A stretch of DNA of 64,000 nucleotides from Deltaproteobacteria bacterium (lineage in GTDB: Bacteria > Desulfobacterota > Desulfarculia > Desulfarculales > Desulfarculaceae): assembly GCA_020444165.1 (NCBI GenBank), contig JAHLLK010000021.1, positions 1-64,000 on the forward strand, written 5' to 3'. Shown here one piece after another: positions 1 to 64,000 of the stretch. Position 1 is the first letter of the stretch. The number at the start of each line of letters is the position of its first letter. The notes beneath the pieces are model-generated. The model had not been told where the DNA came from. It made no database searches and saw only the letters and a list, made by a program, of their open reading frames with translations. Both the position numbers and the translations under genes were made by a program.

Positions 1-137
1 GGGGCGGCTGCGCCAGATGCCCGCCGGCGGCGTTGCGGACCGCGCTCCAACCTCGCCGTAGCTTGGGCTACGCCTCCGGTTGTCGCTTGTCCGTCGCCTT
101 GCCGGCAAACATCTGGCTGTGCCGGTCCGGGGCGAAA
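1..137 (-). repeat. ERIC-like ~135-bp imperfect palindrome, copy 1
   Basis: Read on the minus strand, this stretch aligns almost base for base with positions 47804-47940 on the plus strand. The whole unit folds back on itself. The apex is CGTAG-loop-CTACG (57-61 with 68-72), and its flanks keep paired blocks such as GGAC/GTCC and CAACC/GGTTG. Copy 2 has CGCAG/CTGCG at the apex, a compensatory change. The element may extend beyond the window edge. Size and shape resemble ERIC/IRU elements, but the sequence is different. Confidence 0.75.
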
Positions 138-233
138 GGTCGCCGGAAGAAACGGGAAAGGCAATATTAGTAAGATTTAATTAAATCAAAGCCTTGTCAT
201 TTAAATCATCCGTCCTAACGTGACATATGGCTT

Positions 234-264
234 AAAAAACGCGGGGCCCCGGCGGCCCCGCGCG
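234..264 (-). terminator. Intrinsic terminator of the GH17 gene
   Basis: On the minus strand, just after the stop codon of the GH17 gene, a GC stem (CGCGGGGCC with GGCCCCGCG) is followed by six T residues. This is a canonical Rho-independent terminator. The A/T-rich stretch between 137 and 233 contains no gene that I can support. Confidence 0.85.
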
Positions 265-284
265 TAAAATCGGCCGCCCCGCGG

Positions 285-1433
285 CTACTTCTGGTTCGCC
301 TCGGCGTGGGTCTGGGCCAGCCAGGCCGGCAGCTGCAGGGTGCGGCCCTTGGAATCGGTCATGAGGGTCAGCGCGTTGGTCTTGGGGTCGCGCTTGTACA
401 GGCCGTAGTTGTTCTCCGAGCAGGTGGGGTCGCCCGCCACCTTCTTGGGCATGTCCGTGCCGGAGAAAAGGAAGGTGGGCACGGTGTGGCCGTTGGTCTT
501 GGGGCTCACGTACTGCAGGTGCAGCCAGTCCAGGAGGCCGGTGGTGAAGTCATATTCCCCTGCGCCCCCGGACACCGCCGGGAATTTGGCGTCAAAGGAG
601 CCCTTGGGGTCGGACACGTAGGGGTAGCCGGTCTCGGTGATGTAGATCCCCAGGGAGGGGTATTCCTGCTGCACGTCCGCGTACCAGGTCTTCAGGGTGT
701 CCACGTCGCCGTTCTGCATCCAGGGATAGTTGTTGGCCCCCACGAACTCGGTCCCCCAGGCCTTCTGCCAGTTGGCCACCACCTGGTCCACATATCCCGC
801 GGCCACCTTGTTGTCCTTTAGGTTGGCGATGGTGGTGGTGACCGGGATGCCGCCCAGGCCCGCGTCGGACAGGGCCTTGGTCAGGTTCTGCATGGCCGTG
901 CCCATTTCCGCCGCGGAAAAGACGGTCTGGGAGTCCACCTCGTTGCCCAGGCCGATGGCCTTGACCACCTTGAGCACGCTTTCCTTGTCGCCCAGGGGGT
1001 CCAGGAGCACGGCCTGCACCCATTTGGCCGCGTAGCCCGGGCTGCCCAGGGCGGCGGCCCCCGGCGTGGCCTCGTTGGTGCAGAGGAACACCTCGATGCC
1101 CAGGTCCGGATGGGCCTTGGCGTACTGCATGATGGCCGCCTGGCCCCCGTCCACCTCCAGGTCCGGGGTGCCCACGGCCACGTCGTGATAGGTGTGGAAC
1201 AGGCGGAAGTCCCGGGTCAGGGTGTCCAGGTCCGCGTTCACATAGGCGGCCTGCTGCTCCGGGCTGTAGGAGGTCCAGGACTGGAACCAGGGGTCGTAGA
1301 TGATCCCCACGTTGTGCTCGAACGGGGTGGCCAGGGGCGCGCCGGCTCCGGCGGGGACGGGGAAGGCGGCCAGGGCGCCCAGGAGGCCCAGGAGGCCCAC
1401 GGCGAGACAAAGCAGGACGATCCGGCGCGGCAT
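285..1433 (-). CDS. Exported GH17-family beta-1,3-glucanase-like protein
   Basis: The 382-residue protein starts with a signal peptide (MPRRIVLLCLAVGLLGLLG, then a small-residue cleavage region). The mature part is a TIM-barrel glycosidase of family GH17, whose members cleave or transfer beta-1,3-glucans. The acid/base motif is seen as GLGNEVD and the nucleophile motif as ITETGYP near the C-terminal third; these match the family patterns GNE and E(S/T)G(W/Y)P. The start at 1433 was preferred over an upstream ATG at 1484 because AGAGGAGGAG sits about 5 nt before it and the signal peptide begins there. Substrate is unknown; a role in extracellular or periplasmic glucan processing is inference. 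The gene stands alone with its own terminator. Confidence 0.82.
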   Translation of the reverse strand: MPRRIVLLCLAVGLLGLLGALAAFPVPAGAGAPLATPFEHNVGIIYDPWFQSWTSYSPEQQAAYVNADLDTLTRDFRLFHTYHDVAVGTPDLEVDGGQAAIMQYAKAHPDLGIEVFLCTNEATPGAAALGSPGYAAKWVQAVLLDPLGDKESVLKVVKAIGLGNEVDSQTVFSAAEMGTAMQNLTKALSDAGLGGIPVTTTIANLKDNKVAAGYVDQVVANWQKAWGTEFVGANNYPWMQNGDVDTLKTWYADVQQEYPSLGIYITETGYPYVSDPKGSFDAKFPAVSGGAGEYDFTTGLLDWLHLQYVSPKTNGHTVPTFLFSGTDMPKKVAGDPTCSENNYGLYKRDPKTNALTLMTDSKGRTLQLPAWLAQTHAEANQK

Positions 1434-1658
1434 GCGGCTCCTCCTCTGGTTGGGGTGGGCGTATCCGGCGGCCGGGGCGGGCATGGAGCGCGGTCCCTGG
1501 CGGGGCTTCTTCCGCGGCCCGGCTCCTCCCGGGGAGATTCCTCCCCGGGAACAGTGCCGAATATTAATTTGATATTATAGCAAAATCTACCGCCAAGCGG
1601 CCCGGGTTTTGCGCCTGGAGCGGCCCCGACTCTCTCCCGGGGCCGCCGCTCCCCGGCC

Positions 1659-2219
1659 TCAGCCCGCGAAAGCCTCTCCCAACTCCCGGGGGGTGAGGAA
1701 GCTGCCGGCCAGGCGGCCGGCCCCCGCGGCCAGGGGATGGGCGTCGCCCTGGAAGGGCACGAAAGGCTGGGGGCTGGGCAGATACTGGGCCGCCTCCTGC
1801 ACCTTTTCCTGGAGCTGATGGGCGGCGCGGTAGGTGCGCCCCATCTCCCGCACCAGGCACAGCAGGTTGTCCTTGGCCTCGGCCAGGCGGGCGTCCTGGC
1901 CGGCCCAGTCCTGGTCCAGTTCGCTCATGTCCTGGCGGGCCTGCTCCACCACCCGCCCGGCCAGCCGCGCCAACTGCTCCCGGCCGGCGCCGGCCCGGCC
2001 CAGGGCCGCGGCCTCCTCCCGGCCCCGGGCCAGCTCCTGGGTCACCCGGCTCAGGGCCTGGCGGGGCTTGCCGGTCTCCGCGTTGGCCAAAACCGCCTCC
2101 TGGAACACCGCCCGGGCCTCTTCCAGCTTGCGGCCCAAACCGGCCAAGCGTTCCTCCAGCTCCCGGCGGCGCGCGGCCAAATCCCCGGCATAGGCCTTCA
2201 TCTCCTCGTAGGCTTGCAT
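1659..2219 (-). CDS. Coiled-coil protein of unknown function
   Basis: The 186-residue protein has almost uninterrupted heptad-like Glu/Arg/Leu/Ala sequence from about residue 10 to 150 (for example RRRELEERLAGLGRKLEEAR), then a Pro/Gly-rich tail. No catalytic motif, signal peptide or membrane segment is visible. The start at 2219 has CAGGAG 5 nt upstream. A longer form starting at 2261 is open but lacks a good ribosome site. I do not recognise the family. It lies two genes away from the packaging block and on the opposite strand, so a phage link is not supported. Confidence 0.6.
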   Translation of the reverse strand: MQAYEEMKAYAGDLAARRRELEERLAGLGRKLEEARAVFQEAVLANAETGKPRQALSRVTQELARGREEAAALGRAGAGREQLARLAGRVVEQARQDMSELDQDWAGQDARLAEAKDNLLCLVREMGRTYRAAHQLQEKVQEAAQYLPSPQPFVPFQGDAHPLAAGAGRLAGSFLTPRELGEAFAG

Positions 2220-2421
2220 GCTTCTCCTGCCCCCCGTTTGATTTGCCAATTGGTCTGCCATGCTGTCTGGTGACCGCCGCCCCCAAGGGAGCGGGGTGTG
2301 ACGGCTTCAGGCTCGCCCGGAGCCGGCCCCCTGTCAAGCCGGGGCCACGCCAGGGCCCCTGCATTGCGCGGCAAGCCGGGGCATGCTAGCCTTTAAACAA
2401 CCCTTTTTCCCCGGAACAAAC

Positions 2422-2817
2422 ATGCTCACCCCACGACATCTCCTGGCTTTGGCCGCCATCTGCCTGCTCTTGGCCCCCGGGGTCCCCGCTTTCTCCGCCG
2501 GAGCCGCGGGCCAGGCCTATGAATTCACCCCGGACGGCCGCCCCCTGGGCTACCGCTGCCGCATCAAGGGGGTGCTCTTGCACGCCCACACCGCCCGGGA
2601 TTGCGAGCGGGCCGGCGGGGTGGTGGAAAAGCGCGAGGTGCACGACACGGTGCGCACCGTGAAGACCGCCCCCCGCACCGGCAAAAAGGGCGGCGTCCTG
2701 GGCCAGAGCGCCACGCCAGGCACCAAGAGCCAGGCCGCCCCGGCCCCAGCCACCATTCCCGCCAACCCCGAAACCATGCTCCCCGCCCCGGACTCCGCCG
2801 CACCCACCCAGCCCTGA
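2422..2817 (+). CDS. Small exported protein with low-complexity tail
   Basis: The 131-residue protein begins with a clear signal peptide (hydrophobic run LLALAAICLLLAPGVPAFSA). A short mature domain follows with two cysteines (YRCRIKG and RDCERAGG), then a Pro/Ala/Thr-rich tail. An upstream in-frame ATG at 2383 would add 13 residues before the signal peptide and is less likely. No family is recognised. The two cysteines could form one disulfide in the periplasm (inference). Confidence 0.6.
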   Translation: MLTPRHLLALAAICLLLAPGVPAFSAGAAGQAYEFTPDGRPLGYRCRIKGVLLHAHTARDCERAGGVVEKREVHDTVRTVKTAPRTGKKGGVLGQSATPGTKSQAAPAPATIPANPETMLPAPDSAAPTQP

Positions 2818-2840
2818 GCCGCCGCCCTTAGGAGGCTTTA

Positions 2841-2945
2841 GAAGAGAGGGGAATGTGGGGGGAGAATGTGGGGGGGGAAACCCCTTTTTGTGAACAAAAT
2901 GGGGTTTCCCCCCACACCCCCCTTCCCCAAAAAAACTTTATGGTT
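2841..2945. repeat. Dispersed long-hairpin repeat, copy A
   Basis: This intergenic element has a G-rich left arm, a long inverted repeat (GGGGGGAAACCCC with GGGGTTTCCCCCC, apex TGAA), then CACACCCCCCTTCCCC and an A-run leading to CTTTATGG. Related copies are at 5277-5390 (inverted), 17852-17948, 34341-34460 and 41405-41498. The stem sequence differs between copies but stays complementary. Confidence 0.8.
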
Positions 2946-3464
2946 TAAGTAAGTTGAACCATAGGCTTTCACGGCCGAGCACCCCGGAAAGTGGGTAATT
3001 GGCTGAACACAACTGCGGCCCGATAACCCCGGCAGCCTCCCTCTCGGACCTGGGACCACCATTGGCAAGCCTGCGGCTTGCTGAAGGACCCCGGGAACGG
3101 CTCTCTCCGACCCACTCCCAGGCCCGGCGTACCAGCCCCTCCCAGCGGAGGCCGCGCCATAGCCCCGCCCCGCCGCCGCCGCCGCCTGGCGCCGAATTTC
3201 CCTTTGTGTCAATGCTTTAAACCGTCCCGCGGGGAGCACTTTCCCGACGGGAAGGGCGATAGGCCTTTAGGAAAGGACAAGTTACGTGCGCCTCGGCCCA
3301 TTCCCGCGCGGCTTCCCGCCGCGCTCCCCATACTGCCCGGCTCCCGCCTTTTCCTCCCTTCCTTCCCCGTCCGCCCCGGCTCCGGCCGGGGCGGGCGGCG
3401 TGCCCTGGGCGGCGGGGCCGGGGCCGGGCCCCCGGCGGCAACCCCTTCCCGGAAAGGCTGCAAA
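2946..3464. other. Gene-free GC-rich stretch before the packaging genes
   Basis: About 520 bp between repeat copy A and the small terminase gene. Open frames here are biased Pro/Arg/Gly shadows without ribosome sites. Poly-GCC runs and AGGAAAGG-like purine tracts are visible, but no supportable gene or RNA. It could hold the promoter of the packaging genes. Confidence 0.4.
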
Positions 3465-3881
3465 GTGAGCGAGCTGAACGACAAGCAAAGGCGTTTCGTG
3501 GAGGAATACCTGGTGGATCTCAACGCCAGCCAGGCGGCGGTGCGGGCCGGCTACCGCGATCCCAAGACGGGCCCCCGCCTCCTGGTCCGGCCCGCGGTGG
3601 CCCAGGCCGTGGCCCAGGCCCAGGAGGAGCGCTCCCGCCGGGTGGGGCTTCGGCAGGATTGGGTGCTGGAGAACCTGCAGCGCATCGTGGAGCGCTGCCT
3701 GCAAGCCGAGGAGGTGTGCGACAAGAAGGGCGAGCCCACCGGGGTCTTTCGCTTCGACCCGGCCGGGGCCAACCGGGCCTTGGAGATAATCGGCAAGCAT
3801 CTGAACATGTTCGGCGCCAAAAACGAGGAGCCCAGGGCCGGCGGGCCCCTGGTGGTGAACATCGTGGAACAGGAAGATTGA
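3465..3881 (+). CDS. Phage terminase small subunit
   Basis: The 138-residue protein opens with SELNDKQRRFVEEYLVDLN followed by ASQAAVRAGY, the typical helix-turn-helix head of the Terminase_2/P27-like small subunit. This subunit recognises the packaging site on phage DNA and loads the large subunit. The start is a GTG at 3465 with GGAAAGG 7 nt upstream; the frame is open further upstream but has no codon or ribosome signal there. The C-terminal half (about residues 65-110) looks like the oligomerisation region. The large subunit gene starts 9 nt after the stop, so the two are co-transcribed. Confidence 0.85.
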   Translation: MSELNDKQRRFVEEYLVDLNASQAAVRAGYRDPKTGPRLLVRPAVAQAVAQAQEERSRRVGLRQDWVLENLQRIVERCLQAEEVCDKKGEPTGVFRFDPAGANRALEIIGKHLNMFGAKNEEPRAGGPLVVNIVEQED

Positions 3882-3890
3882 GGCCCGGCC

Positions 3891-5243
3891 ATGGCCGCTG
3901 AAGACCAGCCCATCCACCCGCCGGCCCGCGAAGTGATCTACCGGGCCCGGCCGCACCAGCTCCGGGTGTTGAACTCCCGCAAGAAGCTGGTGTTCATGGG
4001 CGGCGGGGTGGGCAGCGGCAAGACCGACGTGGGCTCCCTGTGGGCCCTGGGCAAGGCCGCCGCCACTCCCCCGGGGGTGCTGGGCCTGGTGGCGGCCAAC
4101 TCCTACACCCAGCTCGTGGACTCCACCCTCAGGAACCTCTACAAAAATTGGACCACTTGGGGAGTGGATCTGGAGCCGGCCACCCTGCCCCGGCGCAGCG
4201 ATCCCTGGAACCTGGCCGTGCACACCGGCCGGGGCCGGGTGGAGATCCTGTGCCGCTCCCTGGAGTCCTACCAGATGCTGGCCGGGGTGGAGCTGGGCTG
4301 GGCCTGGCTGGACGAGTGCTTCCTGGCCCGGCGCGAGGCGGTGGACCTGATCCTGGCCCGGCTCAGGGACCGGCGCATGGCCGGCCAAGTCCTCCTCACC
4401 ACCACCCTGGACGAGCCCGGCTCCTGGCTGCACCAGATGTTCGTGGAGAACTTCGACCCCGCGCTGATGGACGTGTTCTACGCCACCACCTATGACAACC
4501 AGGCCAACCTGCCCCCGGGCTACATCGAAGGCCTCCAGGCCGCCTACCCCCGCCAGCTTTTCCAGCGCATGGTGCTGGCCAAATGGGTGGCCCTGGGAGG
4601 TGAAAGCATCTACTACAATTTTGCCCGGGCGGCGCATGTGCGGGAGGACGCGGAGTTCGAGCCCCAGCGGGATCTCTTGTGGGCCCTGGATTTCAACATC
4701 GGCCGGGGCAAACCCATGAGTTCCTGCCTGGCCCAGATCCGCCCGGGCCGCGACGCGGCGGGGCGGGTGCGGCCGGAACTGGTGGTGTTCGACGAGATCA
4801 TCCTGGAGACCGCAGACACCGGCCAGGCCGTGACCGAGTTCCAGGCCCGGCCCTGGCTCCGGGAGCTGGCCGGCCGGGTGCGCATCTACGGCGACGCCTC
4901 GGGCCACGCCCGGGACACCCGCTCCCGGGTGACCGACTACGCCATTCTCCGGGAGGCCGGCTTTCCGGACCAGCGGGTCCCCGCCCGTAACCCCCCGCTG
5001 CGCGACCGGCACAACGCGGTCAACGCGCTTTTGAAAAACGCGGCCGGCGACGTGCGGCTAAGCGTCCACCCCCGTTGCCGGGTGCTGATCCAGGGTCTTG
5101 AAAGCGTGCGCTTGAAGCAGGGGGCCGACTACCTGGAAGAGGAGACCTTTGCCCAGCACGTGACCACGGCGCTGGGCTATCTGATCTGCCGGGAATTCCC
5201 CCTGGCCCGGGCCACCACCTCGTTCTTCGAAGCAAAACTATGA
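3891..5243 (+). CDS. Phage terminase large subunit
   Basis: The 450-residue protein is an ATP-driven DNA packaging motor with a nuclease. The Walker A motif is GGGVGSGKT (about residues 37-45) and the Walker B is WAWLDE (near 140). A coupling motif TTTLDEPGSW follows. The C-terminal RNase H-like nuclease half shows acidic strands LLWALDFN, VVFDEII and IYGDASGHARD. Length and layout match intact family members, so no truncation is seen. It sits between the small terminase and a portal gene, but no protease, capsid or tail genes follow. Confidence 0.88.
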   Translation: MAAEDQPIHPPAREVIYRARPHQLRVLNSRKKLVFMGGGVGSGKTDVGSLWALGKAAATPPGVLGLVAANSYTQLVDSTLRNLYKNWTTWGVDLEPATLPRRSDPWNLAVHTGRGRVEILCRSLESYQMLAGVELGWAWLDECFLARREAVDLILARLRDRRMAGQVLLTTTLDEPGSWLHQMFVENFDPALMDVFYATTYDNQANLPPGYIEGLQAAYPRQLFQRMVLAKWVALGGESIYYNFARAAHVREDAEFEPQRDLLWALDFNIGRGKPMSSCLAQIRPGRDAAGRVRPELVVFDEIILETADTGQAVTEFQARPWLRELAGRVRIYGDASGHARDTRSRVTDYAILREAGFPDQRVPARNPPLRDRHNAVNALLKNAAGDVRLSVHPRCRVLIQGLESVRLKQGADYLEEETFAQHVTTALGYLICREFPLARATTSFFEAKL

Positions 5244-5276
5244 ACCGGGCCATGAACCGAAAATGTTCCCTTCTCA

Positions 5277-5390
5277 ACAACCTGAAACATATGAAGTTTT
5301 TTGGGGGGGAAGGGGGGTGTGTGGGGAGGGGACCTTTTTTTCAAAAATGGGCCCCTCGCCCCGCATCTTCCTCCAAAAAGCTCCCATCCA
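5277..5390 (-). repeat. Dispersed long-hairpin repeat, copy B (inverted)
   Basis: On the minus strand this carries the family signature: a G-rich arm, an imperfect stem around TTTTTGAAAAAAA, then CACACCCCCCTTCCCCCC and AAAAAACTTCATATG. It sits between the terminase and portal genes and is the most degenerate copy; its stem has several mismatches. It separates two genes that are normally adjacent in phages. Confidence 0.7.
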
Positions 5391-5411
5391 CTCAAACATA
5401 AAGGCTAAATC

Positions 5412-6764
5412 ATGAATCTGGACCAGGTATGGACTCCCACGGCGGCTTATCGGGCCTGTTTGCCGGCCTGGCGGCAGGTGGAGGTATTGATGCGGGGCGC
5501 GGCGGCCTTGCGGGAAGCGGGCAAGACCTATCTGCCCAAGTTCACCTATGAGTCGGAAGCGGCCTGGCGCACCCGGCGCGACCGCTCCTTTTTGACCAAT
5601 TACTTCAAGAAGACCGTGACCGGGCTCACCGGCCGGGCCTTTTCCCGGCCTTTGGTGTTGGGTGAGGACGTGCCGCCGGCGCTGCGGGACTGGGCCGAGG
5701 ACATCGACCTGGCGGGCAACAATCTGCAGGTCTTTGCCCGCCAGGTGTTTCTGGCCGGGCTGCGGGACGGTTTGTGCCACATTTTGGTGGATTGCCAGAG
5801 CGCCGGCCAGGGGGGAGCGCGGCCCCGGCCCTACATGGTGCGCCTGGAGGCCCAGGCGGTGATCGGCTGGCGCACCGCGGTGGTGGACGGCCGGGAGGTG
5901 CTGACCCAGCTCCGGGTGCGGGAGATGGTGGAGGAGCCGGACGGCCCCTGGGGCGGGCGGCTGGTGGAGCGCATCCGGGTCTTCGAGCCGGGGCGCTTCC
6001 AGCTCTGGCAGGAGGGCAAGGACGGTTGGGAGGTCATCCAGGAGGGCGCCCTTTCCCTGCCGGTGATCCCCCTGGTCACCTTTTACGCCAACCAGAGCGG
6101 GTTTTTGACCGCCGAACCGCCCTTGATGGACTTGGCCGACAAGACCATCGAGGGCTGGCAATCGGCCTCGGACCAGAAGAACTGCCTCACCACCGCCCGC
6201 TTCGCCATGCTGGCGGTCACCGGGGTGGCGGCCGACGAGTTCCAGAGTGAGGTGCCGGTGGGCCCCAACATGATCCTGAAGAGCAGCCAGGAGGGGGCGC
6301 GTTTCACCTATGTGGAGCCCTCGGGCGCGGCCATCGAGAGTGGCGAGCGCGACCTGGCCCGCATCGAGCGGGAGGCCGAGCTGATGGGCATGGCCTTTTT
6401 GTTGTCGCGGCCCGGCCAGGTGACGGCCACGGCCAAGGCCATCGAGGAGTCCCAGGAGATGAGCGGGCTCATGAGCCTGGTGTTGGATTTGGGGGATGCC
6501 TTGGAAGGGGCCTTCGGGCTCCTGGCCGCCTGGGCCGGGCTGCCCGACGGCGGCAGCCTCGAGATGAACCGGGACTTCGGTCTGTTGCCCGGGGCCCAGG
6601 GCGACCTGGCGAGCCTCTGCCGCCTGTTCGAGCTGGGGGCCGTCAGCCGCCGGACGCTCCTCTGGGAGGCCCGGCGCCGGGGGGTGTTGGCCGACGACTT
6701 CGACCCGGCGGCCGAGGAGAGCCGCCTCTCCGCCGAGGCCCTGCCCCCCCTGGCCGGGGCATAG
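5412..6764 (+). CDS. Phage portal-like protein (DUF4055-type)
   Basis: The 450-residue protein matches the DUF4055 group of portal-like proteins as I recognise them. It begins WTPTAAYRACLPAWRQVEVL, then has RRDRSFLTNYFKKTVTGLTGRAF and a mid region with DLADKTIEGWQSASDQKNCL. Portals form the dodecameric ring at one capsid vertex through which DNA passes. The order small terminase, large terminase, portal is standard for tailed phages and gene transfer agents. The next gene downstream is a host-type histidine kinase on the other strand, so the head module ends here. The reading frame is intact. Confidence 0.75.
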   Translation: MNLDQVWTPTAAYRACLPAWRQVEVLMRGAAALREAGKTYLPKFTYESEAAWRTRRDRSFLTNYFKKTVTGLTGRAFSRPLVLGEDVPPALRDWAEDIDLAGNNLQVFARQVFLAGLRDGLCHILVDCQSAGQGGARPRPYMVRLEAQAVIGWRTAVVDGREVLTQLRVREMVEEPDGPWGGRLVERIRVFEPGRFQLWQEGKDGWEVIQEGALSLPVIPLVTFYANQSGFLTAEPPLMDLADKTIEGWQSASDQKNCLTTARFAMLAVTGVAADEFQSEVPVGPNMILKSSQEGARFTYVEPSGAAIESGERDLARIEREAELMGMAFLLSRPGQVTATAKAIEESQEMSGLMSLVLDLGDALEGAFGLLAAWAGLPDGGSLEMNRDFGLLPGAQGDLASLCRLFELGAVSRRTLLWEARRRGVLADDFDPAAEESRLSAEALPPLAGA

Positions 6765-6782
6765 CCAGGGGATAGCCGCCTC

Positions 6783-8537
6783 TCAGGCGCCGGCTGCGCC
6801 GGCCGCGGCCGGGGCTCCCGCCGCGGCCGGGTCCGGGGCCGCGGCCCGGCCCAGCGCGGTCACCAGGGCCCGGCGGGACACCGGCTTGTGCAGCACCGCA
6901 GCCGGACGGCTGGCGTCCGGCGGGGGGAGCAACTCGGGCTGGCCCGGCATCCAGGCCGTGAGCACCACCAGGGGCGGGGCCGGCGCGGCCGGAGTGGCCC
7001 GCCGAGCCAGGGCCCGGGCCACCTCCCAGCCCAGGCCGTCCGGCAGGCCCAGATCGCAGAGCACCAGATCCGGGCGGGCCTCCTCCAGGGCCGCCAAGGC
7101 CGCGGCCACCCGGGGCACGTGGCGCACCCGAAAGCCTTCTTCCTCCAAAAGCGAAATTATGCCCAGGGCCACCAGGGCCTCGTCCTCCACCAAAAGGACC
7201 TCCAGCCCCGGTTCCGACCCGGCCGGGCCGGCCGGTTCCGGGCCGGCCGGCAGGGTCACCTGGATCAGCTGGCCCCGGCCCCGCCGGTGGGACCAGGTGA
7301 GGCTGCCGCCCAAGCCGGCCACCCGCGCCTGCATGGCCGCCAGGTCCGGGTCTCCTTCCGCCCCTCCCTCCCAGGGCGGGAAAAGGCAGGCTCCCCCCTG
7401 GGCCAGGGCCAAGGCCTCCGGGGCAGGGCCCTGGTGGGTCAGGGAGAGCACCACCCGGCCCTGCCGCGGCCGGGCGGCAATGGTTATCTCCCCGCCCGGC
7501 GGGGCGGCCTCGGCCGCCTGGCGCAACAGTCCGGCCAGGGCCTCCACCACCTGGGGCCCCTGGCCCCAGACCGTGAGCCCCGGGGCCAACTCCCGGGCCA
7601 CCCGCGGGGCCAGACCCTGGCTCCTGAGCCAGGCCAAGGCCGCTTCCAGGGCGCCGGCCAGGTCCACCGGCCCTTTTTCCCTTTGGGGCTCCGCGGCGGC
7701 CGCCCCGGCCCGGGCCAGGCGCCGCACCGCTTGCCGACCCCCCTCCACCGCGGCCATGACGCGCTCCAAGGCGGCCAGGGGCTCGGCCGGCGGCGCCCCC
7801 CCGGCGGTCAGGAGTCCCTGGGCATGCTGGGTGTGGGCCGAAATGGCCATGAGGCTATTGTTCAGGTGGTGGGCCACCCCCCGGGCCAAAAGCGACAGGG
7901 ACTCCCGGCTCCGGGCCAGGTCCTGGCTGGTGCGCTGGAAAAAGGACAACAAGAGGCCCAAGCCGGCCACCAGGGAGAGCACCCCCGCGGCCAGGAACCC
8001 CCAGGCGGATAAGCCTGGAACCAGCCGTACCAGGGGGTAATCCAGCATGTGCAAGGCGTAAAGGACGAAAGGCCAGCCGACCAGGTGGCGGGTGAGGCCG
8101 GTGAGCCGGCAGCGGGCGAGGAGCAGCCAACTGGCCCAGCCCAGAAGCCCGCCGCCCCACAGCATGATGGCGAGGGACTGCCACGACCGGATCAGCCCCA
8201 GGGCGGCGGCGGCCGGCGAGCACAGCCAGACCCCCAGGGTGACCATCCAGAGGCGGGAGGGGAACTCCCGGCCGGCGAACTGGGCCACCCCCTGGGTGAA
8301 CAGGCCCACCGCCAACAGCGCCAGGGCGTCGATGGGCGCGAATTGCCACCCCCCGGCCGGCGCGGGTCCGGCCACGGCCTCCGCGGCCATGTACCCCAGA
8401 TCGGCCACCAGGGCCAGACTCCAGGACCGGAGATGGGGCAGGCGGTACTCCCGCCAGGCCACCAGAGTCAACAAAGCCAGGGTGGACAAGCCGGTCAGGC
8501 AGGCGGCGATGGCCGGTATAAGCCAGGTAGCATCCAC
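6783..8537 (-). CDS. Membrane-bound hybrid histidine kinase-like protein, probably inactive kinase
   Basis: The 584-residue protein has about seven hydrophobic N-terminal segments (residues 1-210). A DHp helix follows with the H-box LLARGVAHHLNNSLMAI, then a HATPase-like domain and a C-terminal receiver with VLLVEDE, DLVLCDLGLPD and a KP lysine motif. The ATP site is degraded: the N-box reads GLLRQAAEAAP without the usual Asn, and the DxGxG box reads THQGPA. It may act as a pseudokinase or phosphatase, or only through its receiver (inference). The GTG start at 8537 puts the first membrane helix at the N terminus; a TTG at 8639 is the alternative. Confidence 0.72.
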   Translation of the reverse strand: MDATWLIPAIAACLTGLSTLALLTLVAWREYRLPHLRSWSLALVADLGYMAAEAVAGPAPAGGWQFAPIDALALLAVGLFTQGVAQFAGREFPSRLWMVTLGVWLCSPAAAALGLIRSWQSLAIMLWGGGLLGWASWLLLARCRLTGLTRHLVGWPFVLYALHMLDYPLVRLVPGLSAWGFLAAGVLSLVAGLGLLLSFFQRTSQDLARSRESLSLLARGVAHHLNNSLMAISAHTQHAQGLLTAGGAPPAEPLAALERVMAAVEGGRQAVRRLARAGAAAAEPQREKGPVDLAGALEAALAWLRSQGLAPRVARELAPGLTVWGQGPQVVEALAGLLRQAAEAAPPGGEITIAARPRQGRVVLSLTHQGPAPEALALAQGGACLFPPWEGGAEGDPDLAAMQARVAGLGGSLTWSHRRGRGQLIQVTLPAGPEPAGPAGSEPGLEVLLVEDEALVALGIISLLEEEGFRVRHVPRVAAALAALEEARPDLVLCDLGLPDGLGWEVARALARRATPAAPAPPLVVLTAWMPGQPELLPPPDASRPAAVLHKPVSRRALVTALGRAAAPDPAAAGAPAAAGAAGA

Positions 8538-8839
8538 GTTATCGCCCCAAAGGGGTTGCGGTGGGGCAGAGGCACTCCGGAAGATTTGGCGGGGGCGCCC
8601 CGAAAACGGCCGAAGGAATCGGCCGTGCAGGGTTGGCAAAAGAACATTAGCACATACAAAAACGTTTTTCCACCTGGTATTTTGCCGGTTTGACAGCCGG
8701 AGCCCGGCAAACTAAACTCAAGCCAGGCCGTAATTTTTTCCGGAGGCGGGCAGCCCGGGAAAGCGGTGGGCAACCCAGGCCCCGCCGCCCGCCGCCGCCC
8801 CGCGCCTCCACCACCCGCGTATTCCGGGGCATCTGGTCC

Positions 8840-10204
8840 ATGGCGTCCCATCAGATCCACCGCTTCCTCACCCCCGCCCGGCTGTTGGCGGGGTCCTTCG
8901 CCTGCCTCATCCTGGCCGGCGCGGCCCTTTTGGAACTGCCCTTTTGCCAGGCCGGCGCCCCGGTCTCCCGGCTGGACTGCCTGTTCACCGCGGCCAGCGC
9001 GGTGTGCGTCACCGGGCTCATCACCGTGGACACCGCCCGGGTCTGGAGCGGCTGGGGCCAGCTCGTCATCGCCGGGCTGATCCAACTGGGCGGCCTGGGC
9101 ATCATGACCTTTTCCGTGGCCCTGTTGCATCTGGTGGGCAAGAAGCCCAGCGCCCGGAGCCACCACGCCATCCGGGGGGCTCTGGGCACCGTGCCGGCCG
9201 CGGAGCTGGGCCGGCTCACCCGCGACGTCCTGGTCTACACCGTGGTCCTGGAGGCGGTGGGGGCGGGGCTGTTGTACCTCTCCTTCCGCCGGGATTTCCC
9301 CCCGGTGGAGGCCGCGGCCCAGGCGGCCTTCCACGCGGTCAGCGCCTTTTGCAACGCCGGTTTCTCCCTGTTCAGCAACAATCTCATGAATTACCGCGGC
9401 GACTGGCTGGTGAACCTGGTGGTCATGGGCCTCATCGTGGCCGGCGGCCTGGGCTTCCTGGTCCTCCGGGAGCTGCGGGCCCAGTTCGCCCCCGGCGGAG
9501 CCCGGCGCCGCCGCCTCAGCCTGCACACCCGGCTGGTGCTTTTCACCTCCAGCGGCCTGATCGTGGTTGGCTGGCTGGTGCTCATGTTTTTGGAGCACGC
9601 CTACGGCGGGGGCCGGGTCTGGGGCGGGAGTCCCTGGGCCGCCTTGTTTCTTGCCATCACCCCCCGCACGGCCGGCTTCAACACCGTGGACCTGAACCAG
9701 CTCTCCAACGCCTCCTTGTTGGTGCTCATGCTCCTCATGTTCGTGGGGGCCTCGCCGGGCTCCACCGGCGGCGGGGTGAAGACCACCACCGTGGCCTGCC
9801 TCTGGGGCATGGCCTGGACCCGGCTGCGGGGCCGGCCCGGAGCCGTGCTGTGGCGGCGCTCCATCAGCCCGGAGCAGTTGGGCCAGGCCCTCACCCTGAT
9901 GCTGGTCACCCTGGCCGCCCTGGTGGCCGGGGTCCTGTTCATGGTCAGCTTCGGGCTCTCCGGCCCGGACGAAGGGCATATGCGGCAGGATTTCCTGGCC
10001 TTGGCCTTTGAGACCGCCAGCGCGCTGGGCACGGTGGGCCTCTCCCTGGGGGTCACGCCGCTGTTGACCCCGGCGGGCAAGCTGGTGTTGATCGCCTGGA
10101 TGTTCCTGGGGCGTCTGGGCCCCCTCACCCTGATCTTCTCCCTGACCCAGCGCCTGGAGCATCCCGGCCACCGCCCGGTGGAGGAACGCATATCCTTGGG
10201 TTAG
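8840..10204 (+). CDS. ktrB: KtrB/TrkH-family potassium channel subunit
   Basis: The 454-residue membrane protein carries K+ across the inner membrane. The four pore-loop filters of the superfamily are visible: AVCVTGLITVD, AFCNAGFSLF, TPRTAGFNTVD and SALGTVGLSLG. The gating-loop region FVGASPGSTGGGVKTTT lies in the third repeat. The chosen ATG at 8840 begins just before the first membrane helix; the frame is open upstream to 8690, but that part is low-complexity Arg/Pro. The regulatory subunit gene follows 49 nt later, so the two form one operon. Confidence 0.9.
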   Translation: MASHQIHRFLTPARLLAGSFACLILAGAALLELPFCQAGAPVSRLDCLFTAASAVCVTGLITVDTARVWSGWGQLVIAGLIQLGGLGIMTFSVALLHLVGKKPSARSHHAIRGALGTVPAAELGRLTRDVLVYTVVLEAVGAGLLYLSFRRDFPPVEAAAQAAFHAVSAFCNAGFSLFSNNLMNYRGDWLVNLVVMGLIVAGGLGFLVLRELRAQFAPGGARRRRLSLHTRLVLFTSSGLIVVGWLVLMFLEHAYGGGRVWGGSPWAALFLAITPRTAGFNTVDLNQLSNASLLVLMLLMFVGASPGSTGGGVKTTTVACLWGMAWTRLRGRPGAVLWRRSISPEQLGQALTLMLVTLAALVAGVLFMVSFGLSGPDEGHMRQDFLALAFETASALGTVGLSLGVTPLLTPAGKLVLIAWMFLGRLGPLTLIFSLTQRLEHPGHRPVEERISLG

Positions 10205-10253
10205 GCTCTACCGGCCGCGCCGCGCCGCCGCGGGCAGGAAAGGGGTAGTTAAC

Positions 10254-10904
10254 ATGGAAGTGGCCATCATCGGCCTGGGGTCTTTTGGCTCCAACCTGGC
10301 CCGCGAGCTGTATCAGCACGGCCACCGTCTCACGGCCATCGACCTGGACGAGAAGGTGCTGTCCAAGGTGAACGAGGTCTGCGAGCAGGCCGTGGTGGGC
10401 GACGCCCGCGACCGGACCCTCTTGGAGGAGCTGGGCCTAAGCCTCATGGACGCGGCGGTGATCGGCCTGGGCGAGGACCTGGGGGCCAGCATCCTCATCA
10501 CCCTGCACCTGAAGGAGATGGGGGTGGAGACCATCGTGGCCAAGGCGCTGTCGGCCGAGCACGAGAAGATCCTGTTCCGGGTGGGAGCCACCCGGGTCAT
10601 CTTCCCGGAGCGCGACGCGGCCGAGCGCCTGGCCCGCTCCCTGTCCGACCCCAATCTCCTGGACTACCTGCCCCTGGCCGGCGACTACACCGTGGCCGAG
10701 TGGACCGCCCCCGACTCCCTGGTGGGCAAGAGCCTGGCCGAACTGGACCTGCGGCGCCGTTACGAGGTCTCGGTGATCGCGGTGCGGGAAAACGGCGGCA
10801 AGCAGCCCAAGGTCATCGTTTCCCCTGGCTACAAGTTCAACAAGGGGGATATCCTCCTGCTCCTGGGCCGCCAGCAGGACCTGGAAAGACTCTCCAAGGA
10901 GTAG
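10254..10904 (+). CDS. ktrA: KtrA/TrkA-family RCK regulatory subunit of potassium uptake
   Basis: The 216-residue cytoplasmic protein has an RCK_N Rossmann domain (MEVAIIGLGSFGSNLAREL, with the acidic residue of AIDLDEK binding the nucleotide ribose) and an RCK_C domain from about residue 140. This family binds ATP/ADP or NAD and gates the KtrB pore; some members also bind c-di-AMP. The Shine-Dalgarno AGGAAAGGGG lies about 9 nt before the ATG. Coupling with the upstream ktrB is direct. Confidence 0.9.
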   Translation: MEVAIIGLGSFGSNLARELYQHGHRLTAIDLDEKVLSKVNEVCEQAVVGDARDRTLLEELGLSLMDAAVIGLGEDLGASILITLHLKEMGVETIVAKALSAEHEKILFRVGATRVIFPERDAAERLARSLSDPNLLDYLPLAGDYTVAEWTAPDSLVGKSLAELDLRRRYEVSVIAVRENGGKQPKVIVSPGYKFNKGDILLLLGRQQDLERLSKE

Positions 10905-10982
10905 CCGGCCTGGCCCCTCCGGCCGCCTGGCTCCCCTACCCCGGCCCTGGCCGGGCGCACACCCAAACAAGGAGTTCCGCTC

Positions 10983-11948
10983 GTGCGCGTGATCATAGCC
11001 GGCCTGGATTTCCCCACCATCAGCCAGACCCTGGGCGCGCTTTTGCCCGGGGTGGAGGTGGCCCACGTGCCCCCCGGCGACCTGGCCCAGGAAGCGGCCC
11101 GGGCCGAGGTGCTCATCCCGGCCATGTGCCGGGTGGACCAGAGCATCATCGCCCCGGCCGGCCAAGCGGGCCGCCTGGCCCTGATCCAGCAGTGGGGCGT
11201 GGGCCTGGAGGGCGTGGACCTGGCCGCCGCGGCCCGCTGGGGCGTGGCCGTGGCCAATGTGCCGGGCGACGCCGCCCCGGCCAACGCCGAGTCCACGGCC
11301 GAGCACGCCCTGTTCCTGATGATGGCCGCGGCCCGGCGGATCAACCAGTGCCGCCAGTCCTTTGCCTGCGGCCCCTGGGGCTTTCCCCAGGGCCGGGCCC
11401 TGTTCGGCGCCACCGCGGTGATCATGGGCCTGGGCCGGGTGGGCCAGGCCCTGGCCCGCCGCCTGAAGGCTCTGGGGCTCACGGTGTGGGGGGTGCGCCG
11501 CGAGCCGGACCCGGAGCTGGCCGCCCGCCTGGGCCTGGCCGGGGTAGTGGGCGCGGCCGACCTGCCGGGCCTCTTGCCCCGGGCCGATTTCCTGGTCTCC
11601 GCGGTCACCGCCACCCCCGCCACCCTGGGCTGTTTCAACCGGCAGGTCTTCGCGGCCCTGCCCCCGGGCGCCGTTTTCGTCAACGTCAGCCGGGGCGGGG
11701 TGGTGAACGAGGACGACCTCCAGGCGGCCCTGGTCGCGGGCCACCTGGCCGGGGCCGGGTTGGACGTGTTCGCCCGGGAGCCCGCCAGGGCCGACCACCC
11801 CCTGGTGGCCCTGCCCCAGGTGGTGGCCACCCCCCACGTGGGTGGCGTCACCCGCCAGTCCTACGCCGACATCGGCCGGGAGGTGGCGGCCAATATCCGC
11901 CGCCTGGCCGCGGGCCAACCACTGGCCCACCTGGCCCCCGGCAGCTGA
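10983..11948 (+). CDS. D-isomer-specific 2-hydroxyacid dehydrogenase
   Basis: The 321-residue NAD(P)-dependent oxidoreductase has the Rossmann motif GLGRVGQALARRL (about residue 148), the arginine motif VNVSRGGVVNEDDL, the glutamate region REPARADHPL and the histidine motif ATPHVGG. These give the Arg-Glu-His triad of the family that includes phosphoglycerate, lactate and glyoxylate/hydroxypyruvate reductases. The start is GTG at 10983 with AAGGAG 7 nt upstream. Substrate cannot be assigned. It may be co-transcribed with the KtrAB genes upstream and the YdbH-like gene that begins right after it. Confidence 0.85.
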   Translation: MRVIIAGLDFPTISQTLGALLPGVEVAHVPPGDLAQEAARAEVLIPAMCRVDQSIIAPAGQAGRLALIQQWGVGLEGVDLAAAARWGVAVANVPGDAAPANAESTAEHALFLMMAAARRINQCRQSFACGPWGFPQGRALFGATAVIMGLGRVGQALARRLKALGLTVWGVRREPDPELAARLGLAGVVGAADLPGLLPRADFLVSAVTATPATLGCFNRQVFAALPPGAVFVNVSRGGVVNEDDLQAALVAGHLAGAGLDVFAREPARADHPLVALPQVVATPHVGGVTRQSYADIGREVAANIRRLAAGQPLAHLAPGS

Positions 11949-11949
11949 C

Positions 11950-14900
11950 TTGACCGGCGCTCCCCCCGCTCCCGCGGCCCCGGCCCGCCGCTTCCGCCTG
12001 GGGCGCTGGCTCCTGGCCGTGGCGGCCCTGCCCCTGGCCCTGGTGCTTTTGGTTGCGGCCTACCTCCTGGTCAACCCCGGGGCGGTCAAGTCCCTGGCCG
12101 TGTGGCTCCTGACCCCGGCCGGCGGCGCCGTGGCCATCCAGGACCTCACCTGGTCCCTCTCCCCTCCCTCCCTGGAACTGACCGGCCTCAGCCTGACCCC
12201 GCCCCCCGGCGGCGGCCCCACCGTGGCCGTGGCCAAGCTCACGGTGGTGGGGGACTACGGCGCCCTGACCGGCGGCCAGGTGTGGTTCCAGCGGGTGGAG
12301 GCCCGGGGCCTCTCGCTCACCCTGCCCCCCACCGCGGCCCCGGCCGCGGCCGGGCCTCCGGACCTCCGCGCCCTGGGCCTGGTGTGGCGCGCGGCCGCGG
12401 TCACGGTGGAGGGCGTCTCCCTGCGCCTGGGCCTGGCCGCCGCGCCGGCCTCCGGCGCCCCGGCCTGGCTGGTGGTGCGGGGCGCGGCCCTGGAACTGGA
12501 CCCTTCCCACGCGGGCCGGGATCTCACCAGCGCGGCGGAGATCGCCCTGGAGGATAGCGCGGGCCACGCCCTGTTCGCCGGCCGCCTCAGCGGCCACGGG
12601 GTGCTCTCGCCCGGGCCCCGCCTGGAAGCGACCCTGGATTTGGCCCCCGCGCCGCTGGCCCTGCCCCACTTCACCGGCCGCCTGGCCGGCCGGGCCGCCC
12701 TGGAGCTGGACCCGGTTTGGCTGAAGCTCAAAAGCCTGGACCTGTCGCTGAGCCAAGCCGAGTTCCGCCTGGGCCCCCTCGGCGCGCCCCCCTTGTTGAC
12801 CGGGCAGGACGGCCGCGCCTCCCTCACGGGCCAGGCCCGCCTGGACGGCGGCGAAACCAGCCTCACCCTGCGGGAGCTGAGCCTGGGCCGTCTGGCCACC
12901 GCCCAGGGCGAGGCGCTCCTCCGGCCGGGCCAGGCCCCGCTGGCCTCGCTGACCGGAGCCCTCACCTCCCTGCCGGCCTGGGCCGCCGCCTTCCGGCCCC
13001 TGGCCCCGGCGGCCCTGGCCGACCTGGCCCTGGCCGGCCCGGATATCCCCTTTCATCTGGCCACCCGGGACCAAGGCCGCCTCGCCGGCGGGCTGACCCT
13101 GGACGGCCTCGGCCTGGTCTGGCCCTCCCAGGGGCTCAAGGCGGTGCTGGGAGGTCAGGTGACCCTCACCGGGGCCTTGGCCGAGGCTGGGGCCGGGCTG
13201 GGGTCGCTGACCCTGGGCGGCGGGCTGAGCCTCACCGGCGAACTGGCCCAAGCGCCCTGGCGGCTGGCCGGCTTCTCCCTGGAACTGCCCCTGGCCGGCT
13301 CCCTGGCCGCGCCGGCCAGCCCGGGGCTCAGCCTGGTGTTGCCCCCGGGAGGCCTGGCCTACGGCGGACGCACCGCCCCCCTGGGCCGGGTGGTGCTGGC
13401 GGGCCAGGCCCGCCTGACCCCGGAGGGCGCGGTGGACCTGGCCGGGGCCTCCCTGGACCTGCCTCGCCTGGGCAGGCTCACCGGCGATCTGCACCTGGCC
13501 GGCGACGCCACCCGGGGCAGCCTCGCCGCCCGGGACCTGGCCGTGGACGCGGTGCGGCCCTGGCTGGCCGCGGTGTGGCCGCCCCTGGCCGCCTACACCG
13601 GCCAGGGCCGGGCCGGCCTGGACCTGAGCGTCACGCCCGCGCCTGGCGGCCCCCGGCTGGCCGCCAACCTCACCCTGGCCAAGCTGGGCTTTGCCTCGCC
13701 CGACGGCAATCTCCTGGCCCAGGACCTGGACGCCAGCCTCAGCCTCACGGGCTCCCTGGCCGCGGCCGGCCGCCTGGAGGCCGCGTTGCAGGTGAGGGCC
13801 GGCCAAGCCCTGTACCAGACCGTGCTCCTGGACCTGGGCGCCCATCCCCTGGAGCTCCGCCTGGCCGGGGTCCCGACCGGCTGGACCGACTTCCCCGATC
13901 TGGCGCTCACCCTCCGCTGGCCGGGCCTGCTCACCCTCACCGGCCGGGGCGGGGTGAGCCGGGGCCGGGCCGGCTGGCAGGCCCGGGGCTCGGCGGCCCT
14001 CAGCCAGGGCAACCTGGCCGCCCTCTACGCCACCCTGGTGCGCGATCCCCTGTCCGCGGCCCACCCCGGCCTGTCCGGCACCACGGCCCTGGGCGATCTG
14101 GCCGGGAAATTCACCTGTGCCCTCACCCCCGGCGCGGCCCGGGTGGAGGGCCGTCTCCAACTGAGCCGCGGCTCCTTCGCCCAGGGCGAGGTGACTTTTG
14201 TGGAAGGCCTGGACCTGGACCTGCCCCTTTCCTATCAATGGGGCGGCAAACCCCCTACGCCCTCCCCGCCCCGGGACGCTGCCTGGGGCCATCTCCGGCT
14301 GGCCCACCTGAACCTGGGCGGCTTCTCCCTGGGCCCCTGGGACCTGCGGGCCGCCCTGGCCGCTAACCGTCTCTATCTTCCGGACCCTCTGACCCTGCCC
14401 CTGGCCGGCGGCCGGGTGGTCCTGAGCCAGCTCACGGTGGACCAGCCCCTCTCGCCAGACTTCGCCGCCCACGGCGAGGTGGCGGTCCAAAAGCTCGACC
14501 TGGCCCAACTGCCCACCGGCTCGCTCACCCTGGAGGGCTCCCTGGAGGGGCGGTTGGGACCCTTCACCTTCACCCTGGCCGGCCTGGTCTGCCCCGGCCG
14601 GCTCACCGGCCGCCTTTTCGGCGGGACCCTGCAGGTGGACCACCTGTCGGTGCACCGCCCCTTCAGCCTGGACCGCAGCTTCGGGGCCGATATCCAGCTC
14701 CGCCTGGTGGACCTCTACCGCCTGAGCCAGGCCCTGGGCGTGGGCATGGTCACGGGCCGGGTGGACATCGCCTGCCGCGACCTGGTGGTGGCCTATAACC
14801 AGCCCCAGGCCTTCCAACTGGAGGTGCGTTCCCAGAAGGTCTCCGGCGTGCCCCAGGAGGTGAGCCTCCAGGCGGTGAACACCATCAGTGTGGTGGGCAC

Positions 14901-15186
14901 CGGCTCGGGGCTTTCCGGCTTCGGGGTGCAGCTCATGGCCGCCCTGATCCGCGCCTTCCCCTATCAGGCCATCGGCTTTTCCTGCGCCCTGAAAAACGAT
15001 GTTTTCACGGTGAGGGGTCTTATCTCCGACGACGGAGTGGAGTATCTTGTTAAGAAACCGCCCCTCATGGGCATCAATGTAATAAACCGCAACCCGGACA
15101 ACCGCATTGCCTTTTCCGACATGCTGGACCGGCTTAAGCGGGTGACCGCGCCGCCCAGCGAAAAGGCCCAGCCTTCCGGAAACTGA
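11950..15186 (+). CDS. YdbH-like AsmA/TamB-superfamily envelope protein
   Basis: The ~1078-residue protein has one N-terminal membrane anchor (LLAVAALPLALVLLVAAYLLV) and then long beta-rich, Leu/Gly/Asp-rich repeats typical of the bridge-like AsmA clan. The C terminus (about the last 250 residues, with SLQAVNTISVVGTGSG) fits the YdbH/dicarboxylate-transport domain. In E. coli YdbH helps move phospholipids between inner and outer membrane, and its gene neighbours ynbE and ydbL. Here a YdbL-like gene follows 20 nt downstream, which supports the call. The start is uncertain: a TTG at 11950, right after the previous stop, is preferred because the hydrophobic anchor begins soon after. The frame is open to 11842. 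Confidence 0.75.
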   Translation: MTGAPPAPAAPARRFRLGRWLLAVAALPLALVLLVAAYLLVNPGAVKSLAVWLLTPAGGAVAIQDLTWSLSPPSLELTGLSLTPPPGGGPTVAVAKLTVVGDYGALTGGQVWFQRVEARGLSLTLPPTAAPAAAGPPDLRALGLVWRAAAVTVEGVSLRLGLAAAPASGAPAWLVVRGAALELDPSHAGRDLTSAAEIALEDSAGHALFAGRLSGHGVLSPGPRLEATLDLAPAPLALPHFTGRLAGRAALELDPVWLKLKSLDLSLSQAEFRLGPLGAPPLLTGQDGRASLTGQARLDGGETSLTLRELSLGRLATAQGEALLRPGQAPLASLTGALTSLPAWAAAFRPLAPAALADLALAGPDIPFHLATRDQGRLAGGLTLDGLGLVWPSQGLKAVLGGQVTLTGALAEAGAGLGSLTLGGGLSLTGELAQAPWRLAGFSLELPLAGSLAAPASPGLSLVLPPGGLAYGGRTAPLGRVVLAGQARLTPEGAVDLAGASLDLPRLGRLTGDLHLAGDATRGSLAARDLAVDAVRPWLAAVWPPLAAYTGQGRAGLDLSVTPAPGGPRLAANLTLAKLGFASPDGNLLAQDLDASLSLTGSLAAAGRLEAALQVRAGQALYQTVLLDLGAHPLELRLAGVPTGWTDFPDLALTLRWPGLLTLTGRGGVSRGRAGWQARGSAALSQGNLAALYATLVRDPLSAAHPGLSGTTALGDLAGKFTCALTPGAARVEGRLQLSRGSFAQGEVTFVEGLDLDLPLSYQWGGKPPTPSPPRDAAWGHLRLAHLNLGGFSLGPWDLRAALAANRLYLPDPLTLPLAGGRVVLSQLTVDQPLSPDFAAHGEVAVQKLDLAQLPTGSLTLEGSLEGRLGPFTFTLAGLVCPGRLTGRLFGGTLQVDHLSVHRPFSLDRSFGADIQLRLVDLYRLSQALGVGMVTGRVDIACRDLVVAYNQPQAFQLEVRSQKVSGVPQEVSLQAVNTISVVGTGSGLSGFGVQLMAALIRAFPYQAIGFSCALKNDVFTVRGLISDDGVEYLVKKPPLMGINVINRNPDNRIAFSDMLDRLKRVTAPPSEKAQPSGN

Positions 15187-15206
15187 AACGCTTATAAGGA
15201 GCAGCC

Positions 15207-15794
15207 ATGCCCGTCTGGCGACGTAAACTGACCTTGACCCTGGCCGCCCTCTTGTTGTTGACCGCTGCCTGCATCACCGTGAACATCTACTTCCCCGCCG
15301 CCAAGGTGCAGCAGGCGGCCGAAAAGATCGTGGACGACGTGTACCAGAACCCCGGCCAGAAGGACGGCACCCCCACCCCCGGCTCCTCGGGGCTCCTCCG
15401 CTATCTGGCTTGGTTGGGCCCGCGGCAGGCCCTGGCCGCTGACGCCACCACCGTGAGCAATCCCACCATCCGGGCCCTGAAGGACCAGCTCGCCGCCCGC
15501 CACCGGGAGCTCTTGCCCTTCTACCAGGGCGGCCAGGTGGGCATCAACCGCGACGGCTACCTGGAGGTGCGGGGCACCGGCGGCCTGAACCTGGGCCAGG
15601 TGGCCCAGCTCAAGCGCCTGGTGGCGGCCGACAACCAGGCCCGCCGGAGCCTCTACCAGGAAGTGGCCGCGGCCCTGGGCCTCAAGCCCCAGCAGGTGCC
15701 CCAGGTGCAGAAGATCTTCGCCGACACCTGGCGGGCCCGCGCCCAGGGCGGCTGGTGGGTGCAGGACGACGCCGGCACCTGGCGCAAGAAGTAG
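15207..15794 (+). CDS. YdbL-like (DUF1318) lipoprotein
   Basis: The 195-residue protein has a lipobox LLTAAC after a short hydrophobic run, so it should be lipidated at Cys 22. The sequence that follows (ITVNIYFPAAKVQQAAEKIV) is a hallmark of DUF1318/YdbL. The C-terminal part (LKDQLAARHRELLPFYQGG to KIFADTWRARAQ) matches the same family. The ATG has AAGGAG 7 nt upstream. E. coli YdbL is periplasmic and partners YdbH and the small lipoprotein YnbE. No separate ynbE is seen here, so the lipid anchor on this protein may stand in for it (inference). Confidence 0.8.
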   Translation: MPVWRRKLTLTLAALLLLTAACITVNIYFPAAKVQQAAEKIVDDVYQNPGQKDGTPTPGSSGLLRYLAWLGPRQALAADATTVSNPTIRALKDQLAARHRELLPFYQGGQVGINRDGYLEVRGTGGLNLGQVAQLKRLVAADNQARRSLYQEVAAALGLKPQQVPQVQKIFADTWRARAQGGWWVQDDAGTWRKK

Positions 15795-15871
15795 CCGGCC
15801 CCCGCGCCGGAGCTTGCCCCCCGGGCGGGCCGGTCCGCCGGCCCGCCTCCCCCCTCACCCCCCACGGGCGG

Positions 15872-16875
15872 ATGTCCTTGGCCGAAAAGCTGCTGCAAAT
15901 TGAGGAACTGACCACCGTTTTCCCCCACCGGGACGGTGACGTGGCCGCGGTGGACGGCCTGGACCTGGCCCTGGACGCCGGCGAAATCGTGGGCCTGGTG
16001 GGCGAGAGCGGCTGCGGCAAATCGCTGACCGCGCTGTCCATCATGCGCCTGTTGCCCCCGCCCGGCCGCCTGGTCCACGGCCAGGTCCGCTTCGCCGGCG
16101 AGTCCCTCCTGGCCGCCTCCACCAGCCGTATGCGCGAGATCCGCGGCGCCGGCATCGCCATGATCTTCCAGGAGCCCATGACCAGCCTGAACCCGGTGTT
16201 CACCGTGGGCCGCCAGATCGCCGAGGGCATCCGGGCCCACGCTGACGTGCCCCGGGAACAGGCCTGGGCCCAGTCCGTGGAGGCCCTGGCCCGGGTCGGC
16301 ATCCCCGACCCCGCCCGCCGCGCCGCCGCCTTCCCGCACCAGCTCTCCGGCGGCATGCGCCAGCGGGCCATGATCGCCATGGCCCTGGCCATGAACCCCC
16401 GCCTGCTCCTGGCCGACGAGCCCACCACCGCCCTGGACGTCACCATCCAGGCCCAGATCCTGGGGCTCATGCAACAACTCCAGGCCGAGATCAACGCCGG
16501 GGTCCTCCTGATCACCCATGACCTGGCCGTGGTGGCCCAGATGGCCCGCCGGGTCGCCGTGATGTACACCGGCCGCCTGGTGGAGGAGTCCCCGGTGACC
16601 GAACTGTTCCAGAAGCCCCTGCACCCCTACACCCAGGGCCTGTTGGCCTGCCTGCCCTCCCGCGCCTCCCGCCGGGAGACCCGCCTGCCCACCATCGGCG
16701 GGGTGGTGCCCCCGCTGACCTCCCTGCCCCCGGGCTGCAAATTCTCCGACCGCTGCCCCCATTGCTTCAACCTCTGCACCCAGGCCGAACCGGCCCTGGT
16801 GGAGGTGGCCCCGGGCCACCGGGTCCGCTGCTATCTCCATCACCACGAGGTGCGGGTCACCAACTGGAGGGCCGC

Positions 16876-16879
<4 letters not shown>
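15872..16879 (+). CDS. DppD/OppD-type ABC transporter ATPase
   Basis: The 335-residue ATPase of a peptide/nickel-type importer has Walker A GESGCGKS, Q-loop FQEPMTSLNP, signature LSGGMRQR, Walker B LLADEPTTALD and switch His in THDLAVV. The C-terminal oligopeptide-transporter extension has four cysteines (CKFSDRCPHCFNLC, then RCYLHHH) that in relatives bind a [4Fe-4S] cluster. The ATG at 15872 begins the conserved part. Its stop overlaps the start of the partner ATPase gene (ATGA). No permease or binding protein genes are in the window. Confidence 0.88.
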
Positions 16880-17844
<965 letters not shown>

Positions 17845-17851
17845 GAGAGGG

Positions 17852-17948
17852 AAGAGGAAGAATAAGATTGTGGGGGAAACCCTTTCCTTTTGAAGCCAAA
17901 AGGAAAGGGTTCCCCCACACCCCCTTCCTAAAGGAAAAGCATAGGTTA
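17852..17948. repeat. Dispersed long-hairpin repeat, copy C
   Basis: The stem is TGTGGGGGAA plus CCCTTTCCTTTTG, loop AAGC, then the matching arm; only one bulge is seen. The tail CACACCCCCTTCCTAAAGGAAAAGC follows as in the other copies. The inner stem has TTTCC/GGAAA where other copies have plain T/A runs, so pairing is kept while sequence changes. It lies between the ABC ATPase and glgB genes. Confidence 0.8.
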
Positions 17949-18135
17949 GGGGATGTTGAGCCGGTGATGGCGTCGTAGATTTTGTGGTTATTGCCGGCCG
18001 GGGGTTGGGGGGAGAGAGCGCTGGGCCTTGGTTCCCGGGGCTGGGGATGTAATAATTGGAAGACCGTGGGGAAAAAAGAGAAAGAACTTTCAGCCGGCCC
18101 CGGCAGGTTGCCCCTTTGCTTGGAAAGGATCATCC

Positions 18136-20055
18136 GTGGAACCAGTTTTCTACGACTTCAGCCTCCTGACTGATTACGACCTCTATCTTTTCAACGAGGG
18201 CAGCCACCTCAGCATCTACGAAAAGATGGGCTGCCACCTGGCCGAACGCCAAGGGGAGGCCGGCGCCTATTTCGCCGTCTGGGCCCCCAACGCCCACGCG
18301 GTCTACGTGTTCGGCGATTTCAACGACTGGGACAAATGGAGCCGCCCCTTGAAGGCCCGGGGCAGTTCCGGCATCTGGGAAGGCTTCCTCCCCGGCATCA
18401 CCAAGGGTCAGCGCTACAAGTTCCTGGTGGAGTCCAAGTTCGATGCCTACAAGGCCGACAAGGCCGACCCCTTCGGCATCCTGCACGAGGTTCCGCCCCT
18501 GACCGGCAGCGTGGTCTGGGACCTGGACTACACCTGGGGCGACGAGGCCTGGCTGGCCGGCCGCGCCGCCCAGCCCCTCCAGACCTCGCCCATGGCCATC
18601 TACGAGGTGCACGCCCCCTCCTGGCGGCGCGGCGAGGCCGGGCGCCTGCTCTCCTACCAGGAGCTGGCTCCCCTGTTGGCCGACTACCTCCTGGAGATGG
18701 GCTACACCCACGCCGAGTTCCTGCCCGTGATGGAGCACCCCTTTGGCGGCTCCTGGGGCTACCAGGTCACCGGCTTCTTCGCCCCCACCAGCCGCCAGGG
18801 CGCCCCCCAGGACTTCATGTTCCTGGTGGACCACCTGCACCAGCGCGGCCTGGGAGTCATCCTGGACTGGGTGCCCAGTCACTTCCCCCAGGATGAGCAC
18901 GGGCTCAACTATTTCGACGGCACCCACCTCTATGAGCACGCCGACCCCCGCCAGGGCCATCACCCCGACTGGGACAGCATGATCTTCAACTACGGCCGGG
19001 CCGAGGTGCGCTCCTTCCTCCTGGCCTCCGCCTGCTTCTGGCTGAAGGAGATGCACGTGGACGGCCTCCGGGTGGACGCCGTGGCCTCCATGCTCTATCT
19101 CGATTATTCCCGCCAGGATGGCGAGTGGATTCCCAACGTCTACGGCGGCCGCGAAAACCTGGAGGCCATCGATTTCCTGCGGCGCATGAACACCGAGATC
19201 TACGGCCAATTCCCCGGCACGGTGACCATCGCCGAGGAATCCACCGACTGGCCCCTGGTCAGCCGCCCCACCTACACCGGCGGCCTGGGCTTCGGCTTCA
19301 AGTGGGACATGGGCTGGATGCACGACACCCTGGAGTACTTCCGCCACGAACCCGTGCACCGCAAATTCCACCACAACGAGATTACCTTCCGCCAACTCTA
19401 CGCCTTTCACGAGAACTTCGTCCTGGCCCTGTCCCACGACGAGGTGGTGCACGGCAAGGGCAGCCTCATCGGCAAGATGCCCGGCGACGACTGGCAGAAG
19501 TTCGCCAACCTCCGGCTGCTCTACGCCTACATGTACGGCCAGCCCGGCAAGAAGCTGTTGTTCATGGGTTGCGAATTTGCCCAGTGGCGGGAATGGAACA
19601 ACGAGGGCGAGTTGGATTGGGAGCTGTTGCGGTGGGGTCCCCACCGGGGCATGCAGCGGCTGGTGGCCGACCTGAACCGGCTCTACCAGGCTGAACCGGC
19701 CCTCTACCAGAGCGACCACCACTACAAGGGCTTCGAGTGGGTGGACTGCTCCGACGTGCCCCAGAGCATCATCTCGTTTCTCAGGTTCAACAAGGGGCAC
19801 ACCCGGCGCGTGCTGGTGGTGGCCAACTTCACCCCCGTGGTGCGCGAAGGCTACCGCATCGGGGTGGATCAACCCGGGTTCTGGCGGGAGTCGGTGAACA
19901 CCGACGCGGAGGTCTATGGCGGCTCCGGGGTGGGCAACCTGGGCGGCCTGGCCGCCGAGGACATCCCCCACCACGGCCGGCCCTGGTCCTTGAACCTCAC
20001 CCTGCCCCCCCTGGGAGCCCTGCTGTTGCAGCCCGCGGACCAGCTTTCGGAGTAG
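18136..20055 (+). CDS. glgB: 1,4-alpha-glucan branching enzyme (GH13)
   Basis: The 639-residue enzyme cuts alpha-1,4-glucan chains and rejoins them as alpha-1,6 branches in glycogen. The N-terminal CBM48 domain reads YFAVWAPNAHAVYVFGDFND. The GH13 barrel shows DGLRVDAVASMLYLDY (nucleophile Asp), TIAEESTDWP (acid Glu) and ALSHDEVVHGK (third acid). The C-terminal beta domain is present, so the protein is full length. The GTG start at 18136 has GGAAAGGAT about 5 nt upstream; this ribosome site is complementary to the conserved UCCUUUCC of the small RNAs at 30.7-31.6 kb. No other glycogen genes are in the window. Confidence 0.92.
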   Translation: MEPVFYDFSLLTDYDLYLFNEGSHLSIYEKMGCHLAERQGEAGAYFAVWAPNAHAVYVFGDFNDWDKWSRPLKARGSSGIWEGFLPGITKGQRYKFLVESKFDAYKADKADPFGILHEVPPLTGSVVWDLDYTWGDEAWLAGRAAQPLQTSPMAIYEVHAPSWRRGEAGRLLSYQELAPLLADYLLEMGYTHAEFLPVMEHPFGGSWGYQVTGFFAPTSRQGAPQDFMFLVDHLHQRGLGVILDWVPSHFPQDEHGLNYFDGTHLYEHADPRQGHHPDWDSMIFNYGRAEVRSFLLASACFWLKEMHVDGLRVDAVASMLYLDYSRQDGEWIPNVYGGRENLEAIDFLRRMNTEIYGQFPGTVTIAEESTDWPLVSRPTYTGGLGFGFKWDMGWMHDTLEYFRHEPVHRKFHHNEITFRQLYAFHENFVLALSHDEVVHGKGSLIGKMPGDDWQKFANLRLLYAYMYGQPGKKLLFMGCEFAQWREWNNEGELDWELLRWGPHRGMQRLVADLNRLYQAEPALYQSDHHYKGFEWVDCSDVPQSIISFLRFNKGHTRRVLVVANFTPVVREGYRIGVDQPGFWRESVNTDAEVYGGSGVGNLGGLAAEDIPHHGRPWSLNLTLPPLGALLLQPADQLSE

Positions 20056-20193
20056 CCGCCGGAGCCGCCGGCAATGGGGAGGCTGCCGGGGTGGGGGTGG
20101 CCCTGGCGCCCCACCGCCGGCTTCCGGCCGCCCGATTGGCCACCACCGGCCCCCCTCCGGCCCCCCACCGCCCTCCCCCGGGCTAGGCCGGGA

Positions 20194-20496
20194 TTACTGG
20201 CCCAGGTTCCACTCGTTGGAGCGGCCCTGGGGGTTGGCCGAAGGCAGCTCGCCGCTATAGCCCTTTTCCTGGCGCGCCCGGTTGGGCCGCGCGTTCTTGG
20301 CCTCGGGCCCCTTCTCATACACCGGGATGCCCCACTCGTCACTCTGGGTGCGGACCCCCATATTGCGGCTGTTGCCCTGGTTGGAAGAGCCGGGAATGGG
20401 TTGCCCCCATTCGTCGAACTGTTCCCCGAACACCGCCGGCGGCGCCGCGCAGGACGCCATCACCAACGCCAGCAGGATCACTGCCCAACCTCGCAT
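20194..20496 (-). CDS. Small lipoprotein with DEWG repeats
   Basis: The 100-residue protein has a signal sequence and lipobox (ALVMASC). The mature part is hydrophilic and contains short repeats: FDEWGQPIP, SDEWGIPVY and finally SNEWNLGQ. A GGAG site lies 9 nt before the ATG. I know no family for it. It lies convergent to glgB and upstream of the flagellin locus on the other strand. Confidence 0.65.
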   Translation of the reverse strand: MRGWAVILLALVMASCAAPPAVFGEQFDEWGQPIPGSSNQGNSRNMGVRTQSDEWGIPVYEKGPEAKNARPNRARQEKGYSGELPSANPQGRSNEWNLGQ

Positions 20497-20868
20497 GATT
20501 TAAGCTCCGTTCCGCCGCGTTAGCCGCGGCGCAGGGATTATCTTAACTAGAATTATACCAGAATCGTATAAACAACCTCGCTCCCCTGCTGTTCCGGCCC
20601 CTCCCGCCTCCCGGCGCAAAAAAATAAAAAAACCCTTAAGGCCCCGCCCCCCAATGCCGATGGGATACTCGAAGCCAGGCGACGGCGACGGTCGTCCCAC
20701 CCGCGAGGGGAAAAGGCTTCGGGAACCAAATGGCTTGGGGTATTGGTGCGCCCCGGCAAGGGAAAGATGTCTCCGGCATGGGAACCGGCGGCATCCGCCG
20801 GACGCCCCGCTGACCCCCAAGCCCGCGGAGGAGAAGACCGCTTTTACCAGCGGCACGCCACTCCTCCC
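20497..20868. other. Intergenic region between lipoprotein and mini-flagellin
   Basis: A/T-rich patches at about 20535-20575 and 20615-20640 probably hold the lipoprotein promoter (minus strand). The plus-strand promoter of the mini-flagellin must lie here too, but I cannot point to one with confidence. Open frames in both directions are shadows. Confidence 0.35.
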
Positions 20869-20907
20869 CGGCGCCAAAGGAAGGGCGCCGCACATCCTAA
20901 GGAGGGG
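20869..20907 (+). promoter_or_regulatory. CsrA-type leader hairpin plus Shine-Dalgarno of mini-flagellin
   Basis: Stem CGGCGCC (20869-20875) pairs with GGCGCCG (20884-20890) around the loop AAAGGAAG. The Shine-Dalgarno AAGGAGGGG (20899-20907) follows. The loop motif AAGGA and the GGA in the Shine-Dalgarno match the two-site CsrA pattern known from flagellin leaders. The same arrangement precedes both full flagellin genes. Confidence 0.65.
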
Positions 20908-20910
20908 ACC

Positions 20911-21447
20911 TTGAGTGTCATTGTTTACCCCCCAATAAGGACGCCTTTGGCCGCACGTGAACCGGGCGAAAGCTCTCCCGGGCAGGATGATTCTGCCTGG
21001 GGCTCCGCCCCGGCCCCCGGCCTGTGTCCTTCCCCCGGCAGCGCCGGAGCCGCCGATTTCCGCGACTACCTGCGCCTGCATCTCGTCACTCCCAACCCAC
21101 CCCCCCGCGCCGGGGAGACAGAGGCCTCACCCGGGGCCTCCCCACCCGGCCCGGCCGACTGGGAGGACCCCCTGCTCCGGGCTTTGCCCCGCGAGGCCCG
21201 GGTCCCCTTGGTCTGGGGCTCCTCCGGCGGGTCCGGGGCTTCGCCCCCGCTCCCGGATTCATCCCTGACCAGCCGGCAGATTCAGGCTGAAAATCTGCGG
21301 GCCGCGGCCAGTCGGTTAGCCGACGTGGACCAGGCCGCCGGGATGACCGCGCTCACCCGGGACTACATCGTGGCCCAGGCGGCGGTGGGCATGTTGGCCC
21401 AGGCCAACAGCCTGCCCCGGCTGGCCCTGTCCTTGGTGGGAGCCTAG
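20911..21447 (+). CDS. Mini-flagellin: flagellin-like protein with only the C-terminal D0/D1 helix
   Basis: The 178-residue protein starts at TTG 20911, directly after the same AAGGAGGGGA leader as the two flagellins, and opens MSVIV where they read MSLIV. The next ~120 residues are Pro/Gly/Ala-rich with no flagellin similarity. The last ~60 residues (QIQAENLRAAASRLADVD, then QAAVGMLAQANSLP and LALSLVGA) align with the flagellin C-terminal D0/D1 helix, which packs in the filament core. The N-terminal helix is absent. It could be a decayed third flagellin kept open by GC-rich sequence, or a minor filament or regulatory protein. Intact frame, leader and C terminus favour selection (inference). 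Confidence 0.6.
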   Translation: MSVIVYPPIRTPLAAREPGESSPGQDDSAWGSAPAPGLCPSPGSAGAADFRDYLRLHLVTPNPPPRAGETEASPGASPPGPADWEDPLLRALPREARVPLVWGSSGGSGASPPLPDSSLTSRQIQAENLRAAASRLADVDQAAGMTALTRDYIVAQAAVGMLAQANSLPRLALSLVGA

Positions 21448-21680
21448 GCTCATCCGCGGCCCTGGCGTCCGTGGCGGCTTTGCCGCCCCGGCCCGGCGCC
21501 GGCAATGACCACGGCTCCCAGCGGGTGAGGTCCGGAGTTTTCCGGCCGGAAAAAAGCTGAACTGGCAACATTTAATTGAGTTGCTCCCGCTAGAATTGCG
21601 CCATCTTTATGGCAGATTCAAAGGGATTTGTTTGCCAATTTTCTGGGTGAATTAAATTTAAAAAAAATTGATTTTGCGAT

Positions 21681-21708
21681 TAATGAAAGTAGCGTACCCG
21701 GCCGATTA
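21681..21708 (+). promoter_or_regulatory. Possible sigma-28 promoter of flagellin A
   Basis: In a markedly A/T-rich block, a -10-like GCCGATTA (21701-21708), close to the sigma-28 consensus GCCGATAA, follows a TAAT at 21681-21684 with 16 bp spacing. The -35 match is weak. It would give a leader of about 245 nt for the first full flagellin gene. Confidence 0.45.
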
Positions 21709-21814
21709 AGTTAATAACAAGAACGAAAGACCAATTAGCCAGTAGACTGTTAACCTTATATAAAATGCAGCAACCACCAAGGATGTGCTCCTGACTGACA
21801 GACAATATGCGCTA

Positions 21815-21836
21815 AGCCGTTAGCGGCTTTTTATAG
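21815..21836 (+). promoter_or_regulatory. Attenuator-like hairpins in the flagellin A leader
   Basis: AAGCCG pairs with CGGCTT around a four-base loop and is followed directly by a T-run, making a terminator-like hairpin. The overlapping pair GCTAA/TTAGC is mutually exclusive with it. If transcription starts near 21715, this sits inside the flagellin A leader and could act as an attenuator; otherwise it ends a transcript from upstream. Confidence 0.5.
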
Positions 21837-21877
21837 ACGATAAACCTTGCATTGGGAGATGCTTTCGCAGCTGACCC

Positions 21878-21913
21878 GGGAAAAGTTTGCTCAAGAGGGG
21901 ACAAACTTTTCCC
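21878..21913 (+). promoter_or_regulatory. Perfect 12-bp hairpin in the flagellin A leader
   Basis: GGGAAAAGTTTG (21878-21889) is perfectly complementary to CAAACTTTTCCC (21902-21913), with a 12-nt purine-rich loop containing AAGAGGGGA. No T-run follows, so it is not a simple terminator. It may stabilise the flagellin mRNA 5' end or expose the loop to a regulator (inference). The other two flagellin leaders lack it. Confidence 0.6.
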
Positions 21914-21919
21914 AAAAGT

Positions 21920-21959
21920 GGCGCCAAAGGATGTGGCGCTTTAAATACCTAAGGAGGGG
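21920..21959 (+). promoter_or_regulatory. CsrA-type leader hairpin plus Shine-Dalgarno of flagellin A
   Basis: GCGCC (21921-21925) pairs with GGCGC (21935-21939) around AAAGGATGT, followed by AAGGAGGGG just before the ATG. The loop keeps AAAGGA, as in the other two leaders, while flanking bases vary. Confidence 0.68.
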
Positions 21960-21962
21960 ATC

Positions 21963-23720
21963 ATGAGCTTGATTGTTAATCACAATCTTATGGCGCAGAA
22001 TGCCGCCCGCAACCTGGGCATCATCTACCAGCGTTTGGGCAATTCCACCCAGCGGTTGTCTTCGGGCATGCGCATCAACTCCGCCGCCGACGACGCGGCC
22101 GGTCTCGCCATCCGCGAATTTATGCGTTCGGAAATTTCGACCCTCAACCAGGGCATACGCAACGCCTCCGACGGCATCAGTATGGTGCAGACGGCGGAAG
22201 GCGGCATGCAGGTCATTGACGAGAAGCTGATCCGCATGAAGGAGCTGGCCGAGCAGGCCGCCACCGGCACCTACACCACGGCGCAGCGCGAGATCATGAA
22301 CTCCGAGTTCCAGGCCATGGCCGCGGAAATCGACCGTATCGCCAACGCCACCGACTTCAACGGCGTCAAGCTCCTGGACGGCAGCCTGTCCTACCAGCAC
22401 GCGGGCAGCGGCATGAAGATCCACTTCGGCACGGGCAACGACGCGTCCGAGGACTACTACTTCATCAACACCAGCGACATGCGGGCCACCGCCTCCACCG
22501 GCCTCCGGGTGGGCAACTCCGACCCCCGGGACACGCTCAGGACCACCGGCCTCAACGCCATCTCGGCCACCAGCGCCCTGGGCGAAGGCACGGGGCTCTC
22601 CACCACGGCCAACGACGGCATGTTCGGCATCCGCTACTCCAACGACTTCGACTCCGAAAACGCCAGCAACGCCACCTGGGACGTGTACGGCTACGTGGAC
22701 GTGGACGCCTCCCGCACCTCCATCAACGACATCGTGCAGAACATCAACCAGGGGCGCCAGGCCACCGGCACCCTCACCTTCGCGGCCATGGCCGACTCCA
22801 CCGAGATGGCCACCCAGAGCCTGACCATCAACGGCAACATCTTCACCTTCGCCTCGGCCGCCGGCGTGGGCACCTACGACGCCACCAACAAGACCGGCGT
22901 GATCAACATCAGCGCGCCCAATATCAGCGCGGCCTCCCTCTCCTTGGAGGTGTCGGCCTACCTGAACGTGCACAACACCTCCATCGGGGTGAACGCGGTG
23001 TACAGCGGCTCCACCCTGAACCTCTTCGCCACGGAATGGGGCGAGGACGGCAACAACATCGACACCACGGTCACCGGCTCCTTCACGGCCGGCCAGACCA
23101 GCCTGCAGCACGGCGGCGAGAAGCAGATGACCGCCAGCGTGTTCTACGACGAGGCCAACGGCCAGTACGAGCTGCAGATTCAGATGGACCGCGGCGGCGA
23201 GAAGAACCAGGTGCAGATCTTCAACCTGAACTTCAACGGCGGCACCAGTGACCCGCAGGTGGTCGGCGGCGCCATCACCGGCACCTCCATGAACGGCCAG
23301 TACGGGGTCATGTACACCGATGACGCCGGCACCGCGGTGAACAGCTTCAACCTGGTGGACGAAACCACCGAGTGGGCCCAGCCCCAGAACGGCACCGGCA
23401 ACACCGACTGGGACGGCGCGGACATCCTGACCCAGTCCGCGGCCCAGCGCTCGCTCGCCGCCATGAACGAGGCCATCGCCCGCAAGGACGTGGCCCGGGC
23501 CAACCTGGGCGCCATCCAGAACCGCCTGGAGAACACCATCACCAACCTGCAGATCCAGGCCGAGAACCTGCAGGCCTCGGAGTCCCGCATCAGCGACGTG
23601 GACGTGGCCACCGAGATGACCGAGTTCACGAGGAACAACATCCTGGCCCAGGCCGCGGTGTCCATGCTGGCCCAGGCCAACAGCCTGCCCCAGCTGGCTC
23701 TCTCCCTCCTGGGCGGCTGA
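21963..23720 (+). CDS. Flagellin A
   Basis: The 585-residue flagellin has conserved N-terminal D0/D1 (MSLIVNHNLMAQNAARNLG, then STQRLSSGMRINSAADDAAG) and a C-terminal helix (LQIQAENLQASESRISDVD to MLAQANSLPQLALSLL). The variable central domain is about 300 residues, long for a flagellin, and rich in Thr/Ser/Asn. Secreted through the flagellar export gate, it polymerises into the filament. The AAGGAGGGG ribosome site is ideal. From 22803 to 23704 the DNA looks identical to flagellin B, while the N-terminal third differs at many codons, pointing to recent gene conversion. Regulation by sigma-28 and CsrA is suggested by the leader. Confidence 0.95.
   Translation: MSLIVNHNLMAQNAARNLGIIYQRLGNSTQRLSSGMRINSAADDAAGLAIREFMRSEISTLNQGIRNASDGISMVQTAEGGMQVIDEKLIRMKELAEQAATGTYTTAQREIMNSEFQAMAAEIDRIANATDFNGVKLLDGSLSYQHAGSGMKIHFGTGNDASEDYYFINTSDMRATASTGLRVGNSDPRDTLRTTGLNAISATSALGEGTGLSTTANDGMFGIRYSNDFDSENASNATWDVYGYVDVDASRTSINDIVQNINQGRQATGTLTFAAMADSTEMATQSLTINGNIFTFASAAGVGTYDATNKTGVINISAPNISAASLSLEVSAYLNVHNTSIGVNAVYSGSTLNLFATEWGEDGNNIDTTVTGSFTAGQTSLQHGGEKQMTASVFYDEANGQYELQIQMDRGGEKNQVQIFNLNFNGGTSDPQVVGGAITGTSMNGQYGVMYTDDAGTAVNSFNLVDETTEWAQPQNGTGNTDWDGADILTQSAAQRSLAAMNEAIARKDVARANLGAIQNRLENTITNLQIQAENLQASESRISDVDVATEMTEFTRNNILAQAAVSMLAQANSLPQLALSLLGG
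22803..23704 (+). repeat. Flagellin A/B identical segment, copy 1
   Basis: By eye, about 900 bp here match 24951-25852 without difference (offset 2148). Upstream of 22803 the two genes differ at scattered positions, many of them synonymous. The sharp boundary marks a conversion tract or recent recombination. Confidence 0.8.
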
Positions 23721-24067
23721 GAGACCAACCGGCCGCTCCGGGGGGTCCCGGGGCGGCCGCCAAGGATATGGACAGCGATAGAAGGCTTAGGTAAACGAAA
23801 CAGTTTTGCAAAACGTAGGCTTGGACCTCGGCTTGGACCGAGCCTGGGAAGGGGGATTCCAAACAAGGGCGCCAAGCACCCAAACCCCAGGACCCCGCGC
23901 CGGTCAAGAGCGGCCTCCGCCGCCGGCGCTCCCCAGAACCTCTAACCCGCCCGGCGAGACCGGGACGGCCGGACCGCCAGGGAACCCCGAAGCAGAGGGC
24001 GGGAGCCCGCTTCGGACGGCGGCCGGCCCGGGCGGACGGCGACGGCCGCTTCCGCCACACCCAAGGA
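23721..24067. other. Spacer between the flagellin genes
   Basis: A GC-rich inverted repeat (GGCCGC ... GCGGCC, about 23731-23760) right after flagellin A may act as a terminator or processing site, although no T-run follows. The rest is proline/arginine-coding-like GC-rich sequence without a ribosome site. No clear promoter for flagellin B is visible; it may be read through from flagellin A or use a promoter I cannot identify. Confidence 0.4.
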
Positions 24068-24106
24068 CGGCGCCAAAGGATAAGGCGCTGAAAAACCTAA
24101 GGAGGG
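24068..24106 (+). promoter_or_regulatory. CsrA-type leader hairpin plus Shine-Dalgarno of flagellin B
   Basis: CGGCGCC (24068-24074) pairs with GGCGCTG (24084-24090, one G-U pair) around AAAGGATAA; AAGGAGGGG follows. The outer stem bases differ from the other leaders but still pair. Confidence 0.68.
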
Positions 24107-24110
24107 GATC

Positions 24111-25865
24111 ATGAGTTTGATAGTCAACCACAACCTGATGGCTCAGAACGCCGCCCGCAACTTGGGCATCGTGTACGATCGCTTGGGCGCTTCCACCCAG
24201 CGGCTGTCTTCCGGCTTGCGGATCAACTCCGCGGCCGACGACGCGGCCGGCCTGGCCATCCGCGAGTTCATGCGCTCGGAGATCGCCACCCTGAACCAGG
24301 GCATAAGGAACGCCTCGGATGGCATCAGCCTGATCCAGACGGCGGAAGGCGCCATGCAGGTCATCGATGAAAAGCTCCTCCGGATGAAGGAGCTTTCCGA
24401 GCAGGCCGCCACCGGCACCTACACCACGGCCCAGCGCGAGATCATGAACTCCGAGTTCCAGGCCATGGCCTCGGAGATCGACCGGATCGCCAACGCCACG
24501 GACTTCAACGGCGTCAAGCTCCTTGACGGCAGCCTGGCCTACCAGCACTCCGGCAGCGGCATGAAGATCCACTTCGGCGCGGGCAACGACGCGGCCGAGG
24601 ACTACTACTTCATCAACACCAGCGACATGCGGGCCACCGCCTCCACCGGCCTCCGGGTGGGCAATTCCGACCCGCGGGACACGCTCAGGACCACCGGCCT
24701 CAACGCCCTTTCGGCCACCAGCGCCCTGAGTGAGGGCACCGGGCTCTCCACCACGGCCAACGACGGCATGTTCGGCCTCCGCTTCAGCAACGACTTCGAC
24801 TCGCAGGACGCCGGCAGCGCCTCTTGGACCGTGTACGGCTACGTGGACGTGGACGCCTCCAAGACCTCCATCAACGACATCGTCCAGAACATCAACCAGG
24901 GCCGCCAGGCCACCGGCACCATCACCTTCGCGGCCATGGCCGACACCACGGAGATGGCCACCCAGAGCCTGACCATCAACGGCAACATCTTCACCTTCGC
25001 CTCGGCCGCCGGCGTGGGCACCTACGACGCCACCAACAAGACCGGCGTGATCAACATCAGCGCGCCCAATATCAGCGCGGCCTCCCTCTCCTTGGAGGTG
25101 TCGGCCTACCTGAACGTGCACAACACCTCCATCGGGGTGAACGCGGTGTACAGCGGCTCCACCCTGAACCTCTTCGCCACGGAATGGGGCGAGGACGGCA
25201 ACAACATCGACACCACGGTCACCGGCTCCTTCACGGCCGGCCAGACCAGCCTGCAGCACGGCGGCGAGAAGCAGATGACCGCCAGCGTGTTCTACGACGA
25301 GGCCAACGGCCAGTACGAGCTGCAGATTCAGATGGACCGCGGCGGCGAGAAGAACCAGGTGCAGATCTTCAACCTGAACTTCAACGGCGGCACCAGTGAC
25401 CCGCAGGTGGTCGGCGGCGCCATCACCGGCACCTCCATGAACGGCCAGTACGGGGTCATGTACACCGATGACGCCGGCACCGCGGTGAACAGCTTCAACC
25501 TGGTGGACGAAACCACCGAGTGGGCCCAGCCCCAGAACGGCACCGGCAACACCGACTGGGACGGCGCGGACATCCTGACCCAGTCCGCGGCCCAGCGCTC
25601 GCTCGCCGCCATGAACGAGGCCATCGCCCGCAAGGACGTGGCCCGGGCCAACCTGGGCGCCATCCAGAACCGCCTGGAGAACACCATCACCAACCTGCAG
25701 ATCCAGGCCGAGAACCTGCAGGCCTCGGAGTCCCGCATCAGCGACGTGGACGTGGCCACCGAGATGACCGAGTTCACGAGGAACAACATCCTGGCCCAGG
25801 CCGCGGTGTCCATGCTGGCCCAGGCCAACAGCCTGCCCCAGCTGGCTCTCTCGCTCTTGGGTTAA
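24111..25865 (+). CDS. Flagellin B
   Basis: The 584-residue flagellin has the same layout as flagellin A: D0/D1 at the N terminus (MSLIVNHNLMAQNAARNLG), a long Thr/Asn-rich middle and the C-terminal helix ending LALSLLG. Differences from A are confined to the first 280 residues (for example SDFDSQDAGSASWTVYG-type changes in the early variable region) and the final residue. It is followed by two strong hairpins, the second with U-tracts on both strands. Two nearly identical filament subunits suggest dosage or a composite filament (inference). Confidence 0.95.
   Translation: MSLIVNHNLMAQNAARNLGIVYDRLGASTQRLSSGLRINSAADDAAGLAIREFMRSEIATLNQGIRNASDGISLIQTAEGAMQVIDEKLLRMKELSEQAATGTYTTAQREIMNSEFQAMASEIDRIANATDFNGVKLLDGSLAYQHSGSGMKIHFGAGNDAAEDYYFINTSDMRATASTGLRVGNSDPRDTLRTTGLNALSATSALSEGTGLSTTANDGMFGLRFSNDFDSQDAGSASWTVYGYVDVDASKTSINDIVQNINQGRQATGTITFAAMADTTEMATQSLTINGNIFTFASAAGVGTYDATNKTGVINISAPNISAASLSLEVSAYLNVHNTSIGVNAVYSGSTLNLFATEWGEDGNNIDTTVTGSFTAGQTSLQHGGEKQMTASVFYDEANGQYELQIQMDRGGEKNQVQIFNLNFNGGTSDPQVVGGAITGTSMNGQYGVMYTDDAGTAVNSFNLVDETTEWAQPQNGTGNTDWDGADILTQSAAQRSLAAMNEAIARKDVARANLGAIQNRLENTITNLQIQAENLQASESRISDVDVATEMTEFTRNNILAQAAVSMLAQANSLPQLALSLLG
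24951..25852 (+). repeat. Flagellin A/B identical segment, copy 2
   Basis: Partner of 22803-23704. Identity covers the last third of the variable domain and the whole C-terminal domain and ends within the last few codons. Confidence 0.8.
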
Positions 25866-25944
25866 TCCTTGCCGGGGCCCTCTCGACGGGGAGGGCCCCG
25901 CCTCGGCTTGCGCTTCTTGGTGAGACAAACCTGTCGTCCTGCCC

Positions 25945-25986
25945 AAAAAACCGCCGGCCGCCCGAGAAGGGCGGCCGGCGGTTTTT
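25945..25986. terminator. Bidirectional terminator after flagellin B
   Basis: AAAACCGCCGGCCGCCC, a GAGAA loop, and the exact complement followed by a T-run form a 17-bp stem. The A-run on the left makes it work in both directions, serving flagellin B (plus) and the rubrerythrin-type gene (minus). Confidence 0.88.
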
Positions 25987-26077
25987 GGCGTCACGAGAAA
26001 ACCCGGCCACCCCGTCGCCGGGTTCTGGCAAGGCAAGGGGGCCGCGGCTGGAAACCGGGTTGCTTCCGGGGGTTAGC

Positions 26078-26533
26078 TTAGTTCTCCACCAGGATGGCGC
26101 CTTCGTACTCCAGCTCCAGGTACAGCTTGTGCTTGGCCTCTTCCTGGGCCAGGGCCTCGAAGGCCTCCTTGATCCGTGGATCCTTGGCCCGGGTGCCCAG
26201 GTCGGTGTACAGGCGGAAGGCAGCCTTTTCCCGCTTCATGGCCACGGTCAGGGCGTCCTGGTAGTCCATCTGGGGTTTGATCTCGGCGGGCACCAGGTAA
26301 TCGGCGATCTTCAGGTCGGTGACCTTGACCTCGGAAGGCTTCAGCTCCCCGCCCTCCTTCACCTGCTGGAGCTTGGTCTTGTGCCGGATCTCCTGGGCGG
26401 CGAAGTCCTTGAAGACTTGCTTCATCCAGGGTTTTTCCACCCGGTTGGCCATGGAAATGTAGAATTGGGTGGCCTCGTCTTCTTTATCAATGGCGAAATC
26501 CAGAATCTCGTCCACCGAACCGAAGGTGCTCAT
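26078..26533 (-). CDS. Rubrerythrin-type ferritin-like diiron protein
   Basis: The 151-residue four-helix-bundle protein has metal-ligand motifs spaced as in rubrerythrin: EDEATQFY, EIRHKTKL, KREKAAFRLY and EEAKHKLYL. It lacks the C-terminal rubredoxin domain, so it belongs to the short ferritin-like branch. Such proteins reduce peroxide or handle iron in anaerobes. An excellent AAGGAGG site lies 6 nt before the ATG. It is monocistronic, with the shared flagellin terminator downstream. The exact activity is uncertain. Confidence 0.82.
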   Translation of the reverse strand: MSTFGSVDEILDFAIDKEDEATQFYISMANRVEKPWMKQVFKDFAAQEIRHKTKLQQVKEGGELKPSEVKVTDLKIADYLVPAEIKPQMDYQDALTVAMKREKAAFRLYTDLGTRAKDPRIKEAFEALAQEEAKHKLYLELEYEGAILVEN

Positions 26534-26772
26534 GAACTTCCTCCTTGTAAGCGGGCGGTGCGTGCGCGTCCGGTGAGCCCCGCGAATTTCAGCGGGGGAT
26601 AGGCTTCCCCCGGCAAATGCTTGACAAGTCGGCGGTCACCCGCCGGGTCAGGAGACCGGCCGCGGCAGAGAGGTATCCCTCCATCGGCGGCCGACTGCCT
26701 GAAGTCTACCACAACCGGAGCGAGGGTAAAAAAATTGACTGGGCGGTTCCAGCCGGAGTTGTGCGGTGTGGC

Positions 26773-27618
26773 TCAGGCCCGGCGGTCCCGCACCGCCCGG
26801 CCCAGACTCACCACCAGATACACCGCCCCGGCCAGGAGGATGATCACCGCGCCGGGAGGCAGGTCCGGGGTGTAGGACAGGGCCAGGCCGCTGGTGGTGA
26901 ACACCGCCGAGAGCACCACCGACCACAGCATGATCATCGACAGGCTCTTGGTGAAATTGGAAGCGATGCCGGCCGGCAGGGTCAAAAGGGCGATGACCAT
27001 GATCAGCCCCACCACGCTGGAGAGTACCACCACCGTGAGCGCGGTCATGGCCAGGAGCACCAGGTAGTAGCCCTCCACGGCCAGGCCCCTGAGGCGGGCG
27101 AATTCCTGGTCAAAGCACACCGCCACCAGCTTGTGCCGCCAGCCCAGGCCCACGACCAGGACCAGGACGTCCAGCCACACCAGGAGCCAGAGATCGTCCG
27201 GCCCCACCATGAGGATGTTGCCGAAGAGATAGCTCATCAGGTTCACGCTGTAGCCCGGGGTGTGGGCCATGAAGATCACCCCCAGGGCCACCCCGGTGGC
27301 CCAGATGGCCCCGATGATGGTGTCCTCGCGCTGGCGGGCCTTGAGGCTCACCAGCCCGATGACCAGGGCGGCGGCCAGGGCGGCGACCAGGGCGCCATAA
27401 AGGGGGCTGAGCCAGGTCCAGCCCTGGACCACGGCCAAATAGCGGGCCGCGCCCATGCCGCCCAACACCGAGTGGGCGATGGCCCCGGCCAGGTAGGTGA
27501 TGCGCTTGACCACCACGTAAGGCCCCACCACCCCGCAGGCCAGGCTGGCCAACAGCCCGGCCGCCAGGGCGTACTGCAAAAAGCCGTAGGTTCCCACGGC
27601 CTCGAAAAACTCAAACAT
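26773..27618 (-). CDS. Zinc/manganese-type ABC transporter permease
   Basis: The 281-residue permease of the ZnuB/TroC family (ABC-3) has about eight or nine membrane segments. Family landmarks seen are KRITYLAGAIAHSVLGG near residue 40 and VIALLTLPAGIASNF near 210. The ATG at 27618 lies inside the end of the ATPase gene (8-nt overlap), so the pair is translationally coupled. Transport of Zn2+ or Mn2+ is expected from the family; the metal is not fixed by sequence. No solute-binding protein gene is adjacent. Confidence 0.88.
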   Translation of the reverse strand: MFEFFEAVGTYGFLQYALAAGLLASLACGVVGPYVVVKRITYLAGAIAHSVLGGMGAARYLAVVQGWTWLSPLYGALVAALAAALVIGLVSLKARQREDTIIGAIWATGVALGVIFMAHTPGYSVNLMSYLFGNILMVGPDDLWLLVWLDVLVLVVGLGWRHKLVAVCFDQEFARLRGLAVEGYYLVLLAMTALTVVVLSSVVGLIMVIALLTLPAGIASNFTKSLSMIMLWSVVLSAVFTTSGLALSYTPDLPPGAVIILLAGAVYLVVSLGRAVRDRRA

Positions 27619-28369
27619 GTTCGCATTCCGGGCCGCAGGGGGCGTGGATCTGGTCGTGGCGCACCAGGCGCGCGCCGGGGCCATAGATGGCCTCCAGCAC
27701 CTCACCGTGGATGGCCTCGGTGGGGTGCATGGAGAGCTTCTGGTTCACGCAGGCCACGTGGCGCACGTGGGGGGGCACGAAACCCAGGTCATGGGTGACC
27801 ATTACCAGGGTCATCTTTTGTCGCAACTGGCCCAGAAGCTCGTAGAGCTCCTTCTCGGCCTGGGGGTCCAGGTTGGAGGTGGGCTCGTCCAGGAGCAAAA
27901 TCTCCGGCGCGGAGACCAGGGCCCGGGCGATGAGCACCCGCTGGCGCTGGCCCCCGGAGAGCTCGGCCAAATGCCGCCGCGACAAGTCCGGCAGGCCCAC
28001 CGCGGCCAGGGCCTGGCGGGCGGCCTCGTGGTCGGAGCGGCGGGGCCAGGCCCAGGGCCCGCCCGCCAGGCGGCCCATCTCCACCACCTCGCCCACGGTG
28101 ATGGGAAAGGCCAGGTCCAGGTGGCTCTGCTGGGGCAGATAGCCCAGGCGCTGGCAGATCTTGGCCGGGGGCTGGCCCAGCACCTTCACCACCCCGCCAT
28201 TGGGGGCCAGGAGCCCCAGCATGATCTTCAAGAGGGTGCTCTTGCCCCCGCCATTGGGGCCCACCACGGCCAGGAAATCGCCGGCCTGCACCGTGAGGTC
28301 CACATCGGAGAGCACCTGGCGGCCGTTGTAGGCAAAGCTTACGTTATCCAGGCTGATGACCACGCTCAT
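27611..28369 (-). CDS. Zinc/manganese-type ABC transporter ATPase
   Basis: The 252-residue ATPase has Walker A GPNGGGKST, Q-loop LPQQ, signature LSGGQRQR, Walker B ILLLDEPTSNLD and switch VTHDLGF. The C terminus is Cys/His-rich (HDQIHAPCGPECEHV), plausible for metal binding as in ZnuC relatives. GAGGAAG precedes the ATG. Its start overlaps the stop of the regulator gene (ATGA) and its end overlaps the permease, giving a tight three-gene operon. Confidence 0.9.
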   Translation of the reverse strand: MSVVISLDNVSFAYNGRQVLSDVDLTVQAGDFLAVVGPNGGGKSTLLKIMLGLLAPNGGVVKVLGQPPAKICQRLGYLPQQSHLDLAFPITVGEVVEMGRLAGGPWAWPRRSDHEAARQALAAVGLPDLSRRHLAELSGGQRQRVLIARALVSAPEILLLDEPTSNLDPQAEKELYELLGQLRQKMTLVMVTHDLGFVPPHVRHVACVNQKLSMHPTEAIHGEVLEAIYGPGARLVRHDQIHAPCGPECEHV

Positions 28370-28692
28370 GCTTCTTCCTCCTGCCCCGGCGCCGCCGGGA
28401 CGTGGCCCAGGCTCTCCAGGGGGAGGGGCCCGTTCTGGTGGCAGACCAGGTGGAAGGCCTCGCACTCCTCGCAACGGGCCAGTTCGTGGGTGCGGGCGAA
28501 CTGGGCCCAGTGCCGCCGCTGCTGGGGCGAGAGGATGCCCGTACCCTGGCACAGGGGACAGACGCCCTCCAGGGCCGAGATGATGGCCCGCCGGATGAAC
28601 TGGGAGCGGTTGGGGATGCCCTCCATGGCCGTCAGGAGGGCCGGGTCGGCCTTGAAGCTGATCACGGTTTCCGATTTTCTTTTGGGAGCCAT
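28366..28692 (-). CDS. Ribbon-helix-helix regulator with C-terminal zinc-binding-like domain
   Basis: The 108-residue protein has an N-terminal ribbon-helix-helix segment (SETVISFKADPALLTAME, then NRSQFIRRAIISALEG). A C-terminal domain follows with CPLCQGTG, CEECEAFHLVCH and extra histidines, which could hold one or two Zn ions. As first gene of the metal importer operon it is the likely local metal-sensing repressor (inference). AGGAA lies 10 nt before the ATG at 28692. This is not a Fur/Zur protein, which is the usual regulator of znu genes. Confidence 0.75.
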   Translation of the reverse strand: MAPKRKSETVISFKADPALLTAMEGIPNRSQFIRRAIISALEGVCPLCQGTGILSPQQRRHWAQFARTHELARCEECEAFHLVCHQNGPLPLESLGHVPAAPGQEEEA

Positions 28693-28765
28693 GCTCTTAA
28701 TTCCTGGGGCCCTCCGCTCCGGCCGCGGAGGCGGCCGGGGGCGAGGCGAAAGGGGTACTGAACCC

Positions 28766-28794
28766 AGTATACGTACTACTTGGTAATACGACAA
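28766..28794 (-). promoter_or_regulatory. Sigma-70 promoter and probable operator of the metal importer operon
   Basis: On the minus strand TTGTCG (28794-28789), a 17-bp spacer and TATACT (28771-28766) form a good promoter 75 nt before the regulator gene. The palindrome AGTATACGTACT overlaps the -10, and GTATTA/GTAGTA/GTATAC half-sites recur. This is a plausible ribbon-helix-helix operator. Confidence 0.65.
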
Positions 28795-28995
28795 GCGCCG
28801 CCCGCCAGCCCCGTCCGCAGCGGCCTCCCCCGCCCCTCGGCCGGGGCGCCCACCGCGTTCCCCTGGACGCCAACCGGGAGATTGATGGTATAAATATACT
28901 TATTGCCCCAAATGCAACTCGTGAGACAGGCCCCGCGCGGGACGCGGGCACCCAGTTTCGGCGCTGTGCGCGCGCTTCCGCAAGGGGGAGACTTA

Positions 28996-29379
28996 ATGCT
29001 CAAAAAGATCCTGGTGGTGGATGACGAAGAAGCCATAAGGGAGATATTCAGTCGGGCTTTGCGCAGTTCGGGGTTCGAGGTCATCACCGCGCCCAGCGCG
29101 GAGGACGCCTTGGAGCTGTTGAAAAAAGAAACCCCGCAAGTGATGTTTCTGGATTTGAACCTGCCGGGCATGGACGGGGTGGAACTGGCCCGCCGGGTGC
29201 GGGCGAGCAACCCCATGACCCTGTTGTATGCCTTCACGGGCTATGTGTCGCTGTTCGAACTGGCCAACTGCCGCGAGGCCGGGTTCGACGACTACTTCAC
29301 CAAACCGGTGGACATGGGCCTCTTGCGCCGAGTGGCGGCGGAGGCTTTTGAGAAAGTGGAGCGCTGGCGCCGCCAGTGA
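28996..29379 (+). CDS. Single-domain CheY-like response regulator
   Basis: The 127-residue receiver-only protein shows ILVVDDEEAIREIF (acidic pocket), FLDLNLPGMDGVEL (phospho-acceptor Asp) and YFTKPVDMG (Lys switch). There is no output domain, so it acts by protein contact like CheY or as a phosphorelay intermediate. The ATG at 28996 has GGGGGAG 6 nt upstream. No kinase is adjacent; the orphan HisKA_2 kinases at 57-61 kb are possible partners (inference). Confidence 0.88.
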   Translation: MLKKILVVDDEEAIREIFSRALRSSGFEVITAPSAEDALELLKKETPQVMFLDLNLPGMDGVELARRVRASNPMTLLYAFTGYVSLFELANCREAGFDDYFTKPVDMGLLRRVAAEAFEKVERWRRQ

Positions 29380-29499
29380 TCATCCCGCCGGCGGGGGCCC
29401 TGGCCCGGCCGGCGGTGGAGGCCATCATCCCTCGCGGGCCGGGTCGCCCGGCTCACGGGGGCTTTTGTTGCGGGCGGGGGGCCCGCCGGGAGTGCAAAC

Positions 29500-30054
29500 A
29501 TGGAGTTGTCTGACCTGCCCCGGGACCTGCAGGAGACCGTGAAGTTTCACGGCCACCTCTGTCCGGGTTTGTTGATAGGTTACCGGACGGCCAAGGCGGC
29601 TTTGGCCCGCCTGGGGGCCGGCCGGTCGGAGGATGAGGAACTGGCCGTGGTGGCGGAGAACAACAGCTGCAGCGTGGACGCCATGCAGGTGCTGTTGGGA
29701 GCCACCTTTGGCAAGGGCAACCTCAAATGGCGGGACTACGGCAAGCAGGTGTTCTTCATCTACGACCGCAAACGCGAGCAGGCGCTCAGGGTGAGCTTTG
29801 TGGGCGATCATCTGCGCACCGACGGGCCGGATGGGCAGCCCGACCGCGAGGGCTTCAGCCGGGCCCTGTTGGCCGCGCCGGATGAGGAGCTGTTCAAGTT
29901 CCGCGAGGTGGACTTTTTCCCCCCGCCCGAGGCGGTGATCGAACCGGGCATCGTTTGCGACGCTTGCGGCGAGCGCACCCAGGAGAGCCGCTTGGTGGTG
30001 CGGAGCGGCCGGTCCCTGTGCCGCTCCTGCGCGGCCCGGGAGGGCGTGTCTTGA
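29500..30054 (+). CDS. FmdE-family protein
   Basis: The 184-residue protein has the FmdE hallmark HGHLCPGLLIGYRTA near residue 18 and NNSCSVDAMQVLLG near 55. The C-terminal zinc ribbon reads CDACGERTQES and CRSCAAREG. FmdE was named as a formylmethanofuran dehydrogenase subunit, but many bacteria without that pathway have it, sometimes with molybdenum-enzyme or heme genes. Function here is unknown. Its stop overlaps the start of the HD-domain gene (TTGA). Confidence 0.82.
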   Translation: MELSDLPRDLQETVKFHGHLCPGLLIGYRTAKAALARLGAGRSEDEELAVVAENNSCSVDAMQVLLGATFGKGNLKWRDYGKQVFFIYDRKREQALRVSFVGDHLRTDGPDGQPDREGFSRALLAAPDEELFKFREVDFFPPPEAVIEPGIVCDACGERTQESRLVVRSGRSLCRSCAAREGVS

Positions 30055-30644
30055 AAGGGGTGACCGAGCTGGTGTTCGAGGCCGGCATGCTGAAAAAAAT
30101 GCGCCGCACCGGCTACCCCTTTTTGGGCAGCGGCGGCGAGTCGGTGGCGGACCATTGTTTCCGGGCGGCGCTTTTGGGCTATTGGCTGGCCCTGGAGCAT
30201 GGGACGGAACTGGGCGTGGAAGATCCGGCCCAGGTGGCGCTTTTGCTGTTGCACCACGACTTGGCCGAGGCCCGCACCGGCGATCTGAACTACATGAACA
30301 AGCGCTACTGCGTGGCTGACGAGGCCAAGGCCCTGGACCATCAGGTGCGGGACCTGCCCCCGGTCCTGGCGGGGCGGGTGCGGGCCCTGGTGGAGGAGTT
30401 CAACGAGTCGGCCACGCCGGCCGCCCGCCTGGCCCACGACGCGGACCAACTGGACCTTCTCGTGGAGCTGAAGGAGCAGCAGGACCTGGGCAACCCCTAC
30501 GCGCAGAAGTGGATTCACTACGCCCTGAAGCGCCTGACCACCGCGCCGGCCCAGCGGCTGGCGGCCGAGATCCTGGGCACGGATTGGACCGACTGGTGGT
30601 TCGAGAAGCGCGAGGAGCTGTGGGTGCACCACAACGGGAAATGA
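30051..30644 (+). CDS. HD-domain phosphohydrolase, YfbR-like
   Basis: The 197-residue protein has the metal-binding HD signature spread as SVADHCFRAA, LLHHDLAEA and HDADQLD, the pattern of HD_3/YfbR-type 5'-deoxynucleotidases. The TTG start at 30051 overlaps the upstream stop and has GGGAGGG nearby; GTG at 30060 is an alternative. A strong terminator follows, ahead of the small-RNA array on the opposite strand. Substrate is not determined by the sequence. Confidence 0.8.
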   Translation: MKGVTELVFEAGMLKKMRRTGYPFLGSGGESVADHCFRAALLGYWLALEHGTELGVEDPAQVALLLLHHDLAEARTGDLNYMNKRYCVADEAKALDHQVRDLPPVLAGRVRALVEEFNESATPAARLAHDADQLDLLVELKEQQDLGNPYAQKWIHYALKRLTTAPAQRLAAEILGTDWTDWWFEKREELWVHHNGK

Positions 30645-30666
30645 GGGCGAAGGAGTCCGAGCGAGA

Positions 30667-30700
30667 CGGAGGCGGCCGGTTGGCCGCCTCCGTTTCTTTT
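30667..30700 (+). terminator. Terminator of the FmdE-HD operon
   Basis: CGGAGGCGGCC, a GGTT loop and the exact complement are followed by TTTCTTTT. This is an 11-bp stem Rho-independent terminator on the plus strand. Confidence 0.88.
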
Positions 30701-30706
30701 GGCCAA

Positions 30707-30774
30707 AAGGAAAGGCGCCCACTGGGGAGGTGGGCGCCTTCAAGGAAAGGAGAAAAGGGTGTTTAGCTGGTCGC
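30707..30774 (-). ncRNA. Tandem sigma-54 small RNA, copy 1
   Basis: Read on the minus strand, the predicted transcript begins GCGACCAGCUAAACACC 12 nt after the promoter GC. It continues with CUUUUCUCCUUUCCUUG and ends in a 9-bp stem (GGCGCCCAC, loop, GTGGGCGCC at 30738-30714) and a T-rich tail. Length is about 68 nt. Copies 1 and 2 are a 118-bp direct duplication including the promoter. There is no open reading frame of note. This is the last unit of the array in the direction of transcription. Confidence 0.8.
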
Positions 30775-30785
30775 CCTATGAATAA

Positions 30786-30800
30786 GCAACTATGATGCCA
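30786..30800 (-). promoter_or_regulatory. Sigma-54 promoter of small RNA copy 1
   Basis: TGGCATCATAGTTGC on the minus strand: GG at -24 and GC at -12 with exact spacing against the consensus TGGCACG-N4-TTGC. Confidence 0.78.
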
Positions 30801-30824
30801 ACCCCCGGGGCGGGGGACAGGGCA

Positions 30825-30892
30825 AGGAAAAGGCGCCCACTGGGGAGGTGGGCGCCTTCAAGGAAAGGAGAAAAGGGTGTTTAGCTGGTCGC
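30825..30892 (-). ncRNA. Tandem sigma-54 small RNA, copy 2
   Basis: Identical in its transcribed part to copy 1, shifted by 118 bp. It has the same 5' box GCGACCAGCU, the same anti-Shine-Dalgarno tract and the GGCGCCCAC terminator stem (30856-30832), followed by TTTTCCTTG. Confidence 0.8.
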
Positions 30893-30903
30893 CCTATGAA
30901 TAA

Positions 30904-30918
30904 GCAACTATGATGCCA
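30904..30918 (-). promoter_or_regulatory. Sigma-54 promoter of small RNA copy 2
   Basis: TGGCATCATAGTTGC on the minus strand, identical to that of copy 1, 12 nt before the conserved RNA start. Confidence 0.78.
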
Positions 30919-30942
30919 ACCCCCGGGGCGGGGGACAGGGCA

Positions 30943-31010
30943 AAGAAAAGGCGCCCACTGGGGAGGTGGGCGCCTTCATAGGAAGGAGAAAAGGGTGATT
31001 AGCTGGTCGC
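30943..31010 (-). ncRNA. Tandem sigma-54 small RNA, copy 3
   Basis: It starts GCGACCAGCUAAUCACC; the tract reads CUUUUCUCCUUCCUAUG, one U shorter than the others. The terminator is again GGCGCCCAC/GTGGGCGCC (30974-30950) with TTTTCTTTG after it. The promoter differs in sequence from copies 1 and 2 yet keeps perfect spacing. Confidence 0.82.
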
Positions 31011-31021
31011 ACGTAGATTAA

Positions 31022-31036
31022 GCAAGGACGGTGCCA
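31022..31036 (-). promoter_or_regulatory. Sigma-54 promoter of small RNA copy 3
   Basis: TGGCACCGTCCTTGC on the minus strand, a near-perfect match to the sigma-54 consensus. Confidence 0.85.
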
Positions 31037-31075
31037 AACCGCCCGCCCCCGTGACTTTGGCTGCTGGTCGAGCAA

Positions 31076-31147
31076 AAAAAAGGAAAGACGCCCATTGGGG
31101 AGATGGGCGTCTTCAAGGAAAGGAGAAAAGGGTGTTTAGCTGGTCGC
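31076..31147 (-). ncRNA. Tandem sigma-54 small RNA, copy 4
   Basis: It starts GCGACCAGCUAAACACC and carries CUUUUCUCCUUUCCUUG. The terminator stem is AAGACGCCCAT/ATGGGCGTCTT (31113-31085), with compensatory changes against copies 1-3, and a run of T residues follows. The DNA between this unit and its neighbours is unrelated, so promoter and RNA are conserved against diverged spacers. Confidence 0.85.
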
Positions 31148-31158
31148 CCTGTAATTAA

Positions 31159-31173
31159 GCAAGGACGGTGCCA
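31159..31173 (-). promoter_or_regulatory. Sigma-54 promoter of small RNA copy 4
   Basis: TGGCACCGTCCTTGC on the minus strand, GG/GC spacing exact. Confidence 0.85.
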
Positions 31174-31286
31174 ACAAGGCCATTGGTCGAGGAGGCCCAG
31201 GATGGGGCCGCGGTGCGTTGGCCGGCCAACCAGCTAAATTAAATAGTCTTTACCTAAAACTGCCAATGCCTGGCGCACCGGAGAAT

Positions 31287-31358
31287 AAAAAAGGAAAGAC
31301 GCCCACTGGGGAGGTGGGCGTCTTCATGGAAAGGAGAAAAGGGTGTTTAGCTGGTCGC
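31287..31358 (-). ncRNA. Tandem sigma-54 small RNA, copy 5
   Basis: It starts GCGACCAGCUAAACACC and carries CUUUUCUCCUUUCCAUG. The terminator stem is AAGACGCCCAC/GTGGGCGTCTT (31324-31296) with TTTCCTTTTTTATT after it. A ~110-bp A/T-containing spacer (31174-31286) separates it from copy 4. Confidence 0.85.
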
Positions 31359-31369
31359 CCTGTAATTAA

Positions 31370-31384
31370 GCAAGGACGGTGCCA
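31370..31384 (-). promoter_or_regulatory. Sigma-54 promoter of small RNA copy 5
   Basis: TGGCACCGTCCTTGC on the minus strand, identical to copies 3 and 4. Confidence 0.85.
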
Positions 31385-31512
31385 ACCCCAGGCGGCCGGC
31401 CGGTTTCCTCCGGGCCACCGGCCTTTCGCCCCCTGGGTCCTGGCGGGATATTTTGAACTATATTACCTCGTTATCCCGCCAGAGCCCTCCGGGACGCCGC
31501 CCTGCCGCGCGC

Positions 31513-31582
31513 CCTAAAAAAAAGACGCCCACTGGCTGGTGGGCGTCTTCCTGGAAAGGAGAAAAGGGTGTTAGCTGGTCGC
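31513..31582 (-). ncRNA. Tandem sigma-54 small RNA, copy 6
   Basis: First unit in the direction of transcription and nearest to glyA. It starts GCGACCAGCUAACACCC and carries CUUUUCUCCUUUCCAGG. The stem AAGACGCCCAC/GTGGGCGTCTT (31549-31522) has a different loop (6 nt), followed by eight T residues. It is the most diverged copy, yet the core is unchanged. Confidence 0.83.
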
Positions 31583-31593
31583 GTGAAAAAATA

Positions 31594-31608
31594 GCAAGAA
31601 GCATGCCA
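31594..31608 (-). promoter_or_regulatory. Sigma-54 promoter of small RNA copy 6
   Basis: TGGCATGCTTCTTGC on the minus strand. The spacer differs from all other copies but the -24/-12 elements and the 12-nt distance to the RNA start are kept. Upstream A/T-rich DNA (31610-31680) could hold activator sites. Confidence 0.8.
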
Positions 31609-31715
31609 CCCTTCGCCTTTTAGCGGGCATCAAGAATTATCACTTTAATTACCGATACTTGGCTCAGATAATGTTCCCAAGACCCCCGGGGGCCTTGGTC
31701 GGGGCGGCCCCGCCC

Positions 31716-31816
31716 CGGTTCAAAAATTTGAACCCGCCGCGGGGCGCGGCGGGTTACAGTTCTGTGATCCTATTGTTTTCAGAGGCAATTTGGCGGTTGA
31801 AAAAATTGAACCGCCC
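31716..31816 (-). terminator. Hairpin cluster at the 3' end of glyA
   Basis: Three inverted repeats lie after the glyA stop: GGCGGTT/AACCGCC (31792-31815), CCCGCCGCG/CGCGGCGGG (about 31733-31754) and GGTTCAAA/TTTGAACC (31718-31735). T-runs are in the loops and flanks. Together they probably stop glyA transcription before the small-RNA array. Confidence 0.5.
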
Positions 31817-31840
31817 TTTGGCCCGGGGCGTCGCAATTTT

Positions 31841-33082
31841 TTAACCCAGGCCGGGCGCCGGAAATTTAGCACACATTTCGGCGACTTCCCCGCGGACGAC
31901 CGCCAGGGCCGCCTCGTCGCCCACCAGAGTGGCCACGCGGGATATCAGCTCGGCCACGCGGGCCATCTCCGCCTCGCCCATGCCGCGGCTGGTCAGGGCC
32001 GGGGTGCCGAAGCGCACGCCGCTGGGGTCGTTGGCCGAGCGGGGGTCAAAGGGGATCTTGTTGGCGTTGGCCACGATGCCGGCCTGTTCCAGGGCGCTGG
32101 CCAGCACCTTGCCGGTGAGCCCCTTTTGGCCGGCGTCCAGGAGCACCAGGTGGTTGTCCGTGCCGCCGGTGACCAGGCTGAAGCCCTGCTCCAACAGGCC
32201 CTCGGCCAGGGCCCGGGCGTTCTTGGCCACCTGGTGACAGTAGTCGTGGAACTCCTGGCCCGAGGCTTCCTTGAGGGCCACGGCGATGGCCGCAGTGATG
32301 TGGTTGTGCGGGCCGCCCTGCAGGCCGGGGAACACGGCCTTGTCGATCTTGGCGGCCAGGTCCTGGCGGCAGATGATGAGGCCGCCCCGGGGGCCGCGGA
32401 GGAGCTTGTGGGTGGTGGAGGTCACCACGTCGGCGTGGGGCAGGGGGTGGGGATGGTCGCCGCTGATGCACAGGCCCGAAATGTGGCTGATGTCCGCCAC
32501 CAGGTAGGCCCCCACCTCGCGGGCGATTTCGCCGAAGATGGCGAAATCGATGGCGCGGGGGTAGGAGGAAGCGCCGCAGAACAGGAGTTGGGGCTCGAAG
32601 TCCAACACCTCGCGCCGCACCTGGTCATAATCCAGGCGGCCGGTGTCCCGGTTCAAATGGTAGCCCCGCACGTCGTAGTAAGTGCCGGAAAAGCTGGCTT
32701 TGGTCCCATGGGTCAGGTGGCCGCCCGCGGCCAGGTCCATGCCCATCACCCGCCCGGATTTGCCCAACAGCCCCAGGTATACGGCCATGTTGGCCGGGCT
32801 GCCGGAGTAGGGCTGCACGTTGATGTGCTCGCCGCCGAACACCTGTTTGGCCCTTTGGATGGCCAGCTCTTCCACCTGGTCGATGTTTTCCTGACCTTGG
32901 TAGTAGCGGTGCCGGGGGTAGCCCTCCGAGTATTTGTTGCACAGAATGGAGCCGGTGGCCTCCAGGACCGCCTGGGAGGCGTAGTTTTCCGAGGGGATCA
33001 TGCGCAGACTGGCCTTTTGCCGGGCGGTCTCGGCCTCGATGAGGGCCGCCAGCTCCGGGTCCACGCGCTTCAACTCTTCCAT
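31841..33082 (-). CDS. glyA: Serine hydroxymethyltransferase
   Basis: The 413-residue PLP enzyme interconverts serine and glycine with tetrahydrofolate. Motifs seen are MIPSENYASQAVLEA, NKYSEGYPRHRYYQG, the PLP-lysine segment VVTSTTHKLLRGPRGG and NANKIPFDPRS. Length is normal. The start at 33082 follows GGGAAAGGA; eight bases of it (33092-33099 on the plus strand) are perfectly complementary to the UCCUUUCC of the downstream small RNAs, with a ninth G-U pair. That makes glyA a candidate target of the array (inference). Upstream (33100-33270) no other gene is seen. Confidence 0.95.
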   Translation of the reverse strand: MEELKRVDPELAALIEAETARQKASLRMIPSENYASQAVLEATGSILCNKYSEGYPRHRYYQGQENIDQVEELAIQRAKQVFGGEHINVQPYSGSPANMAVYLGLLGKSGRVMGMDLAAGGHLTHGTKASFSGTYYDVRGYHLNRDTGRLDYDQVRREVLDFEPQLLFCGASSYPRAIDFAIFGEIAREVGAYLVADISHISGLCISGDHPHPLPHADVVTSTTHKLLRGPRGGLIICRQDLAAKIDKAVFPGLQGGPHNHITAAIAVALKEASGQEFHDYCHQVAKNARALAEGLLEQGFSLVTGGTDNHLVLLDAGQKGLTGKVLASALEQAGIVANANKIPFDPRSANDPSGVRFGTPALTSRGMGEAEMARVAELISRVATLVGDEAALAVVRGEVAEMCAKFPAPGLG

Positions 33083-33274
33083 GGCATAAATTCCTTTCCC
33101 ATTGCTCGAAGTCAATGAATATGTCACAGGCGGGAAAGGTTGTCAACGTTGTGACACTTAAGTCCAGCGCACCCGGCCTTGGCCCCAGCCGGGTTTTGCG
33201 GTACAACAACTTCATGACCCCCGGTCCCCGGCCGCGCCACGGACCGGGATCATCTTTATCCAGAGGGAGAATGC

Positions 33275-34165
33275 ATGCTGCTGGAGGGATACCGTGATTT
33301 GGAGCTGGAGCACAAGAGCGGGGTGCAAGCCTTCCTGACCGCTGATCCGCCGCTTACTTCGGAGCTGACCTTCACCAATCTTTATATGTGGCGGCATCAC
33401 TACCTGCCACAGTGGCGTGAGGAGGCGGGCTGCCTGTTGGTGGTGGTCTCCCCGCCGGACACCGCGCCGTTTGGCCTGCCCCCGGTGGGCCGGGGCGATC
33501 ATGCCGCCGCGGTGGCGGCGCTGGGCCGGGATCTGGCCGCCGCCGGCCTGACCCCGCGGTTGGCCCGGGTGGGCCGGGATCTGGCTCAGAGCCTACCGGC
33601 CGAGCAATACCTGGTGGAGCACGAGCGCGACCAGGACGACTACGTGTACCTGGCCCAGGACCTCCGAGAGCTGAAGGGCCGCAAATACCACCGCAAGAAG
33701 AACCACCTGAACAAGTTTCTCCGGGCCCACCCCCGCCACGAGTACCAGCCCCTGACCGCGGAGATCTGCCGGAAGGTCCTGGACATGCAGGAGCATTGGT
33801 GCCGGCTCCGGGGCTGCGAGGACGACCCCGGCCTGGCCAGCGAGGACCTGGCCATCTGCGAGGCCATCCTGGCCCGGGAGGCGCTGGGCCTCACCGGCGG
33901 GGTGATCCTGTTGGACGGCCGGGTGGAGGCTTTCAGCCTGGGGGAGATGCTGAACCCCCAGACCGCGGTGATCCACGTGGAAAAGGCCAACCCCGAGATC
34001 GACGGCCTGTACACGGCCATCAACCAGCGCTTCTGCCAGGAGGCCTGGTCCGGAGCGGAATTCATCAACCGGGAGCAGGACCTGGGCTTGGAGGGGCTGC
34101 GGGCGGCCAAGGAGTCCTATCTGCCGCACCATCTGGAGGAAAAGTTCCGGGTGACCTGGCGCTAG
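33275..34165 (+). CDS. DUF2156 (aminoacyl-phosphatidylglycerol synthase C-terminal-like) protein
   Basis: The 296-residue protein of the GNAT-like fold matches DUF2156: TSELTFTNLYMWRHHY near residue 30, LKGRKYHRKKNHLNKFLRAH near 130, and the C-terminal INQRFCQEAWSGAEFINREQD. The full MprF flippase/synthase has this domain fused to a membrane part; here it stands alone and is soluble. It may transfer an aminoacyl or acyl group, but the substrate is unknown. GAGGGAG lies 7 nt before the ATG. Confidence 0.8.
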   Translation: MLLEGYRDLELEHKSGVQAFLTADPPLTSELTFTNLYMWRHHYLPQWREEAGCLLVVVSPPDTAPFGLPPVGRGDHAAAVAALGRDLAAAGLTPRLARVGRDLAQSLPAEQYLVEHERDQDDYVYLAQDLRELKGRKYHRKKNHLNKFLRAHPRHEYQPLTAEICRKVLDMQEHWCRLRGCEDDPGLASEDLAICEAILAREALGLTGGVILLDGRVEAFSLGEMLNPQTAVIHVEKANPEIDGLYTAINQRFCQEAWSGAEFINREQDLGLEGLRAAKESYLPHHLEEKFRVTWR

Positions 34166-34320
34166 CAGGATGCTGAAAAAGCCCCTCCATGGCCTTTTTC
34201 AACCAAACCTGACAAAAGCGCGGTTTTGTCGAGTTTGGCAAATTACTCGCTTTTTCAACGCCGCGCGATTTGGCGCCCCATCCCTGGCGCGCCTAGCCGG
34301 CTGTTTTTCAACAGCCTGCT
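34164..34320. repeat. MITE-like element with terminal inverted repeats, copy 1
   Basis: The ends AGCAGGATGCTGAAAAA and TTTTTCAACAGCCTGCT are imperfect inverted repeats of 17 bp. The interior carries GCGCGGTTTTGTC and CTTTTTCAACGCCGCGC blocks shared with 53455-53606. It has no coding capacity and overlaps the last bases of the DUF2156 gene. Confidence 0.75.
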
Positions 34321-34340
34321 GGAGTCTGGCGGAGAAATTG

Positions 34341-34460
34341 GAAGATGGGGTGCAACCCCTTTTTGTGAGCAAAAAGGGGTTGCACCCCAGAAAAGCGCGG
34401 TTTTTCTGGGGACTCCGCTGGTTTTCCCCCACCCCCTTTGCCCAAAAAACTTTATAACCC
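34341..34460. repeat. Dispersed long-hairpin repeat, copy D
   Basis: The stem GGGGTGCAACCCCTTTTTG pairs perfectly with CAAAAAGGGGTTGCACCCC around TGAG. The tail CCCCACCCCCTTTGCCC-AAAAAACTTTATAA is as in other copies, but with an extra ~30 bp insertion (AGAAAAGCGCGGTTTTTC). TGCAA replaces the GAAA of other copies on both arms, a compensatory change. Confidence 0.82.
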
Positions 34461-34570
34461 TCTGGGTTCAGTGATAGCCATCCTTCCCCGGAACACCTGC
34501 CTGAAACTGGGAAATGGCTAACAACCGTGATGGCGCGAATCCTCCAACAAACTCCCGGGAGAAGCCAGCT

Positions 34571-35047
34571 ATGACCAAGTTTTTGGAAGCCGTGCGCTGG
34601 GTGGCGCCCGGGGTGGGCCTGTATTTGGCCTTGTGGCTGGGGCAAGACGCGATGGAGCAGTTCAGTTGGCTGTGCGGCTTCACCGTGGCGCCCATCGCCG
34701 GGCTCACCGCCTTGGAGAGCCTGTTCTGGGGACAACGGGCGGCCGGGGAGTCGGGCTACGGCGCGGGCGGCCGGGGCTACCAGCGGCAATCCGCGTTCAA
34801 CAACCTGGCCATGGCCCTGACCTGCCTGCCGGTGTACCTCTTGCATTGGGGGGTCTACGCCCAGGCGGCCCTGACCACGGTGTTTCTCACCTTTTTCGGG
34901 CTCTCGGCCCTGAACCACCTGTACTCGGCCGTGCGGGAGCGGAATTTCACCTTCCGCAACCTGGCCCGGCCGGTGCTCTCGGCCGCTTTGCTCGCCCTGG
35001 TCCTGCCTTTCCTCTGGGCCGCCCTGGTCCAGGCGGCAGGTTCCTGA
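34571..35047 (+). CDS. Small integral membrane protein
   Basis: The 158-residue protein has four predicted membrane segments (about residues 10-25, 35-50, 80-110 and 135-155) separated by a Gly-rich hydrophilic loop (GESGYGAGGRGYQRQ). GGGAGAAG precedes the ATG at 34571. No signal peptide, catalytic motif or family is recognised with confidence. Its downstream region is the modular repeat array. Confidence 0.55.
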   Translation: MTKFLEAVRWVAPGVGLYLALWLGQDAMEQFSWLCGFTVAPIAGLTALESLFWGQRAAGESGYGAGGRGYQRQSAFNNLAMALTCLPVYLLHWGVYAQAALTTVFLTFFGLSALNHLYSAVRERNFTFRNLARPVLSAALLALVLPFLWAALVQAAGS

Positions 35048-35075
35048 GCCGGGAGCGGTGGCGGCTTTAGACCCA

Positions 35076-35757
35076 ACTTTCAGGCTGGCTACCAAGCCAC
35101 CTTCGGGAGCGCGCGAGCTTGGCTTGAATGATGGCCCCGCTCGACACGCAATGCCAGCAGCGGCACGCTGCCGCGAGTGCATTGGTTCATTACCAAGCCA
35201 ACTTCGGGAGTACGCGAGCTTGGCTTGAATGATGGCCCCGCCCGACACGCAATGCCAGCAGCGGCACGCTGCCGCGTTGGCCAGGGTATTTGCCAGCCCA
35301 CCTACGGGAGCGCGCGGCATTGGCTTGAATGATGGCCTTCCCCGACACGATACGCCAGCAGCGGCACGCTGCCGGCACGCTGCCCAGACCCCTGCTTTCA
35401 GGCTGGCTACCAAGCCACCTTCGGGAGCGCGCGAGCTTGGCTTGAATGATGACCTTCCCCGACACGATACGCCAGCAGCGGCACGCTGCCACGACACGCA
35501 ATGCCAGCAGCGGCACGCTGCCGCGTTGGCCAGGGTATTTGCCAGCCCACCTACGGGAGCGCGCGGCATTGGCTTGAATGATGGCCTTCCCCGACACGAT
35601 ACGCCAGCAGCGGCACGCTGCCCCGACACGATACGCCAGCAGTGGCACGCTGCCCCGAGTGCATTGGTTCATTACCAAGCCAACTTCGGGAGCGTTTGGC
35701 CTTGGCTTGAATGATGGCCCCGCTCGACACGTAATGCCAGCAGTGGCACGCTGCCCG
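35076..35757. repeat. Modular palindromic repeat array (six units, three types)
   Basis: Six units share the core GGCTTGAATGATG and the 3' hairpin GCAGCG-GCA-CGCTGC. Each unit begins with one of three prefixes: X (TTTCAGGCTGGCTACC), Y (GTGCATTGGTTCATTACC) or Z (GTTGGCCAGGGTATTTGCC). The order is X, Y, Z, X, Z, Y. A first hairpin (CCAAGC/GCTTGG) varies with pairing kept. Extra copies of the terminal hairpin sit after units 3, 4 and 5. No protein is likely here; the long open frames are a by-product of the repeat. Confidence 0.8.
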
Positions 35758-35758
35758 C

Positions 35759-36190
35759 TCAAACCGCTAGTTTCTTAATATTTTCCAAGGCTTGGCGGGC
35801 CAATTCGTTTTTTTCCTGCTGACGCTGGGCCAGGGCCTCGGTTTTGGCCCGCAGGAAGTAGTAGAGGTCTTCCCGGTCCTGGGCCGGCAGGAGGGCCACC
35901 AGGGCGGCCAGTTCGCGGCCCAGGCCTTCCAGGCCCAGGGCCAGGCCGCCCGGGGGGTCCGGGGGTGGGGGTGGGGGCCCGAACACCATTTGCTCCGGGT
36001 CCAGGCCGGCCAAGCCGGCGGCCAGCTCCAGGAGCCGGTCGGGCATGAGGCGGGTCCCGGTCTCGTAGCGATTGTACTGGGCCTGACTGAGGCCGAGGCG
36101 GGCGGCGTAATCGGCCTGGGTCTCGGCGCCGCGCAGTTCCTTCAGGCGCTGTCCCACGCGCAGGGCGATGTGACGGTGTGACTCCCGCAT
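35759..36190 (-). CDS. XRE-family transcriptional regulator
   Basis: The 143-residue protein has an N-terminal helix-turn-helix (VGQRLKELRGAETQADYAARL, recognition helix in SQAQYNRYETG). A proline run and a Glu/Gln-rich helical tail (DREDLYYFLRAKTEALA) that may dimerise follow. CGGGAG precedes the ATG by few bases. A palindrome at 36207-36224 lies right upstream, so autorepression is likely. Its other targets are unknown. Confidence 0.78.
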   Translation of the reverse strand: MRESHRHIALRVGQRLKELRGAETQADYAARLGLSQAQYNRYETGTRLMPDRLLELAAGLAGLDPEQMVFGPPPPPPDPPGGLALGLEGLGRELAALVALLPAQDREDLYYFLRAKTEALAQRQQEKNELARQALENIKKLAV

Positions 36191-36206
36191 AAACTACCGT
36201 ACCTTT

Positions 36207-36224
36207 GTTTAGCGTATTGTAAAC
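36207..36224. promoter_or_regulatory. Probable autoregulatory operator of the XRE gene
   Basis: GTTTA-N8-TAAAC palindrome 17 bp before the XRE start codon. On the minus strand it overlaps a -35-like TTTACA followed at 16 bp by TACGGT. A repressor bound here would block that promoter. Confidence 0.5.
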
Positions 36225-36488
36225 CGCCCCAACCCCGCCGTCCAGTGCTAAAAGCGCTCGTCTCCGCCGGATTCGCGGCCCGGGCCCGGAGGGGCCACGA
36301 TTTCCCGGATGGCCTTCCTGGCTCAGCTTACTTGTCCCCCGGGCGGGAAGGTTTTAACATGCCGAGGGGAGCTTGCCCCGTGAAGTATTTTTACCAACAG
36401 ATGACCCGGGGTGATCATTTTTTGGTGGGTCGGCGGGGGCGGGAGCGACGGGACGGGCCCTCAGGAAAAGGCCCGGGCAGAGGGGGCG

Positions 36489-37751
36489 ATGGCGGCAGCG
36501 CGCAAACCAGGGAGATGGGCTCGGCTGGTGGCCCTCTGGGTGGCCGGGTGCCTGGTGGCGGGGGTGGGCTGCGGCGAGCTGGGCCTGGCCGTGCAGGACC
36601 AGGCGCAGTCGGCGCAGGCGTGCCTTTTGTTCGGACGGGTGCGGAGCCCGAACCACCCCGGGGCGCCGGTGGTGGTGGCGGCCTACACCCCGTCCCAGGA
36701 GGGCCGGGACCTGGAGGGCTGGGCCCTGACCCGGGAGGGCGAGTTGTTTCTTTTGCATCTGCCGGCTGGGCGCTACTTTTTGGTGGCCTTGGTGGATCTG
36801 AACCACAACCATACCCCCGACGCCGGGGAGCCCCTGGGCATTTACGGCGAGGAGGGGGTGATGGTGGCTTCCCCGGGCGAGGCGGTGGGCGAGCTGACCC
36901 TCACGGTGGACAACGGCAAGCTCCCCAAGGGTTTTCCGGCCCTGGGGGAGAAGATCAAGGCCCGGGCCGAGGATTTGCCCGACCCGCGGCCCGGCGCCGT
37001 GGCCGACCTGAACAGCCCTTACTTCGCGGCTGCCTATGGCGAGGTGGGCCACTGGGCCCCCGGGCAGTTTTGGGAGGAGGTGGGGGGCAACATCTTTTTC
37101 CTGGAGCCCTATGACCCGGCCCGCACCCCGCTGTTGTTCGTGCATGGGGCAGGGGGCTCGCCCCAGGATTTCCGGGAGTTCTTCCGCCGCCTGGACCGCC
37201 CCAAATACCAGGCGTGGTTCTTTAATTATCCCTCGGGCTTGGGCCTGGAGGGCATGGCCCGCCTGCTCTCGGAAAAGCTGGTGGACCTGCACGAGCGCTA
37301 CGCCTTTTCGCGGTTGGTGATCGTGGCCCACGGCATGGGCGGCCTGGTGGTGCGCTCCTTTCTGGTGGATTATGGCCTGCTGCATCCTTATGTGAAGGTG
37401 TTCGTGTCCATCTCCACCCCCTGGGGCGGCGAGGACCTGGCGGCCACCGGGCGGTCGCTCTGGCCGGTGGCGCCGCGCTCCTGGGAGGACGTGGCCCCGG
37501 GCAGCCCCCTTCTGCGGCATATCTATGCCAAGCGCCTGCCGGGCCCGGTGAAGTTTTATCTCATTTTCGGCTACACCCCGGAGGCCAGCCTGCTCAGGCC
37601 GACCAACGATGGGGCGGTGACCCTGGCCAGCCAGACCGATCCCCGGGCCCTCAAGGAGGCCAAGGGCAGCTACGGCTTCCGGGAGGACCACCTGAGTATC
37701 TTGGCCAGCCACGACGTGTTGGTGTTTACCGAGAGCTTGTGGGGCAAGTGA
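36489..37751 (+). CDS. Lipase-like alpha/beta-hydrolase lipoprotein lacking the nucleophile serine
   Basis: The 420-residue protein has a signal peptide with lipobox VAGVGC, an N-terminal ~150-residue domain and an alpha/beta-hydrolase domain. The oxyanion region is LLFVHGAGGSPQDF. The nucleophile elbow, normally GHSMGG in PGAP1/triacylglycerol lipase relatives, reads AHGMGGLVVRSF: the serine codon is replaced by GGC. The acid (PTNDGAVTL) and histidine (REDHLSIL) regions are kept. It is probably catalytically dead or uses another residue, and may act as a binding protein. GAGGGGG precedes the ATG at 36489. Confidence 0.8.
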   Translation: MAAARKPGRWARLVALWVAGCLVAGVGCGELGLAVQDQAQSAQACLLFGRVRSPNHPGAPVVVAAYTPSQEGRDLEGWALTREGELFLLHLPAGRYFLVALVDLNHNHTPDAGEPLGIYGEEGVMVASPGEAVGELTLTVDNGKLPKGFPALGEKIKARAEDLPDPRPGAVADLNSPYFAAAYGEVGHWAPGQFWEEVGGNIFFLEPYDPARTPLLFVHGAGGSPQDFREFFRRLDRPKYQAWFFNYPSGLGLEGMARLLSEKLVDLHERYAFSRLVIVAHGMGGLVVRSFLVDYGLLHPYVKVFVSISTPWGGEDLAATGRSLWPVAPRSWEDVAPGSPLLRHIYAKRLPGPVKFYLIFGYTPEASLLRPTNDGAVTLASQTDPRALKEAKGSYGFREDHLSILASHDVLVFTESLWGK

Positions 37752-37782
37752 GGCCCGGCCGGGCCAGGGAGAATGGGTTATC

Positions 37783-38244
37783 TTGATTAAAATCCTGGTG
37801 ATTTATCATTCGCAGGGCGGGAACACCCGCCGTCTGGCCGAGGCCGCGGCCGCCGGCGCGGCGGCGGTGGAAGGCGTGAGCGTGATGCTGAAGACCGCGG
37901 GCGAGGCCGGGCTGGCCGATCTGGCCGGGTGCCGGGGCCTCCTGTTGGGCTCGCCGGAGTACTTCGGCTACATGGCCGGGGCCTTGAAGGACTTCTTCGA
38001 CCGGACCTATGAGGCCGGGCGGGAAAGGCGCGAGGTGTTCAAGAAACCCTACGCCGTGTTCATCAGCGCGGGCAACGACGGCAGTGGGGCCTTGGCCTCC
38101 ATCGAGCGCATCGCCCGGGGCTATCCTCTCAAAAAGGTGCAGGAGGCCGTGGTGATCCAGGGGCCGCCGGACCAGGCCGCGCTGGAGCGGGTGCGGGAGC
38201 TGGGCCAGACCCTGGCCGCGGGGTGCGAGGCCGGGATCTTCTGA
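37783..38244 (+). CDS. Flavodoxin-like FMN protein
   Basis: The 153-residue protein has the flavodoxin phosphate loop VIYHSQGGNTRRLAEAAAAG, LLLGSPEYFGYMAGALKDFFDR around the isoalloxazine site, and FISAGNDGSGALASIE near the second loop. It resembles small NAD(P)H-quinone oxidoreductase/flavodoxin proteins. The start is a TTG at 37783. It follows the lipase-like gene after 31 nt and could be co-transcribed. Redox partner unknown. Confidence 0.82.
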   Translation: MIKILVIYHSQGGNTRRLAEAAAAGAAAVEGVSVMLKTAGEAGLADLAGCRGLLLGSPEYFGYMAGALKDFFDRTYEAGRERREVFKKPYAVFISAGNDGSGALASIERIARGYPLKKVQEAVVIQGPPDQAALERVRELGQTLAAGCEAGIF

Positions 38245-38262
38245 GCCGTGTGCCTCCCCGGC

Positions 38263-39606
38263 TCAGTCCAGGGACACTTCCACCCGGTCGCGGCCGTTCT
38301 CCTTGGCCCGGTACAGGGCTTGGTCGGCCCGATTGAGGGTCTGCTCCAGGGGCTCGCTGGCCGGGCGGCACAGGGCCACCCCCAGGCTGATGGTGAAGCC
38401 GAAGCTCTGGCCCTCCCAGTCCAGTTCCAGGCCGGCCACCGCCCGCCGCAGCCGCTCGGCCGCTTCCCGGGTCTGGTCCAGGCCGGTCTCCGGCAGGATA
38501 ATCGCGAACTCCTCTCCGCCCAGGCGGCCCAACAGGTCGGCTTCCCGCAAGAACCGGCGCAGGCAGTGGCACAGCCCCTTCAGGGCCAGGTCCCCGGCCC
38601 CGTGGCCCAGGGTGTCGTTGAGGTACTTGAAATGGTCCACGTCCAACTGGATCACGGCCAGGTCCCGGCCGTAGCGGGCAGCGCGCTCCATCTCGGTGGC
38701 CGCGGCCTCGAAAAAGGCCCGGCGGTTCAGCGCCGCAGTGAGGGGGTCAGTGGCGGCCATGGTCCGCAGGCGGTTCTCCAGGTCCTTGCGGAGGGAGATG
38801 TCGCGAAAGAACCAGATGCGCCCGCCGCTGGTGCGGTCGGGGTTGGTCAGGGCCTTGGAGTGCACGGTGAACACCTGCCCGGTGGCGAGGCCGGTTTCAT
38901 CCCCGGCCAGCTCCCGGTCCGGCTGGCGCAACAGCTCCAGGGTCAGCTCGCGGAAGGCCGCGGGGTCGTTGGCGTGCTCGGCCATGATCTCCAGGAGCGC
39001 CCGGCCGTCGCCCGGGGGGAAGTCCCGGGTGGTCAGGCCCCAGAGACGCAACAAGCGGCGGTTGTGCCGCCGCAGCCGGCCGGCCGCGTCCAGGGCCAGG
39101 ATGCCGTCGGGCGAGGTTTCCTGCTCGGTCTCCAGCCAGAGGTTCAGCTCGCGGAGTTTTTGGTTGGTTTGGGACAAATCCAGGGCCATTTTTTCCAGGT
39201 GCTGTTCCCGCTCCTTGCGGCGGTCCATCTCGCGCTTCAGGTTCAGGGCCGAATTCACCCGCGCGGCCAACTGCACCGGGTGGGGCGGCTTGAACACGTA
39301 ATCCATGGCCCCGGCCAGGAAAGCGTCCCGCAGGCTGGCGGGGTCGACCACCTGGGTGACCATGATGATGGGGATGTGGGCCAGCTCGGGGCGGCTTTTG
39401 ATGAGGTGACAAGCCTCCAGGCCGGTGATGTCGGGCATCTCGATGTCCAGGAGCACCAAGTCGAAGTCCTGGGGGCTGCCCTGCAACACCACCAAGGCCT
39501 CGCCGGCCGAGGCGGCCCCCACCACCTGCTGGTGGCCTTGGTCGTGCAACATGGCTATCAGGGCGCTGCGCTGGAATTTGGAGTCATCCACCACCAATAA
39601 GGGCAT
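38263..39606 (-). CDS. Response regulator diguanylate cyclase (REC-PAS-GGDEF)
   Basis: The 447-residue protein has a receiver at residues 1-120 (LLVVDDSKF, LVLLDIEMPD, FKPPHP), a coiled linker, a PAS-like domain (about 150-275, SPDGILALDAAGRLRRHNR) and a GGDEF domain with DVDHFKYLNDTLGH and the active motif GGEEF. It should make c-di-GMP under phosphorylation control. An RxxD-type inhibitory site is not evident before GGEEF. GGAGG lies 4 nt before the ATG. Monocistronic, no kinase nearby. Confidence 0.9.
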   Translation of the reverse strand: MPLLVVDDSKFQRSALIAMLHDQGHQQVVGAASAGEALVVLQGSPQDFDLVLLDIEMPDITGLEACHLIKSRPELAHIPIIMVTQVVDPASLRDAFLAGAMDYVFKPPHPVQLAARVNSALNLKREMDRRKEREQHLEKMALDLSQTNQKLRELNLWLETEQETSPDGILALDAAGRLRRHNRRLLRLWGLTTRDFPPGDGRALLEIMAEHANDPAAFRELTLELLRQPDRELAGDETGLATGQVFTVHSKALTNPDRTSGGRIWFFRDISLRKDLENRLRTMAATDPLTAALNRRAFFEAAATEMERAARYGRDLAVIQLDVDHFKYLNDTLGHGAGDLALKGLCHCLRRFLREADLLGRLGGEEFAIILPETGLDQTREAAERLRRAVAGLELDWEGQSFGFTISLGVALCRPASEPLEQTLNRADQALYRAKENGRDRVEVSLD

Positions 39607-39867
39607 AGCACCTCCGGGTCGGGTTCCAACGGCAAAGGCCGCAGGCCCGGTACGGGGGAATTCAGGGGAGGCAAACTGGGTTCTGCGCGGCCGCGCGCCA
39701 CAGGGGGCGGCCGGGAGGGGCGGCAGGTCTTCCGGGGCAACGGTTATTTTTACCAAGTAGAGCGAGGTATGGACAACGGTTATTTGTCTTGCCCGCGCGG
39801 CGCGGCTCCCGGGAGCCGGCGCGAACCGGAGCCAGGAGGCTGTCGGTGCGATTTCTCCGACACTCTC

Positions 39868-40362
39868 CTAAACTTCGCTCTCCCGGGCCGCCTCCACCGG
39901 CACCGGGGCCAGGGTGCGGACCAGCTCGGCCGGGTCCAGCTCCAAGAGGAGGCCCCGCCTGCCGCCGTTGATGATGAGGCGGGGCAGGTCCAGGATGGTC
40001 TTCTCCACGTATACCGGGAGCTTCTGGCGGGTGCCAAAGGGCGAGATGCCGCCCACCTGGTAGCCGGTGAGGCGGAGCGCCTCCTTGGGGTCCACCGGGT
40101 GTACGCTGCGGACCCCCAGGGTGCGGGCCAGGGTCTTGGTGGAGACCTCGCGGTCGCCGTGCATCAACACCACCAGGGGCGCGCCATGCTCGTCGGCCAT
40201 GATCAGGGTCTTGATCACCCGATGCTCCTCCACCCCCAACTCCCGGGCGGCCACCCGGGTGCCGCCTTTTTCCTCGTAGGCATAGGCATGGGGCAGAAAC
40301 GCCACCCCGGCCTCCCGCAGGAATCGCACCGCCGGGGTCACGGGGGTCTTGTCCTTGGCCAT
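39868..40362 (-). CDS. ybaK: YbaK/EbsC-type Cys-tRNA(Pro) deacylase
   Basis: The 164-residue protein of the YbaK/ProX editing family has TPAVRFLREAGVAFLPHAY at the start, the Lys of VIKTLIMADEHG and the glycine-rich VGGISPFGTRQKLPVY loop. It hydrolyses Cys mischarged on tRNA-Pro. Length is typical. GGAGTTTCC precedes the ATG. It is monocistronic. Confidence 0.9.
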   Translation of the reverse strand: MAKDKTPVTPAVRFLREAGVAFLPHAYAYEEKGGTRVAARELGVEEHRVIKTLIMADEHGAPLVVLMHGDREVSTKTLARTLGVRSVHPVDPKEALRLTGYQVGGISPFGTRQKLPVYVEKTILDLPRLIINGGRRGLLLELDPAELVRTLAPVPVEAARESEV

Positions 40363-40689
40363 GGAAACTCCTGCCTCCTCCTCGCCCCGGCCGGGACGCC
40401 GCCGGGGACCGCGGAAAAACGCTCTGCCCCGAGCTTACTCCGCCCGGCCGGGAAACTCAACGCGCCGGGTTGGGGACCGACAAAGGACCAAGCAGGGGCC
40501 GTCCGGGGCCGCAACCCGGATTTGGCGGCCCCGCTCCCCCCGGACATTACGAGCTTGCGCCCACCCCGGCCACACTCCCCCTCCCCCCCGGAGGCGGGCT
40601 GATGCTACAATACCCCAGCCTTTGCGGGGGACGCCGGGGAACCACCTTGCGGCCGGCGTTGGACCCGCCAAGCTGTGGGAGACCTGCCT
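40363..40689. other. Gene-free stretch between ybaK and the MBL-fold gene
   Basis: About 330 bp of GC-rich divergent promoter space. Open frames are shadows. No clear promoter or repeat is visible to me. Confidence 0.35.
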
Positions 40690-41388
40690 ATGACCATACC
40701 TGTCAAACCCAAAGACCCCCAAGTGGTGGCCCCCGGCGTATTCCTGGTGGGAGGGCCGGATTTCACCGACTCCCGGGACTGCCTCTGCTATCTGGCCGTG
40801 GGCAATGACGCCCGGGTGCTCCTCGATTTCGGGGCCGGACCCAGCGCGGAGCGCATCCTGGAGCTGGCCTGCCAGGCCGGCGGCGCCCCGCCCACCCATT
40901 TGCTGTTGACCCACGCCCACATCGACCACGCGGGCGGCGCGGCGCACCTGGCCCAGGAGACCGGCTTGCCGATCATGGTGCATCGCCTGGACGCCCAGAC
41001 CCTGGCCCAGGGCGACCCCCACCGCAGCGCCGCCACCTGGTACGGCCTGCAGCTCACGCCGGTCGAGAACCTGACCATCCTGACCGGGGGAGAAACCCTT
41101 CCCCTGGACCCCGGCCGGCTCTTGACCATCCTGCACGCCCCCGGCCACACCCCCGGCTCCCTGGCGGCCTGGTGCCCGGCCGGGGATTACAAGGTGCTGT
41201 TCGCCCAAGACCTGCACGGGCCCTTCCTGCCCGAGTTCGGCTCGGACCTGGAAGACTGGCGGCGCAGCATGGACGCCCTCCTGGAACTCAGAGCCGACGT
41301 GCTGTGCGAAGGACACTTCGGAGTGTACCGCCCGCGGGAAAAAGTGGAGGCCTACATCCGCCACCACCTGCGCCTGCAAGGCCACTAG
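40690..41388 (+). CDS. Metallo-beta-lactamase-fold hydrolase
   Basis: The 232-residue protein has the MBL metal motif THAHIDHAGG (near residue 80), a following HAPGHTPGS (about 150), Asp in AQDLHGP and a late His in CEGHFGVY. The set gives a binuclear Zn or Fe site as in glyoxalase II-like enzymes. A cysteine pair near residue 35 is unusual. GGGAG lies 8 nt before the ATG. Substrate unknown. Confidence 0.85.
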   Translation: MTIPVKPKDPQVVAPGVFLVGGPDFTDSRDCLCYLAVGNDARVLLDFGAGPSAERILELACQAGGAPPTHLLLTHAHIDHAGGAAHLAQETGLPIMVHRLDAQTLAQGDPHRSAATWYGLQLTPVENLTILTGGETLPLDPGRLLTILHAPGHTPGSLAAWCPAGDYKVLFAQDLHGPFLPEFGSDLEDWRRSMDALLELRADVLCEGHFGVYRPREKVEAYIRHHLRLQGH

Positions 41389-41404
41389 CGGCGGACGGGG
41401 AGTT

Positions 41405-41498
41405 TTCTTGGAGGAAGAAGAATGTGGGGGGAAACCCTTTTTTGTTCACAAAAAAGGGTTTCCCCCCACACCCCCCTTCCCCAAAAAAACTTCATGTG
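41405..41498. repeat. Dispersed long-hairpin repeat, copy E
   Basis: Best-preserved copy: GGGGGGAAACCCTTTTTTG pairs perfectly with CAAAAAAGGGTTTCCCCCC around TTCA (19-bp stem). CACACCCCCCTTCCCC and AAAAAAACTTCATGTG follow. It lies between the MBL-fold gene and the selenoprotein gene. Confidence 0.85.
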
Positions 41499-41628
41499 TT
41501 TAAACAGGATGGGCGGCAGCCATCCACAAGCAGGAATAACCGCCGAAAGTGGGGGATTGGCTGGAAACAATGAGAAGCCTGACGGAGAAATGGTTCCGAC
41601 AGGCTCCTAAGCAGGTCGGGAGGAGACC

Positions 41629-41877
41629 TTGGCTGAGATGATCTGCTACTGTTTTGGCTACACCCGGGAGGATCTGGCCCAGGACCTGGGGCCCCGGGGC
41701 GAGTCGCCCATTGCCGAGCGCATTGCCGCCGCCAAACGGGCCGGCGGCTGCGACTGCGCGGTGAAAAACCCCAAGGGGCGCTGATGCCTGGCCGAGGTCC
41801 GCCAGGTGGTGGACCAACTGCGGCGCGAACGGGGCTTCACCCCGCCTGGCGCGCCGCCGGCCCTGCCCCAGCTCTGA
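41629..41877 (+). CDS. Probable selenoprotein: small iron-sulfur/metallochaperone-like protein with in-frame UGA
   Basis: Read through one TGA (41782-41784), the frame gives 82 residues. The N terminus is MAEMICYCFGYTREDL and a later GGCDCAVKNPKGR is followed by Sec52-Cys53-LAEV. Small Cys-rich proteins of the CopZ N-terminal/BFD-like type have the layout CYCFGY...GxCxC...NPxGxCCLG; the TGA falls on the first Cys of the final CC pair. A bacterial SECIS-like hairpin follows at 41797-41814. The TTG start at 41629 has GGGAGG 5 nt upstream; ATG 41638 is the alternative. Without readthrough it would be a 51-residue stub. It likely binds a [2Fe-2S] cluster or metal through Cys/Sec (inference). Confidence 0.75.
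41797..41814 (+). promoter_or_regulatory. Bacterial SECIS element
   Basis: GUCCGCC pairs with GGUGGAC over seven base pairs (one G-U) with the four-base apex AGGU. The loop GG lies 21-22 nt after the UGA, inside the 16-37 nt range described for bacterial SECIS elements, and the GGU apex is what SelB recognises in E. coli fdhF. Confidence 0.7.
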
Positions 41878-41919
41878 AGCCGGCGGGGCCGGTCACCTGG
41901 CCCCCCAAAAGTCCCGGAC

Positions 41920-43221
41920 CTACGCCCCCGCGGGCCGGGAGTCCCGCACCCGCACGGCTTTGCCCTCGGCCGCGGGCAGGCTGCCCAGGGGGGCCAGCTC
42001 CACCCGGGGGGTGACCAGAATCTCGTCCTTGAGCGCCGCGGTGAGTTTCCTGGCCAGGCCCAGGCCCTCCTCGCCGGTCGCTTCGCGGCCTTCCCGCAGC
42101 TCGGCCCGCACGGTCACCACGTCGTCGGGGCCGCGCCGGTCCAGCTCGATCAGGTAATTGCCGGCCAGCTCGCCAAAGGTCATGAGCACCGCTTCCACCT
42201 GCATGGGGAAGATGTTCACCCCCTTGACGATGAACATGTCGTCCGAGCGCCCGGTGATGCGCGAGATGCGGCGGTGATTCCGGCCGCAAGCGCAGCGGCC
42301 GGGCAGCACGCTGGCCAGGTCCCGGGTGCGGTAGCGGACCAAGGGCATGGCCTCCCGCTCCAGGGTGGTGAGCACCAGCTCGCCCACCTCGCCCGGGGCC
42401 ACCGGGGCCAGGGTCACCGGGTCCACCACCTCCAGGAGGTAGGCGTCCTCCCACAGGTGCAGCCCGTTCTGCTCCGGGCACTCAAAGGCCACGCCGGGGC
42501 CGTTCATCTCCGAAAGCCCGTAGCAATTCATGGCCCGGGCGCCGTAGATCTCCTCCAGGCGGCGGCGGGTGGCCTCGCTGTGGGGCTCGGCCCCCACCAC
42601 CAACAGCCGCAGATCGCTGTCCCGGGCCGGGTCCAGGCCCAGCTCGCCAAAGGTCTGGGCCAGCTTCAGGGCGTAGCTGGGGATGATGTGGGCCGCGGTG
42701 GTGTGAAACTGGCGCATGAGGCTGATCTGGCGGCGGGAGTTGCCCACCCCCGAGGGGATGACCAGGGCGCCCAGCTTCTCGGCCCCGTAATGCAGGCCCA
42801 GGCCGCCGGAGAACAGCCCGTAACCCACCATGTTCTGGAACACGTCCGCGGGCCGGAGCCCCACCATCCACAGGCAGCGGGCCACCAGCCCGGCCCAGCG
42901 GTCCAGGTCACCGGCCGTATGGTACACCGCGGTGGGAGCGCCGGTGGTGCCCGAGGACACGTGCACCCGCACCACCTCCTCGCGGGGCACGGCCAAGAAC
43001 CCGTCCGGGAACCCGGCCCGCAGGTCGTGCTTGGTGGTGAAGGGCAAGCGGCCGATATCCTCGGGCCCCCGGATTTGGGCCGGGTCCAGGCCCGCGGCTT
43101 GCCACTGCGCACGGTAAAAAGGAGCCGCCGCGGCCCGGGTCAGGGTCACCCGCAGCCGGGCCGTTTGGAGAGCGGCCAACTCGTCGTTGGACAGGAAATC
43201 TTTGGTTTGATCCCAGGGCAT
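41920..43221 (-). CDS. Phenylacetate-CoA ligase family enzyme
   Basis: The 433-residue adenylate-forming enzyme has the P-loop VHVSSGTTGAPTAVYHT, the A4/A5 region MNCYGLSEMNGPGVAFEC, the hinge ISRITGRSDDMFIVKGVNIFP and a C-terminal Lys in AAEGKAVRV. The family activates aryl or other acids to CoA thioesters (phenylacetate type). Ligand specificity cannot be read here. The gene is convergent with the selenoprotein gene. There is no phenylacetate degradation cluster in the window. Confidence 0.85.
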   Translation of the reverse strand: MPWDQTKDFLSNDELAALQTARLRVTLTRAAAAPFYRAQWQAAGLDPAQIRGPEDIGRLPFTTKHDLRAGFPDGFLAVPREEVVRVHVSSGTTGAPTAVYHTAGDLDRWAGLVARCLWMVGLRPADVFQNMVGYGLFSGGLGLHYGAEKLGALVIPSGVGNSRRQISLMRQFHTTAAHIIPSYALKLAQTFGELGLDPARDSDLRLLVVGAEPHSEATRRRLEEIYGARAMNCYGLSEMNGPGVAFECPEQNGLHLWEDAYLLEVVDPVTLAPVAPGEVGELVLTTLEREAMPLVRYRTRDLASVLPGRCACGRNHRRISRITGRSDDMFIVKGVNIFPMQVEAVLMTFGELAGNYLIELDRRGPDDVVTVRAELREGREATGEEGLGLARKLTAALKDEILVTPRVELAPLGSLPAAEGKAVRVRDSRPAGA

Positions 43222-43394
43222 GATCCATCCACCCCAAAAAAATACACGCCGCCGGGCGGCGCGGATGTTCCGGTTTGCACAAGCACGGCAATAGTAGCCA
43301 AGGGGCGGCGGGGCCGCAACCGCTTTGCGGCCGGCCGGGGGTGGAAGGCGGGGTGGAGCGCCCCGCGGGCCGGGCTGTCGTCCCGGTGAGGCCC

Positions 43395-43721
43395 TTACAT
43401 GGTCACCACGTAGGCGAAGAAGGTGCCCCGGGCGGTCCGGGACGGCTCAAGACCGGCCTCGTCCAGCCAGAGCTTGGCGTCCCAGCTCCGGAGCCGGCTG
43501 GCCATGACCCCGGCCTGCCCCGGGCACTTGGTGGCCCACAACAGCTTCATCACCTGCCAGGGCTGGCTCCGGGCCAGACGGCGCCCCGCTTCGGCTGGAT
43601 CGCCGGTGAGGCCCACCCGCAGGCTGGGCACCCGGTAGGTCAGAGCCCCCACCCGGCCGGTGAGCCGCTCCCACACCGCCTCCGCCGGCCCAATGCTTAT
43701 TTCGGAGTAATCCAGGTCCAT
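43395..43721 (-). CDS. Small protein with weak GIY-YIG-like pattern
   Basis: The 108-residue protein contains SLRVGLTGDPAEAGRRLARS followed by a Trp-containing strand, which loosely recalls the VGxTxDPxxRxxxH core of GIY-YIG/T5orf172 nucleases. It lacks the leading GIY and a clear catalytic Glu, so function is not assigned. The ATG is preceded by AAAGTAT without a strong ribosome site. Codon usage fits the neighbourhood. Confidence 0.45.
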   Translation of the reverse strand: MDLDYSEISIGPAEAVWERLTGRVGALTYRVPSLRVGLTGDPAEAGRRLARSQPWQVMKLLWATKCPGQAGVMASRLRSWDAKLWLDEAGLEPSRTARGTFFAYVVTM

Positions 43722-43772
43722 ACTTTTATTTTACGACCGTGGGAACCGGCCCAGGGCTTTTTACGCCACCCC

Positions 43773-43800
43773 TTGACTACGGGGGTTTTGTGCTTATGTT
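43773..43800 (+). promoter_or_regulatory. Sigma-70 promoter of the 58-residue protein
   Basis: TTGACT (43773-43778), 16 bp, TATGTT (43795-43800), about 60 bp before the small gene's ATG. It is the best sigma-70 match on the plus strand of the window. Confidence 0.65.
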
Positions 43801-43859
43801 TAAATCAAACAGAGAAACGGGAGCGAGCAAGTGCCCGTCCCCTTACAAAGGGGGTCGTT

Positions 43860-44036
43860 ATGGCCGAGAGAGATTATGGATATCGTGACTATCATCCCGA
43901 ACCCGTGGGTGATGTCTTTACGGATAGGCTGAACCCGGAATGGCCTCGCATGAAGGGTTACGAAATCACCGAGGAAGAGTTCCGCGAGGAAGAAGCCAAG
44001 ATTTTGGCGGAAGGGCGCGGGTGCGTGACCCAGTAA
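43860..44036 (+). CDS. Small acidic 58-residue protein
   Basis: The protein starts MAERDYGYRDYHPEPVGDVF and ends with ITEEEFREEEAKILAEGRG and a lone Cys (CVTQ). It is hydrophilic, with no signal or membrane segment. GGGGTCG lies just before the ATG; a strong promoter is upstream and a strong terminator downstream. The A/T level is higher than in neighbours. I recognise no family; it may be an abundant accessory protein (inference). Confidence 0.65.
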   Translation: MAERDYGYRDYHPEPVGDVFTDRLNPEWPRMKGYEITEEEFREEEAKILAEGRGCVTQ

Positions 44037-44145
44037 ATGAGTAACGCAGGCAAGCAAATAAAAATATGGTTGGTTGAGACGCCCGCCAGAGGGCGGGAAC
44101 AAGGCCCCGGAGCTGGATAGCCCCGGGGCAAATGATTTCATGGGT

Positions 44146-44177
44146 CCGGGTGCTCCTGGCGGAGCACCCGGTTTTTT
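44146..44177 (+). terminator. Terminator after the 58-residue protein gene
   Basis: CCGGGTGCTCC, TGGC loop, exact complement and TTTTTT. Two weaker GC hairpins lie just before it (about 44080-44130). Confidence 0.88.
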
Positions 44178-44194
44178 ATCCGTCCCTGGCGAGG

Positions 44195-45808
44195 TTAAGC
44201 CACAGCCGAGGAGAGATCCCGGGGCAGGGAATCGATGATCTCCAGGGCCTCCTGGCGGTAGGCGTCCATGATGTAGGGCAGCGCGGTGACCCGGGCGCAG
44301 TCGTCGGTGAGGCAGGCCAGGTCCCGGCGGCTGATCAGGTCGGTGCGCCACTTGCGCGCGCCGGCCATGAGCTGCTGCAGGCCCACCCGGAGCTTCTCGC
44401 CGGCCGAGTAGATGCCCACCGCGCCCAGGGGGAAGTTGTCGACCTCGGCGCCGAACTGGGCCTTCAGATCCTCGTAGCACACGAAGATCTCTTCCTTGCT
44501 GGCGCCGTATTTGGCCACGGTGGAGGGCAGGCCGCCGTCCTCGCCGGCCAGCCAGCGGGCGATGTTCTTGCCCACCATGCCGGGGATCATCAGCGCGCGG
44601 CCCATGCACACGGCCTTGGTGTAGGGCGCGCCCAGGGCCAGGGCCTTGAAGATATGGTCCTCGCTGGAGAAGCCGCCGGCAAAGGCGATGTCCGGCACCC
44701 AGCCGCCGCGGCGGTCCAGGCGGGAGCACAGCTCATAGGCCATGGCGTGCAGGTACAGGGCCGGGATGCCCCACTCGCACATCATGCGCCAGGGGCTCAT
44801 GCCGGTGCCGCCGGGCGCGCCGTCGATGGTCAAAAGGTCCAGCTTGGCGTCGCTGGCCCAGCGGATGGCCATGGCCAGCTCGCGCATGGGGTAGGCCCCG
44901 GTTTTCAGGGTAACCCGCTTGGCGCCCAGGCTCCGGAGGCGCTCCACCTCTTTCATGAAGCCTTCCTGCTCGATGAAGCCGAGCCGGCTGTGGCGCTCGA
45001 ACTCCTTGATGGCCCCGTCGCGGTAGGCGGCCTGCACGGCGGGGTCCTGGGGATCGGGGGTGACGATGTAGCCCCGGCGCTGCAACTCCTGGGCCCGCTC
45101 CAGGCTGGCCACCTTGATCTCGCCGCCGATGCACTTGGCCCCCTGGCCCCATTTCAGCTCGATGGTTTCCACCCCCAATTTGTCGATGACGTACTCGGCC
45201 ACGCCCAGGCGGGTGTCTTCCACGTTCATCTGCACCAGGATGTCGCCGTAGCCCTGGTGATAGCGGCGGTACAGCTCCACCCGGCGGCGCATGTCCGGGG
45301 CCTCGGCCACCTTGCCGTGTTTGTCGAACTCTAGCCCCGGGTCGATGCCGCAGACGTTCTCGCCGCAGACCAGGCTGATGCCGGTGATGGCCGCGCCAAT
45401 GGCGAAGTGCTCCCAATTCTTGCGGGCGATCTCGGTGGAGCCCAGGGCGCCGGTGAACATGGGGATGCGCTGCTTGATCTTGTCAGCCACCCCGAAAGCG
45501 CACTCGGTGCTGACCCGGGGGAAAGTGGCCTGGTCGGGGTTGGCCGGAGAGCCCTCGGCCCCCAGGGCGTAGCCCATGATCTGCAAATGGGAGTAGTCCA
45601 CCGGGTAGTCCTTGTCCGCCCCGGCGGTGATGTCGCCAAAGGGCGAAGGATACAGGAGTTCGCGGCTTCGGAAGGTGGCGTTGAACAGGTCGCAGTTGCC
45701 CTTGCAGCCGTCCACGCAGCGCGAGCAGATGCCCGACTGGGGAGCCACGTTGCGGGAGCGGTTTTTGGTTTGCAGGGCCTCGTTGGCATTGGGTTGGTGC
45801 AGGTTCAT
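44195..45808 (-). CDS. FMN-binding glutamate synthase-family protein
   Basis: The 537-residue protein corresponds to the FMN/glutamate-synthase central domain of archaeal-type GltB. An N-terminal cysteine cluster GICSRCVDGCKGNCDLF could bind an Fe-S centre. Then come LQIMGYALGAEG, KWGQGAKCIGGEI, LLTIDGAPGGTGMSPW and the FMN-site region AFAGGFSSEDHIFKALALGA. No glutaminase domain is present, so it needs another ammonia source or does a related reaction. GGAG precedes the ATG at 45808. The upstream region has two palindromes. Confidence 0.85.
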   Translation of the reverse strand: MNLHQPNANEALQTKNRSRNVAPQSGICSRCVDGCKGNCDLFNATFRSRELLYPSPFGDITAGADKDYPVDYSHLQIMGYALGAEGSPANPDQATFPRVSTECAFGVADKIKQRIPMFTGALGSTEIARKNWEHFAIGAAITGISLVCGENVCGIDPGLEFDKHGKVAEAPDMRRRVELYRRYHQGYGDILVQMNVEDTRLGVAEYVIDKLGVETIELKWGQGAKCIGGEIKVASLERAQELQRRGYIVTPDPQDPAVQAAYRDGAIKEFERHSRLGFIEQEGFMKEVERLRSLGAKRVTLKTGAYPMRELAMAIRWASDAKLDLLTIDGAPGGTGMSPWRMMCEWGIPALYLHAMAYELCSRLDRRGGWVPDIAFAGGFSSEDHIFKALALGAPYTKAVCMGRALMIPGMVGKNIARWLAGEDGGLPSTVAKYGASKEEIFVCYEDLKAQFGAEVDNFPLGAVGIYSAGEKLRVGLQQLMAGARKWRTDLISRRDLACLTDDCARVTALPYIMDAYRQEALEIIDSLPRDLSSAVA

Positions 45809-46022
45809 GGCGTTCGCTTTCTCCGGGGCGGCGGGGACGCGCTCCGGTGTAGTTAGTTTTACTTATTTTTGTTTGGTGCATTTTTATTTATCCTAACAGA
45901 AAGTGTCAACAGTTTTTTGCCGTGGCTTTTTTCGCGCCAACATCTACGTTTATTACGTTATATCGCTAAGATATCAGGATAGGTCTAGCGTTTTGGCAGG
46001 ATTTGTCTTGTCCGGTATTTTA

Positions 46023-46077
46023 CGGCAATATTGCCGCTTATTTGGCTTCTACTGGCGAATACAACGGCAGTTTGCCG
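46023..46077. promoter_or_regulatory. Paired palindromes upstream of the glutamate synthase-like gene
   Basis: CGGCAATATTGCCG (46023-46036) and CGGCA-GTT-TGCCG (46065-46077) are two related inverted repeats 42 bp apart (four helical turns) in an A/T-rich block. They look like paired operator sites for one dimeric regulator. The rest of 45809-46388 contains no gene that I can support. Confidence 0.5.
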
Positions 46078-46388
46078 GCTAAAATGCAGTCTGTTTTTTA
46101 TATGTACTTATTTTTTGCCAGCCAACTGAGCCCCTGGCGGCGGCTCCCCACCCCGCAGGCAAGCGAAAATCGGCCCTGACCGGGCGGAGGTGCGGGCGGT
46201 CGCCGCGGCCGCACAGAGCGCGCCATATCCGCGGCCTGTCTGGCTTAATCTGCTTAATTTCTGGGATTTTTCTGAAGGATCGCCCCGCCGGTCCCGTAGC
46301 GGGGACACGGCGGGCGATTAATTAAAGCTAACAACTGACCACGGCTCGCGCTGGGGAGGAGCGGCCATGGCCGCGGGAGTTAGCGGCG

Positions 46389-47690
46389 CTACTTGAGCTT
46401 CAGCCACAACAGGCGGGCCGGATTACGGCCGGGATTGGTCCAGGAGGCGGGCATCTCGCTGGTCAGGTAGACCGTGTCGCCGGCCTTGAGGTTGTGCACC
46501 GTGCCCCCCACCTTCATTTGCAGGCGGCCGGCCAACAGATAGCCCAGCTCCTCACCCTTGTGCACGAAGAAATGGGCCGGCAGGCTCCCCTTGGCCGCGA
46601 TCTCCACCACAAAGGGCTCGGCCCGGGTCTCCAGGTCCACCGGGGTGAGCCGCCACACGGCCAGGCTCTTTTCCGGGGCCTCGCCCTGGCGCACCTGTTC
46701 GGCCTCGGGCCCGGCGAACACCACCCGCCGGGCCCCGCCGGGCCCCTCCTGGAAAAAGGAGCTGATCTCCACCCCCAGGACCTCGGCCATTTTGAGCAGG
46801 GCCGGCAGGGAGGGGTAGATGTGGTTGCTCTCCACCTGGCTGATGGTGGAGGGGGTCACTCCCACCAGCTTGGCCAGTTCGGTCTGGGAAAGGCCTTTCT
46901 TGCCGCGGAGGTCCCGGAGCCGTTGCCCCAGGTCCACCCGGCCGGCGGTGCGGCGCTGGCTGTCAAAGGTGACCGTGAGGTCGCGGGTCCAGTAGTTGTG
47001 CGGCTGGTGCAGGGAGGCCTCGGCCCGGCCCTCGGCCTTGACCAGGGTCAGGCTGGTGGTGCCCCGCTTGATGCCCAAGTCGATGACCACCTGGGCGATC
47101 TGGTTGATCTGGGCCCGCAGCCGGGGGGAGTGGGCCTCCCGCTCCATGACCCAGTAGGCCACGGTGTCCAGCTCGTAGAGCCGGGGGCAGGAGTGGGAGT
47201 AGAACTTCAGGATGGCTTCCTCACCGCCCCACAACTCGGCCATGCCGGTGAGGCTCTCGAAGATGAAGCGCACGTCTCCCGTGAACTCGCCGTGCAGCTC
47301 GTAGAGCCGTTGGGTGACCTCCTCCATGTCCTGGGGCCGGGCCACCGGAGCCAGGCGGCAGGCCGCCCGCTCCCCGCCGTCCTCCTCATAAAAGCGCAGG
47401 AACACCTCCGAACCCAAGCCCTTGCCCCAGGTGAAGCAATCCAGGATCACCAGGTCGTCGTAGTCGGCCAGGGGCCCCAGCTTGTCCAGGAGGTTCTTGG
47501 GGGAGCGGTCAAAGGTGGCATAGATGAGGGGGCGGCCCCCGTTTTCCGAGGCGGCCAGGAAATTCTGACAAAACACCTGGGCCAGGGAGCCGGCGGCGTC
47601 GTGCCACACCACGTTGTCGCCCACGAACAGCCCGTCCAGGAGACGGTCCAACTCGGCGACTCCGCTGGGCACTCTGACGGGTTCGTTCAT
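46389..47690 (-). CDS. RecA/KaiC-like domain fused to XRE HTH and cupin sensor
   Basis: The 433-residue protein has three parts. Residues 1-230 read like a KaiC/RAD55-type domain (VPSGVAELDRLLDGLFVGDN, later DLVILDCFTWGKG and RFIFESLTGM), but the Walker A loop is gone (VVWHDAAGSLAQVF). Residues 250-310 are an XRE helix-turn-helix (GLSQTELAKLVGVTPSTISQ). Residues 350-433 are a cupin (HKGEELGYLLAGRLQMKVGG). The HTH-cupin pair is a common regulator; the extra inactive ATPase-like head is unusual. The paired palindromes at 46.0 kb are a candidate target (inference). Confidence 0.8.
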   Translation of the reverse strand: MNEPVRVPSGVAELDRLLDGLFVGDNVVWHDAAGSLAQVFCQNFLAASENGGRPLIYATFDRSPKNLLDKLGPLADYDDLVILDCFTWGKGLGSEVFLRFYEEDGGERAACRLAPVARPQDMEEVTQRLYELHGEFTGDVRFIFESLTGMAELWGGEEAILKFYSHSCPRLYELDTVAYWVMEREAHSPRLRAQINQIAQVVIDLGIKRGTTSLTLVKAEGRAEASLHQPHNYWTRDLTVTFDSQRRTAGRVDLGQRLRDLRGKKGLSQTELAKLVGVTPSTISQVESNHIYPSLPALLKMAEVLGVEISSFFQEGPGGARRVVFAGPEAEQVRQGEAPEKSLAVWRLTPVDLETRAEPFVVEIAAKGSLPAHFFVHKGEELGYLLAGRLQMKVGGTVHNLKAGDTVYLTSEMPASWTNPGRNPARLLWLKLK

Positions 47691-47803
47691 GTGGCTTTTC
47701 CCTGCCCCGGATATTTCAGGGGGGCCGGGTGGTCAGGTCGGCGCCGATCTGATTTGGTTTGGTTTTTCAATTGATGATTTCCGATTTTACCGATCACGTT
47801 TTG

Positions 47804-47940
47804 CGCCCTGGACCGGCACCGCCAGAGGGCGGCCGGCAAGGCGACGGACCAGCGACAACCGAGAGGCGCAGCCAGAGCTGCGTCGAGGTTGGAGCGAGGT
47901 CCGTGGGCGCAGCCGGGGGCATCCGGCGCAGCCGGACGCC
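47804..47940 (+). repeat. ERIC-like ~135-bp imperfect palindrome, copy 2
   Basis: Plus-strand counterpart of positions 1-137. The apex GCGCAG (47866-47871) pairs with CTGCGT (47878-47883). Outer blocks GGACC/GGTCC and CAACC/GGTTG pair as in copy 1, and long shared strings such as GGCCGGCAAGGCGACGGACC are nearly identical. It lies in the spacer between the cupin regulator and the CobA-like gene. Confidence 0.78.
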
Positions 47941-48035
47941 CGGTCTTCCTGAAATACCCGGGTCAATCCCGCCGGTCCGGACCCGCCGGCCACCCCTGCT
48001 CCCCTTGCGTGGGTGGGTCTGCCGACGCCCGGGGC

Positions 48036-48512
48036 TCAGCGCATGCTGCGGCCCCAGTTGTAGCGCTGCCGCATCTCGGTGATGGTGTCCGCGGCCAGGG
48101 CCAGGGAGGGCTGGGGGTCCGGGCCGGTGAGGATCACGTGCAGCCGGGGCGGGCGGCGCTCGATGTCCTGCATGGCCGCCAAGGCGTCCACCTGGGCCTC
48201 CCGGAACCAGGGCACCACCCCGTCCAGGATCACCAGCCCACGCTCCAGGGTGGCGAGGGTTTGGCGGACTTCCTCCCACACCTGGCCGGTGGCCGCGGCG
48301 TCGTCCAGGGGCACCTCGCCCACAAAGCGGAACTGCACCCCCACCCGCCCCATGAGCTCCTTTTGGCCGGCCGGATAGTCCTCGCAGTAGAAGCGGTACA
48401 CCACCACCTTGAGCCCCTGGCCCACGGCGCGCACCGCCGTGCCCATGGCCGCCGCGGTGGAGAACTCCGTCTCCCGGCCGGAATTGATCACGAATCGTCC
48501 AGTGTGTCTCAT
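48036..48512 (-). CDS. CobA/BtuR-like protein with degenerate P-loop
   Basis: The 158-residue protein follows the corrinoid adenosyltransferase CobA/BtuR pattern: AMGTAVRAVGQGLKVVVYRF after the nucleotide loop, then GLVILDGVVPWF and LHVILTGPDPQPSLALAADT with TEM. The P-loop, normally GxGKGKTTAA, reads INSGRETEFSTAA, so the Lys and first Gly residues are missing. ATP binding is doubtful, and the protein may have another role. Its ATG overlaps the stop of the ferredoxin-type gene upstream (4 nt), so they are co-translated. Confidence 0.72.
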   Translation of the reverse strand: MRHTGRFVINSGRETEFSTAAAMGTAVRAVGQGLKVVVYRFYCEDYPAGQKELMGRVGVQFRFVGEVPLDDAAATGQVWEEVRQTLATLERGLVILDGVVPWFREAQVDALAAMQDIERRPPRLHVILTGPDPQPSLALAADTITEMRQRYNWGRSMR

Positions 48513-49639
48513 CGCTTGAGCGCCAGGGCCCGGTCCAGTTTGGATTTCAGCTGCATTTTGGCCAGGGACGCCGGACCCAGTTTGCCCCGGGCCTTACCCA
48601 GATTGAGGAACGTGTTAACAATGCTCGCCGGCACTTCCTTCTGCTCGCGGTCGGGCTTGCGGGCCAGCCGCAGGGAGCCGGTGGGGCAGGTGGAGACGCA
48701 CAGGCCGCAGCCGATGCAGCGGCCGGCGTCGTAGCGGAGTTCCTTGTCTTCCAGGTGGAAGGCCTCCATCTGGCAGCGCTTCACGCACAGCCCGCAGGCT
48801 TTGCACTCGTCGGGCACGAACTCGGCCACAAAGGGGGAGGACACCACCTCGGCCGGCCGGGGGTGCTTTTTCAGCGATTTCAGAATACCGCAGCAGCAAC
48901 CGCAGCAAAGGCAGATATTGATGATCTTCTGGGAGTTGCTGGGCTGCACCACCAGGCCCTGTTTGTCGGCTTGCCGCAGGATCCCGAGCGCCTCGGCCGC
49001 GTCGATGCGGCGGCCGATGCCGGCCCGCTCGTAATAATCCGCCCCGCCGCCGAAGACCAGGCAGGTCTCCACCATGCGGTCGCAACCGTCGCCCATGATC
49101 TGGTGCTCCCGGCGGCAGATGCACGGCGCCACCAGGATCTTCTTGGCCCCGGCCACCAGGGTCTCCACTTCCTCGTAGGGGAGGGTGCGGGCTTCGGCCG
49201 AGAGGCTCCTTTGCACGGGGATGGTGCGGATCTGGGGGGATTTGCTCCAGGCCTGGTGGTCGAAGAGTTGGGGCATATACTCGCGCATGTCCCGGATCAG
49301 GTCTTCGTCCAACTGGTTGACGTGGTACTCCCAAATGCCCACCACGTACTGCGCGGCCATGTACAGGGGCGGTTTCTCCCCGGGATGAATGCTGTAGATG
49401 AGGCCATTCCTGGCCATGTCCGCCAACAGCTCCGCCGTGGCCCCCAGGGGCTTCTTCAGGCGGCGGGCGATGACCCCGGCTTCTTCGGGAATCAAGGTGG
49501 TGCACAGGGCCGCCGCCGCCTCCTCCGGGGTGAACAGCCGCTGCAGAATGCGTAGCTCCACCCCGCTCTCGGTGGGGGGGTAGCCGCCGGGCAGTTCGTC
49601 CAGATGGCGGGCCAGCTTTTTATAAATATCTTCGGGCAT
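48509..49639 (-). CDS. 4Fe-4S ferredoxin-type protein with additional cysteine clusters
   Basis: The 376-residue protein has a winged-helix-like N-terminal half (LFTPEEAAAALCTTLIPEEA), a middle cysteine group (VAPCICRREHQIMGDGCDRM, then NICLCCGCCCGI) and two [4Fe-4S] motifs near residue 285 (CKACGLCVKRCQ and CIGCGLCVSTCPTG). No membrane segment. It is the first gene of a pair with the CobA-like protein. Such proteins may move electrons to a corrinoid or other redox partner; this is inference. AAGGTCC precedes the ATG; the ribosome site is weak. Confidence 0.8.
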   Translation of the reverse strand: MPEDIYKKLARHLDELPGGYPPTESGVELRILQRLFTPEEAAAALCTTLIPEEAGVIARRLKKPLGATAELLADMARNGLIYSIHPGEKPPLYMAAQYVVGIWEYHVNQLDEDLIRDMREYMPQLFDHQAWSKSPQIRTIPVQRSLSAEARTLPYEEVETLVAGAKKILVAPCICRREHQIMGDGCDRMVETCLVFGGGADYYERAGIGRRIDAAEALGILRQADKQGLVVQPSNSQKIINICLCCGCCCGILKSLKKHPRPAEVVSSPFVAEFVPDECKACGLCVKRCQMEAFHLEDKELRYDAGRCIGCGLCVSTCPTGSLRLARKPDREQKEVPASIVNTFLNLGKARGKLGPASLAKMQLKSKLDRALALKR

Positions 49640-49735
49640 GAAGGTCCCTTCCCCGGGCGGGCGCTACGAGGCTGGTCAAATTTAACACGAGTTGGCTTCT
49701 CTGGTAAGCAGTTTCGCGGCAGGGGGTCTGGTCCT

Positions 49736-49768
49736 AAAAGGACCCCGGGGCTGGGAGCCCCGGGGTCC
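49736..49768 (-). terminator. Terminator of the chemoreceptor operon
   Basis: On the minus strand GGACCCCGGGGCT, a short loop and the exact complement are followed by TTTTA. It ends the CheW-chemoreceptor transcript. Confidence 0.85.
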
Positions 49769-49814
49769 TGACTGGCGGCCGCCCGTGGATTACAGGCGCA
49801 AGTGTTTCAAGCGT

Positions 49815-51851
49815 TTAGAAATCCGCGAAGTCGTCGTCTTCCAAGGGAATGACCTCCTCGGGCTTCTTGGTCTTGCCCTTCAGCGCCAGCGGCGGGGCCG
49901 CAGCCTTGCCGGCGGCAGAGCTCCGGCCCGCCCGGGAGGCGGGGGGTGCGGGAGAGTAGGCCAGTTGGGGCACGTGCTCGGCCTGCTTGGCTTTGCGGGC
50001 CTTCGCCTTTGGCTCCTTGCGGCTCTTCTTGAAGCCGTCCGAGCCTCTGCTGCCCACCAGGCCCACCAGATCGTCCACAAAGCCCTGCATGGTGCTGGCC
50101 TGGGCCGAAAGCTCCTCGGCCGAGGCCGCGGACTCCTCGGCGTTGGCCGCCACCTGCTGGGTCACCTTGTCCATCTCGGTGGCGGCCTTGTTCACCTGGT
50201 CGATGCCCTGGGCCTGCTCGGTGGAAGCGGCGGCGATCTCGCCCACCAGTTCGGTCACCTTTTCCGAGGAAGCGGCCACCTCGCTGAAGGCCTGGTTGGT
50301 GCGGCCCACCAGTTCGCTGCCCCGCTTGATGTTGTTCACCGAGCTTTCGATGAGGTTGGAGGTGTTCTTGGCCGCCTCGGCCGCGCGCATGGCCAGGTTC
50401 CTTACCTCGTCGGCCACCACGGCGAACCCGGCCCCGGCCTCGCCCGCCCGGGCCGCCTCCACCGCCGCGTTCAGGGCCAGGAGGTTGGTCTGGAAAGCGA
50501 TTTCGTCGATGGTCTTGATGATCTTGGAGGTCTCCTCGCTGGTCTTCTGGATCTGGTCCATGGACTGGGTCAGCTCGGTCATGGCCCCGTTGGCCTTTTT
50601 GACCACGGCGTTGGTCTCGGTGGTCAGGCCGTTGGCCTGGTTGGCGTTGTCGGCGTTCTGCTTGGTCATGGAGGCCATCTCCTCCAGGGAGGAGGAGGTT
50701 TCCTCCAGGGCCGCCGCCTGCTCCGCCGCGCCTTCGGCCAGGGCCTGGCTGGCGTTGGCCACCTGGCCCGAAGCCGCGGCCACCTGCTGGGAGCCCTGGG
50801 ACAGGCCGTCGATGACCAAGCCGATGGGCCGGGTGATGGACAGGGTGATGACCACGGCCAGGACCACGCCCAGGACCAGGGCGATCAACAGCCCCACGAT
50901 AAGCACCCAGGAGGCGCTGGCGAGGTGGCTGACGGAGTCTTCGGAGATGCCCCCCATGGCCATCAGACCGGCTTCGTTGGTCTGCCGGGCCAGGGCCAGC
51001 ACCTCGTCGCCCGCCGCGTTCCTGGTCTTGTCCAGGGAACGGGCTTCATTCCAGGTGGACAGGAACCCGGCCATGGCCTGGCCGTAGGTCATGCCCGCGT
51101 TCTCAATGGCGGAAAGTTGTTGCTTGTTGCCCTCTTGGCGGGTGGTTTTCAGCAATTCCTGCATCTTGGGATCCACCTCGTCCAGCTTGGCGAGGGCTTG
51201 CTCCATCAGGGCCGGATCCCAGAAGGTCTGGGCCTTGAAGTTCAGCACCCGGACGTTGTTGCCGACATCAATGACCTCGTTGATCAAATTGATTTTCCGG
51301 TGCCGCGGGTGCAACTGCTCGGGCCCCGCCCCGGAATCCATTTCCACACTCATCGTGTCGTTCATGTCTCGGAGGTATTTGAAACATTGCTCCATGTAAG
51401 CGCCGGCTGATTTGTCCATTTCGTTGCGGAAATCAGCCATCTTCTTATTCAGGGCCACGGAATCGCCCACCAGCTTTTCGTACTGGGCCACCTTGCCCTG
51501 GGCGGTCTCCACGTTGGCTTGGAGCTTGGCCAGGGCCGGGTATTTGGCGGCCAGCTCCTGGCCCCGGCTCAGGTCGGACTTGACTTTTTCCAGGGAGGCT
51601 TCGGCCTGTTTCAGACCCTCTTGGTCCTCCCGCAGAGCATAAGCCCGCATGTGGAACATGGTCACCAGGGCGTCCCGTTCCAGGTTGGAGGTGATTTCCA
51701 CTTCCTTCACATATTGGTCGTTGAGCCTCTGGCTCTGGCCCTGCACTTCCAGCATGCTGTAAACCGCCATGCCGCCCAGGGCCAGGGAAATGGCGATCAA
51801 AAGCCCGAAGCCCAGGCTGATCTTGCCGGCCAGTTTCATCTTCTTCATCAT
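49815..51851 (-). CDS. Methyl-accepting chemotaxis protein
   Basis: The 678-residue receptor has TM1 at residues 8-30 ([20 protein letters not shown]), a helical periplasmic ligand domain of about 280 residues, TM2 near 310-335 ([20 protein letters not shown]) and a long signalling coiled coil. The hairpin tip reads [20 protein letters not shown], then [13 protein letters not shown]. The C terminus is a Lys/Ala/Pro linker ending [13 protein letters not shown] acidic residues ([10 protein letters not shown]), not a CheR pentapeptide. GGGGAGGAAG lies 4 nt before the ATG at 51851. CheW is encoded just upstream. Confidence 0.93.
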
Positions 51852-51881
51852 GCTTCCTCCCCTGAGCAATGAGATTCAGAC

Positions 51882-52367
51882 TTAAAGCGCCTCGGCTCCA
51901 AGCACTCTCTCGATATCCATGAGAATCTTCACCGATCCCCCGATCTTGGCAATGCCGGTGATGAATTGCATGTCCACGGCGGCGATGCCGAAATCCGGGC
52001 AATCTTCGATGTCTTGGGGTTTTATGGGCAGGACTTCCGAAACCGCGTCCACCACCACGCCCATGGTGTTGGGCCCGTTTTCGCCAGGCACCTCCACCAC
52101 CACGATGCAGGTGCGGTCGCTGTATTCGAGGGGAGGCATGGCAAACCGGAGGCGCAGGTCCACCACTGGAATGACCTTGCCCCGGAGGTTGATCACCCCC
52201 TTGACTTGCGGCGGGGTTTGGGGCACCGGCCGGATGGGGATCATGCCGATGATCTCTTTGACTTTGCATATGCCGATGCCATACTCTTCGGCATCCAAGG
52301 CAAAAGTAAGGTATTTACCTTCCCTGGCCCCATCCTCGGGTAAAGTTCTGGCAGGCTGTGGACTCAT
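51882..52367 (-). CDS. cheW: CheW chemotaxis coupling protein
   Basis: The 161-residue protein has the CheW fold: KYLTFALDAEEYGIGICKVKE, then PVPQTPPQVKGVINLRGKVIP, VVDLRLRF and a final GSVKILMDIERVL. It links chemoreceptors to the CheA kinase. GAGGAAT lies 5 nt before the ATG at 52367. The receptor gene begins 30 nt after its stop, so the two are an operon. CheA is not in the window. Confidence 0.93.
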   Translation of the reverse strand: MSPQPARTLPEDGAREGKYLTFALDAEEYGIGICKVKEIIGMIPIRPVPQTPPQVKGVINLRGKVIPVVDLRLRFAMPPLEYSDRTCIVVVEVPGENGPNTMGVVVDAVSEVLPIKPQDIEDCPDFGIAAVDMQFITGIAKIGGSVKILMDIERVLGAEAL

Positions 52368-52715
52368 GCGATTCCTCCCCCCTAGGGTATTGTCATGGAT
52401 GATGTGCGGGCAGAACGCACAAACCGGCGCGACCGCAGCCGCGTATCTGTCTTGGGCAACTGGGCAGGGGAAACTTGACGCGGTGCTCATCGATCCACCC
52501 AGGAGTTGCAAGGGCGGTGCCAGAACTGGCGAGGCCAGGTTGAATCGGTATTTTGGCTGGATTACAGCGGCTTTACCAGGACACCTCTCACGGGGAATAC
52601 GGAGGGTCGTCCGGCTGGTCGGTAATTACAAGGATATGTCCCGCTTCCTGGGATGGGCCGTTCTCGGATTCGGGACTATGTCCATAATAAGCAGACACGC
52701 CCAACAACTCAGCAA
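52368..52715. other. Spacer between cheW and the TesA-like gene
   Basis: About 350 bp. Upstream of cheW the minus strand has moderate A/T content that could hold its promoter, but no consensus is clear. No gene is supportable here. Confidence 0.35.
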
Positions 52716-53426
52716 TCATTCTTTTTCAGGCGAACCTCCGGCCAGTTCCGCCACCATGCGCCGCACCAGGGGATAGATGTTGTCCACGATCACCACCACC
52801 CCCTTGCCGTTGGGGTGCAGACCGTCAGGGAGGTTCAGCTCCGGCTTGCCAGCCACCCCGGTCAGGAAAAAGGGGTAAAATTCCACTTTGTGCTTGGCGG
52901 CCAAACGGGGGAACACCGCCTTGAAGCGGTCGGTGAATTCGAAGCCCAGGTTGGGCGGAGCCAGCATGCCGGTGAACAGCACTTTGACCCCGGCCTTTTG
53001 CAGCTGGGTGAGGATGGCGTCCAGGTTGGCCTCGGTGAGGGCCGGGTCGGTGCCAGCCAGGCCGTCGTTGGCCCCCAGCTCCACAATGGCCATCTGGGGT
53101 TTCTCGGCCAACAGCCAGGAAAGCCGGTCCAGGCCGCCGGCCGTGGTGTCCCCGGACACCCCGGCGTTGATCACCTGCACCCGGAAGCCGTCGGCGGTGA
53201 GCCGCCTGGCCAGCACCGCGGGAAAGGCCCGGTCCTCGGGCAGGCCCAAGCCGGCGGTGAGGCTGTCCCCCAGGGCCAGGATCACCACCGCACGGCCGGC
53301 GCCCGCGGGCGCGGCGAGCGCGGGCCTGGCGAGCGCGGCCAGGCTCGCCAGCCAAACCAAACCCACGGCCCAAAACGTCACCGCGCCCAGTTTGCCAAAA
53401 CCCCGCCCATGCTTCATCCTATACAT
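52716..53426 (-). CDS. TesA-like SGNH hydrolase (arylesterase/lysophospholipase)
   Basis: The 236-residue protein has a signal peptide (LGAVTFWAVGLVWLASLAAL) and the four SGNH blocks: LALGDSLTAGLG (Ser), GVSGDTTAGG (Gly), ELGANDGL (Asn) and LPDGLHPNGKG (His/Asp). TesA in E. coli is a periplasmic thioesterase/lysophospholipase. As in many bacteria, it is divergent from the YbbA/YbbP-type ABC genes. The start at 53426 has GGAGGAG rather far upstream; ATG 53417 is possible. Confidence 0.88.
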   Translation of the reverse strand: MYRMKHGRGFGKLGAVTFWAVGLVWLASLAALARPALAAPAGAGRAVVILALGDSLTAGLGLPEDRAFPAVLARRLTADGFRVQVINAGVSGDTTAGGLDRLSWLLAEKPQMAIVELGANDGLAGTDPALTEANLDAILTQLQKAGVKVLFTGMLAPPNLGFEFTDRFKAVFPRLAAKHKVEFYPFFLTGVAGKPELNLPDGLHPNGKGVVVIVDNIYPLVRRMVAELAGGSPEKE

Positions 53427-53454
53427 GACGCCAACCCAACTCCTCCTGGCCTGA

Positions 53455-53606
53455 CAGGATGTTGAAAAAGTCCATCCTGGCCTTTTTCAACCAAATTTGG
53501 CAAAAACGCGGTTTTGTCAAATTCGGCGAATTGCTTGCTTTTTCAACGCCGCGCAATTTGACGCGCCCTCCTTGGCGCGCTTGGCAGGCTATTTTTCCAC
53601 AGCCTG
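53455..53606. repeat. MITE-like element with terminal inverted repeats, copy 2
   Basis: The ends CAGGATGTTGAAAAA and TTTTTCCACAGCCTG are inverted repeats. The interior (AACGCGGTTTTGTC, CTTTTTCAACGCCGCGC, TTGGCGCGC) aligns with 34164-34320 along its full length. It sits between the divergent TesA-like and YbbA-like genes, so it may supply or disrupt their promoters. Confidence 0.75.
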
Positions 53607-53626
53607 CCAAGGTGGAAAGTCAACCC

Positions 53627-54361
53627 ATGCCGCCCCTGAGCCAGCCCGCCGCCCTGCCCGTTTCCGCAGCCCCACCGCTGATCGAAATGGCAGACGTTCA
53701 TTTGACGTTAACCGGCCCCAGCGGTCCGGTCAAGATACTAGCGGGGATTGATTTGCAAGTGGCTCCGGGCGAGACCCTGAGCGTGGCCGGGCCCTCGGGC
53801 TCGGGCAAGACCACCCTCTTGATGGTCATGGCCGGGCTGGAGAAAGCCACCTCCGGCCGGGTGCTCCTGGCCGGCCAGGATCTGGGGCGGCTGGACGAGG
53901 ACGCCCTGGCCCGACTCCGGCGGGAGCGGGTGGGGGTGGTGTTCCAGTCCTTCCACCTGGTCTCCACCATGACCGCCCGGGAGAACGTGGCCCTGCCCCT
54001 GGAATTCGCCGGCCGAGATGACGCCTGGGAAGAGGCGGCCCAGGGCCTGGCCGCGGTGGGCCTGACCCTTCGCCAGGATCACTACCCCTCCCAGCTCTCG
54101 GGCGGCGAGCAGCAGCGGGTGGCCATTGCCCGGGCCCTGGCCGCCCGGCCGGCGCTTCTGTTGGCCGACGAGCCCACCGGCAACCTGGACCAGGAGACCG
54201 GCCGCCTGGTGGCCGACCTGTTGTTCTCCCTGGCCGCGGCTTCCGGCGCGGCCCTGGTCCTGGTGACCCACGACCCGGCCCTGGCCGTCCGCTGCCGCAC
54301 CACCCGCCACATGCTGGACGGCCGCCTGCGCCCAGCCCCTCTTCCGGGGGCGGGGGTATGA
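53627..54361 (+). CDS. YbbA/LolD-type ABC ATPase
   Basis: The 244-residue ATPase has Walker A GPSGSGKT, Q-loop FQSFHLVSTMT, signature LSGGEQQR, Walker B LLADEPTGNLD and switch VTHDPA. This is the MacB/LolD/YbbA class that pairs with FtsX-like permeases. The ATG at 53627 has GGTGG upstream. Its last codon overlaps the permease start (ATGA). The TesA neighbour favours the YbbA assignment. Confidence 0.9.
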   Translation: MPPLSQPAALPVSAAPPLIEMADVHLTLTGPSGPVKILAGIDLQVAPGETLSVAGPSGSGKTTLLMVMAGLEKATSGRVLLAGQDLGRLDEDALARLRRERVGVVFQSFHLVSTMTARENVALPLEFAGRDDAWEEAAQGLAAVGLTLRQDHYPSQLSGGEQQRVAIARALAARPALLLADEPTGNLDQETGRLVADLLFSLAAASGAALVLVTHDPALAVRCRTTRHMLDGRLRPAPLPGAGV

Positions 54362-56898
54362 GTATCCGCAACCTCGGCCTGGCCTTCCGCCTGGCCCGGC
54401 GGGAGGCCCGCGGCTCCCTGGCCGGTTTCGCCGTGTTCCTGGCCTGCCTGGCCCTGGGGGTGGGGGCCATGGCCTGGGTGCTCACCCTCTCGGCCTCGGT
54501 GGAGGCGGGCCTGGCCCGGGATGCCCGGGCGCTCTTGGGCGGTGACCTGGAGATCCGGCGGCGCTACCGCCCCCTGCCGGCCCCGGTGCTGGCGCGCCTG
54601 GAGCGGGCGGGCCGGGTGTCCCAGGTGATCCGGCTCCGGGCCATGGCCCAGGGCCCGGACGAGCAGCCCCGGTTGGTGGAGGTGAAGGCCGTGGACCCGG
54701 CCTATCCCCTGGTGGGCCGGGCGGAAATGGCCGGCGGCGGGGAACTGGCCCAGGCCCTGGCCCCCCGGGGCGGGGCGCCCGGGGCGGCGGCGGCGCCGGA
54801 GCTGGCGCTGCGGCTGGGCCTCAAACCCGGCCAGGAGTTCCTGCTGGGCGGCCGGACCTTCCGCCTGGGCGGCATCCTGGCCAAGGAGCCGGACCGGGCC
54901 GGCGATTTCTACGACCTGGGCCCCCGGGTGCTGGTCACCCGCCAGAGCCTGGCCGGCACGGAGATGCTGGCTCCCGGCGCCCTGGCCACCTATCGCTACC
55001 GCCTGGTTTTGCCCCCCGGCCCGGTCGCCGCCCGCCTGGCGGACCTGGCCCGGCTGCAAGAGGACCTGTCCCGGCAATATCCCAAGGCTGATTGGCGGGT
55101 GCGGGACTTCCGGGACCGGCACACCCCCCTGGGCCGCACCCTGGACAACCTGACCCTGTACCTGACCCTGGCCGGCCTGGCCTCGCTGTTGGTGGGCGGG
55201 GTGGGGGTGGCCGCCGCGGTCCGGAACCACCTGGCCGGCCGGCTGGAGGACCTGGCCGTGCTCAAATGCCTGGGGGCGGAGCGCTCCCTGGCCGCCGGGG
55301 CCCAGCTCATCCTCTGCCTGGGCCTGGCCCTGGCCGGCGGCCTGTTGGGCCTGGGGGCCGGGGTGCTCCTGGCCTGGGCCTCCCTGGGGCTCTTGGCCGG
55401 CCTGGTGACCCTGGAGCTGGGGCTGATTCTCCCTCCGGCCGGCCTGGCCCTGTGCCTGGCCGCGGGGCTGTTGACCGCTTTGGCCTTCACCCTGCCCCCC
55501 CTTTCCTCGGCCGCGGCGGTGTCCCCGGCCCGCCTGTTCCGGGGCTACGGCGATCCCCGGCCCCGCCGCCCCGGCCTCCTGGCCCTGGCCTGCTCCGCTT
55601 TGGCCCTGGCCGCCCTGGCCGGGTTGATCCTGGCCGCCACGGGCAACCCTCGCATCACCCTGGGCTTCCTGGGCCTGGCCGGGCTGGCGGCCGGGGTCTT
55701 GTGGGCCGCGGCCCAGGGGCTCATCTGGCTGGCCCGCCGCCTGCCCCGCCCCCGGGACCCCCGCTGGCGGCACGCCCTCACCAGCCTCCACCGTCCGGGC
55801 AGCTCGGCCGCCCGGGTGATGGTCTCCCTGGGGCTGGGGCTCACCGCCCTGGTGACCGTGGCCCTGGTGGACGGCAACCTGCAGAACCAGATCAACCGCC
55901 GCCTGCCGGACTCCGCGCCGTCGTACTTTTTCCTGAACCTCCGCCCGGCCGACTTGCCGGCCTTCCGCAAGCTGGCCGCCAGCCTGCCCGGGGTGACCCG
56001 GGTGGAGGCCGAGCCCACCCTGCGGGGCCGCATCACCCGGGTGGCGGGCCGGCCGGCCAGCGAGGTGCAGCCCGACCCCCAGGTGGCCTGGGCGCTCCGG
56101 GGCGACGAGGGGCTGTCCTTCCAGACCGCGCCGCCGGCCCGGCCCCTGGCCGCCGGCAGCTGGTGGCCGCCGGACTACCACGGCCCGCCCCTGGTCTCCT
56201 TTGACGCCAAGGTGGCCCGCGGCCTCGGGGTGGGGGTGGGCGACACGCTCACCTTCAACATCCTGGGCCGGGAGATCACCGCCAAGATCGCCAGCCTCCG
56301 GGACATCGACTGGGAGTCCCTGGCCCTGAACCATCTGGCCATCTTCGACCCCGCGGTGCTGGCGCACGCGCCCTACAGCTATGTGGCCACCGCTTATGCC
56401 GTCCCCAACGCCGAGGCGCCTTTGGCCGTGGCGGTGACCAAGGCCTTCCCCCAGGTGGCGGCCATCTACGTGCGGGACGTGCTGGGCCAGGTGGCGCGGC
56501 TGTTGTCCCGGGTGGGCCTGGCCATCCGGCTCATGGCCCTGGCCACCCTGGTGGCCGGGCTGTTGGTCCTGGGCGAAACGGTGCGGGCCGGGCTCACCGA
56601 GCGCCGGCACCAGGCCGTGGTTTTCAAAGTGCTGGGCGCTTCGCGCCGGGACGTGGTGTGGTCCTTGGGGGCCGAGTTCCTGGGGCAGGGGCTGTTGGCC
56701 GCCCTGTTGGCCGCGGGCCTAGGGGCCCTGGTGTCACGCTGGTTCGTGAACCGGCTCCTGGAAGGGGCCTGGGCGTTTTTGCCTTGGCCGGTGCTGTTGG
56801 TCACCGCCGGGGGGGCGGCCGCGGCCCTGATCCTGGGCCTGGCCGGGGTGCGCCGCGCGCTCCGGGCCCGGGCCTGGCCGGTGTTGCGAAACGAATGA
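54358..56898 (+). CDS. YbbP-type FtsX-like permease
   Basis: The 846-residue membrane protein has two FtsX cores: about four membrane helices at residues 20-45 and 265-380, then a second set near 410-460 and the last three at about 720-835 (RLMALATLVAGLLVLGETV). Large periplasmic domains lie between. This long 10-helix layout is typical of YbbP and unlike the shorter LolC/E. The TesA-YbbA-YbbP set is thought to handle envelope lipids or lysophospholipids; the substrate is not proven. Confidence 0.87.
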   Translation: MSIRNLGLAFRLARREARGSLAGFAVFLACLALGVGAMAWVLTLSASVEAGLARDARALLGGDLEIRRRYRPLPAPVLARLERAGRVSQVIRLRAMAQGPDEQPRLVEVKAVDPAYPLVGRAEMAGGGELAQALAPRGGAPGAAAAPELALRLGLKPGQEFLLGGRTFRLGGILAKEPDRAGDFYDLGPRVLVTRQSLAGTEMLAPGALATYRYRLVLPPGPVAARLADLARLQEDLSRQYPKADWRVRDFRDRHTPLGRTLDNLTLYLTLAGLASLLVGGVGVAAAVRNHLAGRLEDLAVLKCLGAERSLAAGAQLILCLGLALAGGLLGLGAGVLLAWASLGLLAGLVTLELGLILPPAGLALCLAAGLLTALAFTLPPLSSAAAVSPARLFRGYGDPRPRRPGLLALACSALALAALAGLILAATGNPRITLGFLGLAGLAAGVLWAAAQGLIWLARRLPRPRDPRWRHALTSLHRPGSSAARVMVSLGLGLTALVTVALVDGNLQNQINRRLPDSAPSYFFLNLRPADLPAFRKLAASLPGVTRVEAEPTLRGRITRVAGRPASEVQPDPQVAWALRGDEGLSFQTAPPARPLAAGSWWPPDYHGPPLVSFDAKVARGLGVGVGDTLTFNILGREITAKIASLRDIDWESLALNHLAIFDPAVLAHAPYSYVATAYAVPNAEAPLAVAVTKAFPQVAAIYVRDVLGQVARLLSRVGLAIRLMALATLVAGLLVLGETVRAGLTERRHQAVVFKVLGASRRDVVWSLGAEFLGQGLLAALLAAGLGALVSRWFVNRLLEGAWAFLPWPVLLVTAGGAAAALILGLAGVRRALRARAWPVLRNE

Positions 56899-57033
56899 TC
56901 TCAGGGAGAGCGGCCCCGTTCCCCGCGCCGGTTGGTTTTCTTTCTCATGCTCATTTTAGCGGTATACAGGACCCTGAAATCAGGTTAGGTTGACCCTGGG
57001 AGGGGAGCCCTCCTGTGTGTCCAACCTTCGTCG

Positions 57034-58344
57034 ATGCAAGGAATGACCACGCGCCCGCCCGTCAAGCCCCACGATGATATCAGTGATATGGCCCGTCGCC
57101 CGCGGCAGGACCGAGAGGAAATCGCGTCCCTGCGGGAGGAGAACCTGAAGCTCCGGGCCGAGCTGGCCCAGCGGGACAGCCTGGAAGAAGACCTTCACCG
57201 CCGGCTGTTCCACGTTGAGAGCCTCCTGGAAAACGCCCGCAACTTTGCGGTGATGCGTCAGACCGTCAACCCCGACAACCCGGACCGCACCAAGGTCGTC
57301 CTGGTCAGCCCCTCTTTTCAGGAGCTGACGGCCATCGCTGATCCCCTGAACCAGAACAGTTGGTTCGAGGTGGTGCACCCCGATGACCAGGAGTGGTTGT
57401 TGCAGGCCCAGCGGGACGCCATGGCCACCGGCCTTTTCGACGTGGAGTTCCGGCTCTTTCACAGCGGCCTGGCGGAGTGGCGCTGGATGCATGTCCTGTG
57501 CAGCGGCCGCCTGGAGCAGGACGGCAAACCACATTTCCTGGACGCCGTGGTGCAGGACGTCACCGACCGCAAGCGGGCCGAGCTGGAGCTGGCCCGCCAC
57601 CGCGAGCACTTGGAGGAGTTGGTGGAGGAACGCACCCGGGAACTGAAGCGCGAGGTGGCCAGGCGCCAGCGCCGCGAGGAAGAAGTCTCGGCCGCCCTGG
57701 CCGAGAAGGAGGTGCTGCTCAGGGAAGTGCACCACCGGGTGAAGAACAACCTGCAAAGCATCGCCAGCCTCTTGGATTTACAGGCCTTGCACGGGGCCAC
57801 GGATTTGGTGGCCGACTCCTTCCAGGAATGCCGCGACCGGGTGCGGGCCATGTGCCTGATCCACCAGCAACTCTACCGGGCCGACGACCTGGCCCTGGTG
57901 GCCCTGGGCCCCTATCTGGAAAACCTGGCCTCCTCCCTGTTCCGGGCCTACGGCGCCGGCGAGGGCGGACCGGAGTTTTTCCACGACGCCGGCGACCTCT
58001 GCCTGGACCTGGACCGGGGGGTGGCCTGCGGACTCATGTTCAACGAGCTTCTTTCCAACTCCCTCAAGCACGCCTTTCCCGCGGGCCGGCCCGGCCGGGT
58101 CACCATCCTGGCCCGCCAATCGGAGCGGGAGATGGTGGAAGTGATCTTTGCCGACAACGGGGTGGGCCTGCCGCCGGGCCTGGACCTGGACTTGGCCCCC
58201 TCCCTGGGGCTCCGCCTGGTGCGGCTGTTGGCCGAGGGCCAACTGGGCGGCCGGCTGGAGATTTTGCCCGGTCCCGGGGCGGTGTTCCGCTTCACCTTCC
58301 CGCGCCAAGGCCCGGAACTCCAGGGAACGCCGGCCTTGTGCTGA
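57034..58344 (+). CDS. Cytoplasmic PAS-HisKA_2 sensor histidine kinase, paralogue 1
   Basis: The 436-residue protein has an N-terminal coiled coil (EEIASLREENLKLRAELAQR), a PAS_3 domain (residues ~85-190, HPDDQEW and WRWMHVLCSG), a linker coil, a HisKA_2 phospho-acceptor (LREVHHRVKNNLQSIASLLD) and a HATPase with NELLSNSLKHAFPAG, ADNGVGLPPG and SLGLRLV. There is no membrane segment, so the signal is cytoplasmic. The family often pairs with small receivers or antiterminators. The ribosome site for ATG 57034 is weak. No regulator gene is adjacent. Confidence 0.88.
   Translation: MQGMTTRPPVKPHDDISDMARRPRQDREEIASLREENLKLRAELAQRDSLEEDLHRRLFHVESLLENARNFAVMRQTVNPDNPDRTKVVLVSPSFQELTAIADPLNQNSWFEVVHPDDQEWLLQAQRDAMATGLFDVEFRLFHSGLAEWRWMHVLCSGRLEQDGKPHFLDAVVQDVTDRKRAELELARHREHLEELVEERTRELKREVARRQRREEEVSAALAEKEVLLREVHHRVKNNLQSIASLLDLQALHGATDLVADSFQECRDRVRAMCLIHQQLYRADDLALVALGPYLENLASSLFRAYGAGEGGPEFFHDAGDLCLDLDRGVACGLMFNELLSNSLKHAFPAGRPGRVTILARQSEREMVEVIFADNGVGLPPGLDLDLAPSLGLRLVRLLAEGQLGGRLEILPGPGAVFRFTFPRQGPELQGTPALC
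57650..58190 (+). repeat. Kinase paralogue identical segment, copy 1
   Basis: By eye these ~540 bp, covering the linker, HisKA_2 and most of the HATPase domain, are identical to 59110-59650 (offset 1460). The flanking parts of the same genes differ clearly, so the match is a conversion tract. Confidence 0.82.
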
Positions 58345-58509
58345 ACTCCGGGGAGGTCGGGGCCGGTCCTGTTTCCTACCCTCTGGTAAGAGAATTCCCT
58401 TGTTCGCCTTGTCTCGCCGTTCTATATTTTTGGGCCAACTTTGTTCTGCATAAACAGGCCCGCTTGGGGACGGAGCCACTCCGCTCCCCCAGCCCATGGG
58501 GGTCCAGAC

Positions 58510-59805
58510 ATGCCCGCTGACAAACCCGCCCGGACTGACCGCACGTCCGCCAAATCGGCAGCCGGCGAGCCCAGCCGTCTTGCCGCCCTGGAAGAGGAGA
58601 ACCTGAAGCTCCGGGCCGAGCTGGCCCAGCGGGACAGCCTGGAGGAAGACCTCCGCCGCCGTCTGTTTCATCTGCAAAGCCTCATGGACAATGCCCGCAA
58701 CTTCGCGGTTTACCGCCTGGCGGTGGCGGCCGATGAGACCAAGCGCGCCGCCCGGGTGATTTTTGTCAGCCGTTCTTTTCCGGAAATTTTTCCCGTGGCC
58801 GAACCTCTGGACGGAGAATCCTGGTTTCACATAGTGCATCCTGATGACATCGAACTGCCCGTGCGGGCTCAGCAAGAGGCTTTGCTCACCGGCCTGTTGG
58901 ATGTCACCTGCCGCATCTTCCACCCCGGCAGGAACGAATGGCGCTGGGTCCACGTCCTGGCCAGTTCCCAGATGGAGCCCGGCGGCCACACCCGTTTTTT
59001 CGATGGGGTCATCCAGGACATCACCGAGCGCAAGCGGGCGGAGCTGGAGCTGGCCCGCCACCGCGAGCACCTGGAGGAGTTGGTGGAGAATCGCACCCGG
59101 GAGCTGGAGCGCGAGGTGGCCAGGCGCCAGCGCCGCGAGGAAGAAGTCTCGGCCGCCCTGGCCGAGAAGGAGGTGCTGCTCAGGGAAGTGCACCACCGGG
59201 TGAAGAACAACCTGCAAAGCATCGCCAGCCTCTTGGATTTACAGGCCTTGCACGGGGCCACGGATTTGGTGGCCGACTCCTTCCAGGAATGCCGCGACCG
59301 GGTGCGGGCCATGTGCCTGATCCACCAGCAACTCTACCGGGCCGACGACCTGGCCCTGGTGGCCCTGGGCCCCTATCTGGAAAACCTGGCCTCCTCCCTG
59401 TTCCGGGCCTACGGCGCCGGCGAGGGCGGACCGGAGTTTTTCCACGACGCCGGCGACCTCTGCCTGGACCTGGACCGGGGGGTGGCCTGCGGACTCATGT
59501 TCAACGAGCTTCTTTCCAACTCCCTCAAGCACGCCTTTCCCGCGGGCCGGCCCGGCCGGGTCACCATCCTGGCCCGCCAATCGGAGCGGGAGATGGTGGA
59601 AGTGATCTTTGCCGACAACGGGGTGGGCCTGCCGCCGGGCCTGGACCTGGAGACGCTCCCCTCCCTGGGGCTGCGGCTGGTGCGGTTGTTGACCGAGGGC
59701 CAACTGGGCGGCCGGCTGGAGATTTTGCCCGGGCCTGGGGCGGTGTTCCGCCTCACCTTCCCCCGCCAGGGCCCGCCCCAGCGAGGCGCCGCGGCCCTGT
59801 GTTGA
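58510..59805 (+). CDS. Cytoplasmic PAS-HisKA_2 sensor histidine kinase, paralogue 2
   Basis: The 431-residue protein has the same layout as paralogue 1. The N-terminal coil shares LEEENLKLRAELAQRDSLEE. The PAS_3 domain is diverged (FPEIFPVAEPLDGESWFHI, HPGRNEWRWVHVLASS), while the kinase core is DNA-identical to paralogue 1 over about 540 bp. Sensor divergence with a homogenised kinase core suggests that the three share one partner while sensing different cues (inference). ATG 58510 was chosen; the frame is open to 58441. Confidence 0.88.
   Translation: MPADKPARTDRTSAKSAAGEPSRLAALEEENLKLRAELAQRDSLEEDLRRRLFHLQSLMDNARNFAVYRLAVAADETKRAARVIFVSRSFPEIFPVAEPLDGESWFHIVHPDDIELPVRAQQEALLTGLLDVTCRIFHPGRNEWRWVHVLASSQMEPGGHTRFFDGVIQDITERKRAELELARHREHLEELVENRTRELEREVARRQRREEEVSAALAEKEVLLREVHHRVKNNLQSIASLLDLQALHGATDLVADSFQECRDRVRAMCLIHQQLYRADDLALVALGPYLENLASSLFRAYGAGEGGPEFFHDAGDLCLDLDRGVACGLMFNELLSNSLKHAFPAGRPGRVTILARQSEREMVEVIFADNGVGLPPGLDLETLPSLGLRLVRLLTEGQLGGRLEILPGPGAVFRLTFPRQGPPQRGAAALC
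59110..59650 (+). repeat. Kinase paralogue identical segment, copy 2
   Basis: Partner of 57650-58190. The third paralogue is similar in this part but differs at many third codon positions, so it was not part of the latest exchange. Confidence 0.82.
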
Positions 59806-59944
59806 GGCCCCGGGCGGCTGGCCGGCGGGGTCTCGACTGGCGGGGTCTCGACTTGTCCCCCTTCCCGGTGATGTTTTATATTTTTAGCGTCTGATTTTCC
59901 CCGGCTTGGTTTGCCCGGTTCCTGATTGCCAGCGAGGTTGCCCG

Positions 59945-61237
59945 ATGCCCGACGGCCCCAAATCCCCGGACATGAATGCCTTGCGCCAAGCCCTGCGGGA
60001 GGCCCGAGCCCAGAACGCGTCTTTGGAAGAAGACATCCTGAAGCTGCGGGCGGAGCTGCGCCAGCGGGACGACCACGAGCAAACCCTGGGCCGCCGCCTG
60101 CACAACCTGGAAAGCCTTTTGGTGAACGCCCGCGATTTTGCGCTGTACCGCTTGGCCGCCAACCCCGACAACACCGACCGCAGCCGGGTCATCTTCGCCA
60201 GCCGCTCCTTTTCGGAAATCACCTGTGCCCGCGACCCCTTGGACCAGGACACCTGGTTCCAGGTGATCCATCCCGACGACCAGGAGCTGGTACTGCAAGC
60301 TCAGCGGAACTCCGCGGACAACGGCCTGTTCGAAGTGGAGTTCCGCATTTTCCACCCCGGCAAGGGGGAATGGCGCTGGCTGCACGTCCTGGCCAACGGC
60401 GGGTTGGACCCTGACGGCAAACCGCATCTCTTCGACGGAGTGGTGCAGGACGTCACCCCGCGCAAGCGGGCGGAGCTGGAGCTGGCCCGCTACCGCGACC
60501 ACCTGGAGGAGTTGGTGGCCGCGCGCACCCGGGAGCTGGAGTGCGAAGTGGCCGAGCGCCAGCGGAGGGAATTGGAGCTTTCGGCCGCCCTGGCCGCGAA
60601 GGAGGTGCTCCTCCGGGAGGTGCACCACCGGGTGAAAAACAACCTGCAAAGCATCGCCGGGCTGTTGGATTTGCAGGCCTTGCACGGGGCCACGGACCTG
60701 GTGGCCGACTCCTTCCAGGACTGCCGCGACCGGGTGCGGGCCATGTGCCTGATCCACCAGCAGCTCTACCAGGCCGATGACTTGGCCCTGGTGGCCCTGG
60801 GCCCTTATCTGGAGAACCTGGCCGCGTCCCTGTTCCGGGCTTACGGGGCCGGGGAGCGCTGCCCGGAGTTTTTCCACGACGCCGGGGACCTCTGCCTGGA
60901 CCTGGACCGGGGGGTGGCCTGTGGGCTGTTGTTCAACGAACTGCTCTCCAACACCCTGAAGCACGCCTTCCCCCGGGGCGGGCCCGGCCGGGTCACCGTG
61001 CTGGCCCATCTCTCGGGCCGGGAGACAGTGGAGATCATCTTCGCCGACAACGGCGTGGGCCTGCCGCCGGGCCTGGACCTGGACACGGTGCCCTCCCTGG
61101 GGCTGCGGCTGGTGCGGCTGTTGGCCGAGAACCAGTTGGGGGGGCGGCTGGAGATTCTGCCCGGCCCCGGGGCGGTGTTCCGCCTCACCTTTCCCCGTCA
61201 GGTCCCGCCCCGGAAAGGCACCCCGGCTCTGTGCTGA
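59945..61237 (+). CDS. Cytoplasmic PAS-HisKA_2 sensor histidine kinase, paralogue 3
   Basis: The 430-residue protein is the third tandem kinase. The PAS_3 domain reads SFSEITCARDPLDQDTWFQV with HPGKGEWRWLHVLANG; the phospho-acceptor is VHHRVKNNLQSIAGLLDLQ and the HATPase shows NELLSNTLKHAFPRG and ADNGVGLPPG. It differs at DNA level from the other two throughout. All three end in short Pro/Arg/Gly-rich tails with a final Leu-Cys. An ATG at 59945 with GAGG nearby is chosen. The 41-bp repeat array follows. Confidence 0.88.
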   Translation: MPDGPKSPDMNALRQALREARAQNASLEEDILKLRAELRQRDDHEQTLGRRLHNLESLLVNARDFALYRLAANPDNTDRSRVIFASRSFSEITCARDPLDQDTWFQVIHPDDQELVLQAQRNSADNGLFEVEFRIFHPGKGEWRWLHVLANGGLDPDGKPHLFDGVVQDVTPRKRAELELARYRDHLEELVAARTRELECEVAERQRRELELSAALAAKEVLLREVHHRVKNNLQSIAGLLDLQALHGATDLVADSFQDCRDRVRAMCLIHQQLYQADDLALVALGPYLENLAASLFRAYGAGERCPEFFHDAGDLCLDLDRGVACGLLFNELLSNTLKHAFPRGGPGRVTVLAHLSGRETVEIIFADNGVGLPPGLDLDTVPSLGLRLVRLLAENQLGGRLEILPGPGAVFRLTFPRQVPPRKGTPALC

Positions 61238-61280
61238 GGTGGGGGGTCAAAAACCTCGCCTCGCCTCGCGCCAAGGTGAG

Positions 61281-61452
61281 AGGGCGACAAAAAAAACCGG
61301 CCTGAGCGCAGGGTCACACAAAAGGGCGACAAAAAAACCGGCCTGAGCGCAGGGTCACGCAGAAGGGCGACAAAAAAACCGCCCAACCTCGGGGTCACGC
61401 GGGAGGGCGACAAAAAAACCCGCCCAACCTGGTAGTCACGCAGAAGGGCGAC
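61281..61452. repeat. Five-unit ~41-bp tandem repeat with phased A7 tracts
   Basis: Units begin AGGGCGACAAAAAAACC at 61281, 61323, 61364, 61404 and 61445 (spacings 42, 41, 40, 41). The middle of each unit varies (GGCCTGAGCGCAGGGTCAC or GCCCAACCTCGGGGTCAC). The A-tracts (seven or eight A) recur about every four helical turns. It lies between the convergent kinase and dehydratase genes. Confidence 0.85.
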
Positions 61453-61490
61453 AAAAAAACCCGCCCGGCTGCATGCCGCGCGGGGTTTTT
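61453..61490. terminator. Bidirectional terminator of the 4-hydroxybutyryl-CoA dehydratase gene
   Basis: AACCCGCCCGGC pairs imperfectly with GCCGCGCGGGGTT. A T-run follows on the plus strand, and the A7 of the last repeat unit gives a T-run on the minus strand, 19 nt after the dehydratase stop. Confidence 0.75.
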
Positions 61491-61508
61491 CTTGGGGGCT
61501 GTCGGGCG

Positions 61509-62963
61509 TTAGCTGTGGGCCAGGTCCAGCATCCGGGCCACGCGGTCGATCTTGGCCTCCAGGTCCGCCTGCCGGCCGATCATGATCCGCTGGGCCGTGG
61601 GCGGCCCGGCCCCGTGCATGGACTCGATGAGGTAGCCCACCGCGCCGGCCCCGGCCACCAGGTTCTCGATGAGCCGGAGCACCTTGATGCGGTCCACCAC
61701 CGGGTAGGCTGGATTGGCGGCCAGGTATTTCTGGATGTAGGGCCCGGCCACCGGGTCGGCCAGGTCCGCCGCCGAGGGCATGGTGCCCAAGAGCCCCCCG
61801 GCGATGTCCGTGGCCAGGCGGGCCAGCTCAAAGGGGAAGCGGGTCACGTTCAGCTTGCACACGTTGGCCAGGAGCAGGTTCACCTGGTAGTTGCCGGCCG
61901 GGGTGGCCGCGCCGGTGGCCGAGCAGGCGATGCCGCAGGCGTAGATGGTCTCGTTGAGGTGGATCATCTCCACCAGCTTGTCCTTGATGTGGCTGGCCCG
62001 CTCCACCCCGTTCATGCGGGCGATCAGGGCCGCCGCCCCGATGAGGGCGTCGCCCACCCCCACCTTGCAGCCGCCGTAGCTCTGGCGGTGGTAGGAGGCG
62101 AAGCGCTCCACCAGGGCGCCGGAGAAGTCCACCTGCCCGTCCAGGAACACCCGCTCGTCCGGCACGAACACGTCCTCGAACACGGTCATGACTTCCTGGC
62201 CCCCGAACACCGGGTTGCCCACGTCCAGGCGCGAGGCCTCCAGCTTGCGGGTGTCCGAGGCCTGGCGGCCGTAGATGTAGCGCACCCCGGGCTCGTTGGT
62301 GGGCACGGCGCAGCACACGGCCCAGGGCTCCTCGCCGGGCCGCAGGGTGATGGTGGGCATCACCAGGATCTCGTGGGAGTTCAGCATGCCGGTCTGGTGC
62401 AGCTTGGCCCCGCTGATCACCACCCCGCCCGGCCGGCGCTCCTTCACCCGCAGGTAGAGGTCCGGGTCCACCTGCTCGGACGGCCGTTTGCCCCGATCGC
62501 CCTTGGGGTCGGTCATGGCCCCATCCACCACCAGGTCCTGTTGCTGCACCCAGGTCCAGTAGGCGCGGAAGCGCTGGTGGAAATTGGTGCCGTGCCGGGC
62601 GTCGCAGTCAAAAGTGGTGCTGAACACCGCGTTGGCCGCGTCCAGGCCCACGCAGCGCTGGAAGCAGCAGGCCGTGGCCGCGCCGCAGTGCCGCTGCATG
62701 CGCACCTTGTTCACCAGGTCCGCAGTGCTCTGGTGCAGGTGGGTGAAGCGGTTCACCTCGTCCCCGCACAGGTTGGACTCGGCCCGGAACAGCTCCCGGC
62801 AGGCGGGGTCGTGGGCCGCGTCATAAGTGTAGGCCACGGCTGCCTGGCTGGGTTTCACCAGGCCGTGCCCCGCGGTCTCCCCGGTTTCCTGGCCCATGAT
62901 GTGGGCCTTCAGCCCCAGGGACTTGATGGACTCCCGATACTCCGCGCCGGTTTTCAGCGCCAT
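61509..62963 (-). CDS. abfD: 4-hydroxybutyryl-CoA dehydratase (or close relative)
   Basis: The 484-residue FAD and [4Fe-4S] enzyme converts 4-hydroxybutyryl-CoA to crotonyl-CoA by a ketyl-radical route. The cluster ligands known from Clostridium aminobutyricum (Cys99, Cys103, His292, Cys299) are matched here by RHCGAATACCFQRCVGLDAA and ASYHRQSYGGCKVG with the H-x6-C spacing. Other family segments are ATGSSS-free but include GAKLHQTGMLNSHEI and FEDVFVPDERVF. Length is normal. It lies downstream of a tetR gene and an acyl-CoA synthetase, fitting fermentation or assimilation of hydroxy acids. The related 4-hydroxyphenylacetate 3-hydroxylase family lacks these cysteines. Confidence 0.92.
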   Translation of the reverse strand: MALKTGAEYRESIKSLGLKAHIMGQETGETAGHGLVKPSQAAVAYTYDAAHDPACRELFRAESNLCGDEVNRFTHLHQSTADLVNKVRMQRHCGAATACCFQRCVGLDAANAVFSTTFDCDARHGTNFHQRFRAYWTWVQQQDLVVDGAMTDPKGDRGKRPSEQVDPDLYLRVKERRPGGVVISGAKLHQTGMLNSHEILVMPTITLRPGEEPWAVCCAVPTNEPGVRYIYGRQASDTRKLEASRLDVGNPVFGGQEVMTVFEDVFVPDERVFLDGQVDFSGALVERFASYHRQSYGGCKVGVGDALIGAAALIARMNGVERASHIKDKLVEMIHLNETIYACGIACSATGAATPAGNYQVNLLLANVCKLNVTRFPFELARLATDIAGGLLGTMPSAADLADPVAGPYIQKYLAANPAYPVVDRIKVLRLIENLVAGAGAVGYLIESMHGAGPPTAQRIMIGRQADLEAKIDRVARMLDLAHS

Positions 62964-63005
62964 GTGCCTTCTCCTCTCGGTCGACGGCCCCGGGGGCGGG
63001 CCGGC

Positions 63006-63653
63006 TCACCAGGCTCCGGACGCCTCGGGCCCGGCCGGGGCCGGCGCCCCGCCCGGGGCGTGGCCCAGCCCCGCCAAGGCGAAGCGCCAGATGAAATCCG
63101 CCAGCTCCTCCACGCTCATCGGCCCCTCGGGCGTGTACCACACCCGGCAGCGGGTGATGAGGTTGGCAATCATGAACCCGGCCAACTTGGGGTCCAAGGG
63201 GGCGAACACCCCGCGCGCCGCGCCCCGGCGGAGAATCCCCCGCACCAGGTGATCGTAGCGGTCCCGCAGCGCCACCACCTCGGCCCGGTGCGCAGGGGTG
63301 AGGTGATCCAGGGCCACGTCGAAGAGCATCTTGGCCGAGCGGCGGTGGCCCAGGGTGACCGCCAGGTGGTGGTGGATCAGCCGCCGGAGCTGCTCCGCCG
63401 GATCGTCCGGCGGGTCGTCCTCCGGCTCGGCCAGGGGCAAGACGATCTCCTCCATCTCCTCCCGGAGCACCTGATGGAGGATGGCCTCCTTGTTGGGGAA
63501 GAAGTTGTACACGTTGGCCGGCTGGCAGCCGTAGGCCCGGGCCAGGTCCCTGAGGCTGGTGCCGTGGAACCCCTGGGCCCAGAACAGGCGGCGGGCTTCG
63601 GCCAGCATGCGCGCCTTGCCGGGGGAGGTGTCGCCGGCCGGGGGGCTGGCCAT
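63006..63653 (-). CDS. TetR-family repressor
   Basis: The 215-residue regulator has an N-terminal TetR helix-turn-helix (ARRLFWAQGFHGTSLRDLAR, then GCQPANVYNFFPNKEAILHQ) and a helical ligand domain (IHHHLAVTLGHRRSAKMLF). The C terminus is Pro/Gly/Ala-rich. It lies 42 nt upstream of the dehydratase gene on the same strand, with a palindromic operator just before it. By family precedent (FadR/BadR-type TetR) the ligand may be an acyl-CoA (inference). Confidence 0.87.
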   Translation of the reverse strand: MASPPAGDTSPGKARMLAEARRLFWAQGFHGTSLRDLARAYGCQPANVYNFFPNKEAILHQVLREEMEEIVLPLAEPEDDPPDDPAEQLRRLIHHHLAVTLGHRRSAKMLFDVALDHLTPAHRAEVVALRDRYDHLVRGILRRGAARGVFAPLDPKLAGFMIANLITRCRVWYTPEGPMSVEELADFIWRFALAGLGHAPGGAPAPAGPEASGAW

Positions 63654-63691
63654 GGCGGGCGGCCCTTTCCGCCGGGTATGGCCCGGCTTAA

Positions 63692-63713
63692 GGTTAATGA
63701 GCGTTCATGAACC
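63692..63713. promoter_or_regulatory. TetR operator
   Basis: A 22-bp imperfect palindrome reads GGTTAATGAGCGTTCATGAACC, with 18 of 22 positions symmetric, in the A/T-rich gap before the tetR start. Position and form suit autoregulation of the tetR-dehydratase operon. Confidence 0.7.
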
Positions 63714-63804
63714 TAATTATTAACCCACCCGCACCCCGCGTGTCAAGCCCGGCCTCGTCGGCCCGGCTCCGGGGCGGGTCCCCAGCCCGGGTCGGGGGCC
63801 GGGT

Positions 63805-64000
63805 TCAGCTGGGGGGCAAGAGGTGCACGTCGCCCGGGGGCAGGCCCAGGTCCAGGGCCCGGAGGGCCCGGCGGATCACCCGGCCCGCCTGGTTTCGGGG
63901 CAGCTCCGGCAGCATGGTGATGGCGGCGAGGTGCACGTCCGGGGCCAGGCGGTTGGTGAGCCACTGGGTAAGCGCGCCGTGGGTTTCCGGGGTGAAGGCG
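63805..64000 (-). CDS. Acyl-CoA synthetase, C-terminal end (partial)
   Basis: The 5' end of the gene lies beyond the window. The visible 65 codons read LPELPRNQAGRVIRRALRAL near the middle and end VHLLPPS. This matches the C-terminal domain of AMP-forming acyl-CoA synthetases (usual form PxTxxGKxxRxxLR). The conserved Gly-Lys is Gly-Arg here, so the adenylation lysine appears replaced. It points the same way as the tetR-dehydratase genes but is separated from them by the operator region. Confidence 0.6.
   Translation of the reverse strand, partial: AFTPETHGALTQWLTNRLAPDVHLAAITMLPELPRNQAGRVIRRALRALDLGLPPGDVHLLPPS

What the first reader, a model, noticed from the sequence alone, without database searches (positions are those of the whole stretch)
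30707..31608. Six tandem sigma-54-dependent small RNAs, each with its own promoter and terminator
Six minus-strand units each show a -24/-12 promoter (TGGCAY-N5-TTGC), an identical 12-nt gap to the conserved box GCGACCAGCU, a conserved CUUUUCUCCUU tract, and a terminator stem. The stem switches between GGCGCCCAC and AAGACGCCCAY with both arms changing together. DNA between units 3-6 is unrelated, so promoter plus RNA is what is conserved. Multi-copy sigma-54 small RNAs are known (for example Qrr in Vibrio), but I recognise no family with this sequence.
Basis: partly seen in the sequence, partly recalled or inferred. Interest (0 to 1): 0.95.

Follow-up and report, generated by a model that had tools for sequence, protein, structure and literature searches.

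The report
Six-copy small-RNA array silencing porins
A bacterial genome related to sulfate reducers carries six near-identical units, each with a sigma-54-type start signal and a stop hairpin, that are predicted to make one short regulatory RNA; comparison with relatives suggests that a dedicated sensor pair likely switches it on and that it would shut down outer-membrane pore proteins.

Summary
Confirmed and extended. Six units each have a -24/-12 promoter, a predicted start at GCGACCAGCU, a CUUUUCUCCUU tract and a terminator whose arms change together. It is no scattered repeat: a covariance model finds the same promoter+RNA in 18 of 20 genomes of the nearest family, and distant versions in 21 further genomes of a phylum sample of 395. 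(1) An 18-bp palindrome upstream of the promoters is nearly private to these loci (19 of 21 sites). In the window it lies only ahead of the first-transcribed unit, so one enhancer probably serves six promoters. (2) In 12 genomes, mostly of other lineages, the RNA lies 178-382 bp behind one orthologous sigma-54 response-regulator gene. (3) Both conserved single-stranded parts of the RNA match leaders of one porin family, up to 17 nt, and RNA and target change together. Likely circuit: kinase, sigma-54 activator, sRNA, less porin; Hfq was not found in 20 family genomes. Rfam has no match above threshold. Sigma-54 ncRNAs beside regulators are known in Desulfovibrio, function unknown (PMC3333781, PMC4641369). 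Transcription is untested.

The parts
30785..30800 (-). unit 1: -24/-12 promoter TGGCAT-N5-TTGCT
30707..30774 (-). unit 1: predicted sRNA, start 30774, terminator stem 30711-30741
30903..30918 (-). unit 2: promoter
30826..30892 (-). unit 2: predicted sRNA, start 30892; unit 1+2 are a recent 118-bp tandem copy
31021..31036 (-). unit 3: promoter
30945..31010 (-). unit 3: predicted sRNA, start 31010
31158..31173 (-). unit 4: promoter
31080..31147 (-). unit 4: predicted sRNA, start 31147
31369..31384 (-). unit 5: promoter
31290..31358 (-). unit 5: predicted sRNA, start 31358
31593..31608 (-). unit 6: promoter (nearest to the palindromes)
31516..31582 (-). unit 6: predicted sRNA, start 31582
31717..31734 (.). 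enhancer-like palindrome GGTTCAAAAATTTGAACC, 0 mismatches to the family site, about 108 bp ahead of the unit 6 promoter
31795..31812 (.). second enhancer-like palindrome, 2 mismatches
31841..33127 (-). glyA (serine hydroxymethyltransferase), the gene behind which the family's sRNA usually lies

Best explanation
The six units are predicted sigma-54-dependent genes for one short (about 65 nt) regulatory RNA, likely switched on together by a dedicated kinase/response-regulator pair bound to a single shared enhancer, and likely acting by pairing with and blocking the messenger RNAs of outer-membrane porins. Shown by sequence: the promoters, the RNA core, covarying terminators, the palindromes ahead of unit 6 only, conservation of promoter+RNA in relatives, and long complementarity to porin leaders in relatives. 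Inferred: that the palindrome binds the sigma-54 response regulator whose gene stands next to the RNA in sister lineages; that this protein loops to all six promoters (about 110 to 920 bp away); that pairing at the ribosome-binding site, or at a second leader site, lowers translation; that six copies raise the dose; and that the window's own genome, which is not held, has the same regulator and porins. The signal is unknown; a membrane kinase controlling porins would fit an envelope or solute signal.
For: Promoters and RNA. Family: 18 of 20 genomes at E <= 0.1, best E of the weakest 8.4e-5; stem pairs in 95.4% of 345 cells, 10 of 12 pairs with changes on both sides (shuffle mean 6.6). Enhancer: 24 of 26 first-unit upstream regions within 3 mismatches (shuffles 0.15%); 21 sites in 17 of 20 genomes, 19 at sRNA loci by coordinates. 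Activator: orthologue 178-382 bp upstream on the same strand in 12 genomes, two of which were picked by the protein alone; orthologue present in 19 of 20 family genomes, with a kinase gene just upstream in 15 of 19 loci. Target: of 33 genome-wide sites of the 13-mer complement, 14 are the sRNA genes and 9 are ribosome-binding sites of one porin family; own-RNA perfect match >= 12 nt in 17 of 18 genomes against a mean of 6.0 and a maximum of 10 in 153 control windows; G147 changed on both sides (15 nt with its own RNA, mean 7.0 with others); 5'-box complement 12 times, reverse sequence 0 times, in 60 leaders. Porin fold.
Against: No transcript, binding or regulation was measured. In the family itself the regulator gene is not beside the RNA, and G306 has the RNA but no regulator orthologue found. 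The regulator's receiver+ATPase part is also 57-62% alike in 14 class genomes without the full match. 13 of the 21 loci outside the class have no such neighbour. Two of 21 palindromes lie elsewhere, in G303. All porin leaders are homologous, so shared descent inflates the match; 25 of 51 leaders in sRNA-bearing family genomes match at neither site, and G299 reaches only 9 nt. G298 and G308, where no RNA was found, still hold 4 of the 12 box complements: either their RNA was missed or the site has another cause. The window holds no porin and no own target above 10 nt.
Confidence: 0.6

Rival explanations
1. The RNA is real and sigma-54-controlled, but it is a broad anti-Shine-Dalgarno regulator of many mRNAs (lipoproteins, periplasmic and other genes), with porins only one group among its targets.
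For: Of 30 fetched starts preceded by AAGGAGAAAAG, 19 are not the porin, several of them exported proteins; a lipoprotein-like gene carries the 13-mer.
Against: With the longer 13-mer, 9 of 19 sites outside sRNA genes are porin ribosome-binding sites and, of seven other sites read, one is at a start; a second seed also fits porin leaders.
Confidence: 0.25
2. The RNA is sigma-54-dependent, but its activator is another enhancer-binding protein, and the neighbouring regulator gene in sister lineages serves a diverged paralogue of the RNA.
For: In the family the regulator lies elsewhere; the palindromes differ between lineages; family genomes have many such regulators.
Against: Neighbourhood in 12 genomes at nearly constant distance, two of them predicted from the protein; related palindromes there, such as GGTAAAAAAATTTTTACT and GGTACAAAATTTTGTACT.
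Confidence: 0.2
3. The RNA titrates a protein (a CsrA/RsmA-type sponge) rather than pairing with mRNA.
For: Multi-copy RNAs under two-component control are often sponges (recalled).
Against: No conserved GGA motif: of the six units only unit 6 has one, at the base of the stem; long co-varying complementarity to porin leaders.
Confidence: 0.04
4. An ordinary mobile or satellite repeat with promoter-like sequence by chance.
For: Units 1-3 are 118-bp tandem repeats.
Against: One or two copies at a conserved place in relatives; promoter, spacing, box, tract and stem are kept.
Confidence: 0.02

Closest known systems
ncRNAs downstream of the sigma-54 response regulators DVU0679 (Dv_sRNA2) and DVU0653 of Desulfovibrio vulgaris (PMC3333781 and PMC4641369, passages and one section seen)
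   Same: sigma-54 response regulator controlling an ncRNA that lies just downstream of its own gene; the same broad group of bacteria.
   Different: Function stated as unknown there; no target, no array. I could not compare sequences, so kinship with this family is open.
Qrr sRNAs / LuxO of Vibrio (recalled)
   Same: Several copies, sigma-54 promoters, one response-regulator activator, gene of the activator next to a copy, base pairing at ribosome-binding sites.
   Different: No sequence match in Rfam scans; Qrr genes are mostly dispersed with their own upstream sites and need Hfq (recalled); here one shared enhancer and no Hfq found.
LhrC1-5 of Listeria monocytogenes (PMC4132741, passages seen)
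   Same: Five near-identical copies, two-component control (LisRK), CU-rich motif that blocks translation of surface-protein mRNA.
   Different: 111-114 nt, three UCCC motifs, different bacteria; no sigma-54 promoters are mentioned in the passages seen.
MmgR / suhB family RF00519 of alphaproteobacteria
   Same: Short sRNA with a CU-rich tract before a terminator; best sub-threshold Rfam match; nitrogen-control link is recalled.
   Different: 24.5 bits against a cut-off of 41; other phylum; single copy (recalled).
Porin-repressing sRNAs MicF, MicC, RybB (recalled)
   Same: Would lower outer-membrane pores by pairing at mRNA leaders.
   Different: Other promoters, Hfq-dependent, no sequence relation (recalled).

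Membership tests
sigma-54-dependent sRNA (kind) | -24/-12 promoter at fixed distance from the RNA start, with an upstream activator site | tested here: met
sigma-54-dependent sRNA (kind) | rpoN-dependent transcript | not testable with these tools
   needs RNA data
Qrr | match to a known Rfam family at its cut-off | tested here: not met
   no family reaches its cut-off in the window
Qrr | Hfq dependence | tested here: inconclusive
   Hfq (PF17209) found in 0 of 20 family genomes, 5 of 14 controls positive; window genome not held
DVU0679/DVU0653-type regulator-adjacent ncRNA | ncRNA just downstream of its sigma-54 response-regulator gene | tested here: met
   met in 12 genomes of other lineages; not met in the nearest family, not testable in the window
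DVU0679/DVU0653-type regulator-adjacent ncRNA | sequence kinship with Dv_sRNA2 or the DVU0653 ncRNA | not tested
   their sequences were not at hand
LhrC-like multi-copy anti-SD sRNA | several near-identical copies with a CU-rich single-stranded motif | tested here: met
   (works like; not a member by sequence)
MmgR/suhB RF00519 | score at or above the curated cut-off | tested here: not met
   24.5 bits against 41
CsrA/RsmA sponge RNA | repeated GGA motifs | tested here: not met
   one GGA, in unit 6 only

The most novel reading that the evidence does not exclude
A new phylum-wide regulatory circuit of Desulfobacterota-type bacteria: a dedicated membrane kinase/sigma-54 activator pair fires a family of short two-seed sRNAs that silence porins without Hfq; in this genome one enhancer drives six tandem sigma-54 promoters, a built-in dose amplifier, while sRNAs and porins co-evolve base by base, down to copy-specific pairs (G306, G307).
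Probability: 0.42. Interest if true: 0.88.

Novelty: new variant of a known kind. Interest (0 to 1): 0.8.

Why it matters
If true, it gives a testable start-to-end circuit (sensor, activator, enhancer, sRNA, target) for sigma-54 regulatory RNAs in sulfate-reducer-like lineages, where such ncRNAs were mapped in Desulfovibrio with unknown function. It would be a natural case of one enhancer serving six sigma-54 promoters, and a base-pairing sRNA system in genomes where Hfq was not found.

Tried and rejected
Exact-pattern scan of genome contigs: 2 hits, neither with promoter or terminator, so read as chance. Promoter+box scan of viral contigs: 6 hits, none with the CU tract; no sign of a phage-borne copy with that pattern.

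Idea that every regulator carries a neighbouring copy: dropped, as model R2 finds none in the 19 family regulator loci.

IHF-like site between palindrome and promoter: <= 1 mismatch in 15 of 26 against 14% of shuffles, but 2 mismatches in the window; nothing rests on it.

Peptide coding: an ATG occurs only in units 3 and 5, at the base of the terminator, so there is no shared reading frame with that start; not favoured.

Target scan of the window's own gene starts: best 10 nt, no porin; nothing claimed. Taxon of the window: not settled. GlyA is 74% identical to G016; G016's length of 3,655,731 bp is, from memory, that of Desulfarculus baarsii; a paper search did not confirm it.

Rows dropped before counts; 35 upstream regions printed, 26 counted as first units, nine left out (window units 1-5 and four second copies). 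Porin leaders: 60 of the 73 rows; 13 left out (fragments without the start, or weak rows). Searches used one fixed start position per leader, which is a few codons off in some. One search used 18 family genomes with an RNA; G348, G349, G298 and G308 were not in it; seven of ten other sites were read; 30 of 42 hits were fetched.

Full report
WHAT IS THERE. Between glyA (31841-33127, minus) and an HD-domain gene (29955-30644, plus) lie six minus-strand units. Each has TGGCAY-N5-TTGC, 11 nt, then GCGACCAGCU where +1 is expected, a spacer, CCUUUUCUCCUU and a terminator stem. Seven sigma-54-type sites occur in the window against 0.17 expected; six are these. Units 1 and 2 are recent 118-bp tandem copies. 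No Rfam family reaches its cut-off in the window; below cut-off the best is RF00519 (24.5 bits, cut-off 41), and seven relative loci gave only two weak matches, neither at its cut-off.

IS IT A FAMILY? The window's genome is not held. GlyA led to the closest genomes (best 74%). A covariance model of the six units finds promoter+RNA in 18 of 20 genomes of that family; G298 and G308 gave none. Of the eight sRNA-bearing genomes whose glyA was placed, seven have the RNA 202-252 bp behind the GlyA match (G016, G054, G090, G119, G173, G197, G283); G147 has its copies on other contigs. Over 29 family sequences the terminator pairs in 95.4% of cells, with changes on both sides at 10 of 12 pairs. A second model gives strong matches in G348 and G349 of the same class, besides the family, and nine further weak ones (E 2.6e-4 to 0.008) among 63 class genomes. 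In a phylum sample, 31 of 395 genomes match at E <= 1e-5: ten of the family and 21 outside the class (strict filters). Tandem pairs occur in G305, G090, G306 and G307; six copies is the most I saw.

THE ENHANCER. Upstream regions share GGTWCAAAWWTTTGWACC. Of 26 first-unit regions 24 have it within 3 mismatches (shuffles 0.15%); its gap to -24 is 96-98 bp in 14, 107-108 bp in four (the window among them) and 83-207 bp in six. Over 20 whole genomes the site (<= 1 mismatch) occurs 21 times in 17 genomes, 19 of them at sRNA loci; the reversed control pattern occurs once. In the window it occurs only ahead of unit 6. The second units of four two-copy loci also lack it within 250 bp. I infer that one enhancer serves all promoters of an array.

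THE LIKELY ACTIVATOR. In G348 and G349 one copy of the RNA follows a histidine kinase gene and a sigma-54 response-regulator gene. In the loci fetched from outside the class, 8 of 21 have the same orthologue (55-59% over full length) 178-248 bp upstream on the same strand; with G348 (382 bp) and G349 (191 bp) that makes ten, and G347 has a weak RNA match 845 bp behind it. G344 and G345 were then picked by the protein alone, and the RNA model found a match 221 and 225 bp behind it. The orthologue is kept in 19 of 20 family genomes, a kinase gene just upstream in 15 of 19 loci, but no RNA beside it there. Against exclusiveness: 14 more class genomes match the receiver+ATPase part at 57-62% without the last 50 or so residues. 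Precedent: in Desulfovibrio vulgaris, sigma-54 regulators DVU0679 and DVU0653 are listed with an ncRNA downstream of their own genes (PMC3333781, passages and section 21; PMC4641369, passages). Only these two papers of the library name DVU0679.

THE LIKELY TARGET. Starts preceded by AAGGAGAAAAG gave 42 hits in 16 of 20 genomes; of 30 fetched, 11 are the same exported protein. Its model is a beta barrel of modest confidence (four sequences, mean pLDDT 63.8, pTM 0.64) whose best PDB matches are OmpT, DcaP and PorB-type porins; Pfam is at most weakly positive. Genome-wide, AAAGGAGAAAAGG occurs 33 times in 16 of 20 genomes: 14 sRNA genes, 9 porin ribosome-binding sites, 10 others; of seven others read, one precedes a start, of a lipoprotein-like gene. 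Perfect matches of a genome's own RNA reach 17 nt (G283, G300, G301) and at least 12 nt in 17 of 18 genomes; 153 control windows further upstream have a mean of 6.0 and a maximum of 10. Matches co-vary: in G147 tract and porin sites both changed (15 nt with its own RNA, mean 7.0 with other genomes' RNAs). Permuting RNAs among the 18 genomes never reaches the observed sum (0 of 20000; 253 against 212, sd 7.2), though relatedness inflates this. The 5' box has its own complement in porin leaders: AGCTGGT 12 times, the reverse sequence 0 times, in 60 leaders (simple shuffles: mean 1.4, maximum 7 of 200); four of the 12 are in G298 and G308, where no RNA was found. In G306 and its close relative G307 the two RNA copies have different boxes, and two porins carry the two matching complements. 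The two leader sites lie in an order that one RNA cannot fill as one straight duplex, so they would be used singly or by two RNAs. Among 63 class genomes the porin family is found in the 20 family genomes plus G348 and G349. Against: 25 of 51 leaders in sRNA-bearing family genomes pass at neither site (thresholds 8 and 10 nt), G299 reaches 9 nt, and the leaders are homologous.

CHAPERONE. Hfq (PF17209) is found in 0 of 20 family genomes; the same search finds it in 5 of 14 control genomes. A diverged Hfq or another chaperone is not excluded.

HOW IT PROBABLY WORKS. Signal, kinase, phosphorylated sigma-54 activator on the palindrome, looping to one or (here) six promoters, short sRNAs, pairing over the Shine-Dalgarno or a leader site of porin mRNAs, less porin. 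Shown: anatomy, conservation, complementarity. Inferred: every arrow, and its transfer to the window's own genome.

COMPARED WITH WHAT IS KNOWN. In control it works like Qrr/LuxO (recalled); in copy number, CU motif and two-component control like LhrC1-5 (PMC4132741, passages); by sequence it is neither. Listings on multi-copy and nitrogen-controlled sRNAs showed nothing on this family; nor did the ten papers listed for sigma-54, sRNA and porin, the ten of 23 listed for sRNAs of sulfate reducers, or the eight of 7,665 listed for Desulfarculus-group names with sRNA. That it is undescribed is only as sure as these searches, of which I saw titles and abstract starts.

Noticed in passing
window 52507-52522 (-), ORFs 51882-52511 and 49815-51869 (-): The seventh sigma-54-type site of the window (TGGCACCGCCCTTGCA) stands ahead of a CheW-like ORF and a methyl-accepting-chemotaxis-protein-like ORF (read by eye from the translations).
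   Followed up: partly
window 35090-35756: Two adjoining tandem arrays (periods about 101 and 132 bp) built of related sub-units, with long spurious repetitive ORFs.
   Followed up: no
window 61281-61466: Tandem array of a 41-bp unit, about 4.5 copies.
   Followed up: no
L042 about 1475-1493: In G300 a copy of AAGGAGAAAAGGCTTTTGG, the complement of the RNA's own tract, lies just ahead of the RNA's promoter; G301 has a similar stretch. Possibly a remnant or a self-pairing site.
   Followed up: no
L067 (G302 C1), L090 (G283 C1): Weak model matches with a sigma-54-type promoter and several CUCC motifs near AMP-ligase-like ORFs: perhaps a second, related sRNA family.
   Followed up: partly
L326 (G303 C476) 108-125: One of the two palindromes not at an sRNA locus lies near a run of small ORFs that look like Nif11-type leader peptides (by eye).
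   Followed up: partly
L092 (G119 C116) 2986-3082: A second, dispersed RNA copy with its own palindrome, next to a divergent chemotaxis-receptor gene.
   Followed up: partly
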